A stretch of 37,051 bases of DNA from an uncultured Roseobacter sp. (GTDB taxonomy: Bacteria > Pseudomonadota > Alphaproteobacteria > Rhodobacterales > Rhodobacteraceae), in the NCBI GenBank assembly GCA_913054455.1, contig CAJXIL010000021.1, forward strand, positions 1 to 37,051, given 5' to 3'. Under the pieces are notes generated by a model. It saw only the letters and a program-made list of their open reading frames with translations. It ran no database searches and was not told the DNA's origin. This document shows, in pieces, positions 1-37,051 of the stretch. Both the position numbers and the translations under genes were made by a program. How positions within the stretch are numbered: position 1 is the first letter of the stretch; each line of letters begins with the position of its first letter.

Positions 1-718
1 TCCGCATATCCCATTCCCCACCGAACTCCGATGTAACCGTGCTGCGGCTGGTCTCAACCACCAGGTTATCGTTTCTGGCGCGATAGGTGATCAGATCCGA
101 GATCGTACCGATCTTGAGCCCGTGCTTCTCGGCGTAGTCCACCAGATCTGGCAGGCGGGCCATAGTGCCGTCCTCATTCATGATCTCGCAGATCACCGAA
201 GAGGGATATTGCCCGGCCAGGCGCGCCACGTCGCAGCCCGCTTCGGTGTGACCTGCCCGCACCAAGACACCGCCGCGCCGTGCCCGCAGTGGAAAGACAT
301 GGCCCGGAGTCGCGATATCGGCTGCGGTTTTTTCAGAATCAATCGCGGTCGCCACGGTCAGGGCACGATCGGAAGCGGAAATGCCAGTGGTGACGCCTTC
401 GCGGGCCTCGATGGAGACGGTAAAGGCGGTTTCGTGGCGCGATGAGTTGTGCATCGCCATCATCGGCAGGCCAAGTTCGTCGATACGCTCGGCAGGTAGG
501 GTCAGGCAGATCAAACCGCGCCCATGGGTGGCCATAAAGTTGATGGCCTCTGCGTCGGCGCTCTGCGCCGGGATGACCAGATCGCCTTCGTTTTCGCGGT
601 CCTCATGGTCGACCAGAATGAACATCCGGCCCGCACGGGCCTCTGCGATGATCTCTTCAATTGGGCTGATCGCCGCGCGCAAACGGGCCTCGACCGGCCC
701 CGGTGTTTCAAAGCTCAT
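1..718 (-). CDS. ribBA: RibB domain of a probable RibBA (DHBP synthase / GTP cyclohydrolase II-like), 3' end outside window
   Basis: This catalyses the conversion of ribulose 5-phosphate to 3,4-dihydroxy-2-butanone 4-phosphate, the four-carbon input of riboflavin synthesis, in the cytoplasm. The gene starts at an ATG read from 718 downwards and stays open for 239 codons to the window edge. I read the family landmarks RAGRMFILVDHEDRENEGDL (substrate and metal loop), ATHGRGLICL, HNSSRHETAFTVSIEA, TPGHVFPLRARRGGVLVRAGHTEA and a TISDLITYR end. A stand-alone RibB is about 210-220 residues, and this reading frame continues past that point, so I infer a fusion to a RibA-like C-terminal domain. Whether that domain keeps cyclohydrolase activity cannot be seen. 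In related genomes it lies with ribE, ribD and nrdR; here a plus-strand gene separates it from ribE. Confidence 0.93.
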   Translation of the reverse strand, partial: MSFETPGPVEARLRAAISPIEEIIAEARAGRMFILVDHEDRENEGDLVIPAQSADAEAINFMATHGRGLICLTLPAERIDELGLPMMAMHNSSRHETAFTVSIEAREGVTTGISASDRALTVATAIDSEKTAADIATPGHVFPLRARRGGVLVRAGHTEAGCDVARLAGQYPSSVICEIMNEDGTMARLPDLVDYAEKHGLKIGTISDLITYRARNDNLVVETSRSTVTSEFGGEWDMR

Positions 719-866
719 GCTGATAGCCTTTCGGTACAGATGCCCCAAGGGCCCATCGCCCGGCGGGTATATAGGGCGAAATAGCCCAGCCGGACGTCAA
801 AGGCCAGCCCCACGAGCGGCACAGCACGGGCTAGACGCGGCGTTTTACTTCGGGCAGAAAGATTGA

Positions 867-878
867 ATTGGATACAAT
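867..878. promoter_or_regulatory. Putative GntR-type operator (ATTGGATACAAT)
   Basis: A near-palindrome of 12 bp with arms ATTG and CAAT lies 26 bp before the ATG of the proline-racemase-family gene. FadR/GntR-type regulators often recognise TTGTATACAA-like sites, and hydroxyproline catabolic genes are commonly under such regulators. No regulator gene is in the window. The site could also be chance, because the region is locally AT-rich. Confidence 0.4.
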
Positions 879-904
879 ATTCACATAAATGGAGAGTCAC
901 CGCC

Positions 905-1957
905 ATGCGCGCATCCCGCATCCTGCAAGCCGTAGACGCCCATGCCGAGGGCGAACCAGGCCGTGTTATCACTGGCGGCATGCCGCTTTTGCGCGGCAAT
1001 ACCGTTTTTGAAAAGATGCAGGATATGGCGCAAAATCATGATGATATCCGGTTGCAGATGCTGCGTGAGCCGCGCGGCAATCCCGGCCTCTGTGGCAATG
1101 CCATCGTGCCCCCTTGCCATCCGGAGGCTGATGCGGGCTTCATCATCTTTGAACAGACGGAATACCCGCCAATGTCGGGATCCAATGCCATCTGCGTGGT
1201 CACTGTGCTCTTGGAAACAGGCATTGTGCGCATGGTGGAACCGGTGACGGAGCTGACGCTGGAGGCTCCAGCTGGGCTGATCAAGGTGAGGGCCGACTGC
1301 TGCGACGGCAAAGTAACGCGGGTGACGTTTCAAAACGTCCCCGCCTTTGCCATGCATCTGGATGCCCCGGTTGAGGTCGCGGGACTAGGCACGGTCAAGG
1401 TGGATGTCGCCTGGGGCGGGATGTTCTTTGTTCTGATCAATGGCGAGACCATCGATCTGGATCCGACGGCCGAAAATGGCGCAGAAGTCGTGCGCATCAG
1501 CGAGGCCATCCGCCATGCAACCACCGAGCAATTGCCGGTCCAGCACCCTGAAAACCCGAACATCACCGGCCCTACCATCTCTAACCTCTGGGCCCGGCCG
1601 CAGGCAGCAGGCACCCATGGGCGCGGCGCCATCACCATCTCGACCGGGACCTTTGACCCTGCCCGCCCGCAGGATGCCAGCGGCATTCTGGATCGCTCCC
1701 CCTGTGGCACCGGCACCTGCGCCAAAATGGCGGTTCTTTATGCCCGTGGACAACTGGGATTAGGGGAAGACTATGTGAATGCAGGCCCCTTAGGCACGAC
1801 GTTCACAGGTCGAATTCTGGACACCACTCGGGTTGGAAACTTCCCGGCGATCCTTCCCAGCCTCTCGGGTCAAGGCTGGATTTATGGGCTGGCCTCTTAC
1901 ACGCTAGATCCCAGCGATCCCTTTCCCCAGGGCTATACCCTTGGGGATATCTGGTAA
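905..1957 (+). CDS. Proline racemase family enzyme (hydroxyproline epimerase / trans-3-hydroxyproline dehydratase type)
   Basis: The protein has 350 residues, the usual size for this family, which includes proline racemase, 4-hydroxyproline 2-epimerase and trans-3-hydroxyproline dehydratase. These are two-base enzymes acting at the alpha carbon. The second catalytic site is intact: SPCGTGTCAKMA with Cys267. At the first site the usual MCGHG is MSGSN, so Ser91 replaces the first catalytic Cys. The position of the start was decided by GGAGAG at 891-896, 8 nt before the ATG; a TTG 42 nt upstream lacks such a site. The enzyme is likely cytoplasmic, with no signal peptide. It is transcribed against the flanking rib genes, and a possible GntR operator precedes it. 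Family membership is firm; the exact substrate is not, because Ser/Cys members have been linked to more than one hydroxyproline reaction. Confidence 0.85.
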   Translation: MRASRILQAVDAHAEGEPGRVITGGMPLLRGNTVFEKMQDMAQNHDDIRLQMLREPRGNPGLCGNAIVPPCHPEADAGFIIFEQTEYPPMSGSNAICVVTVLLETGIVRMVEPVTELTLEAPAGLIKVRADCCDGKVTRVTFQNVPAFAMHLDAPVEVAGLGTVKVDVAWGGMFFVLINGETIDLDPTAENGAEVVRISEAIRHATTEQLPVQHPENPNITGPTISNLWARPQAAGTHGRGAITISTGTFDPARPQDASGILDRSPCGTGTCAKMAVLYARGQLGLGEDYVNAGPLGTTFTGRILDTTRVGNFPAILPSLSGQGWIYGLASYTLDPSDPFPQGYTLGDIW

Positions 1958-1964
1958 GGCAAAA

Positions 1965-2034
1965 CAGGGGGAGGGGCGCTGCCCCTCGGCCTCGCGGCCT
2001 CACCCCGGAATATTTTTGGAAAGCTGAAAAGATG
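1965..2034 (+). repeat. Intergenic palindromic repeat, copy A
   Basis: Starting 7 bp after the racemase-family stop codon is a GC-rich imperfect palindrome (GGGGCGCTGCCCC, then GGCCTCGCGGCC) followed by CCGGAATATTTTTGGAAAG. The same order of blocks occurs inverted at 21789-21849, and shortened forms occur at 35086-35117 and 28842-28865. It is a dispersed element of the host genome and not a gene. Confidence 0.75.
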
Positions 2035-2041
2035 CTGGCAT

Positions 2042-2067
2042 GGGGAGGGTGCAAACTGCTCCCCTTT
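2042..2067. terminator. Possible terminator between convergent genes
   Basis: GGGGAG (2042-2047) can pair with CTCCCC (2059-2064), and TTT follows on the plus strand. It sits between the 3' ends of the racemase-family gene and ribE. The stem is short and the T run is only three bases, so this is a weak call. Confidence 0.35.
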
Positions 2068-2088
2068 CCCATGTGGAGCCGTAGGTTC

Positions 2089-2676
2089 TCAACCTGCCTC
2101 GTGCAGCCGCGCCACATAGCGCGCCAGGGTGTCGATCTCCAGGTTCACCTGATCGCCCAGCTTTACATCCCCCCAGGTGGTCACCTCTTTGGTATGCGGG
2201 ATGAAGTTGATGCCAAAATCGCAGCCCTGCACATCGTTTACCGTCAGGGAGGTGCCGTTCAAAGCGACGGATCCCTTGGGGGCAATGAAACGCGCCAGTT
2301 CTTTTGGTGCGCGCAGAGTCACACGGGTGCTATCACCTTCGTCCTGCAGGTCGACCACCTCAGCCACCCCATCCACATGGCCCGACACGATGTGCCCGCC
2401 CAGTTCATCCCCGACTTTCAAGGCCCGCTCCAGGTTGACCCGCTTGCCGATCTTCCAAGCCCCGACATTGGTTTTTGACACGGTTTCGGCAGAGATCTGC
2501 ACATCGTACCAGTCCTCCCCCAGCTCGATGACAGTAAGGCAAACCCCATCCGAAGCAATCGAGGCCCCAAGGTCGATGCCTGAGGTTTCATACTTGGTGG
2601 CAATCCGCGCGCGCAGATCCCCCTGCTGATCCAGCTGGGCAATGGTTCCAATGTCAGTGACGATACCGGTGAACAT
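2089..2676 (-). CDS. ribE: Riboflavin synthase alpha chain
   Basis: This catalyses the last step of riboflavin synthesis, dismutation of two 6,7-dimethyl-8-ribityllumazine molecules. The protein has 195 residues and begins MFTGIVTDIG, the hallmark N-terminus of the family. Two tandem lumazine-binding repeats are visible: GASIASDGVCLTV, VNLERAL and GGHIVSGHVDG in the first, then FIAPKGSVALNGTSLTVN, FIPHTKEVT and VNLEIDTLARYV in the second. The frame is open further upstream, but the MFTGIV start is preferred because AGGAG lies 8 nt upstream and it matches the family N-terminus. The gene is convergent with the racemase-family gene and divergent from kpsS. I found no FMN riboswitch core upstream of it. 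Confidence 0.96.
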   Translation of the reverse strand: MFTGIVTDIGTIAQLDQQGDLRARIATKYETSGIDLGASIASDGVCLTVIELGEDWYDVQISAETVSKTNVGAWKIGKRVNLERALKVGDELGGHIVSGHVDGVAEVVDLQDEGDSTRVTLRAPKELARFIAPKGSVALNGTSLTVNDVQGCDFGINFIPHTKEVTTWGDVKLGDQVNLEIDTLARYVARLHEAG

Positions 2677-2984
2677 CGTGAGCGCTCCTAGGCTTTGGCT
2701 GCGGCGGAATATTCCTATCGCAGAGGTAGCCCAAGCTGCTACTGCTTCACAAGCCCTGCTCTGGGCCATGCTTGGGCTTATCTGCAAACGGACGGGACGG
2801 TAAGCCCACTCGTCGACCTGTCAAAGACCGAGGCAGCGACCGAAGGAAAGCTTGCCGCGTCAATCGCAGGGGACGTAAACTGGCGCAAAGCCTTGCTGGT
2901 TTGCGTGGTCATAGTTATGCCCCAGTCCAGCGCTAAAATCCGGCGTTAGAGTATTCACCCCTTAACCAAAGATGCCTCCCCCCG
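2677..2984. other. Divergent promoter region between ribE and kpsS
   Basis: These 308 bases hold no convincing gene. They contain an inverted repeat, AGCCCAAGC at 2728-2736 and GCTTGGGCT at 2770-2778, with a 33-nt spacer that could be a looped regulatory site or a leader hairpin of ribE. The plus-strand frame at 2695-2949 opens with TTG and has no family likeness. Confidence 0.5.
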
Positions 2985-4277
2985 ATGCAGAGCCACCATT
3001 CCAAGCAACCTTCCTTTTTGTTCCTTCAGGGACCACATGGGCCGTTCTTCAACGCCCTCGGCAGGATGCTGCGCATGGCGGGCTGTCAGGTTTGGCGCAT
3101 TGGCTTTAACGCGGGCGATCAAGCCTTTTGGCGCAACAAGGCGCGGTATTTGGCATATCAGGGCACCCTGGCGGAGTGGAAAGATTTTTTCGAGACGACC
3201 TGCCAAAACAAGGCAATCACCGACATCGTTCTTTACGGTGACACCCGGCCAGTTCACGCTGAGGCAATTGCCGCCGCCCAGGCTCTAGGGCTTCGGGTAC
3301 ATGTGTTTGAAGAAGGTTACCTGCGCCCCTATTGGGTCACCTATGAACGTGGCGGTGCCAATGGACATTCGCGCCTGATGCAGACCTGCGTAAGCGATAT
3401 GCAATCCGCATTGGAGCTGTCGGATATGGAGGCACCGTTACCGCCGTCCCATTGGGGGGACATGCGCCAACATGTGTTCTACGGCGCGCTGTATCATTGG
3501 TTTGTCATGTTCTGGAACCGCAAGTATCGCAACTTTCAACCCCATCGTGCGATCCCTGTTACCCGCGAGTTTCAGCTCTATTTGAAACGGCTGGTATTGA
3601 TGCCGGCCCAGGCGCTGGAGCGTCGCCTCGCCACATGGCGTATTCGCAACGGGGGTTTCCCCTATCATCTGGCGCTGTTGCAGTTGGAGCATGATAGTTC
3701 GTTTCAGATGCATTCTCCCTTTGACAGCATGAGTAGTTTCCTGGCGGAAGTAATTGCAGGCTTTGCCGCTGGCGCGCCGCGTCACCACCACTTGGTGATC
3801 AAGGCCCATCCGCTAGAAGACGGCCGTAGCCCGATCCGCCGCGAGTTGCGGCGCCTGGCCCGTGAGCATGATATACTGGATCGCGTGCATTACGTGCGCG
3901 GTGGCAAACTGGCAGAGCTTCTGAACGAAGCGCGCACCGCCGTAACCGTGAACTCCACCGCCGGGCAGCAGGTGCTCTGGCGCGGCATCCCGCTCAAGGT
4001 CTTTGGCGATGCGGTTTATGACAAGGAGGCCTTCACCTCCTCCCAGCCTCTGGCGCAGTTCTTTGCCGCACCGGCCCGACCGGACAACCGCGCCTACAAG
4101 GACTACCGGCGCTATCTGCTGGAGACCTCTCAGGTTCCAGGGGGCTTTTATTCTCGATCCGGGCGTCGCCAATTGCTACGCCATGTTGTTGATATGATGC
4201 TCTCCCCGCATGATCCCTATGATGCCCTGCGCCACGGCACAGCGGCTCCACGGCAACAGTTATCCGTGGTCCGCTGA
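2985..4277 (+). CDS. kpsS: Capsule polysaccharide Kdo-linker transferase, KpsS-like
   Basis: KpsS-type proteins add the first beta-Kdo residue to the lipid that anchors group 2 capsules, at the cytoplasmic face of the inner membrane. The 430-residue product begins with the characteristic FLFLQGPHGPFFNALGRML block. It continues with DIVLYGDTRPVH, HVFEEGYLRPYWVTYE and a C-terminal HHHLVIKAHPLEDGR / VTVNSTAGQQVLWRG region typical of the Capsule_synth family. There is no signal peptide. The ribosome site before this ATG is poor (a C-rich tract), so the start is uncertain by a few codons. The gene is followed after 95 bp by the wza-like gene and then by kpsC, all in the same direction, which supports the capsule assignment. 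Confidence 0.88.
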   Translation: MQSHHSKQPSFLFLQGPHGPFFNALGRMLRMAGCQVWRIGFNAGDQAFWRNKARYLAYQGTLAEWKDFFETTCQNKAITDIVLYGDTRPVHAEAIAAAQALGLRVHVFEEGYLRPYWVTYERGGANGHSRLMQTCVSDMQSALELSDMEAPLPPSHWGDMRQHVFYGALYHWFVMFWNRKYRNFQPHRAIPVTREFQLYLKRLVLMPAQALERRLATWRIRNGGFPYHLALLQLEHDSSFQMHSPFDSMSSFLAEVIAGFAAGAPRHHHLVIKAHPLEDGRSPIRRELRRLAREHDILDRVHYVRGGKLAELLNEARTAVTVNSTAGQQVLWRGIPLKVFGDAVYDKEAFTSSQPLAQFFAAPARPDNRAYKDYRRYLLETSQVPGGFYSRSGRRQLLRHVVDMMLSPHDPYDALRHGTAAPRQQLSVVR

Positions 4278-4372
4278 CTGAAACCTTTCGCAAGACTGGA
4301 TTTTCTCCTCAAACCGCGCTAGCCTGTCCAAAAAACTGAGGCAGAATAATAATAGGTCGAGGAGACCGAGCA

Positions 4373-5506
4373 GTGAAAAACGTCCCCTTTTCATGGGTGC
4401 GGCCCGTGGCGATTCTCGCTGCATTGACGCTTGCGGCGTCTTGCAGCCTGCCAAAAGTTGGCCCCAACAAACGTCAAATCTTTGCCGGATCGGTACAGAA
4501 AGAAGGCGATGCCTTTATCGTCTCCGTAAATGATCGCGTCACCCGCGCCACCGCCGTGGTTCCGGCCCTTGGATTTTCCCAAAGCTTTGTCAATGCCGGG
4601 CGCCTGACCTCTGACACCATTCGCCCTGGCGATGTTTTGGGGCTCACGATCTGGGAAAACGTCGATGATGGCCTCTTGGCCAATGAAGCCTCCAATGCAA
4701 CCGCCCTTGAAGAGGTGCAGGTTGATAGCGCTGGCTATATTTTTGTGCCCTATGCCGGGCGTTTGCGCGCCTCTGGCAATACCCCAGAGCAGCTGCGGGC
4801 CGAGATCACCAAAAAGCTCGAAGATCAAACCCCCGATCCGCAGGTTCAGGTACGCCGCGTTGCCGGGGATGGCTCCACCGTCAGCCTGACAGGCGCTGTG
4901 GGCGGTCAGGGCGTCTATGCCATTGAACGCCCGACCCGTACGCTGTCCACCATGTTGGCGCGGGCTGGCGGCGTCGCAATTGAGCCCGAAATTGCCCAGA
5001 TCACCGTGATCCGGGGCAATGAACAGGGCAAAATCTGGTTCCAGGATTTGTTTAACCACCCTGAGTTGGATATCGCGCTGCGTGGCGGTGACCGCATTTT
5101 GGTTGAATCCGACAGCCGCTCATTTACTGCCCTTGGTGCCACCAGTGCCCAGGCGCGGGTGCCTTTTGAAAGCCAGGATCTGTCGGCGCTGGAAGCCATT
5201 GCCCAGGTTGGCGGCCTGATCTCCACCACCTCTGATCCCACTGGGGTTTTCATCTTCCGCAACGAACCGGCAGAGATTGCCAATCAGGTCCTGGGGCGCG
5301 ACGATCTGGTTGGCGCTCAGCGGATGGTCTACGTGTTGAACCTCACCCAACCAAACGGGTTGTTTGTCGCCCGTGACTTTGTGGTGCGTGACGAAGACAC
5401 GCTTTATGTCACCGAAGCGCCCTATGCACAGTGGACCAAGACAATCTCACTGTTGGCCAGCCCGCTCACTCCGCTCGCCAGCGTCGAAACGCTGTTTGGC
5501 GGCTAA
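4373..5506 (+). CDS. wza: Outer-membrane polysaccharide export lipoprotein (OPX family, Wza/KpsD-like)
   Basis: This is likely the outer-membrane channel through which capsule leaves the cell. The N-terminus is a lipoprotein signal with lipobox LAASC, giving a lipidated Cys at about residue 24. A poly_export domain follows (IRPGDVLGLTIWENVDDG ... VDSAGYIFVPYAGRLRASGNTPEQL), then two SLBB-like segments around VSLTGAVGGQGVYAI and TALGATSAQARVPF. The length of 377 residues matches Wza (about 379) rather than the longer KpsD. The start is a GTG at 4373 with GGAG at 4361-4364. It sits between kpsS and kpsC, with only 4 bp to the next ATG. No Wzc/KpsE co-polymerase gene is in the window. Confidence 0.85.
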   Translation: MKNVPFSWVRPVAILAALTLAASCSLPKVGPNKRQIFAGSVQKEGDAFIVSVNDRVTRATAVVPALGFSQSFVNAGRLTSDTIRPGDVLGLTIWENVDDGLLANEASNATALEEVQVDSAGYIFVPYAGRLRASGNTPEQLRAEITKKLEDQTPDPQVQVRRVAGDGSTVSLTGAVGGQGVYAIERPTRTLSTMLARAGGVAIEPEIAQITVIRGNEQGKIWFQDLFNHPELDIALRGGDRILVESDSRSFTALGATSAQARVPFESQDLSALEAIAQVGGLISTTSDPTGVFIFRNEPAEIANQVLGRDDLVGAQRMVYVLNLTQPNGLFVARDFVVRDEDTLYVTEAPYAQWTKTISLLASPLTPLASVETLFGG

Positions 5507-5510
5507 TGGG

Positions 5511-7550
5511 ATGATCGGCGCAACAGCCACATCAAAAGCCGGGGGCCGAGGCTCCCGGCTTTTTGTATACAATGGCGGCTTTGTCACCCAGCCAAGGCTG
5601 CGCCGTATTCTCGATCTGGCCGGTTATCAACTCCGCCTTGGTTTGCCAAAAGAGGGCGACCTTGTTGGGATCTGGGGCAATTCCCCCACTGCGCATCGTG
5701 GGCGAACCGTGGCAGCCAAATACGGCGCGGATCTTTTGCGCGTAGAAGACGCCTTTTTGCGCTCCATCCATCCTGGCCGCGCCGGAGAGCCCCCCATGGG
5801 GCTGCTGTTGGACCGCAAGGGGCTGCACTTTGATCCCGCGCAGCCCTCCGATCTGGAAGATCTCCTGGCCACCCACCCGCTGGACGACAGCCATATGATG
5901 CGCCGCGCCCGCAATGCTATTGGCCGCCTGCAGGACGCACATCTAAGCAAATACAACGGCTTTATGCCCAGCGCCCCCTTGCCGGATCCCGGCTATGTTC
6001 TGGTGGTGGATCAACTCCGCGGCGACGCCTCCGTCACCGCCTCCAAAGCGGATCGTGCCCGTTTCCTTGAAATGCTGGTCTTTGCCCAGGAAGAACACCC
6101 TGGCGCGCGCATCTTGATCAAGACACATCCCGAAACCCGCGATGGACATCGTGCTGGGCATTACCTCGACACGGATGCGCAGGGTCGGGTTGAAATGTTC
6201 AGCGATCCTGTCTCTCCATGGGGCCTTCTGGAGGGAGCGATTGCGGTCTATACCGTATCCTCACAGTTCGGGTTCGAGGCAATTTTGGCGGGCCATAGGC
6301 CGCGGGTTTTTGGCCAGCCTTTTTATGCTGGCTGGGGATTGACCCAGGACGAGGACCCGGTTGCGCGGCGACAACGCAAACTCACCCGGCCACAGCTGTT
6401 TTCCGCGGCAATGTTTCTTTATCCCACCTGGTACGATCCATTTAATGACAGGCTCTGTGAGCTGGAGCGCGTCATCGACACATTGGAATCCAGCACCCGC
6501 GCCTGGCGTCAGGATAGCGTCGGCTGGGCGGCCTCAGGCATGCGGTTGTGGAAGCGCAAGCCCCTGCAGGGGTTCTTTGGCAAGACCCGCAAGCTGAAGT
6601 TTACCGAAAGCCCTGAGGAGGCCCGCAAGAGTGGGCGCAACTGGATGGTTTGGGCCAGCAAAGCACAGGGCAAGACCCATGCCGGCGCCACACATGTCGA
6701 GGACGGCTTTCTGCGCTCGCGCGGGTTAGGGGCCGATCTGGTTCCGCCCATGTCGCTGGTGCTGGACCGACAGGGGATCTACTACGATCCGCGTCAGCCC
6801 TCGGATCTGGATGACCTGATTACCCAGCGAGCGGATCTTGGCCCAGCTGAGGCCCTGCGTGCTGAGGCATTGATCCAACAGCTGATCCGCAACAGCCTGT
6901 CGAAATACAACCTTTCGGGCGAGCCCCCCGCCCTCCCCGCAGGCCATCGCATTCTGGTGCCTGGGCAGGTGGAGGATGATGCCTCGATCAAAGCCGGATG
7001 TGGACGGATCAATACCAATCTGGAACTGCTGCGCGCCACCCGCAAGGCCAACCCAAAGGCCGTGATCATCTATAAACCACACCCCGATGTCGAAGCAGGA
7101 TTGCGCCCTGGTGGCCTGCCTGAAACTGGCATTGCGGAAGAGCTGGCCGATGTGGTGGCCAGCAACTGTGATCCCATGGCGCTCTTGGATATGGTGCAAG
7201 AAGTCTGGACCATGACATCCCTATTGGGGTTTGAAGCCCTGCTGCGCGGCGCCAAGGTCACCACGCTGGGTCTACCGTTTTATGCCGGCTGGGGGCTCAC
7301 CACAGATAAGCGCACTCCGCCGCCCTGGCGCGCGGCACGTCCTGACCTGTTGGGACTGGCCCATGCGGTCCTGATTGATTATCCGCGCTATTTTGACCCC
7401 ATCACCAATCGCCCCTGCCCCCCCGAAGTGGTGGTAGAACGGCTGATTTCTGGGGAGCTGCCGCAGCCCAGCCTAGGCAACCGCAGCCTGTCGAAACTGC
7501 AGGGCGCCTTTGCCACCTATGCACATTTGTGGCGGCGCGGGAAACTATAG
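5511..7550 (+). CDS. kpsC: Capsule Kdo-linker transferase, KpsC-like, two-module
   Basis: KpsC extends the poly-Kdo linker of lipid-anchored capsules in the cytoplasm. The 679-residue product, about the length of E. coli KpsC, is an internal duplication. Module 1 has LLRVEDAFLRS, PPMGLLLDRKGLHFD and QPSDLEDLL; module 2 has THVEDGFLRSRGLG, PPMSLVLDRQGIYYD and QPSDLDDLI. Each is followed by a SKYN motif, a D[AD]S stretch (GDASVTAS and DDASIKAG), KTHPE / KPHPD and a GFEA(I/L)L...PFYAGWGLT block. The ATG at 5511 lies 4 bp after the wza stop, so the two are translationally linked; the frame is open further upstream, but that would overlap wza by about 140 bp and encode unrelated sequence. It ends 11 bp before the convergent ribD stop. 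Confidence 0.92.
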   Translation: MIGATATSKAGGRGSRLFVYNGGFVTQPRLRRILDLAGYQLRLGLPKEGDLVGIWGNSPTAHRGRTVAAKYGADLLRVEDAFLRSIHPGRAGEPPMGLLLDRKGLHFDPAQPSDLEDLLATHPLDDSHMMRRARNAIGRLQDAHLSKYNGFMPSAPLPDPGYVLVVDQLRGDASVTASKADRARFLEMLVFAQEEHPGARILIKTHPETRDGHRAGHYLDTDAQGRVEMFSDPVSPWGLLEGAIAVYTVSSQFGFEAILAGHRPRVFGQPFYAGWGLTQDEDPVARRQRKLTRPQLFSAAMFLYPTWYDPFNDRLCELERVIDTLESSTRAWRQDSVGWAASGMRLWKRKPLQGFFGKTRKLKFTESPEEARKSGRNWMVWASKAQGKTHAGATHVEDGFLRSRGLGADLVPPMSLVLDRQGIYYDPRQPSDLDDLITQRADLGPAEALRAEALIQQLIRNSLSKYNLSGEPPALPAGHRILVPGQVEDDASIKAGCGRINTNLELLRATRKANPKAVIIYKPHPDVEAGLRPGGLPETGIAEELADVVASNCDPMALLDMVQEVWTMTSLLGFEALLRGAKVTTLGLPFYAGWGLTTDKRTPPPWRAARPDLLGLAHAVLIDYPRYFDPITNRPCPPEVVVERLISGELPQPSLGNRSLSKLQGAFATYAHLWRRGKL

Positions 7551-7561
7551 GGGCCAGCACT

Positions 7562-8659
7562 TTAGCTCGCCCGTAGCCAACGGTGCATCACATCCGCGCC
7601 CACCGGGCAGGTCTCAACGAGCTCAAACCTATTCGCCGCCTCAAGCCTTTGTAGCCCTAGCGCTCCGATAGAGGGTAATCCTTCGGCTCCGATGCCCAGA
7701 CCGGCGGTAAAGCCAATCAGCTCGTCCACCAAATCAAAAGCCAGAAGCGAGGCAGCAAGCGCAGAGCCACCTTCGCAGAACACCCGCGTCAGCCCGGCAT
7801 GTCCCAGCTGCTGCAGGATATCATGGGGATCCAGCTGCACGCCGCGACTGGCGCAGGGCAGCAGACGGGCGCCTAAGCCCTCCCAGGCCTGTTTGCGTTC
7901 AACATCCGCCCCTTGCCCATGGCACAGCCAAAGCGGCACCTTAGAGGCTGAGGTGGCCAGCTGGCTGATCAAGGGCAGATCCAGATGCCGTGAAATCACC
8001 ACCCGCACCGGCTGATGGGCCACACCGAGATCGCGCACCGTCAATGAAGGATCGTCCGCCCGCGCCGTGCCCGCCCCCACCATGACCGCATCATGGCGCG
8101 CCCGCATCGCGTGCACCGCGCGGCGCGCTTCAGGTCCGGTTATCCATTTGCTTTGGCCAGACCCGGTCGCAATACGGCCATCAAAACTGCTAGCCATTTT
8201 CAGCGTCACCAGTGGGCGACCCTGTTCTGTTTTATAGAAAAATCCGGCGTGATCGCGCGCGGCCTCTTCTGCCAGCACCCCAACCTGAACCTCGATACCT
8301 GCCTGACGCAGCATCTCGAACCCCTGCCCCGAGACCCGAGGGTCGCTATCTCCGACAGCTGCCACCATCCGGGCAATACCAGCGTCAATCAACGCCTGAG
8401 CACAAGGCGGGGTTTTGCCGTGATGCGAGCAAGGCTCCAAGGTGACATAGGCGGTGGCACCGCGCGCCTGATCGCCAGCCTGCGCCAGCGCCACGACTTC
8501 GGCATGAGGGCGGCCACCGGGTTGGGTCCAGCCCCGCCCGACAATGCGCCCGTCGCGCACCAGCACACAGCCCACAGCGGGGTTTGGCCAGCAATTGCCC
8601 TGCCCACGTCGCCCAAGAGACAGCGCCAGTGCCATGTATCGGTTATCGGTTTGGGTCAC
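7562..8659 (-). CDS. ribD: Bifunctional riboflavin deaminase/reductase RibD
   Basis: The N-terminal domain deaminates the pyrimidine intermediate and the C-terminal domain reduces its ribosyl side chain, the second and third steps to riboflavin in the cytoplasm. In 365 residues the zinc deaminase signature is complete: HAE at 52-54 and PCSHHGKTPPC with Cys77 and Cys86. The reductase half follows from about residue 150 (VTLKMASSFDGRIATGSGQSKWITG, then DAVMVGAGTARADDPSLTVR and FCEGGSALAASLL). The start is a GTG at 8659 with AGGTGG about 8 nt upstream; an ATG eight codons later is possible. It lies 124 bp downstream of nrdR with a strong hairpin between, and runs into kpsC tail to tail. Confidence 0.95.
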   Translation of the reverse strand: MTQTDNRYMALALSLGRRGQGNCWPNPAVGCVLVRDGRIVGRGWTQPGGRPHAEVVALAQAGDQARGATAYVTLEPCSHHGKTPPCAQALIDAGIARMVAAVGDSDPRVSGQGFEMLRQAGIEVQVGVLAEEAARDHAGFFYKTEQGRPLVTLKMASSFDGRIATGSGQSKWITGPEARRAVHAMRARHDAVMVGAGTARADDPSLTVRDLGVAHQPVRVVISRHLDLPLISQLATSASKVPLWLCHGQGADVERKQAWEGLGARLLPCASRGVQLDPHDILQQLGHAGLTRVFCEGGSALAASLLAFDLVDELIGFTAGLGIGAEGLPSIGALGLQRLEAANRFELVETCPVGADVMHRWLRAS

Positions 8660-8687
8660 GTCTTGCCCACCTATCTGTTGTCACACA

Positions 8688-8722
8688 CGCGCCCGGATCA
8701 GGCCTATGCCAATCCGGGCGCG
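8688..8722. other. Perfect 11-bp hairpin between nrdR and ribD
   Basis: CGCGCCCGGAT at 8688-8698 pairs perfectly with ATCCGGGCGCG at 8712-8722 around a 13-base loop. No T run follows on either strand, so it is not a classical intrinsic terminator. In the nrdR-ribD transcript it would lie in the 124-nt spacer, 28 nt before the ribD start. It could act as an RNA-stability element or limit ribD readthrough. Confidence 0.6.
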
Positions 8723-8783
8723 AGAAAGTCATATGTCCGACCTCATAATGACCGTGTGCGGGCCCGAGATCACGACACCAAAA

Positions 8784-9251
8784 TCATTCTTCTTTTGGCG
8801 CATCAGGGCGCAATTCGTGGACAAAGTCCTCAAAATCATCCGCGGCCTGAAAGTTCTTGTAAACGCTGGCAAAGCGCACATAGGCCACAGTGTCGATCCG
8901 GGCTAGCGCTTCCATGACGATCTCACCGATCTTGCTCGAGGATATATCCGTCTCGCCCATGCTTTCCAATCGGCGCACAATACCAGAGATCATTTGATCA
9001 ATGCGTTCAGGGTCGATGGGGCGTTTCTGCATGGAAATGCGGATGGAGCGTTCCAGCTTATCGCGATCAAAGTCCTCGCGTTTACCGTTGGTCTTGACCA
9101 CCACCAGATCGCGCAGCTGCACCCGCTCGTAGGTGGTAAAACGTCCCCCACATGCAGGACAGAAACGACGTCGACGGATGGATACGTGATCCTCGGCAGG
9201 GCGTGAATCCTTCACCTGAGTATCGATATTCCCGCAAAACGGACAGCGCAT
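8784..9251 (-). CDS. nrdR: Transcriptional repressor NrdR of ribonucleotide reductase genes
   Basis: NrdR represses ribonucleotide reductase operons and senses ATP/dATP. The 155-residue protein has the N-terminal zinc ribbon (Cys3, Cys6, Cys31, Cys34 in CPFC and CPAC) with [18 protein letters not shown]. An ATP-cone domain follows from about residue 49, starting [20 protein letters not shown] and ending with the [11 protein letters not shown] motif. The length is normal. It is the most upstream member of the nrdR-ribD pair, in the usual alphaproteobacterial order. Its upstream region has a perfect DnaA box. Confidence 0.97.
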
Positions 9252-9302
9252 CTACGGATCCCCTTTTCCTAATACCTGCCATTTGTGCTAAACCTTGCAC
9301 AG

Positions 9303-9311
9303 TTATCCACA
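9303..9311 (+). promoter_or_regulatory. DnaA-box consensus TTATCCACA upstream of nrdR
   Basis: A perfect TTATCCACA lies 52 bp upstream of the nrdR start, in the 120-bp gap before the next gene. DnaA is known to regulate ribonucleotide reductase genes in several bacteria. A single box may be chance, since a 9-mer is expected by chance roughly every 130 kb per strand. Confidence 0.45.
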
Positions 9312-9371
9312 ACTATAGGCCAGCCGCTAGGAATTGGGTAGAGGGGAAATTCAACCGCTAGATCAAGCCGT

Positions 9372-9791
9372 TTAACCGCTGATATGAGCAAGGATCTGAC
9401 GTCTGTGCGGCGCGTCGCGATGTTCAAACAGGTAGACTCCTTGCCATGTTCCCAACCCCAAGCCCCCCTCCGTTAGCGGGATCGAGAGGCTGACAGGTAA
9501 CATAGCCGCCTTGATATGGGCTGGCATATCATCCGGCCCCTCATAGGTATGGCGCAGATAGCTCATGGCGGGATGGCTTGAGGGCGGAACCAAGCGGGAA
9601 AAGAAGACCTGCAGATCCTCCTGCACCTCTGGGTCGGCATTTTCTTGTATCAACAGCGAGCAGGACGTGTGGCGCACGAACAGCGTGAGCAGCCCCTGCG
9701 CTACGCCGACCTCAGCCAGCCAGTGTCGCAGCTCTGGAGTGAATTCATATAGACCCGGGCCACGGGTTGCGATGTGAAACTGTTTCTGCAC
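9372..9791 (-). CDS. YjbQ / UPF0047 family protein
   Basis: The 139-residue protein matches the UPF0047/YjbQ family, a small cytoplasmic trimer with weak thiamine-phosphate synthase activity reported for E. coli YjbQ. The family core is visible as LTLFVRHTSCSLLIQENADPEVQEDL, with the conserved His of the HTS motif. Further along are HIKAAMLPVSLSIPLTEGGLGLGTWQGVYLFEHRD, holding GTWQ and the EHRD end. The start is a GTG preceded by AGG. It stands 120 bp upstream of nrdR, on the same strand, and 84 bp downstream of the first secreted paralog. The physiological role is not established; the family call is secure. Confidence 0.9.
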   Translation of the reverse strand: MQKQFHIATRGPGLYEFTPELRHWLAEVGVAQGLLTLFVRHTSCSLLIQENADPEVQEDLQVFFSRLVPPSSHPAMSYLRHTYEGPDDMPAHIKAAMLPVSLSIPLTEGGLGLGTWQGVYLFEHRDAPHRRQILAHISG

Positions 9792-9875
9792 GCCTCAGAC
9801 CTGCTACAGGCCAAGCCTTTGTGCAAGGGTTCGTTTCATCACCGCCAATCTGGCCGCAACACGCGCCCTGTTTGA

Positions 9876-10319
9876 TCAATTGAACGGAAAGAAAAGATCA
9901 TCACGCCGATCATAGCAATAGTTCCGCGCTGTCGCTGCGTTGATATTGTCGCCCCGCACTTTAACGCTCAGGGAGTAGCGCGTATTGGTATCGCTTCCCG
10001 GTCGTGGCGTCATTGAAAACTGCACAGATTTGCGCCCTGGACGGTTAACAGATGGGCCAATTTCCTGCCAGATGTAGATTCGCTGTGTCGCCTTTGTGCG
10101 CAGCGCGCGAATAGCAAAATCTCCGATGCCACACCAATAGTCCTGCGCCCCCGAACCAACCCGGTTAACAACCTCCCAAACACCTTCGGAGACTGGCAAA
10201 ACCTCGTGATTGTTCCAGGCCCTCCAGGCAGAGGCACTTGCGGGCAAGCACATCAGGCAGACGATTAGCGCGGCGGCCAGTCCGTACTTGGTTCCGCCAT
10301 TTTCCACGTCCCATCGCAT
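9876..10319 (-). CDS. Secreted protein of unknown function, paralog 1 of 3
   Basis: I do not recognise a described family. The product has 147 residues with a signal peptide (hydrophobic YGLAAALIVCLMCLPASASA, probable cut after ASA at 31) and a mature domain of about 115 residues. It shares with the two upstream genes the pattern GSG..YWC....(D/E)(F/Y)A.R, then a basic (R)(K/R)SVQFS or RRSAVQFT block and a C-terminal GD......A...YC. The paired Cys are Cys63 and Cys135, likely a disulfide in the periplasm. The frame is open 25 codons upstream, but the ATG at 10319 places the signal peptide correctly. It is the most divergent of the three and has an extended C-terminus ending DDLFFPFN. Confidence 0.75.
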   Translation of the reverse strand: MRWDVENGGTKYGLAAALIVCLMCLPASASAWRAWNNHEVLPVSEGVWEVVNRVGSGAQDYWCGIGDFAIRALRTKATQRIYIWQEIGPSVNRPGRKSVQFSMTPRPGSDTNTRYSLSVKVRGDNINAATARNYCYDRRDDLFFPFN

Positions 10320-10406
10320 CAACGAGACCGTCCTTTTTCTAAGATCAGTGCATTTGGCTCTCAATACCATACCAAACCTCGCCAAAATCGCCAAATCGCG
10401 GCAACA

Positions 10407-10817
10407 TCAGAAGCCGACAGGCAGTTGGTGGCACAGATTAAAGGCGTCGCGCACCCGCATTGTGTCGCCGCGCATCAAGTTGTTAACACCTGCAGTGCTG
10501 GCTTGTTCAGAGGAGCCCGTCAGGACAGGTTGCAAAGTAAACTGCACCGCAGAACGTCGGTTTGTTGTTTCACTCGCCCCGCGAGACCGGGCAATGTAGA
10601 GCCGTGCCTCCCAGGAGGTTTTTAACGCACGTTGGGCATAGTCGCCCGCCGCACACCAATAGTTGCGCCCTGAACCGCCAGTCTTGGGGATCACTTCAAA
10701 CACCGCATCGGAGACGGGGTTCACCCGACTTCCGTCGCGAGAGGTAAATGCACTGGCATCGGAGACAGTCAGCCCCAATAAACAAGCGGCAATTGTTGCG
10801 AGAGAGAGATTTTTCAT
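10407..10817 (-). CDS. Secreted protein of unknown function, paralog 2 of 3
   Basis: The 136-residue product starts MKNLSLATIAACLLGLTVSDASA with a signal-peptidase I site after residue 23. The mature part contains VNPVSDAVFEVIPK, GSGRNYWCAAGDYAQRAL, RRSAVQFTLQP and GDTMRVRDAFNLC. Cys55 and Cys129 are separated by 74 residues, as in paralog 3. The start at 10817 was chosen because the signal peptide begins there and GGTAGG lies about 8 nt upstream; an in-frame start 17 codons earlier adds no signal. Together with its neighbours it forms a tandem array on one strand with gaps of 87 and 176 bp. The function is unknown; the exported, Cys-paired fold is all that can be said. Confidence 0.78.
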   Translation of the reverse strand: MKNLSLATIAACLLGLTVSDASAFTSRDGSRVNPVSDAVFEVIPKTGGSGRNYWCAAGDYAQRALKTSWEARLYIARSRGASETTNRRSAVQFTLQPVLTGSSEQASTAGVNNLMRGDTMRVRDAFNLCHQLPVGF

Positions 10818-10993
10818 ATCGGACCTACCCATTTCATATCGGATATTCAGAGGCCCACAACAGAACACGCCGCATGTAGGCTTAACCGTAGGATAGGTGC
10901 ACGCGCAGCTCCAAGGCCAATCACGTCAATGTGCGACACGCAACTGTGTACTGGGAAGAAGCCAGCCGGATGGTTTTGCCCCAGCCAGACACA

Positions 10994-11404
10994 TCAATTA
11001 GAGCGAACAGGGGAACGATCACAGTATCGGCGTGCCTGTTGAACCGACATCCGATCACCAGGCTGGATGCCCAGTGCCAACCAGCCCTGTGGCGGAGGGG
11101 CCACCCCAACCTTTCCGGGCGATAGCGTGAACTGAACCGCCGAACGCCGTCCGGTTGTCACACTCGTCCCGCGTCCCTGCACCACATAGATTAGGTCCCG
11201 CCATCCGGCCCCCTTGACCCGGCGGGCATATTCCGAAGCGCCACACCAGAACTCGTCATATGACCCGGAGGATTTGGGGATGACCTCAAAAATCAACTCA
11301 TCAACCGAATTGACCCTGACGCCGTTTGGAGTGGAGAAAGCCTCAGCCGCCACAGGCGCCAAAAGCGTTGTAGTCATGCCAAAAGCAAGAAGAAGGTTTT
11401 TCAT
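10994..11404 (-). CDS. Secreted protein of unknown function, paralog 3 of 3
   Basis: The 136-residue product starts MKNLLLAFGMTTTLLAPVAAEA, with a likely cut after AEA at residue 22. It is the closest relative of paralog 2: the same MKNL start, VRVNSVDELIFEVIPKS, FWCGASEYARR, TTGRRSAVQFTLSP and GDRMSVQQARRYC. Cys54 and Cys128 are 74 residues apart. GGGGAG lies about 10 nt before the ATG. It is the most upstream gene of the array, so a promoter is expected in the 143 bp before it (11405-11547), where I see nothing else. Confidence 0.78.
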   Translation of the reverse strand: MKNLLLAFGMTTTLLAPVAAEAFSTPNGVRVNSVDELIFEVIPKSSGSYDEFWCGASEYARRVKGAGWRDLIYVVQGRGTSVTTGRRSAVQFTLSPGKVGVAPPPQGWLALGIQPGDRMSVQQARRYCDRSPVRSN

Positions 11405-11547
11405 CAGATACGCTCCCCGCGTTTTGTCCTAGATAAGGGACGCGTCGCGGGGTTCCAAGGGGAAGGCTCTGAAAACCATGGCAGGATTACAAGTAGGATT
11501 TGGCACAGGCCTAGGGTACTGGACATCCTGCTACCAATTACAACACT

Positions 11548-11856
11548 CTAGTCCGCCTTACCCACAGATGTACCCGGAAAGGGGATGATCTCTGCGCCCA
11601 GCCCTTTGCCGAGACTTTGCTCCAAGATATTCAACACAGCCGCATCGGGTGAGACCCCGTGATCAAGGCTGAACTGTGCACGGGCTTGTTGCCGCAGCAT
11701 CTCACGGGCCGGCTCCGCCTCCATAGCTCTTAAGACATCTCCCTGCTCTTTCAGGGCCGTCACCATGAATTCATTGGCATCTGATAGGGATTTCAGTGCT
11801 TCCAGTTGGTCTTGCAGCACGGCCAAGGCCGTGGTCAGGTTTTGATTTGCAGACAT
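11548..11856 (-). CDS. Small cytoplasmic helical protein of unknown function
   Basis: The 102-residue product begins MSANQNLTTALAVLQDQLEAL and is predicted by eye to be largely helical, with heptad-like leucines in the first 60 residues and a C-terminal tail containing AEIIPFPGTSVG. It has no signal peptide or known motif. GGGGGACC lies about 5 nt before the ATG at 11856, which fixes this start; the frame is open another 42 codons upstream but would overlap the DUF4166 gene. It follows that gene after 103 bp on the same strand and could be part of the same unit. Confidence 0.7.
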   Translation of the reverse strand: MSANQNLTTALAVLQDQLEALKSLSDANEFMVTALKEQGDVLRAMEAEPAREMLRQQARAQFSLDHGVSPDAAVLNILEQSLGKGLGAEIIPFPGTSVGKAD

Positions 11857-11959
11857 CGGTCCCCCAATTGGCGTTGTAGTCTTAGCTGGGCAGCGAGAGA
11901 GATAACTCCAGTCTACAGGGGGCCTGCATCGCGCTGCAAGCCATGGCGTTAAGCAATGG

Positions 11960-12496
11960 TTAACGCGTGACCGGCACCTCAAAAGCGCCTTGGTAGCGGA
12001 TCAGCAGGCCAATAACGGGCAGCTTGGCAGAGATATCAAAGCCAAAGGTGCCATCAGGGGTTTCAAATTCGCAAGACGCCGATTTCGGCGTTAACCACTT
12101 TGGTAAAGGCACGCCCAACAGGCTTACCCCCAAGACATCGACGGCCAAGGCCGCCCCCTGCATCCGCAGCCCCATTTGGATTTGAACGAGGCCAAAGCGC
12201 TCGACCGCGCAGCCTCGCACCCTGTCAAACCTGAGATGCGAGGTGGTCGAACTGCGCCCAAACTGACGAGACCAGAGCTGCCCGCTCCCCTGCGGTTGGG
12301 TTGTGATCTGAAACTCGACCTCCTCACCAGGGGCCGGAAACCCGGCCAACCGGGTCAGGAACCGGGCCGCAAAATTGCCGCCCTCAACCCTGGCCCGACC
12401 GTGGTATCGTCCGGATGAGGCAGAGTGAAACCGCGACACCACGGCGGGCACGTTAAGGCCCTTATCGGCAATTATCTGACCAAAGGCATCGCTCAT
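11960..12496 (-). CDS. DUF4166 domain protein
   Basis: The 178-residue protein resembles the DUF4166 family: FHSASSGRYHGRARVEGG near the N-terminus, ARFLTRLAGFPAPGEEVEFQI in the middle, then W.R.F and GLRMQGAALAVDVLGVSLLGVPLPKWLTPKS. The family is found alone or fused to saccharopine-dehydrogenase-like domains and has no established function. There is no signal peptide. The ATG overlaps the stop of the DCC-family gene by 4 bp (12493-12496, ATGA), so the two are translationally coupled and probably work together. Confidence 0.8.
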   Translation of the reverse strand: MSDAFGQIIADKGLNVPAVVSRFHSASSGRYHGRARVEGGNFAARFLTRLAGFPAPGEEVEFQITTQPQGSGQLWSRQFGRSSTTSHLRFDRVRGCAVERFGLVQIQMGLRMQGAALAVDVLGVSLLGVPLPKWLTPKSASCEFETPDGTFGFDISAKLPVIGLLIRYQGAFEVPVTR

Positions 12497-12921
12497 GGGG
12501 CAGTCTTATCCTGCATGGGTTCCCAATCCAAAAACCGTGCTCGGATGTCGGAACCTGGCACCAGACAGGTCTCTGTGCGGCCAAAGAGACGATACCGATT
12601 GCGCGCAACGAGATGATATAGCGGATCTTTGACAAAGCCCGGCAGAAACCGACAGAGACCAAGAAGCCACCAAGGCCCAGGAAGCGCCCGCATCGCAGCC
12701 GCAAAGGCATCCAAACGCTGATAGGTCTGGCCATCAAAAATCACCAAATTGGTTTCAAAGGCATCGGTGGGCAGACCAAGTTTACGGTACAGTTCCTGCC
12801 CCAAACCCGACTGCGCTGTGGCAAAAGAAAACCGTTGCAACGTGTCATGGCGCAGCATGAACTGGAAGAAATGTGAGCACAGCACACATTCGCCATCAAA
12901 GACGATGAGATCGCCAGTCAT
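12493..12921 (-). CDS. DCC-family (DUF393) thiol-disulfide oxidoreductase-like protein
   Basis: The family is named for the DxxCxxC motif near the N-terminus, seen here in LIVFDGECVLCSHFFQFML. Members are predicted thiol-disulfide oxidoreductases of unknown substrate. The rest fits: FSFATAQSGLG, a short VIFDGQTYQRLDAF strand, and PGPWWLLGLCRFLPGFVKDPLYHLVARNRYRLFGRTETC. I give the ATG at 12921 (142 residues), which puts the motif at the usual distance from the start. A GTG at 12957, directly after the upstream stop codon, would add 12 residues and cannot be excluded because neither has a strong ribosome site. It overlaps DUF4166 by 4 bp. Confidence 0.85.
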   Translation of the reverse strand: MTGDLIVFDGECVLCSHFFQFMLRHDTLQRFSFATAQSGLGQELYRKLGLPTDAFETNLVIFDGQTYQRLDAFAAAMRALPGPWWLLGLCRFLPGFVKDPLYHLVARNRYRLFGRTETCLVPGSDIRARFLDWEPMQDKTAP

Positions 12922-12957
12922 CTGGATTGATCGACCTTGGCTTGCACGGCTGGACAC

Positions 12958-13446
12958 CTATTGCCAGCTCCCGCTTTCAAGCGAATAGACCTGTCCGGCA
13001 CGCTCTTTTGCTTCAAACAGAGGTAGACCGTAGCCGGAACTCTTCACGCTCCCACCGTCGCAGCGAAGGTGCGCCAGCTCCTGACCGCCTTGTTCGACAA
13101 TGACACCACCTGACAGAGGCACGTCAGCGCTCGGGTCACGCTCTTGCGCGTAGTAGACTGTATAGTGGGTCCCTTTGTTTTCAAAGGTGAACTCTTCCCA
13201 GATCGAGCCACCGACCCCTGGCCATGGGACCATGTTCACCTCCCGCACATGGCGCTGCAGCGACAAATCCGGAGCTGCTTCAATGCGCCCAAAGGCATAG
13301 CTCACCTGATCACCTTGCAAACAGGTCCTGAGCACCCGGCTGCCCTCTTTGAGAGAGCAAGAAACCAGAGTTTCTGATCCCGCAGGGCAAGCTACCGCAG
13401 GCAAAGCAGAGACGACAAACCAAACAAAGGGAAGGCAAAGGCGCAA
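12958..13446 (-). CDS. Small secreted protein of unknown function
   Basis: The 162-residue product has a signal peptide (LCLPFVWFVVSALPAVA, probable cut before Cys20) and a mature domain with several cysteines (residues 20, 30 and 42, and one in AHLRCDGG). It also has aromatic strands such as WEEFTFENKGTHYTVYY. No family was recognised. The start is a TTG with GGAG about 8 nt upstream; no ATG in frame would keep the signal peptide. It lies between the rpoD terminator and the DCC gene, on the same strand, and its stop abuts the DCC gene's possible GTG start. Confidence 0.72.
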   Translation of the reverse strand: MRLCLPFVWFVVSALPAVACPAGSETLVSCSLKEGSRVLRTCLQGDQVSYAFGRIEAAPDLSLQRHVREVNMVPWPGVGGSIWEEFTFENKGTHYTVYYAQERDPSADVPLSGGVIVEQGGQELAHLRCDGGSVKSSGYGLPLFEAKERAGQVYSLESGSWQ

Positions 13447-13463
13447 GGCGTAACTCCAGTTAG

Positions 13464-13488
13464 AAAAAAGGCGCCCCGTAGGGCGCCT
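13464..13488 (-). terminator. Intrinsic terminator of rpoD
   Basis: On the minus strand, AGGCGCCC (13488 to 13481) pairs with GGGCGCCT (13476 to 13469) around a four-base loop and is followed by a run of six T. It lies 9 bp after the rpoD stop and is a textbook rho-independent terminator. Confidence 0.93.
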
Positions 13489-13496
13489 CTTAATTA

Positions 13497-15488
13497 CTAC
13501 TGATCCAGGAAGCTGCGCAACTTGCGGCTTCGGCTGGGGTGCTTCAGTTTCCTGAGCGCCTTGGCCTCGATCTGGCGGATCCGTTCCCGTGTAACCGAGA
13601 ACTGCTGGCCGACTTCTTCCAGCGTGTGGTCGGTGTTCATGCCGATACCAAAACGCATCCGCAAAACCCGTTCTTCGCGCGGGGTGAGCGAGGCGAGAAC
13701 CCGTGTGGTGGTTTCCTTGAGGTTTTCCTGAATGGCGCTGTCCAGCGGCAGCACGGCATTCTTGTCCTCAATGAAATCGCCCAGTTGGCTGTCTTCCTCG
13801 TCGCCAATTGGCGTCTCAAGGGAGATCGGCTCCTTGGCGATCTTCATCACCTTGCGGACCTTCTCCAGCGGCATCTGCAGCTTTTCGGCCAGTTCTTCCG
13901 GCGTGGGCTCGCGGCCAATCTCGTGCAGCATCTGGCGACCGGTCCGGACCAGTTTGTTGATGGTCTCGATCATATGCACCGGGATACGAATGGTGCGGGC
14001 CTGATCCGCGATCGAACGGGTGATCGCCTGACGGATCCACCAGGTCGCATAGGTCGAGAATTTATAGCCACGACGGTATTCGAACTTGTCCACCGCTTTC
14101 ATCAACCCGATATTGCCTTCCTGAATGAGATCCAGGAACTGCAGACCGCGATTGGTGTATTTCTTGGCAATCGAGATAACCAGACGCAGGTTGGCCTCGA
14201 CCATTTCCTTTTTCGCCTGACGGGCTTCTTTCTCGCCCTTCTGAACCTGCTGCACAATGCGGCGGAATTCAGAGATATCAAGACCAACATATTGACCCAC
14301 CTGGGCCATATCGGCGCGCAGCTCTTCTACTTTGTCGGTCGAGCGCTCAATGAACATCTGCCAGCCGCGACCGGGCTTTTCGCCCATATCGGACAGCCAG
14401 TTGGGGTCAAGCTCACGGCCCCGGTATGCCTCGACAAATTCACGACGGTTGATGCGAGCCTGGTCAGCCAGTTTCACCATTGAGCTGTCGATCTGCATCA
14501 CGCGGCGGTTGATGCCATAAAGCTGGTCAATCAGCGCGTCGATACGGTTGTTATGCAGGTGCAAACCATTCACCAGTTCAACAATTTCAGACCGCAGGGC
14601 CTGATAGGTGGCCTCATCCTTTTTGCTGAAAGAACCATCCTCGTTCAGCGTAGCGGAAATCCGGCTATCCTGCATCTCAGAGAGCTGGGAGAAGTCAGTC
14701 GAGATGCGCTCCAGCGTTGTCAGGACACGATCCTTCAGGGCCGCTTCCATCGCTGCAAGCGACATATTGGCCTGTTCGTCCTCGTCGTCATCGTCATCCG
14801 CCGCAATGGGGTTGCCGTCCGCGTCCAACTCTTGGGTCTGCTCCTTGGCAGCCGGAGCAGCCGGAGCGGCACCTGGAACCACCGGGACAACGGGATCTTC
14901 CGCTTCGCCGTCTTCGTCCAGCTGGTTGCCAAAGGTGGCTTCCAGGTCGATCACGTCGCGCAGCAAAATGTCCTCTGACAAAAGTTCGTCGTGCCAGATG
15001 GTGATCGCCTGAAAGGTCAGGGGGCTTTCGCAAAGCCCGGCAATCATGGTGTTGCGGCCAGCTTCGATCCGCTTGGCAATGGCGATCTCGCCCTCACGGC
15101 TCAGCAGCTCAACTGTGCCCATTTCGCGCAGATACATGCGCACCGGATCATCGGTACGGTCCAGCTTCTCAGAAGCCGCGCCTGCAACGGCGACCTCACG
15201 TGGGCTGTCGGCGGAAACCAGTTCGGTAGAGCCCTTTTGCTCTTCCTCTTCGACTTCCTCATCTTCGATAATATTGATGCCCATCTCGGACAGCATCGAC
15301 ATCACATCTTCGATCTGCTCCGAGCTCACCTGATCGGGCGGCAATACTTGGTTGAGCTGATCATAGGTGATGTAGCCCTTCTCACGGGCTTGGGCGATCA
15401 TCTTCTTGACCGCGGCCTGGCTCATGTCCAGCGAGATTTCAGCGTCCTGATCGTCAGGTTTACGGTCGTCGTTATCTTTGGCGGCCAT
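13497..15488 (-). CDS. rpoD: Primary sigma factor RpoD (sigma-70)
   Basis: This is the housekeeping sigma subunit of RNA polymerase. The 663-residue protein has region 1.1 ([23 protein letters not shown]), region 1.2 ([21 protein letters not shown]), an acidic non-conserved segment around residue 240 (DDDDDEDEQ) and region 2 ([48 protein letters not shown]). Region 3 carries [16 protein letters not shown], and region 4 with a helix-turn-helix carries [33 protein letters not shown] lies about 9 nt before the ATG. It is the last gene before a strong terminator and follows dnaG, the usual macromolecular-synthesis order. Its 126-bp leader holds a cluster of GANTC sites. Confidence 0.99.
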
Positions 15489-15512
15489 TCAATGCTCCCT
15501 AAGAGGCTGGTC

Positions 15513-15616
15513 GATTCGGATGCCGAATCATTAGCGCGATCTTGTGATTCGTCACCCGGTTTAGCGAATTTTCTTTGGCTCTTCCTTAGCAAAACGACTC
15601 ATGTGACACACGAATC
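15513..15616. promoter_or_regulatory. Cluster of five GANTC sites in the rpoD leader
   Basis: GANTC, the target of the CcrM methyltransferase, occurs at 15513, 15525, 15546, 15596 and 15612. The first two form a hairpin-like palindrome, GATTCGG-ATG-CCGAATC (15513-15529). GTGATTCGT at 15544 and ACGAATCAC at 15610 are inverted copies. About 0.4 sites would be expected in this length by chance. The last site overlaps the end of dnaG. Confidence 0.6.
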
Positions 15617-17645
15617 ACTTTTGAGAGAAGCCAATCCTGTCCAAAAGGGCACCAAAAGCGTCCAGCTCCTCACGATCGAGCCGCGCGCCATTCTCGCCCA
15701 CATCAAAGTTGGCTTTGTCCTCATTCTCACTGCGCACAGCGCGATTTCGTGCTTCTGCCGCCTGCTTCAAACGCCAAGTCAGGGCCTCATCGGCCAAGCC
15801 TGTCAGGTCCTCTTCGGCCTCAGCCAGCTCTGCATCCAAGCCCCGCATTGCTTCCAGTTTGGCAAATTCTTCGGCCAGAGTTTGTCGGGCCGCATCAAAA
15901 TCGCTGGGTCTGCGCAGGCAGGGGATGATTGCCACATGGCGAAGCGTCATCAGGTTTTCAAGGGCCTGAGGTCCGAGATTTTCGTGAAGGCGGGTTTTCA
16001 GATCCAACGGCGTATCGATGCCAAATCGCAACACTTGATCCCGCAACTGGCCCAGTTGCGCATCGGCGCACTGCATCCGTTCCAGATTACCCTCGAACTC
16101 CGCAATCATTTCTGGGGTAGAGATGGCCACGGCCAGAACAACAGCCTCGCGGGTCCGGGCGATCTCGGCATCATCTGCTGCGGCAACCAACGAGCTACGG
16201 GTGCTGGCCAGCGGCGCTGGCGCAATTTTTTGCCCCTTCCAGGGCTTGCGGCCACCATCACCAAAACCGCCTTTGCGGCCCGGCTTCCAGGAATTGCTAC
16301 CTTTCCATCCCTCGCCAGAGCCGCCGGTGTCAAAGTCACGATCCCGCCCTTCTGGTCGGTTGCCGCGAAACAGCTCCCAGCGCAGATCCTTGATGTCTTC
16401 GCCATAGTGTTTGCGAATAGAGGGATCACGGATCAGGCGGATCTTGTCCCGCAGCGCTTTATCCAAAGCGGCTTTGCGTTCAGGGCTGTCATAGACCTTG
16501 CCTTCAGTTTCGCGCTGCCACAGCAGTTTGACCATAGGCATGGCCTGGTCCAGCACCGCCTGCACCGCCTCTGGTCCCTTGGACTTGATCAAGTCATCCG
16601 GGTCCTGCCCATCCGGCATAATGGCAAAGCGCAGGGATTTTCCAGCCTGCAACAGTGGAAGGGCCAGATCGATCAGCCGCATGGCCGCCCTCAGTCCGGC
16701 GGTATCGCCATCCAGCGCGATGATCGGCTCATCCGCCATGCGCCACATCAGTTGCAGCTGGGTTTCCGTCACCGCAGTGCCAAGTGGCGCCACCGAGGAG
16801 GGAAAGCCCCCTTCAGACAGGGCGATCACATCCATATAGCCCTCTGCCACGATCAGCGGCGTGCCACGCCCAGCTGCCGCGCGCGCAGGCGCATGATTGT
16901 AGAGGCTGCGTCCTTTGTCAAAGAGCTCAGTCTCGGGGGAGTTCAGGTATTTGGCATTGTCGTTTGGATCCATAGCCCGACCGCCAAAGGCGATGGCACG
17001 CCCCCGGGCATCGCGGATCGGGAACATGATCCGGTTGCGGAAGGTATCATAGGAGCGCCCGCCCTTGGTCGAAGGCTTGGCCAGGCCCGCCGCCATGATC
17101 AGATCCTCGGGGACGTTCTTGCCGCGCAAATGATCCCAGAGATTTTGCCAGCCATCTGGCGCAAAGCCAATCTCCCAGCGCTCCAGCGCCGGCGGCGTCA
17201 GGCCACGCCTCTGCAAATAGCTGCGCGCCATCGACGCGTTATTGGTCTTCAGCTGCAGCCGGAAAAACTGCACTGCCTGCTCCATCACTTCGATCAAAAG
17301 CGTGCGGCGGTCCTGTTTTTGCTGGGCCTTTGGATCACGCGCAGGCATCTCCATGCCGGCCTCACGGGCGAGGATCTCCACCGCCTCCATAAAACCGACA
17401 TTTTCGGTCTCCTGCACAAACTTCAGCGCGTCGCCTTTTGCCTGACAGCCAAAGCAGTAGTAATAGCCCTTGCGGTCATCCACGTGAAAAGAGGCGCTTT
17501 TCTCGTGGTGAAAGGGGCAAGGCGCCCAAAGGTCGCCTTTACCTACATTGGATTTGCGCTGGTCCCACATGACTTTGCGGCCGACAACATCAGAAATGCT
17601 GATCCGGCTGCGCAATTCATCCATGAACCCAGGCGTCAAAGACAT
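15615..17645 (-). CDS. dnaG: DNA primase DnaG
   Basis: DnaG synthesises RNA primers for DNA replication. The 676-residue protein has the N-terminal CHC2 zinc finger (Cys43, His46, Cys64, Cys67 in CPFHHEKSASFHV and YYYCFGCQAKGD). A catalytic core follows (SYDTFRNRIMFPIRDARGRAIAFGGRA), then the Toprim fold with LIVAEGYMDVIAL and IALDGDTAGLRAA, and a C-terminal DnaB-interacting helical region. A basic, glycine-rich linker (WKPGRKGGFGDGGRKPWKGQK) precedes the C-terminal domain. The ATG is 1 bp from the stop of the upstream small secreted protein gene, so the two are co-transcribed. rpoD starts 126 bp downstream. Confidence 0.98.
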   Translation of the reverse strand: MSLTPGFMDELRSRISISDVVGRKVMWDQRKSNVGKGDLWAPCPFHHEKSASFHVDDRKGYYYCFGCQAKGDALKFVQETENVGFMEAVEILAREAGMEMPARDPKAQQKQDRRTLLIEVMEQAVQFFRLQLKTNNASMARSYLQRRGLTPPALERWEIGFAPDGWQNLWDHLRGKNVPEDLIMAAGLAKPSTKGGRSYDTFRNRIMFPIRDARGRAIAFGGRAMDPNDNAKYLNSPETELFDKGRSLYNHAPARAAAGRGTPLIVAEGYMDVIALSEGGFPSSVAPLGTAVTETQLQLMWRMADEPIIALDGDTAGLRAAMRLIDLALPLLQAGKSLRFAIMPDGQDPDDLIKSKGPEAVQAVLDQAMPMVKLLWQRETEGKVYDSPERKAALDKALRDKIRLIRDPSIRKHYGEDIKDLRWELFRGNRPEGRDRDFDTGGSGEGWKGSNSWKPGRKGGFGDGGRKPWKGQKIAPAPLASTRSSLVAAADDAEIARTREAVVLAVAISTPEMIAEFEGNLERMQCADAQLGQLRDQVLRFGIDTPLDLKTRLHENLGPQALENLMTLRHVAIIPCLRRPSDFDAARQTLAEEFAKLEAMRGLDAELAEAEEDLTGLADEALTWRLKQAAEARNRAVRSENEDKANFDVGENGARLDREELDAFGALLDRIGFSQK

Positions 17646-17646
17646 A

Positions 17647-17985
17647 TCAGTTTGATTTCAGCTGTCGTTTCATTTCCTGAATCTGATCCCAGTTCTCTAG
17701 GCATTGCTGCTCCAGAAGGGGGCCAAATTCGGTCGCCTTCAGGTCCCGACGCTTCATAGCATAGATGTGCTCCGCCAGCTGTGGGATCGCATTGGAATAT
17801 TGCTCAGGCCACTCAGGGGCGCTGTCCAGGATGACCTGTTCCACATCTGCCTTGCTAACACGATCCAGTCGGGCAGCCTGAACGGCGGCCATGACCTGGC
17901 CCTGATATTTGCAGCTGTCTTCTTTGTTATCAGCAGCATAGGCAGGTGTCGCCAAAAGAACGGCGGCAAGGGTGATGCGGATCAT
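17647..17985 (-). CDS. Small secreted protein upstream of dnaG
   Basis: The 112-residue product has a signal peptide, MIRITLAAVLLATPAYA, cut after YA at about 17. The helical mature part (about 95 residues) has two cysteines, CKYQGQVMAAVQAARLD and QQCLENWDQIQEM, that could form a disulfide. I recognise no family. GGGAG lies 6-7 nt before the ATG. It is 36 bp downstream of soxG and 1 bp upstream of dnaG, all on the same strand. A GANTC site (17998-18002) lies 13 bp upstream of its start. Confidence 0.8.
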   Translation of the reverse strand: MIRITLAAVLLATPAYAADNKEDSCKYQGQVMAAVQAARLDRVSKADVEQVILDSAPEWPEQYSNAIPQLAEHIYAMKRRDLKATEFGPLLEQQCLENWDQIQEMKRQLKSN

Positions 17986-18021
17986 GGATCGCTCCCGGAA
18001 TCAGTTGATGATCCGGTGAGA

Positions 18022-18570
18022 TTACCCCCGCGCCGCCCGAGCTTCCATCGCTGTTTTGATATCGTGATGCAATGTCTTGGCCATAGATCGGAACACCATG
18101 ATCTGAAAGCGATCTTTATCCAGCCGAAAGATCGAAGCCATCATATGTTTGAGTTCAGTGCGCAAAGAGGCCCCGATGCCAAACTGCGCCAACCGCAGAT
18201 CCACCGGGCAGAGCCGCGCCAATACATCCTCAGTCCCCACGCCCGCCAGCTCAATCACCGCCCAACCCGCGCTTTGATCGGTCAGGGCCGCATGTTTCGC
18301 CAAGCTGGGATCAGGGTCTGGGCCGATCAGCAGCCCCATGTCACGGCCAAACCAGATGGCGCGTGCGCCCTCTTTGCCCAGTGTCGATCCCTTAACCGGA
18401 GGAAACGTCAGCCCATGCGCTGCCGTCATAGCCTTACCCAGGGCTGCTTCCTGACCTCGAAAGGGCGCCAGCGTCGTCAGGGACTGCGGGGCACTCTCCG
18501 CCAAAGACAGCCCCCCAATATTGAGCGCCTCTAGGCCGTCGCAAGCGGTTCTGATAAGCAGTTCAGCCAC
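18022..18570 (-). CDS. soxG: Sarcosine oxidase gamma subunit
   Basis: SoxG is the structural gamma subunit of the heterotetrameric, tetrahydrofolate-dependent sarcosine oxidase. The 182-residue product begins AELLIRTACDGLEALNIGG and ends in a helical tail (SMAKTLHHDIKTAMEA). The segment GWAVIELAGVGTEDVLARLCPVDL matches the family. I place the start at a GTG (18570) overlapping the soxA stop by 8 bp, with a G-rich ribosome site about 10 nt upstream; an ATG at 18594 in the same frame is an alternative. It is the last gene of soxBDAG. Confidence 0.88.
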   Translation of the reverse strand: MAELLIRTACDGLEALNIGGLSLAESAPQSLTTLAPFRGQEAALGKAMTAAHGLTFPPVKGSTLGKEGARAIWFGRDMGLLIGPDPDPSLAKHAALTDQSAGWAVIELAGVGTEDVLARLCPVDLRLAQFGIGASLRTELKHMMASIFRLDKDRFQIMVFRSMAKTLHHDIKTAMEARAARG

Positions 18571-21508
18571 GGGTCCGTTCCCCCTCTGGATCATAAAACA
18601 CCGGCTCCACCACTTCGCACAGCGTATCAATGCCGCGCATATGGTCCACCAGTCGGATCTCATCCCCGATCCGCGCCGATCCCCGTTTCAAAAAGCCCAA
18701 AGCAATCATATGCCCCAGCTCCGGCGAGAAGCCGACGGAGGTCACATAGCCCTGGTCATGCACCCGCTCGATCGGATCTTCTGGCGAGAAGAGATGCGCA
18801 CCTGCGCTCAGCTCCTTGACAGCCCCGGTAGGTTTCAACCCGATCATTTGCATACGATCGGCATCCATTAAGCCAGGTCGATGGGCCATGGCTTTACCGA
18901 TGAAGTCCTTTTTCTTTGACAACATGCGCGCCAGCCCCAGATCGTGCGCTGTCACTGTGCCGTTGATCTCAGCATGGGTGATAAAGCCCTTCTCGATCCG
19001 GAGCACATTCAAAGCCTCCATCCCATAGGCGCCACCACCCAGAGTTTCGGCGCGCGCTAGAAGGGTGCGGAACAAGCTATCGCCGTAGTCGGCAGGCAGG
19101 GCCAGTTCATAGGCTTCTTCACCCGAGAAAGAGATCCGGAACAGGCGGCCTTTGATACCCATGACCGAGACCTCGCCGCAGGCCATAAAGGGCCAGCTGC
19201 TATTGTCGATGGGCTCGTCAAGCAGACTGCTCAACAGGTCTCGTGATTTGGGCCCGGCAATCGCAAATTGCGCCCAGTGCTCCGTCACCGAGGTAAAGCG
19301 CACATCCCACTCTGGCCGCAGCACCTGGGCCACAAATTCCAGATGCGCCATCACCTCTCCCGCCGCAGCCGTGGTGGTGGTCATCACATAGTGGCTCTCG
19401 CCGAGCCGCGCGCAGGTGCCATCATCCATGACAAAGCCATCCTCGCGCAACATCAGCCCATAGCGCACGCGGCCCTGCTTCAGGGTGCTGAAGGTATTGG
19501 TGTAAACAAAATCAAGCAGCTTCGCCGCATCCGGCCCCTGAATGTCGATTTTGCCTAGCGTAGAGACATCGCAGATCCCAACGGCCCGTCGCACCCACAT
19601 GGCCTCGCGGTCGCAGGATTGCCGCCAGTTGGTTTCCCCAGGTTTGGGGAAATAGGCCGCGCGGTACCAGAGCCCAACCTCCAGATGACTGGCCCCGCGC
19701 TCTTCGGAGGCTCCATGCGAGGTAAGAAAGCGCTGCGGTTTAAACCCGTGATCAACAGCGCCCGCCCCCATGGCCCCAATCGACACCGGCACAAAAGGCG
19801 GCCGGAAAGTGGTGGTCCCGGTTTCTGGAATAGAGCGCCCGGTGACATCGGCCAATACCGCCAAGGCCGCCACGTTAGAATTTTTGCCTTGGTCCGTCGC
19901 CATGCCCTGGGTGGTATAGCGCTTCATGTGCTCGACTGAGCTGAAATTCTCTGTGGCCGCCTGGGTGACATCTTTAACAGTCACATCATTCTGAAAATCA
20001 AGCCAGGCGCGCCCCTTGCCCGGAACCGCCCAAAGCGGCGCGATTTGATAGGGAGAATCCTCGGCCACGGGAACCGCAGCCTCTGCCCGCTGCAGACCCA
20101 ACGCATCAAGCACCACATCCGCAGCCATGGCGCCCTCGTTCAACGCGCCTTGGGTCGAAAAGGTCCCATTACAGGCCCCAACAGCCTGCATACCCGGCAC
20201 CGCACCTGCTGCTGGCACAAAGGCCAGCACCTCACGCCGCCAGACGGGGCGCGCGTTCAAGTGGCAAGTCAAATGCACCGAAGGGTTCCACCCCCCCGAC
20301 ATTGCCAGACAATCCGTCTGGATTTTCTCTTCCCCCCTCACCGATCGTACCGTGATGCTCTCAAGCCGCTTACCACCGCTGGTATCGCAGACCTGTGCAC
20401 CTCTCATTACTGTGTAGAAATCACTGTCTGGCGCATCATGGCGGCTATCGACCACCGCAGCCAGATGCACCCCGGCCTGGACCAAATCACGCGCCGTGCG
20501 ATGGGCATCATCATTATTGGCGAAAAGCGTCACCCGCTCGCCCGGCGCGACCCCCCACCGATTTAGGTAGGCGCGCACCGCACTGGCCATCATCACCCCT
20601 GGCCGGTCATTATTGCGAAAAGCCACCGGACGTTCTATCGCACCTGCGGCCAGGATGCAGTGCTTGGCCGCGATGCGCCAGAAACACTCACGCGGGCGAT
20701 GGCTCCCCTTTAAGGAATGCCGCCGCATCTCATGATGGCCCACCCGTTCCAAGGCCCCATAGGTGCCTTGATCATATGCGCCCGTCACCGCAGTTCGCTT
20801 CATAAGCCGGACGCTATCGAGGGCCTGCAACTCCGCCAAAGCCCTCTGGAGCCAGACAGAGGCCGGTTTGCCATCGATCTCCTCCTGCTCAACCAATAGC
20901 CGCCCACCCAGCTGGCTGTCCTCCTCCAGCAGCAAAACATCTGCCCCGGCGCGCCCTGCTGTCAGAGCCGCCATCAACCCCGCCGGACCGGAGCCCACCA
21001 CCAGAAGGTCGCAAAAGGCAAAAGCCTTTTCATAGCAATCCGTATCTGCCTGGCCAGACAGCGCGCCAAGCCCCGCCGCACGGCGGATCATCGGCTCATA
21101 TAGCTTTTCCCAGAACGCCGCAGGCCACATGAATGTCTTGTAATAGAACCCCGCCCCAAAGAAAGGCGCCGCCAGATTGTTAACCGCCAGAACATCATGC
21201 TCCACTGAAGGCCAGCAATTCTGACTGCGCGCCTCCAACCCTTCATAAAGCTCCTGTGTGGTGGCACGGATATTGGGGTCCTGCTGCCCGCCCTGCCCCA
21301 AAGTAACCAGCGCATTGGGCTCTTCGCTGCCAGCGGTCAGAATTCCCCGAGGCCGGTGATACTTGAACGACCGCCCCACGAGATGAATATCGTTGGCCAA
21401 AAGAGCCGAGGCCAGCGTATCCCCCTCCAACCCCATCAGATGTCGCCCATTAAAGGTGAAGTTAACGGTCTTTGCCCCCGAAACGCGGCCCTGGCCTGCG
21501 ATCCTCAT
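18563..21508 (-). CDS. soxA: Sarcosine oxidase alpha subunit
   Basis: The alpha subunit binds NAD and tetrahydrofolate and receives the one-carbon unit from sarcosine oxidation, giving glycine, 5,10-methylene-THF and hydrogen peroxide. At 981 residues it is full length. The N-terminus is the 2Fe-2S-like domain (FNGRHLMGLEGDTLASALLA, RSFKYHRPRGILTAG). A dinucleotide fold follows at about residue 169 (VVGSGPAGLMAALTAGRAGADVLLLEE). The C-terminal third is a GcvT-like THF-binding domain (REAMWVRRAVGICDVSTLGKIDIQGPDAAKLLD ... FSGEEAYEL). It overlaps soxD by 4 bp (ATGA at 21505-21508) and soxG by 8 bp, so all are translationally coupled. Confidence 0.98.
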   Translation of the reverse strand: MRIAGQGRVSGAKTVNFTFNGRHLMGLEGDTLASALLANDIHLVGRSFKYHRPRGILTAGSEEPNALVTLGQGGQQDPNIRATTQELYEGLEARSQNCWPSVEHDVLAVNNLAAPFFGAGFYYKTFMWPAAFWEKLYEPMIRRAAGLGALSGQADTDCYEKAFAFCDLLVVGSGPAGLMAALTAGRAGADVLLLEEDSQLGGRLLVEQEEIDGKPASVWLQRALAELQALDSVRLMKRTAVTGAYDQGTYGALERVGHHEMRRHSLKGSHRPRECFWRIAAKHCILAAGAIERPVAFRNNDRPGVMMASAVRAYLNRWGVAPGERVTLFANNDDAHRTARDLVQAGVHLAAVVDSRHDAPDSDFYTVMRGAQVCDTSGGKRLESITVRSVRGEEKIQTDCLAMSGGWNPSVHLTCHLNARPVWRREVLAFVPAAGAVPGMQAVGACNGTFSTQGALNEGAMAADVVLDALGLQRAEAAVPVAEDSPYQIAPLWAVPGKGRAWLDFQNDVTVKDVTQAATENFSSVEHMKRYTTQGMATDQGKNSNVAALAVLADVTGRSIPETGTTTFRPPFVPVSIGAMGAGAVDHGFKPQRFLTSHGASEERGASHLEVGLWYRAAYFPKPGETNWRQSCDREAMWVRRAVGICDVSTLGKIDIQGPDAAKLLDFVYTNTFSTLKQGRVRYGLMLREDGFVMDDGTCARLGESHYVMTTTTAAAGEVMAHLEFVAQVLRPEWDVRFTSVTEHWAQFAIAGPKSRDLLSSLLDEPIDNSSWPFMACGEVSVMGIKGRLFRISFSGEEAYELALPADYGDSLFRTLLARAETLGGGAYGMEALNVLRIEKGFITHAEINGTVTAHDLGLARMLSKKKDFIGKAMAHRPGLMDADRMQMIGLKPTGAVKELSAGAHLFSPEDPIERVHDQGYVTSVGFSPELGHMIALGFLKRGSARIGDEIRLVDHMRGIDTLCEVVEPVFYDPEGERTRG

Positions 21509-21774
21509 GCCGCACCTCCCATCTCAGTTTGAGAGGCCAGTTCCACCTTCAGGATTTCATGGGTCACCGTATTGCGCGTCACCGTCAGCCAGCTGCCACA
21601 GCCCATCTCATGATACCATAGTTCCGCCAGCACCCCGGCCGGGTTCTGACGCAGGTTCACATAGGTATGCCAGGCGTCCTGGTCAGCACCTTCACCCGGG
21701 CGGTCCAATGCCGCGCCTTTGACATTGAACTCGCGGCGGTCCCTCTCACCGCAGAGCGGACAGGTGATCCTCAT
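21505..21774 (-). CDS. soxD: Sarcosine oxidase delta subunit
   Basis: SoxD is the small zinc-binding subunit of heterotetrameric sarcosine oxidase. The 89-residue protein has the expected ligands Cys5 and Cys8 (ITCPLCGERD) and His55 and Cys59 (LWYHEMGCGSW), and the conserved DAWHTYVNLRQNPAGVLAELW. It is separated from soxB by 90 bp that contain an inverted copy of the intergenic repeat, and it overlaps soxA by 4 bp. Confidence 0.97.
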   Translation of the reverse strand: MRITCPLCGERDRREFNVKGAALDRPGEGADQDAWHTYVNLRQNPAGVLAELWYHEMGCGSWLTVTRNTVTHEILKVELASQTEMGGAA

Positions 21775-21788
21775 GACCGGCGCTCCTT

Positions 21789-21849
21789 CATCTTTCCTAA
21801 AATATTCCGGGGGAGAGGCCGCAAGGCCGAGGGGGCAGCGCCCCCTGCC
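21789..21849 (-). repeat. Intergenic palindromic repeat, copy B
   Basis: Read on the minus strand this is GGGGGCGCTGCCCCC, then GGCCTTGCGGCC, then CCGGAATATTTTAGGAAAGATGAAG. It matches copy A at 1965-2034 block by block. It lies inside the sox operon between soxB and soxD, so its RNA hairpin would sit in the polycistronic message and may set the ratio of SoxB to the other subunits. Confidence 0.8.
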
Positions 21850-21864
21850 AACCCCATGACGTGA

Positions 21865-23118
21865 TCAATGCAGATTGTGTTGCGCACCGGTCCCCTCCTC
21901 ATCCATCAACCCATAGCCCGTGCGGAACCGATCCAGCTTGAACCGGGTGGCCGCCCCATGCGGTCGATCTGTTGCGATCAGATGCGCATAGGCATTGCCC
22001 GATCCTGGCGTCGCCTTGAAACCTCCATAGCACCAGCCGCAATTGAGATAGAGGCCTTCGATAGGCGCGTGATCGATAATGGGCGATCCATCCGGCGTCA
22101 TATCCATGATCCCGCCCCAACTGCGCAACAGCCGCGCCTTGCTGACCGCGGGCACCATGGCCACGCAGGTCTCCATGGTATGTTCCACCATCGGCAAATT
22201 ACCCCGCGCCGCATAAGAGCTGTAAAAATCCAAGTAACTGCCAAAGACGAGGCCGCCCTTGTCTGACTGGCTGATATAAAGATGCCCCTCAGCAAAGGTG
22301 ATCACCTGATCAATCAGAGGCTTTACCCCTTCAGAGACAAAGGCCTGCAAGACGTGGCTTTCAATCGGCAGGGTCAAACCCGCCATGGCAGCCACTTGTC
22401 CGCTGCGGCCAGCGGCGGCCAGCGCCACCTTCTTGGCGCGTATTGGCCCGCGTGCGGTTTGCACTCCAGTGACCTTGCCGCCCTCAATGTCAATTCCAGT
22501 GACTTCGCAGTTCTGGATCAGATCGACGCCGCGCATATCTGCGCCACGGGCAAAGCCCCAGGCCACCGCATCGTGGCGCGCTGTCCCGGCCCGGCGTTGC
22601 AGCAGCGCCCCCATGATCGGAAAGCGATTGTTGTCAAAATTCAGATAGGGTGCCAGTTTGCGCACCCCCTCGCGGTCCAACAACTCCGCATCGTCCCCCT
22701 GATTGATGATCGAGTTGCCCCGGCGCACCGCCGCATCCCTCTGACCGTCATTGTGATAGAGGTTCAAGATACCACGCTGCGACATCATTGCATTGTAGTT
22801 CAGCTCCTGCTCCAGGCCTTCCCAGAGGCGCAGCGAATGCGAATAGAACTCGGAATTACCCGGCAGGTAGTAATTGGCCCGCACGATGGTGGTGTTGCGA
22901 CCGACGTTGCCACCGCCGAGGTAGCCTTTTTCCAGCACGGCGATATTAGTGATCCCGTGTTCAGCGGCCAGATAATAGGCCGTGGCCAGGCCGTGGCCGC
23001 CGCCACCAATGATCACCACATCATATTCGCGCTTGGGCTCTGGATCGCGCCAATGCGGGCCCCAGCCCTTGTTGCCGGTCAGCCCTTCTTTGAGCACCCG
23101 CCATCCTGAAAACCGCAT
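21865..23118 (-). CDS. soxB: Sarcosine oxidase beta subunit
   Basis: The beta subunit holds the FAD and covalent FMN and is the site of sarcosine oxidation. The 417-residue product has the N-terminal Rossmann motif VVIIGGGGHGLATAYYLAAEHG (about residues 34-55), the family block LGGGNVGRNTTIVRANYYLPGN, and the C-terminal GLYLNCGWCYGGFKATPGSG. The ATG at 23118 was chosen because GGAGGG lies about 7 nt upstream and the MRFSGW start is usual; an ATG 11 codons earlier is possible. It is the first gene of soxBDAG, preceded by a 400-bp leader without genes. Confidence 0.97.
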   Translation of the reverse strand: MRFSGWRVLKEGLTGNKGWGPHWRDPEPKREYDVVIIGGGGHGLATAYYLAAEHGITNIAVLEKGYLGGGNVGRNTTIVRANYYLPGNSEFYSHSLRLWEGLEQELNYNAMMSQRGILNLYHNDGQRDAAVRRGNSIINQGDDAELLDREGVRKLAPYLNFDNNRFPIMGALLQRRAGTARHDAVAWGFARGADMRGVDLIQNCEVTGIDIEGGKVTGVQTARGPIRAKKVALAAAGRSGQVAAMAGLTLPIESHVLQAFVSEGVKPLIDQVITFAEGHLYISQSDKGGLVFGSYLDFYSSYAARGNLPMVEHTMETCVAMVPAVSKARLLRSWGGIMDMTPDGSPIIDHAPIEGLYLNCGWCYGGFKATPGSGNAYAHLIATDRPHGAATRFKLDRFRTGYGLMDEEGTGAQHNLH

Positions 23119-23517
23119 CACAGCCCTCCCGCATTGCACATGGTCCAACATCGCCCATTGGGTTTTGAAAAACCCCTTGATATTGCTAGCGGCTTTGCCG
23201 CAGGCCGCCTAGCCCCAGAGTTCAAAATCTCCATAACCGGCGCGCTCTTGCTCGTCTTTGCACAGGAATTGGACACCGATGTCTAGACCTCTCCGCGACC
23301 AATCCTGCCGCTTCTGGGCCTTTGGTCAGTTTATCTGACGGAGCTCTGCCCCGGCTGCCGCTATGTTGACTGAGATTTCACTTGCGACTTTCGCTGCCCC
23401 CTAGCGCAACTCTGACCAGTTTTATGGCAGGTCTTTCCCTACCCAGCCCCGTGCTCCCTGTTTTGAGCAGCCAAACACGACGGCTGACAGCGGGCCAACA
23501 CACAGTGGCAACTGCAT
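23119..23517. other. Gene-free leader/promoter region of soxBDAG
   Basis: About 400 bp separate the soxB start from the gdhA terminator. I see a palindrome GTCAG-TTTAT-CTGAC at 23325-23339 that could be an operator. Two hairpins lie near the gene: GCGGC-TTT-GCCGC around 23190, and GGGTTTT/AAAACCC at 23160-23175. I checked for a glycine or tetrahydrofolate riboswitch and could not identify a consensus core. Confidence 0.5.
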
Positions 23518-23545
23518 AAAAAATGGCGGGCACAAGGCCCGCCAT
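23518..23545 (-). terminator. Intrinsic terminator of gdhA
   Basis: On the minus strand ATGGCGGGC (23545-23537) pairs with GCCCGCCAT (23531-23523) around a five-base loop, followed by six T. It lies 37 bp after the gdhA stop. Confidence 0.92.
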
Positions 23546-23582
23546 CAAGATCAAAAAACTTACACCTGATACTTAAAAAGCC

Positions 23583-25013
23583 TCAGAGCCCCTTGGCACG
23601 GTAGCTGGCAGCCACCTTGCTGATGGAGACCAGATAGGCCGCAGTGCGCAGATCGGTGACATCATCGCGATTGTGCCAGACCTCCCGCATCGACTGATAG
23701 GCAATTCGCATGGTGTCATCGAGACCCGAGCGCACCAGCTCCAGTTCATCTGCACCGCGCAGGTATTTTTCCTTGAAATCCTCATTCAAGGTCCAGGTTT
23801 TCCCCATGCTTTCCGACAGACCTTCCAGCTCATCCACCACCAGTTGGTGACGCGCCTCTTCCTGCCGACGCTGCATTCGACCAAAGCGGATGTGGCTCAG
23901 GTTCTTGACCCATTCAAAGTAAGAAACCGTCACACCACCGGCGTTGGCATACATATCAGGAATGATGACCGTGCCCTTCTCGCGCAGGATCTCATCCGCA
24001 CCAGCAGTTACCGGGCCATTCGCGGCCTCAATAATTAGTGGCGCCTTGACGCGGTCGGCATTGGTCAGGTTGATCACCCCCTCCAAAGCAGCTGGGATCA
24101 GAATATCGCATTCTTTTTCCAACAGCTCGGCACCGTCCTCCAGCAGGGTTGCATCTGGGTAACCGGAAATACCCCCATGCTTGACGATCCAATTGTGAAC
24201 CGCATCGACATCCAGACCTTCTTCCCGGAACAGGGCCCCATCGCGTTCAATGATACCGGTGATCAGCGAGCCATCTTCTTGGCTGAGGAATTTGGCCGCA
24301 TGGTAGCCCACATTGCCAAGCCCTTGCACGATGACGCGTTTGCCCTTCAGCTTGCCATCCAGACCAGCCTTGGCCACGTCTTCGGGATGGCGGAAGAACT
24401 CACGCAGGGCATATTGCACACCGCGCCCGGTCGCCTCGACCCGCCCGGCGATACCACCGGCATTCAACGGCTTACCCGTCACACAGGCCTTGGCATTGAT
24501 ATCGGTGGTATTCATGCGCTGGTATTGGTCCGCGATCCAGGCCATTTCGCGCTCGCCTGTGCCCATATCGGGGGCTGGCACGTTCTGGCTGGGATTGATG
24601 AGGTCGCGTTTGGCCAACTCATAAGCAAACCGGCGCGTGATCAGCTCCAGCTCATGTTCCTCATATTTGCGTGGGTCAATGCACAGTCCACCCTTTGAGC
24701 CCCCAAAAGGCGCCTCCACAAGGGCACATTTGTAGGTCATCAGCGCGGCAAGCGCCTCGACCTCGTCCTGGTGCACATTGATGGCGTAGCGGATACCACC
24801 CTTGACCGGCTCCATATGTTCGGAATGCACCGAACGATAGCCCGTGAAAGTCACCATCTCCCCGCGCAGGCGCACGCCAAACCGCACTGTATATGTGGCA
24901 TTGCAAACGCGGATTTTCTCTTCCAACCCCGGCGGCAGGTCCATCAGGGCAACAGCCCTATTGAACATCAGATCAACGCTCTCGCGGAAGCTTGGTTCTT
25001 GCGGGCTGCTCAT
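23583..25013 (-). CDS. gdhA: Glutamate dehydrogenase
   Basis: This cytoplasmic enzyme interconverts glutamate and 2-oxoglutarate plus ammonium. The 476-residue protein has the substrate region EPVKGGIRYAINVHQDEVEALAALMTYKCALVEAPFGGSKGG, with Lys71, Lys95 and the catalytic Lys107, then NVPAPDMGTGEREMAWIADQY. The nucleotide fold is GKRVIVQGLGNVGYHAAKFL (GxGNVG), and the C-terminal ANAGGVTVSYFEWVKNL block is present. The length and sequence fit the larger NAD-type Glu/Leu/Phe/Val class; cofactor preference is not decided by eye. GGAGAACC precedes the ATG. It lies upstream of, and codirectional with, the sox operon, with its own terminator between. Confidence 0.95.
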   Translation of the reverse strand: MSSPQEPSFRESVDLMFNRAVALMDLPPGLEEKIRVCNATYTVRFGVRLRGEMVTFTGYRSVHSEHMEPVKGGIRYAINVHQDEVEALAALMTYKCALVEAPFGGSKGGLCIDPRKYEEHELELITRRFAYELAKRDLINPSQNVPAPDMGTGEREMAWIADQYQRMNTTDINAKACVTGKPLNAGGIAGRVEATGRGVQYALREFFRHPEDVAKAGLDGKLKGKRVIVQGLGNVGYHAAKFLSQEDGSLITGIIERDGALFREEGLDVDAVHNWIVKHGGISGYPDATLLEDGAELLEKECDILIPAALEGVINLTNADRVKAPLIIEAANGPVTAGADEILREKGTVIIPDMYANAGGVTVSYFEWVKNLSHIRFGRMQRRQEEARHQLVVDELEGLSESMGKTWTLNEDFKEKYLRGADELELVRSGLDDTMRIAYQSMREVWHNRDDVTDLRTAAYLVSISKVAASYRAKGL

Positions 25014-25356
25014 TGGCGGTTCTCCGTACTCTTACAACGACTGATTCCTATCGTTACGGCAACTCTATGCACGGAAGTTTAAAAAGTGCGACCTTTTTGA
25101 CCATTCCTTTTCACAGATTTTTCAAAACGTGCGCCCTGATCGATTCGACAAGACAAAATCTACGCCTGGGACGCTTTGCTGAGAATTCGTAAACGATCCC
25201 CGCTTCAGGAGAGGATTGGTCACTAGGTTAAGAAAATTGAAACTAAATGGACTTGGAGCTGCCCCATTTCCGCCATCTTCCCAAACCAAATATGAATGAG
25301 ATGAAAACCCGTTCCACTCCTATGCCCTATTATTGAGGCCGAAGAGGCTGTTGTTC
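25014..25356. other. Divergent promoter region between gdhA and the tad genes
   Basis: These 343 bp hold no gene. They contain an AT-rich inverted repeat, AAAAAG (25081-25086) with CTTTTT (25093-25098), and two GANTC sites (about 25045 and 25141). Promoters for gdhA and tadG must lie here, but I cannot place -35/-10 boxes with confidence. Confidence 0.5.
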
Positions 25357-26991
25357 ATGACCCTGCGACCAAAGACTGCTACGGCTCTCCCTCTGTACGT
25401 CCTGTGCCGAGGCGCACAACGTCTGCGCGCGTTTCGACGCGACGACAACGGCACCATGACCTATCCGACAATTGCCTTTCTGTTGATGATGCTCGGCATC
25501 GGCGGTCTTGGCGTGGACTTCATGCGGATGGAGAGGGACAGGACCCATTTGCAGGCAACGCTGGATCGCGCGGTTCTGGCCGCTGCCGATCTCGACCAGA
25601 CGCTGGATGGCAAATTGGTAGTGCAAGACTACCTGAATAAGGCCGGTTTGGGAGAATATTATTCTGCAGAAAATGTCGTAGTCGATGACGAAACCCTTGG
25701 CCGCAAAAGCGTGTCAGCTTCCGTTGAAGCTACTTTTGAAGCGCATCTGTTAAAATTTTCCAATGGCAGCGATATGCCTATCTATGCAGCTTCCACAGCC
25801 GAAGAAAGCATCGATAATCTGGAGATCTCGCTGGTTCTGGATGTCTCCGGCTCAATGCGGGGCACCCGTCTGAGCAACCTGAAAGTGGCCGCCAAGGATT
25901 TCATCGAGACAATGGTGGCAAACACTGAAGATGGCAAAATGTCGGTCTCGATCGTGCCCTATGCCACCCAGGTCTCGGTCTCGGATAATCTTATGGCGCA
26001 GTTCACCACCACCGGTGTGAACGCCTTTGCCAATTGCATTAACTTTGCAAGTTCCGACTTTAACACAACCGCGATGCCACTTTCGGCCACCTATGAACGC
26101 ACCATGCATTTTGATCCGTGGTACAGATCTAGACAGACACCTCTGGGGAACCAACATATCAACAATGAGGTCTGCGACACCTTGAACTCGCGGGAAGCCC
26201 TGGTGATGGAGAAGGATGAAACCACGCTCAAGAATTTCATCGAAAACCTGTCGGCCTGGGGCAATACATCCATCGATATCGGGATGAAATGGGGCACGGC
26301 GCTGCTGGATCCCTCGACGCAGCCCGCCATCGCGGCCCTGTCCACCGGGCCAGATGTTCCCAGTGTTTTTTCCAACCGTCCCTTTGCCCATAACGACCCT
26401 GACGCGGATACGCTGAAGATTGTTGTGCTGATGACTGATGGGCAGAATACCAGCCAATATTTTATCGAGCCGCCGTATCGCTCTGGGGCTTCAGACGTCT
26501 TCTATGACACCCGCAGAACGGACTACAGAGGCCTGTCCCTTTATGACGAGGATCGTTCTAGCAGAAGGTACTATCAACGCTACACCGGCGACTGGGAATC
26601 CCAGCCCAGGGGAGAAACCTCCTCCAACAACTATGCCGTGCGGTTAAGCTACCCAGACCTCTTTGCCTATACGTCTTTGCAGTATGTGCGCGATAGGATC
26701 TATGACAATGCATACTATTACAGTTGGGAAGGTAACGACTTTTACGGGCGTGCCTTGTCCAGCCACGGCAATTGGACAAAGAACAATCGCACAAAAGCGA
26801 TCTGCGACACCGCCAAAGCCCAGGGGATCGTTGTTTACACCATTGGTTTTGAAGCCCCCTATGATGGCCGGGCCGTCCTGCGGGACTGTGCCAGCACCGA
26901 CGCGCATTTCTATGATGTCGAAGGGTTGGAAATCAAAGAAGCCTTCAAATCCATTGCAACATCGATCCGCCAACTGAGGTTGACCCAATGA
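25357..26991 (+). CDS. TadG-like protein with von Willebrand A domain
   Basis: This is a predicted envelope protein of the Tad/Flp pilus type. In 544 residues it has a short cytoplasmic start and one membrane segment (about 35-55, TMTYPTIAFLLMMLGIGGLGVD) in the pseudopilin-like TadE/TadG N-terminal form RRDDNGTMTYPTIAF. A von Willebrand A domain follows, with MIDAS motif DVSGSMRG at about 162-169. The rest contains VLMTDGQNTSQYF and a terminal IVVYTIGFEAPYDGRAVLRDCAS ... AFKSIATSIRQLRL. It also has tyrosine-rich stretches near the middle. The ATG at 25357 was preferred over a TTG 24 bp earlier because GAAGAGG lies upstream. It overlaps the next gene by 4 bp. Confidence 0.85.
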   Translation: MTLRPKTATALPLYVLCRGAQRLRAFRRDDNGTMTYPTIAFLLMMLGIGGLGVDFMRMERDRTHLQATLDRAVLAAADLDQTLDGKLVVQDYLNKAGLGEYYSAENVVVDDETLGRKSVSASVEATFEAHLLKFSNGSDMPIYAASTAEESIDNLEISLVLDVSGSMRGTRLSNLKVAAKDFIETMVANTEDGKMSVSIVPYATQVSVSDNLMAQFTTTGVNAFANCINFASSDFNTTAMPLSATYERTMHFDPWYRSRQTPLGNQHINNEVCDTLNSREALVMEKDETTLKNFIENLSAWGNTSIDIGMKWGTALLDPSTQPAIAALSTGPDVPSVFSNRPFAHNDPDADTLKIVVLMTDGQNTSQYFIEPPYRSGASDVFYDTRRTDYRGLSLYDEDRSSRRYYQRYTGDWESQPRGETSSNNYAVRLSYPDLFAYTSLQYVRDRIYDNAYYYSWEGNDFYGRALSSHGNWTKNNRTKAICDTAKAQGIVVYTIGFEAPYDGRAVLRDCASTDAHFYDVEGLEIKEAFKSIATSIRQLRLTQ

Positions 26992-27554
26992 TCTGCGCGG
27001 CCACACGCGCCCTGTTGCGCCGGTTTAGGCGGGAAGATGACGCTGTCGTCACCGTTGAATTTGTGCTTCTCATTCCGCTGTATTTTCTTTTGCTCATCTC
27101 GACCGTGGAGCTTGGACTGGTCAACCTGCGTCACTCCCAGCTGGAACGTGCGCTGGATATCGCAGTGCGCGAGGTCCGCCTGAATACCGGCGCAGTAAAA
27201 GACCATGACACGATGCGCGACACCATCTGCAGCCTTTCGGGGTTGATCGACAACTGTGAAAGCTCCTTACAGCTGGAAATGATCCAGCTGGACCCCTTTG
27301 ACTGGGTTGCGCCCGACCCGGAACCTGACTGCATCAGCGACCCCGAAGAGATCAATTCCCCGCGTGAGTTCAACAAGGACGGCGCCTCCAACGATCTAAT
27401 GTTGATCCGTGCCTGCATGCGGTTCAAGCCAATATTTTCCAGTTGGGGTCTGGGTGAAGACCTGGCCGACATTGACCGCAATGACCCCGAATCCCCCGGA
27501 CCCGGACTGATCAGCCTGGTGGCCACATCGGCCTTTGTTCAGGAACCGAGGTAA
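26988..27554 (+). CDS. TadE-like pseudopilin protein 1
   Basis: The 188-residue product is membrane-anchored, with one segment at about residues 23-45 (VEFVLLIPLYFLLLISTVELGLV) preceded by RRFRREDDAVV. This is the TadE/TadF form: a basic run, a conserved Glu within a VEF motif, then a hydrophobic helix. The remaining 140 residues are periplasmic and contain cysteine-bearing stretches such as TICSLSGLIDNCESSL. It overlaps the TadG-like gene by 4 bp (ATGA) and the next gene starts 3 bp after its stop, so the three are one operon. Confidence 0.85.
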   Translation: MICAATRALLRRFRREDDAVVTVEFVLLIPLYFLLLISTVELGLVNLRHSQLERALDIAVREVRLNTGAVKDHDTMRDTICSLSGLIDNCESSLQLEMIQLDPFDWVAPDPEPDCISDPEEINSPREFNKDGASNDLMLIRACMRFKPIFSSWGLGEDLADIDRNDPESPGPGLISLVATSAFVQEPR

Positions 27555-27557
27555 GCC

Positions 27558-28175
27558 ATGTTGAACATATTTCACCAACACCTGCGCAGATTTCGCCAGA
27601 ACTCCGATGGAGCTCTGACCGTCGAATTTGTGATCCTGGCACCGCTGCTCTTATGGACATTTGCCGCGATCTACACTTTTTTTGACGCCTTTCGTCAGGA
27701 TACTATCAATCTCAAGGCTGCCTATACCATTTCGGATTTGGTCTCACGCGAAACCACCGAGCTGAACGAAACCTATATCGACAGCATGTATGCAATGAGC
27801 CAATTGTTGATCCGGTCAGACTCCAACACCTCCATCCGTATTTCGGTGGTACGTTGGGACGAAGACGATGATCGCTATTACCTTGATTGGTCCAAAGAGC
27901 GCGGCGATGCCCTTGTGGAATGGACAAATGCGACTATCAGCGAGATCGAAGACCGTTTGCCTGTAATGCCCGATCAGGAACGGGTGATCCTAGTGGAAAC
28001 CCGCAATGATCTGGAGCCGGCTTTCAAAGTTGGCCTGCCATCAATGGACCTGGACAATTTTGTCTTTTCACGTCCGCGATTTGCCCCCTTGGTCCATTTC
28101 GAAGGCGTCGACATTGTTTCTGGCTCTCACGAAGACAGTTTAGAAGGCCAAGATACAGAAAAAGATGCTGATTGA
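27558..28175 (+). CDS. TadE-like pseudopilin protein 2
   Basis: The 205-residue product begins MLNIFHQHLRRFRQNSDGAL and has the TadE signature TVEFVILAPLLLWTFAAIYTFF with the membrane helix at about residues 20-43. The exported part contains an acidic, aspartate-rich tail ending EDSLEGQDTEKDAD. With the first TadE-like gene and TadG it forms the three minor-pilin genes usually found at the end of a tad locus. No cpaB, cpaC, tadA or tadB gene is in this window. It ends 20 bp before the convergent 28196 gene. Confidence 0.85.
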   Translation: MLNIFHQHLRRFRQNSDGALTVEFVILAPLLLWTFAAIYTFFDAFRQDTINLKAAYTISDLVSRETTELNETYIDSMYAMSQLLIRSDSNTSIRISVVRWDEDDDRYYLDWSKERGDALVEWTNATISEIEDRLPVMPDQERVILVETRNDLEPAFKVGLPSMDLDNFVFSRPRFAPLVHFEGVDIVSGSHEDSLEGQDTEKDAD

Positions 28176-28195
28176 GGTGACCTTTACCGCCTCAT

Positions 28196-28669
28196 TCAGA
28201 AGCTACGCTTTGCGATCATCGCCGCCAAAATCTCTGACATCGTTTTGCTTTGTGATCCTGGTGTAACGCCGCCAATACCGATGCGTCGCCCAGCGCGCCA
28301 CCAAAGACCAGGCATCCAGATCCGCGCGCCCGGTGTCGCCGTGCGGATCAAAAACCCGTTAGAGGGCTTAAACGCAAAAAAGCCGCGATCAATCGCCTCG
28401 ATGTCTGAAACCTGCGCGATGACAGTGCCATCTGTGCAGCGCAGCAGCTCTTCTGTCAGTTCAATCTTATTGCTGGTGGCTTGCCACATACGCACAGAGA
28501 GAAACAGGGCTCCGATCCCGATGATCAGCAGAAACACCAGCCAAGCAAAGGAAGGTGGATTAGACATCGCCACATAGAGCAGGGTCACACCAATTATGGC
28601 CAACATGGTGACACCCATGACACGCCGCAGCCCCGAGGCCTCTACTGTTACCAAGACTTCGTCTGCCAT
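28196..28669 (-). CDS. Inner-membrane protein of unknown function (two membrane segments)
   Basis: The 157-residue product begins MADEVLVTVEASGLRRVM, with two membrane helices (VMGVTMLAIIGVTLLYVAM and FAWLVFLLIIGIGALFLSV). The cytoplasmic domain includes LTEELLRCTDGTVIAQVSDIEAIDRGFFAFKPSNGF and GLWWRAGRRIGIGGVTPGSQSKTMSEILAAM. The last part has the shape of a bacterial PH-like domain. The ATG at 28669 has GGAGAG six bases upstream; an ATG six codons earlier is possible. It is convergent with the TadE-like gene and divergent from the RdhA-like gene. Confidence 0.75.
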   Translation of the reverse strand: MADEVLVTVEASGLRRVMGVTMLAIIGVTLLYVAMSNPPSFAWLVFLLIIGIGALFLSVRMWQATSNKIELTEELLRCTDGTVIAQVSDIEAIDRGFFAFKPSNGFLIRTATPGARIWMPGLWWRAGRRIGIGGVTPGSQSKTMSEILAAMIAKRSF

Positions 28670-28835
28670 CTGTCGCTCTCCTGCCATCCCCTAGCCCCTG
28701 TGCGAAGCCTGTGTTGCACCGGGACATAGCCTGATTTTGGGGCAGCGAACAGCCCTAGCTGTCACACCCGCCTCGCAGGCGGACTCTTAAAGCTGCCCCC
28801 TTGCCCACCCCCCATTGGGCCAGTACCGTCGCAAA

Positions 28836-30023
28836 ATGAGTTGGCCCCAAAATACTCCGCCCCGCAAGGATATCGATGCCGCAGCTGGGATCGATATCAG
28901 CGACGATTTTGAACGCTTTTCTCAGCGCAACGATATTTTCACCCGCGCCTTCTGGGATCCAAAGGTCAAATCCAAACACACAGATAAATTCTTTGCCTCC
29001 TACCGAATGGAGGCGGCGCCTCGCCGTGGGGATGGCTTCAGCCAACGCGACTTTGCCCTGCGCAACGCCGCTTGGCTAATTTCAGATGTGATTTCCAATC
29101 GACGTGGCGCAGACGGCATCCGAGAGGGTTTCCAGGCCACCATACAAAGCGACACCCCCGTGGCATCAGACCCGGTCGAAATCGACGACCCCACCAGAAT
29201 GAGCGCAGAAATCAAGCGGATTTCAACGTTCTTTGGCGCCGACCTTTGCGGCATTACCGACCTAGATGAACGCTGGCTCTACAGCTCGCGCGTGGATACC
29301 CGCGATTTCTCAGAAGCACCGCATGACCTGCCCGAGGGGCTCAACAATGTCATTGTTCTGGGGCATGAGATGGAGGCTGATCTAGTCGCCACCTACCCCT
29401 CTGCTCTGGCGGGCGCGGCTACGGGGCGCGAATATAGCCACGAGGCTGCGGTGGTGATGCAGCTCGCTGCCTATATTCGCAATCTCGGCTACGAGGCCGT
29501 TCCGTCAATGAATGACACCGCACTGGTAATCCCCTATGCGGTAAAGGCGGGTCTGGGTGAATATGCCCGTAACCAGATGGTGATCACCCCCGAATTTGGC
29601 CCCCGCCTGCGGTTCTCGAAAATCTTCACCAACCTGCCGCTGACCCATGATGCGCCCAAACCCCAAGGAGTGCGCGCCTTTTGTGACATTTGCACCAAAT
29701 GCGCCGATGCCTGCCCGGTCAAGGCCCTTCCCTTTGGCCCGCCCCAAGAGGGCGGTAGCAATATCTCAGCCATCAAGGGCGTGCGAAAATGGACATCGGA
29801 CGCGGAAAAGTGCTTTTCCTTCTGGGCCAAAATGGCCTCTGACTGCGCTATCTGCATGCGCGTTTGCCCCTTTAATCGCGACTATTCCAAACCTCAACAC
29901 CGGCTCTGGCTGCGACTGGCGCTGTCTCGTTTTCGCAAGCTGGCTCTGCGCCTAAGCAGAGGCCACGGCGCCCGCGTCAAACCCGGCGCCTGGTGGCAAC
30001 AAGACAATCAAGGCCCGTCCTAA
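28836..30023 (+). CDS. Reductive-dehalogenase-like iron-sulfur protein (RdhA family), cytoplasmic
   Basis: Reductive dehalogenases are cobalamin and iron-sulfur enzymes that remove halogen from organohalides. The 395-residue product carries the family block GLGEYARNQMVITPEFGPRLR, then KIFTNLPL (about 239-268), closely like RdhA GLGE..R...LITPEFGPR.R..KVFTDLPL. Two [4Fe-4S] motifs follow: CDICTKCADACP (Cys283, 286, 289, 293) and Cys326 with CAICMRVCP (Cys337, 340, 344). There is no Tat signal, no RdhB anchor gene and no fused reductase domain, unlike respiratory or aerobic self-sufficient types. The start at 28836 is uncertain (no ribosome site; a TTG 21 bp earlier is also open), and the first codons run through a copy of the intergenic repeat. 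An epoxyqueuosine reductase (QueG) reading fits less well. Catalysis is not proven. Confidence 0.78.
   Translation: MSWPQNTPPRKDIDAAAGIDISDDFERFSQRNDIFTRAFWDPKVKSKHTDKFFASYRMEAAPRRGDGFSQRDFALRNAAWLISDVISNRRGADGIREGFQATIQSDTPVASDPVEIDDPTRMSAEIKRISTFFGADLCGITDLDERWLYSSRVDTRDFSEAPHDLPEGLNNVIVLGHEMEADLVATYPSALAGAATGREYSHEAAVVMQLAAYIRNLGYEAVPSMNDTALVIPYAVKAGLGEYARNQMVITPEFGPRLRFSKIFTNLPLTHDAPKPQGVRAFCDICTKCADACPVKALPFGPPQEGGSNISAIKGVRKWTSDAEKCFSFWAKMASDCAICMRVCPFNRDYSKPQHRLWLRLALSRFRKLALRLSRGHGARVKPGAWWQQDNQGPS
28842..28865 (-). repeat. Possible truncated copy of the intergenic repeat
   Basis: On the minus strand this reads GGGGCGGAGTATTTTGGGGCC, the CCGGAATATTTTTGG core of copies A and B with substitutions. 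It overlaps the first codons of the RdhA-like gene. Confidence 0.45.
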
Positions 30024-30146
30024 GGGCCCTGCTTTACCGGCCGCCACTGTGCAACTGCGCACAAAAGCGGTGATCTCTTGGGTGTTTTGCCGAACTGGAT
30101 TGGCCTCTAGCTGTAGTGCATCGCCACCGCTCACAGGAACAGCCCC

Positions 30147-31073
30147 ATGTCACTCAGCCCCTCTACGCCTCGATCGATCCTCGAAACACGCCAGGCCCGC
30201 CCCACGTTAGAGGGGGCAGGCGTCAAATTGCACCGCGCCTTTGGGTTTCAGGACCCCAGCGAACTGGACCCCTTCCTGCTGTTCGACGATTTTCGCAATG
30301 AAATCCCTGCCGATTACCTCCAGGGCTTTCCCTGGCACCCCCACCGCGGAATTGAGACCATCACCTATGTGCTTTCCGGCGAGGTTGAGCATAGCGATTC
30401 CCTTGGCAACACGGGCAACCTTGGTGCGGGGGATGTACAATGGATGACGGCAGGCTCTGGAATCCTGCATCAAGAGATGCCACGCGGAAATGCGGCTGGT
30501 CAGATGCACGGCTTCCAGCTCTGGGGCAATCTTCCAGCGGATCAAAAGATGTGCGCACCGCGATATCAGGATGTTGCCGCCCGTGAAATCCCCGAGATCA
30601 CCGATGATGATGGCACCCATGTCCGGGTCATCACCGGCGAGTTTTGGGGCAAACGCGGCCCCGTGGATGGTATTGCCGCGGACCCACAGTATCTCGACAT
30701 CTCTGTCCCTGCCGGAGTGACCAAGCGCTTCAAGATCGACACATACAGACGCGCCTTTGCCTATATCTTTGAGGGCGCGGGTGCCTTTGTCGATGCTTCC
30801 GCACCTCAGGGAGTCTTGTTGGAAAAGGAAGTGGCAGGCCAAGAGGTCAATATCCGCGATCTCTCTGGCAATCGCACTTTGGTGCGCTTTGGCACTGGGG
30901 ATGAGATAACCGTTCAGGCTGGTCCCGAAGGTCTGCGGTTCCTGCTAGTGTCTGGCGCGCCGATCCAGGAACCCGTTGCTTGGCACGGACCCATCGTCAT
31001 GAACACAAAAGCAGAGCTGCAACAGGCCTTCAAAGACCTGCGCAATGGCACCTTCATCGCACCTGCGCATTAG
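30147..31073 (+). CDS. Pirin family protein
   Basis: Pirins are cytoplasmic bicupin metalloproteins; some act as quercetin 2,3-dioxygenases and others as regulators. The 308-residue product has all four metal ligands of the N-terminal cupin: His64 and His66 (FPWHPHRGIETITYVLSG), His108 and Glu110 (TAGSGILHQEMP). The spacing is like human pirin. The C-terminal cupin begins around residue 190 (YLDISVPAGVTKRF). AGGAAC lies about 8 nt before the ATG. It follows the RdhA-like gene after 123 bp on the same strand. The substrate is unknown. Confidence 0.93.
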   Translation: MSLSPSTPRSILETRQARPTLEGAGVKLHRAFGFQDPSELDPFLLFDDFRNEIPADYLQGFPWHPHRGIETITYVLSGEVEHSDSLGNTGNLGAGDVQWMTAGSGILHQEMPRGNAAGQMHGFQLWGNLPADQKMCAPRYQDVAAREIPEITDDDGTHVRVITGEFWGKRGPVDGIAADPQYLDISVPAGVTKRFKIDTYRRAFAYIFEGAGAFVDASAPQGVLLEKEVAGQEVNIRDLSGNRTLVRFGTGDEITVQAGPEGLRFLLVSGAPIQEPVAWHGPIVMNTKAELQQAFKDLRNGTFIAPAH

Positions 31074-31099
31074 CGCCCATCGCGGCTCAAGGAGGCCTC

Positions 31100-31121
31100 T
31101 GCCCCCCAGGAGAGGGGGGCA
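31100..31121. other. G-rich hairpin after the pirin gene
   Basis: TGCCCCCC (31100-31107) and GGGGGGCA (31114-31121) pair perfectly around a six-base loop, 26 bp after the pirin stop. No T run follows, so it is not a classical terminator, but it probably stabilises the 3' end. It occupies the start of the 257-bp gene-free region 31074-31330, in which I see nothing else. Confidence 0.5.
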
Positions 31122-31330
31122 CCCGCCTGCCTTAGAACACTGAAGGCCAGCTTTGAGGGTGTGGCTTCTACGGGCCGCTGCAACACAGGGGCAGACCTGC
31201 CCTTCGCAACCATCTCAACGCCTTTTTGTCCCCTGGCAGCCCATACCCAAATTGGCAGTGACCGTCGCATTGCCAGTTTCTGAGAAGACTCGCGCGGGAG
31301 CGCCCCTTTTGGTCACGCTAAAGCGGCGGC

Positions 31331-31918
31331 TCAGGTGGTCACAGATTTGCGCACCATATCCCAATAGACGCTTTCCACCTCATCCAGCGACAAACGCCCG
31401 CCGCTACGATACCAGGTCATCACCCCATTCAACATCGCAATCACAGCCAGCGTGGCGATCTTGGTGTCCGGCAGGGTGAACTGCCCGGCCTCTACACCCT
31501 GTTTCAGCACCGTTTCCAGCGCGTCCTCATAGGCCCGCCGCAAAGCCTCAATGGTGGCAAAATTCTCATCGCTCAGGTTACGTAGTTCCATATAGGCGAT
31601 AAAAACCTCGTCAGATCGCTGCATGTGAAAGCGAATGTGAAACCGCACAAAACTTTCCAGCAAAGCCAAGGCATTCTCGGGCTTATCCAAAGCCTGCCAG
31701 GCCGCCAGAACCTCTCGCATGTGCCCCTCCATCAGGGACAGCAGCAGACTTTGCTTATCAGGGGTGTAGTTATACAAAGCCCCTGCCTGAACCCCAACTT
31801 CCTTGGCTATCTGGCGCATTGAAACCGCCGCATAACCTTGTTGCGCGAACAGTTTCAAGGCCGCACTGCGAATGCGCGGGCCAGTGATATCAGAATGTGA
31901 ACCTTGCGTACGTGCCAT
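31331..31918 (-). CDS. TetR family transcriptional regulator
   Basis: The 195-residue product has the N-terminal TetR helix-turn-helix, RIRSAALKLFAQQGYAAVSMRQIAKEVGVQAGALYNYTPDKQSLLLSL (about residues 14-61), and a C-terminal ligand domain ending RLSLDEVESVYWDMVRKSV. The start at 31918 gives the MARTQG N-terminus; an ATG at 31939 lies within the palindrome 31932-31947 and is less likely. The operator lies 13 bp upstream of the start, pointing to autorepression. It is divergent from the small lipoprotein gene and convergent with pirin. Its ligand is unknown. Confidence 0.9.
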   Translation of the reverse strand: MARTQGSHSDITGPRIRSAALKLFAQQGYAAVSMRQIAKEVGVQAGALYNYTPDKQSLLLSLMEGHMREVLAAWQALDKPENALALLESFVRFHIRFHMQRSDEVFIAYMELRNLSDENFATIEALRRAYEDALETVLKQGVEAGQFTLPDTKIATLAVIAMLNGVMTWYRSGGRLSLDEVESVYWDMVRKSVTT

Positions 31919-31931
31919 AGGGTCAGGATAA

Positions 31932-31947
31932 CTGAACATTCGTTCAG
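31932..31947. promoter_or_regulatory. Palindromic operator of the TetR regulator
   Basis: CTGAACATTCGTTCAG is a 16-bp palindrome with perfect six-base arms, immediately upstream of the tetR-like gene. TetR-family operators often contain GAAC/GTTC arms. It lies between the two possible starts and would block the gene's own promoter. Confidence 0.65.
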
Positions 31948-32094
31948 AAAAAAGACCTTACGAAAAGATACATTCCCCCAAAGTCCCTGAGGGCCGCAAA
32001 AAGAGGCAGATCGAAATTCTGGCCCCAAAGGGCTGCGCTGCCTTGTACCCTGCGCAGTGATTGTGCATCAAGGGGGAGGCCAAAGGAAAAACAC

Positions 32095-32358
32095 ATGACC
32101 TACTCCCTGCCTCTGCCCCTAATCTGCGCCAGCCTTGGCCTTGCCGCTCTTGCAGGCTGTAGCAATGACCCTGAGCTGAAGAACCAACTCACACCTGAGC
32201 TGCGCAATGCAGACTACCCGACATTGTTGCCCATAGAGGAGCTTGCTCCCGTGCTGCCAACGCCCGCAGAAGAAAGCACGCAGCTGGAGAATACCTTAGA
32301 CGCGCGCGGCAACAGCCTACAGCGCCGGGCAGAGGCGTTGCGCCGCGCGACAAACTAA
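32095..32358 (+). CDS. Small lipoprotein
   Basis: The 87-residue product has a lipoprotein signal with lipobox LAGC (LICASLGLAALAGCSNDPEL), giving a lipidated Cys at about residue 22. The short, mostly acidic mature part is followed by a basic C-terminal helix (NSLQRRAEALRRATN). AAAGGA precedes the ATG. I do not recognise a family. It is divergent from the TetR gene and stands alone. Confidence 0.82.
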   Translation: MTYSLPLPLICASLGLAALAGCSNDPELKNQLTPELRNADYPTLLPIEELAPVLPTPAEESTQLENTLDARGNSLQRRAEALRRATN

Positions 32359-32450
32359 TCAACTACGCCCCTCCCCCTGCATCCGGTTTTTCGGACTGTC
32401 TCTCCGCCAGCGCCTAGATCAGCACCGCCTCTGCTTAGATCTCACATTGT

Positions 32451-32479
32451 TACTGGGCCTGCCGCTACTGGGCCTGCCG
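32451..32479 (+). repeat. 15-bp tandem duplication
   Basis: TACTGGGCCTGCCGC at 32451-32465 is followed directly by TACTGGGCCTGCCG at 32466-32479, identical over 14 bases. It lies in the 273-bp region before hom, which is otherwise without a recognisable feature. Confidence 0.85.
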
Positions 32480-32631
32480 GGGTGGATCTGGTCTTTGGGA
32501 TGATCAAAACCAATGCAGAACAGGGACATTATGGTCGGGTTTCTCACCTCCCATTTACCAGTGCCGTTGCACCCTTTCCTTGAACCCGCTAAGGCGAGGC
32601 AACGCAGATGAAACAAAAAGGATCTCCAGCT

Positions 32632-33918
32632 ATGACAAAACCGCTTCGTCTTGGGATTGCAGGTTTGGGTACAGTTGGCGTCGGGGTGGTAAAGATCATC
32701 CGTCGTCAGGCTGAACTGCTGGAGATGCGTACGGGGCGCCCGGTGGTGATCACTGCGGTTTCCGCGCGCGACGCAACCAAAGACCGCGGTGTTGCGCTCA
32801 GTGGCTATGCTTGGGAAAATGATCCCGTCGCTCTGGCCAAGCGCGATGACGTCGATGTTTTTGTCGAATTGATGGGCGGCCATGAAGGCGCTGCCAAAGA
32901 GGCTACCGAGGCTGCTCTGGCAACTGGCAAAGATGTTGTCACCGCCAATAAGGCGCTGCTTGCCATTCATGGTCAGGCCCTGGCCGAACAGGCTGAGACC
33001 GCAGGTCAGGTGATCCGGTTTGAAGCAGCTGTGGCCGGTGGCATACCCATTGTCAAAGCCCTGACCGAAGGGCTGGCAGGCAATCAGATTACCCGGATCA
33101 TGGGGGTAATGAACGGCACCTGCAACTTTATCCTCACCCGGATGGAGGCCACTGGCGACGGCTATAACACCCTCTTTGAGGAATGCGGCCGCCTTGGCTA
33201 TCTTGAAGCCGATCCCAACCTGGACGTCGGTGGCATTGACGCCGGCCATAAACTGGCACTGCTGTCCGCGATCGCCTTTGGCAGCAAACCCGCCTTTGAC
33301 GATGTGGTCTTGCAGGGCATCCAGCGTATTGCCATCGACGATATTCGCCATGCCGCTGACATGGGCTACCGGATCAAATTGCTGGGCGTGGCACAGCGTA
33401 CTGCGCGCGGGCTTGAGCAGCGGATGACCCCCTGCCTGGTACCGGCTAACTCTCCGCTGGGTCAGCTGGAAGGCGGGACCAATATGGTGGTGCTCGAAGG
33501 CGACGCTGTGGAACAGGTTGTTTTGCGCGGCCCTGGCGCCGGCGAAGGCCCCACCGCCAGCGCTGTGCTCGGCGATATCTGTGATTTGGCGCGGGGCCTG
33601 CGCATTGCCACCTTTGGCCAGCCCGCCGCCACCCTGCAAGATATTCCTGCGGCCCAAACCGGCTTGCCCGCGCCCTACTATCTGCGCCTTTCCCTACAGG
33701 ATAAACCCGGCGCCCTGGCTAAAGTGGCCAGCGCACTGGGCGACGCAGGGATCTCGATCGACCGCATGCGCCAATACGGGCACTCTGAGCCCACAGCGCC
33801 AGTGCTGATCGTCACCCATAAATGCACCTCCGCTGCCCTGGACGTGGCAGTCGAAGCTCTTGCACAGACGGGTGTTGTGGATGGGGATCCCGTCGCTCTA
33901 CGGATCGAAGAACTGTAG
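32632..33918 (+). CDS. hom: Homoserine dehydrogenase
   Basis: This reduces aspartate semialdehyde to homoserine for threonine and methionine synthesis. The 428-residue product has the Rossmann motif LGIAGLGTVGVGVVKII and the catalytic-domain motifs DVFVELMGGHEGAAKEATEAAL, VVTANKALLAIHG, EAAVAGGIPIVKAL, MNGTCNFILTRM and LGYLEADPNLDVGGIDAGHKLALL. The C-terminal ACT regulatory domain (YYLRLSLQDKPGALAKVASALGDAGISIDRM) indicates feedback by an amino acid such as threonine. The ATG at 32632 has AAGGA nine bases upstream; the ATG 24 bp earlier is possible. Confidence 0.97.
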   Translation: MTKPLRLGIAGLGTVGVGVVKIIRRQAELLEMRTGRPVVITAVSARDATKDRGVALSGYAWENDPVALAKRDDVDVFVELMGGHEGAAKEATEAALATGKDVVTANKALLAIHGQALAEQAETAGQVIRFEAAVAGGIPIVKALTEGLAGNQITRIMGVMNGTCNFILTRMEATGDGYNTLFEECGRLGYLEADPNLDVGGIDAGHKLALLSAIAFGSKPAFDDVVLQGIQRIAIDDIRHAADMGYRIKLLGVAQRTARGLEQRMTPCLVPANSPLGQLEGGTNMVVLEGDAVEQVVLRGPGAGEGPTASAVLGDICDLARGLRIATFGQPAATLQDIPAAQTGLPAPYYLRLSLQDKPGALAKVASALGDAGISIDRMRQYGHSEPTAPVLIVTHKCTSAALDVAVEALAQTGVVDGDPVALRIEEL

Positions 33919-33937
33919 CTTTTTCAACAAATGGCAA

Positions 33938-33983
33938 TAAGGCGCGCAAAATATGCTCCCCTGAGGGCACAACGCGCGCCTTA
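33938..33983. other. Long-stem hairpin between hom and glpX
   Basis: TAAGGCGCGC (33938-33947) pairs perfectly with GCGCGCCTTA (33974-33983), with a smaller CCC/GGG stem inside the loop. There is no T run after it. It is placed 20 bp after the hom stop, so it may act as a termination or RNA-processing element, or as part of the glpX leader. Confidence 0.55.
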
Positions 33984-34075
33984 CTAACCAAGCCCGCGCT
34001 ATCTTCCCTTGCCCGCCCCCCCTGCAAAAGGCTATGCGACAGGCAACCCGCCCGGATTTAAACAGGATATTGAGT

Positions 34076-35041
34076 ATGACCTCCTCTGACGCCCCCTTCC
34101 ACGACCGCATGCTGTCTCTGGGCCTGGCCCGAGTCGCCGAACAGGCCGCCCTGGCCTCTGCCTCGCTGATCGGGCGTGGTGACGAAAAAGCCGCAGACCA
34201 AGCGGCTGTGAACGCCATGCGCGAACAGCTGAACCTGCTCGACATCAAAGGTGTGGTGGTGATTGGCGAAGGTGAGCGCGACGAAGCGCCAATGCTGTAC
34301 ATCGGCGAAGAAGTAGGCACTGGCAACGGTCCTGGCGTCGATATCGCGCTTGATCCACTGGAAGGCACCACGCTGACCGCCAAAGACATGCCCAACGCAT
34401 TGACAGTGATTGCCATGGGTCCACGCGGCTCGATGCTACACGCCCCTGACACCTATATGGACAAGCTGGCCATTGGCCCGGGCTACCCGGAAGGCGTCGT
34501 CTCCCTGGATATGTCTCCCCGTGAGCGGGTAGAGGCCCTGGCCGCCGCCAAGAGCTGCGCCCCCTCTGACATCACCGTTTGCATTCTGGAACGTCCCCGC
34601 CACGAGGCGATGATTGCCGAGGTCCGCGAGACAGGCGCCGCGATCCGTTTGATTACTGATGGTGACGTGGCCGGCGTGATGCATTGCGCTGAATCCGCGA
34701 CCACCGGTATCGATATGTATATGGGTCAAGGAGGGGCACCCGAGGGCGTTCTGGCCGCTGCCGCGTTGAAATGCATGGGCGGGCAGATCTTTGGCCGTCT
34801 GTTGTTCCGCAACGATGACGAAAAGGGCCGCGCTGCCAAGGCCGGCATCACCGATCTGGACCGGATCTATGCCCGCGATGAGATGGTGACACAGGATGTG
34901 ATCTTTGCCGCCACTGGCGTCACCGGTGGCTCGCTCCTGCCCGAAATCAAGCGGCAGCCTGGCTGGGTCGAGACCACCACGCTTTTGATGCGCTCAAAAA
35001 CTGGTTCTGTGCGCCGCATGTCCTACCGGACCCCCGTTTAA
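34076..35041 (+). CDS. glpX: Fructose-1,6-bisphosphatase class II
   Basis: GlpX removes the 1-phosphate of fructose 1,6-bisphosphate in gluconeogenesis. The 321-residue protein has the metal and substrate motifs VVIGEGERDEAPMLYIGEEVGTG and VDIALDPLEGTTLTAKDMPNALTVIA, then RLITDGDVAGVMHC and GQGGAPEGVLAAAALKCMGG. The length is normal. The ATG at 34076 has AGGA upstream; an ATG 42 bp earlier would add non-family sequence. It follows hom by 157 bp and precedes recJ by 125 bp. Confidence 0.97.
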   Translation: MTSSDAPFHDRMLSLGLARVAEQAALASASLIGRGDEKAADQAAVNAMREQLNLLDIKGVVVIGEGERDEAPMLYIGEEVGTGNGPGVDIALDPLEGTTLTAKDMPNALTVIAMGPRGSMLHAPDTYMDKLAIGPGYPEGVVSLDMSPRERVEALAAAKSCAPSDITVCILERPRHEAMIAEVRETGAAIRLITDGDVAGVMHCAESATTGIDMYMGQGGAPEGVLAAAALKCMGGQIFGRLLFRNDDEKGRAAKAGITDLDRIYARDEMVTQDVIFAATGVTGGSLLPEIKRQPGWVETTTLLMRSKTGSVRRMSYRTPV

Positions 35042-35085
35042 GCGTCCAGCCCAGGCCCGCCTTTAGAAAAGCGACTTGCGCCGCT

Positions 35086-35117
35086 GCCTCAGGCGGGGAT
35101 ATTTTAAGCCAAATGAA
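35086..35117 (+). repeat. Short copy of the intergenic repeat
   Basis: GCCTCAGGCGGGGATATTTTAAGCC and AAATGAAG correspond to the 3' part of copy A (GCGGCCTC...CGGAATATTTTTGGAAAG.TGAA). It lies in the gap between glpX and recJ, 45 bp after the glpX stop. Confidence 0.55.
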
Positions 35118-35166
35118 GGGCTGGATCCATTCGGGTCCGGCCTTTTTCCATAGATGAGGTAAAGCC

Positions 35167-36912
35167 ATGAGCTTTCTTGGGGTTGAAAACTCGCTGACTG
35201 GGCGCCGCTGGCTGGGACTTGGGATTGATCTCGAACGCGCTGCCGAACATATGATGCAGCAAACCGACCTGCCTGCACCGCTGTGTCAGGTTTTGGCCCG
35301 TCGCGGTGTTCCGACCCATGAAGCCCAGGGCTTTTTAACCCCCCACCTGAAAGACCTGCTGCCGGACCCGCGCAGCATGAAAGACATGGAGCTGGCGGCG
35401 GAGCGCTTTCTACGAGCGGTGGAAAAGCGCCAACGCATTGCGATTTTTGCCGATTACGACGTGGATGGTGGCAGCTCGGCGGCCCTGCTTCTGGTTTGGC
35501 TGCGCGCCATGGGGATGCAGGCAACGCTTTATATTCCAGATCGCATTGATGAGGGCTATGGTCCCAATGACGACGCCATGGCTGGGTTGGCACGCGACCA
35601 TGATTTGATTGTCTGCGTCGACTGCGGCACGCTTTCACATGGGCCAATTGCGGCTGCCAAGGGCGCCGATGTCGTCGTCCTGGACCACCACCTCGGTGGT
35701 GAGACCCTGCCGGACTGTGTTGCGGTGGTAAACCCCAACCGTCAAGATGAGGATGGCGAGCTCGGCTATTTCTGTGCCGCCGGGGTTGTGTTTTTGATGC
35801 TGGTGGAGGTGCGCCGTCAGGCCCGTGAAAAAGGGCTGGGCACCGGGCCGGATCTGATGGGGTTGCTGGATCTTGTGGCGCTGGCAACAGTGGCTGATGT
35901 CGCCCCGCTGGTTGGAGCCAACCGGGCACTGGTGCGCCAGGGGCTGAAAGTTCTGGGCGCCCGTCAACGCCCCGGCCTGGTTGCCCTGGCAGATGTCTCG
36001 CGCATGGATGCGGCCCCGTCCACCTATCACCTTGGCTTCTTGCTTGGGCCCCGGGTCAATGCGGGAGGACGCATTGGCAAGGCCGATCTGGGCGCCCGGC
36101 TTTTGGCGACGGACAGCCCGCATGAGGCTGCAGCCCTAGCGGAACGCCTAGATCAGCTGAATACGGAACGGCGCGACATTGAAAATGCGGTGCGCGCCGC
36201 GGCCATGGAACAGGCCGAAGCACGAGGGTTTGACGCGCCTTTGGTCTGGGCTGCAGGTGAAGGCTGGCACCCGGGTGTTGTCGGCATCGTAGCCTCACGC
36301 CTAAAAGAGGCGGCAGGCCGCCCGGCGGTGGTCATCGGTCTCAATGACGGTGAGGGCAAGGGATCGGGCCGCTCTGTCAGCGGCATTGATCTGGGTGTTG
36401 CCATCCAACGCACTGCGGCAGAGGGGCTGCTGATCAAAGGCGGAGGCCACAAGATGGCCGCAGGCCTGACCGTCGAGGAAAACAAGCTGGAGGATGCCAT
36501 GGAGCGCCTCAGCGATCTTTTGGCAAAGCAGGGCGCGGGCAGCCTGGGACCGTCCGATTTGAAACTGGACGGTATGCTTATGCCGGGCGCTGCAAGTATT
36601 GATCTGATCGAACAGATCGAACAGGCAGGCCCCTTTGGCGCCGGGGCCGCTGCGCCACGTTATGGCTTTCCAGATCTGGCCGTGCGCTTTGCCAAACGCA
36701 TCGGGGAAACCCACTTGAAGCTTTCTTTGACAGATGGCGTCGGCGGCAATTTGGACGCCATTTGCTTTGGCGCCTTTGATACAGCCCTGGGGCCGCGCCT
36801 GTTGGAACATGGTGGCGCGCGATTCCATTTTGCCGGTCGCTTGGAAATCAATAGCTGGGGCGGGCGCCAAAGCCCACAACTCCGCCTAGAAGATGCTGCA
36901 GAAGCCAATTGA
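35167..36912 (+). CDS. recJ: Single-stranded-DNA exonuclease RecJ
   Basis: RecJ degrades single-stranded DNA 5' to 3' in recombination and mismatch repair. The 581-residue protein has the DHH-family metal motifs DYDVDG (96-101), VDCG (Asp152) and DHH (173-175), and PDRIDEGYGPN. The DHHA1 region has GLLIKGGGHKMAAGLTVEE, and the C-terminal OB-like domain starts around residue 460. Motif I reads DGGSSAALL instead of the more usual DGxTSxAL, a mild variation. GAGG precedes the ATG. The gene is the last complete gene in the window. Confidence 0.96.
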   Translation: MSFLGVENSLTGRRWLGLGIDLERAAEHMMQQTDLPAPLCQVLARRGVPTHEAQGFLTPHLKDLLPDPRSMKDMELAAERFLRAVEKRQRIAIFADYDVDGGSSAALLLVWLRAMGMQATLYIPDRIDEGYGPNDDAMAGLARDHDLIVCVDCGTLSHGPIAAAKGADVVVLDHHLGGETLPDCVAVVNPNRQDEDGELGYFCAAGVVFLMLVEVRRQAREKGLGTGPDLMGLLDLVALATVADVAPLVGANRALVRQGLKVLGARQRPGLVALADVSRMDAAPSTYHLGFLLGPRVNAGGRIGKADLGARLLATDSPHEAAALAERLDQLNTERRDIENAVRAAAMEQAEARGFDAPLVWAAGEGWHPGVVGIVASRLKEAAGRPAVVIGLNDGEGKGSGRSVSGIDLGVAIQRTAAEGLLIKGGGHKMAAGLTVEENKLEDAMERLSDLLAKQGAGSLGPSDLKLDGMLMPGAASIDLIEQIEQAGPFGAGAAAPRYGFPDLAVRFAKRIGETHLKLSLTDGVGGNLDAICFGAFDTALGPRLLEHGGARFHFAGRLEINSWGGRQSPQLRLEDAAEAN

Positions 36913-37031
36913 GCTATATTCAACCCCTTTAAAACATGGTCAAAACCCCAAGATTCAAAAAAACATCTTCCGAAGGCATTTTTATCTTGCGGCCTGGGCG
37001 CAGAGAAACTAAACACCGCTCCACAGCAAGT

Positions 37032-37051
37032 GGCCCGTTCGTCTATCGGTT
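37032..37051 (+). tRNA. 5' end of a probable tRNA-Glu (cut by window edge)
   Basis: The last 20 bases, GGCCCGTTCGTCTATCGGTT, match the acceptor stem and D arm of alphaproteobacterial tRNA-Glu (GGCCC.TCGTCTA.CGGTTAGGAC). The rest, including the anticodon, is outside the window, so identity rests on this short match. Confidence 0.7.

Follow-up and report, generated by a model that had tools for sequence, protein, structure and literature searches.

The rdhA locus and its gene neighborhood

The window, a 37,051-nucleotide stretch of DNA from an uncultured Roseobacter sp., carries at positions 28836..30023 of the forward strand an rdhA gene for a cytoplasmic, single-domain reductive dehalogenase, by sequence the orthologue of Ros_A3X954 of Roseobacter sp. 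MED193. The gene starts with ATG and encodes 395 residues. Its reading frame extends just 15 codons upstream of this ATG (SCPLAHPPLGQYRRK, from position 28791), so that no Tat signal is hidden by a wrong start, and the ATG agrees with the motif positions published for the MED193 orthologue (residues 283-294 and 337-345; PMC13101508). A twin arginine, RRKM, ends the upstream stretch, and no hydrophobic segment follows it.

The best mean hydropathy over 19 residues is -0.34 in the first 80 residues of the open frame. Over the whole frame the top value is 1.0 and falls inside an Fe-S loop, with the N-terminus staying below zero. The N-terminal membrane helices that mark transmembrane RdhAs are thus absent by hydropathy, as is the N-terminal Tat signal of respiratory RdhAs, for which the Tat-bearing L113, L144 and L146 provide the contrast. 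RRxFxK was not found in the first 60 residues of any row of a 59-row alignment (the window protein and 58 others, picked from 80 fetched loci, with L107 excluded because one of its residues is undetermined and L045 cut off where its stop occurs). A second B12 domain is also absent, and residues 13-388 of the modeled 395-residue protein align with residues 268-613 of NpRdhA only. Pfam gave no match to a C-terminal FMN/[2Fe-2S] reductase domain in the window protein, in contrast to the other RdhA of the same genome, which has Fer2.

Named by Pfam, the genes of the window run in the order GDH, TadG/TadE/TadE, a membrane gene, rdhA, pirin, TetR and homoserine dehydrogenase, an order that recurs in relatives, MED193 among them. 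No frame of 40-140 residues with two hydrophobic segments, as sought for RdhB, lies between positions 26800 and 32100; one frame of this size has a single hydrophobic segment and sits inside the pirin gene. Hydropathy, neighboring frames and Pfam therefore bear out the initial annotation, which had described a protein of 395 residues lacking a Tat signal, an RdhB and a fused FMN/ferredoxin domain. The membrane gene (28196-28687, reverse strand) encodes 163 residues with two hydrophobic segments and, by eye, no EXE between them. It was considered as an RdhB and rejected, since its family is not linked to rdhA: it occurs in 54 of 80 genomes of the bacterial family, namely 14 of 15 with rdhA and 40 of 65 without.

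The neighborhood was surveyed with a crude ORF caller in the window and 80 fetched loci, 81 in all, and a locus was counted as syntenic if at least one of eight other neighbor genes was present. On this definition 57 loci are syntenic and 24 have none of the eight, three of the latter being only 3.8-8.8 kb long. Two genes named from sequence, both missing from the window, accompany rdhA in other loci: a divergent beta-hydroxyacid-dehydrogenase-like gene upstream of it (36/81) and a LysR-like regulator (16/81, with two further weak hits kilobases away). In many relatives such genes separate the membrane gene from rdhA, for example the dehydrogenase-like L068:6930-7874 (reverse) and the LysR-like L040:7054-7962 (forward). 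The dehydrogenase-like gene is found in 36 of the 57 syntenic loci versus none of the 24 others, some of which are short, and so it looks like a neighbor and not a partner. Within about 6 kb in the 24 non-syntenic loci, the families present in at least three loci belong either to a neighborhood common to L047, L051, L057 and L058 or to a family that by eye resembles transporters and stands at varying distances from rdhA. No partner gene recurring outside one syntenic block was found in the 81 loci, although a partner confined to a single locus could have escaped this survey.

In L047, L051, L057 and L058, all from Rhodobacteraceae, the rdhA orthologue sits between ribBA-like and ribE-like genes (named by eye). 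The window has the same kind of riboflavin-like set at about 2-9251, where, again by eye, a racemase-like gene occupies that gap.

Profile matches, catalytic residues and fold

The window protein scores 171.9 bits (E = 3e-50) against TIGR02486, the NCBI curated model for reductive dehalogenases, whose cut-off is 160.35, and 25.7 bits against PF13486 (gathering score 24.3; match at residues 174-269). Pfam models for 4Fe-4S domains also match. By sequence, the closest solved structures are the PceAs of Sulfurospirillum multivorans (E 1.9e-48) and Desulfitobacterium hafniense (3.3e-47), followed by NpRdhA (5.4e-30) and the epoxyqueuosine reductase QueG (4.5e-12). The similarity to RdhAs is far beyond chance.

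The RdhA signature GLGEYARNQMVITPEFGPRLR spans residues 239-259. The first [4Fe-4S] motif, CDICTKCADACP (CxxCxxCxxxCP), occupies residues 283-294 (29682..29717, forward), and the second set consists of Cys326 and CAICMRVCP (CxxCxxxCP; residues 337-345), encoded within 29811..29870 on the same strand. The signature and the two motifs with eight cysteines reported in the initial annotation are thus present, in a protein above the cut-offs of both models. That annotation had also held that the catalytic tyrosine could not be assigned by eye. Alignment does assign it: Tyr200 (codon 29433..29435, forward) aligns with Tyr246 of PceA and Tyr426 of NpRdhA, the proposed proton donor. Alignment likewise places Asn226 (29511..29513, forward) with Asn272 of PceA, and Arg259 (29610..29612, forward) with Arg305 of PceA and Lys488 of NpRdhA, so that the anticipated acid site of a tyrosine with lysine or arginine is found as Tyr200 and Arg259. 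We take these Tyr, Asn and Arg(Lys) positions of PceA and NpRdhA to be the catalytic residues; PDB entry 6zy0 mentions Lys488 in its title. None of the 59 aligned rows departs from Tyr200, Asn226, Arg259 or any of the eight cluster cysteines. Judged by sequence, with scores above the cut-offs, two [4Fe-4S] motifs and a Tyr paired with an Arg, the protein is a member of the RdhA family.

The Arg259 column divides the known enzymes. In a core alignment of 39 sequences it holds Lys in 9/9 members of the NpRdhA/BhbA type and Arg in both PceAs, in two other Tat-bearing RdhAs and in ten short RdhA-like proteins. Asn226 is common to the sequence from genome G250 and both PceAs, and occurs neither in the two other Tat-bearing RdhAs nor in the short proteins. 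The latter, 312-362 residues long (L152, from G767:C11, along with L149, L150, L151 and L153-L156), fall on branches of their own, away from the window protein. Tyr, Arg and the eight Cys are kept in the ten aligned sequences, with Gly, Ala, Ser or Thr in place of Asn226, and one genome of the same class has five copies within 7.2 kb.

Identity over residues 169-349 amounts to 41-42% with the PceAs and 41% with a third Tat-bearing RdhA, from Sulfurospirillum, versus 29% with NpRdhA and BhbA and 29-33% with nine members of their clade. Five short RdhA-like proteins of the same family are nearer than NpRdhA, at 34-36%. By sequence, then, the catalytic region resembles the two PceAs, with their Arg acid site, more than the NpRdhA/BhbA clade with its Lys. 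Since two other Tat-bearing RdhAs reach only 30-31% and lack the Asn, the term PceA-like is limited to the two PceAs.

An AlphaFold2 model of the window protein has a mean pLDDT of 66.6 and a pTM of 0.72, with pLDDT under 50 in the Fe-S loops. Fold searches with this model return PceA chains as the best match (Z 23.1 over 307 residues, 3.6 Å), followed by NpRdhA (Z 18.3) and QueG (up to Z 11.6). All remaining rows are below 7 and include B12 chaperones (Z 6-7) and FMN nitroreductases (Z 5-6), scores that the tool itself calls common. In a maximum-likelihood tree of the 39 core sequences, the clade groups first with G250 and next with the PceA of D. hafniense (ultrafast bootstrap 88). Trees constrained to unite it with NpRdhA/BhbA (p = 0.14) or, instead, with the PceAs (p = 0.096) are, however, both compatible with the data by an AU test.

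A debrominating orthologue and the proposed function

A paper of April 2026 describes Ros_A3X954, studied in purified form, as a debrominase of 2,6-dibromophenol (PMC13101508). According to that report, it has no Tat signal, PF13486 matches at residues 174-269, and its motifs CDICTKCADACP and CAICMRVCP lie at 283-294 and 337-345. Locus L033, from strain MED193, contains a 395-residue ORF with both cluster motifs exactly at these positions, and on strain name and motif positions the two are therefore equated. The window protein is identical to this ORF at 366 of 395 residues (93%), and none of the 29 differing positions is Tyr200, Asn226, Arg259 or a cluster cysteine. High identity, the same motif positions and the same locus identify it, at the level of sequence, as the orthologue of Ros_A3X954, and its function is in this sense essentially known.

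The same report gives a conversion of 2,6-dibromophenol to 2-bromophenol with a kcat of 1.1 s-1 and a KM of 71 µM (PMC13101508), or a kcat/KM of 1.5 x 10^4 M-1 s-1. The purified preparation contained 8.06 Fe, 5.64 S and 0.11 Co per protein; iron and sulfide fit about two clusters, and cobalt occupancy is about 11%. Exposure to oxygen abolished activity (data not shown in that report). Six organohalides are named in its screen, with activity reported only on 2,6-dibromophenol and only as far as 2-bromophenol. The suggestion of the initial annotation that the protein may dehalogenate marine halogenated compounds thus finds support in a purified orthologue. The observation behind it was real and correctly read, but is already explained by the kind of cytoplasmic, single-domain reductive debrominase described in 2026. 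The other open-licence passages located do not treat the window protein. The MED193 enzyme and the window protein agree in length, motif positions and surrounding gene order. A Pararhodobacter enzyme, 72.2% identical, is said in PMC13101508, with reference to another paper, to reduce 2,4,6-triiodophenol to phenol.

The window protein is most probably (at roughly 90%) a cobamide-dependent cytoplasmic reductive dehalogenase for phenols halogenated in the ortho position, chiefly bromophenols and probably also iodophenols. Its orthology, fold and conserved catalytic residues stand beside the lack of an export signal, anchor or reductase. An external low-potential redox protein, such as a ferredoxin or flavodoxin with its reductase, would supply electrons, which would reach cob(II)alamin by way of the two [4Fe-4S] clusters. 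The Co(I) so formed would attack the C-Br bond, the proton would come from Tyr200, which Arg259 and Asn226 would hold in place, and bromide would leave together with a less halogenated phenol. The natural substrate is presumably a halophenol of this kind, and the cellular role may be catabolic or detoxifying. The genome encodes CobN, with a score above cut-off, which makes cobamide synthesis plausible. Several points count against this best explanation: the loss of Ros_A3X954 activity in oxygen is odd for a mainly aerobic host, no redox partner or halophenol gene was seen to recur next to rdhA, and the structure model is of middling confidence.

Alternatively, the main cellular substrate of this RdhA-fold enzyme could be something other than an organohalide, bromophenol turnover being a side activity. 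The initial annotation had allowed for reduction of another substrate, and the debrominating orthologue makes this the weaker alternative. It would fit the narrow activity reported for Ros_A3X954 in PMC13101508, and no recurring redox partner or halophenol gene was found beside rdhA, although neighbors seen in one locus only lack profile names. Elsewhere in the genome, the sole match to proteobacterial catechol 1,2-dioxygenase is far below cut-off. A phenol hydroxylase model has no match there, but its silence shows nothing, as it is equally silent in every control genome; and at 86% completeness, absences from this genome mean little in general. The catalytic efficiency reached despite about 11% cobalt occupancy and the dehalogenase residues kept in all 59 rows argue against a side activity, which is unlikely.

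Less probable still is an exported respiratory RdhA serving organohalide respiration through another export route or a distant RdhB. Such an enzyme would share the PceA-like active site and catalytic-region identity and the oxygen sensitivity reported for Ros_A3X954, which respiratory enzymes also show. It is opposed by the N-terminus, which has neither a hydrophobic segment nor RRxFxK, by the lack of an RdhB-like gene beside rdhA, and by the lack of a recurring partner outside the syntenic block in the 81 loci.

Finally, a role as QueG or a QueG-like tRNA enzyme, which the fold, the two Fe-S clusters and a weak TIGR00276 match (53.6 bits) might suggest, is rejected as scarcely credible: the cut-off of that model is 200 bits, identity in the catalytic region is 23-24% to two QueGs versus 41-42% to PceA, the VDTAP segment of QueG is missing, with Met225 aligned to its presumably catalytic Asp, and the genome has a separate QueG with PF08331 (G000:C94, L003). 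QueG is thus the best match neither by profile nor by fold, and a best match to QueG was one of the results that the initial annotation had named as refuting its RdhA reading. For the other, a model lacking a corrinoid-sized cavity, the fold match to PceA and NpRdhA serves as a substitute, since the model is too weak in places to gauge the cavity.

Distribution and comparison with known systems

The family of the window is represented by 394 genomes, 54 of which have an orthologue of rdhA (E below 1e-99, 46-100% identity). The debrominase is thus carried by a minority of these genomes, as the window finding confirms. Most of the matches (46/54) span the greater part of the protein and are free of stops; five are partial, some perhaps at contig ends, and four contain an in-frame stop codon (G228, G136, G379 and G137), one match belonging to both sets. 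The stops suggest possible decay of the gene in some lineages, unless they are assembly errors. Among 72,556 plasmid records, none has a match of at least 60% identity, and 21 have weaker ones.

The genome of the window encodes a second RdhA on another contig (G000:C63; L143:1328-4537, reverse), with 1069 residues and a score above the TIGR02486 cut-off. It is of the BhbA/JtRdhA type, with 4Fe-4S and C-terminal 2Fe-2S domains, and is 50% identical to BhbA from the Comamonas plasmid pBHB. One marine genome would thus hold two unlike types of debrominase. JtRdhA, a studied relative of the fused type, works in air (PMC10463259). Roseobacter-group bacteria are abundant in the sea, where bromophenols are common (PMC13101508), and these mainly aerobic bacteria appear to retain a debrominase that is sensitive to oxygen, in this genome alongside a fused one. 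To the published description, the present analysis adds the nearness of the catalytic region to two PceAs, the lack of a recurring partner, the spread of the gene, and the second RdhA and the QueG in the same genome.

On the basis of domain layout, four RdhA subfamilies have been recognized: a respiratory one, a transmembrane one and two catabolic ones, whose mark is a vestigial second cobalamin domain (PMC10463259). PMC13101508 classes Ros_A3X954 as catabolic for want of a Tat signal, and notes that no orthologous group was assigned to it. None of the marks of the four subfamilies is present in the window protein, which so belongs, as the initial annotation had proposed, neither with the classical respiratory enzymes nor with the self-sufficient aerobic ones. 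A broader proposal is tentative, and its parts are together somewhat more likely to fail than to hold: the Rhodobacteraceae enzymes may be an RdhA kind of their own outside the four subfamilies, with a PceA-type catalytic domain that stands alone, free of Tat signal, anchor, domain duplication and reductase. This kind would have become cytoplasmic separately from the NpRdhA/BhbA clade, would take electrons from a general redox protein of the cell and would divide the work with the fused debrominase according to oxygen. If so, one aerobic marine genome would combine an oxygen-sensitive debrominase for low oxygen with a fused, oxygen-tolerant one for aerobic growth.

QueG belongs to the same class of B12/Fe-S enzymes and has a related fold, but the window protein falls below its profile cut-off and lacks its Asp. 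NpRdhA, BhbA and JtRdhA, which are catabolic, share with the window protein the cytoplasmic location, ortho-halophenol substrates, the catalytic Tyr and two Fe-S clusters. Unlike them, it has no vestigial N-terminal B12 domain and carries Arg in place of Lys488, and unlike BhbA and JtRdhA it has no reductase domain. The respiratory PceAs of S. multivorans and D. hafniense are alike in the Tyr/Asn/Arg set, in identity over residues 169-349 and in fold (Z about 23), whereas the window protein is cytoplasmic and has neither their Tat signal nor an RdhB.
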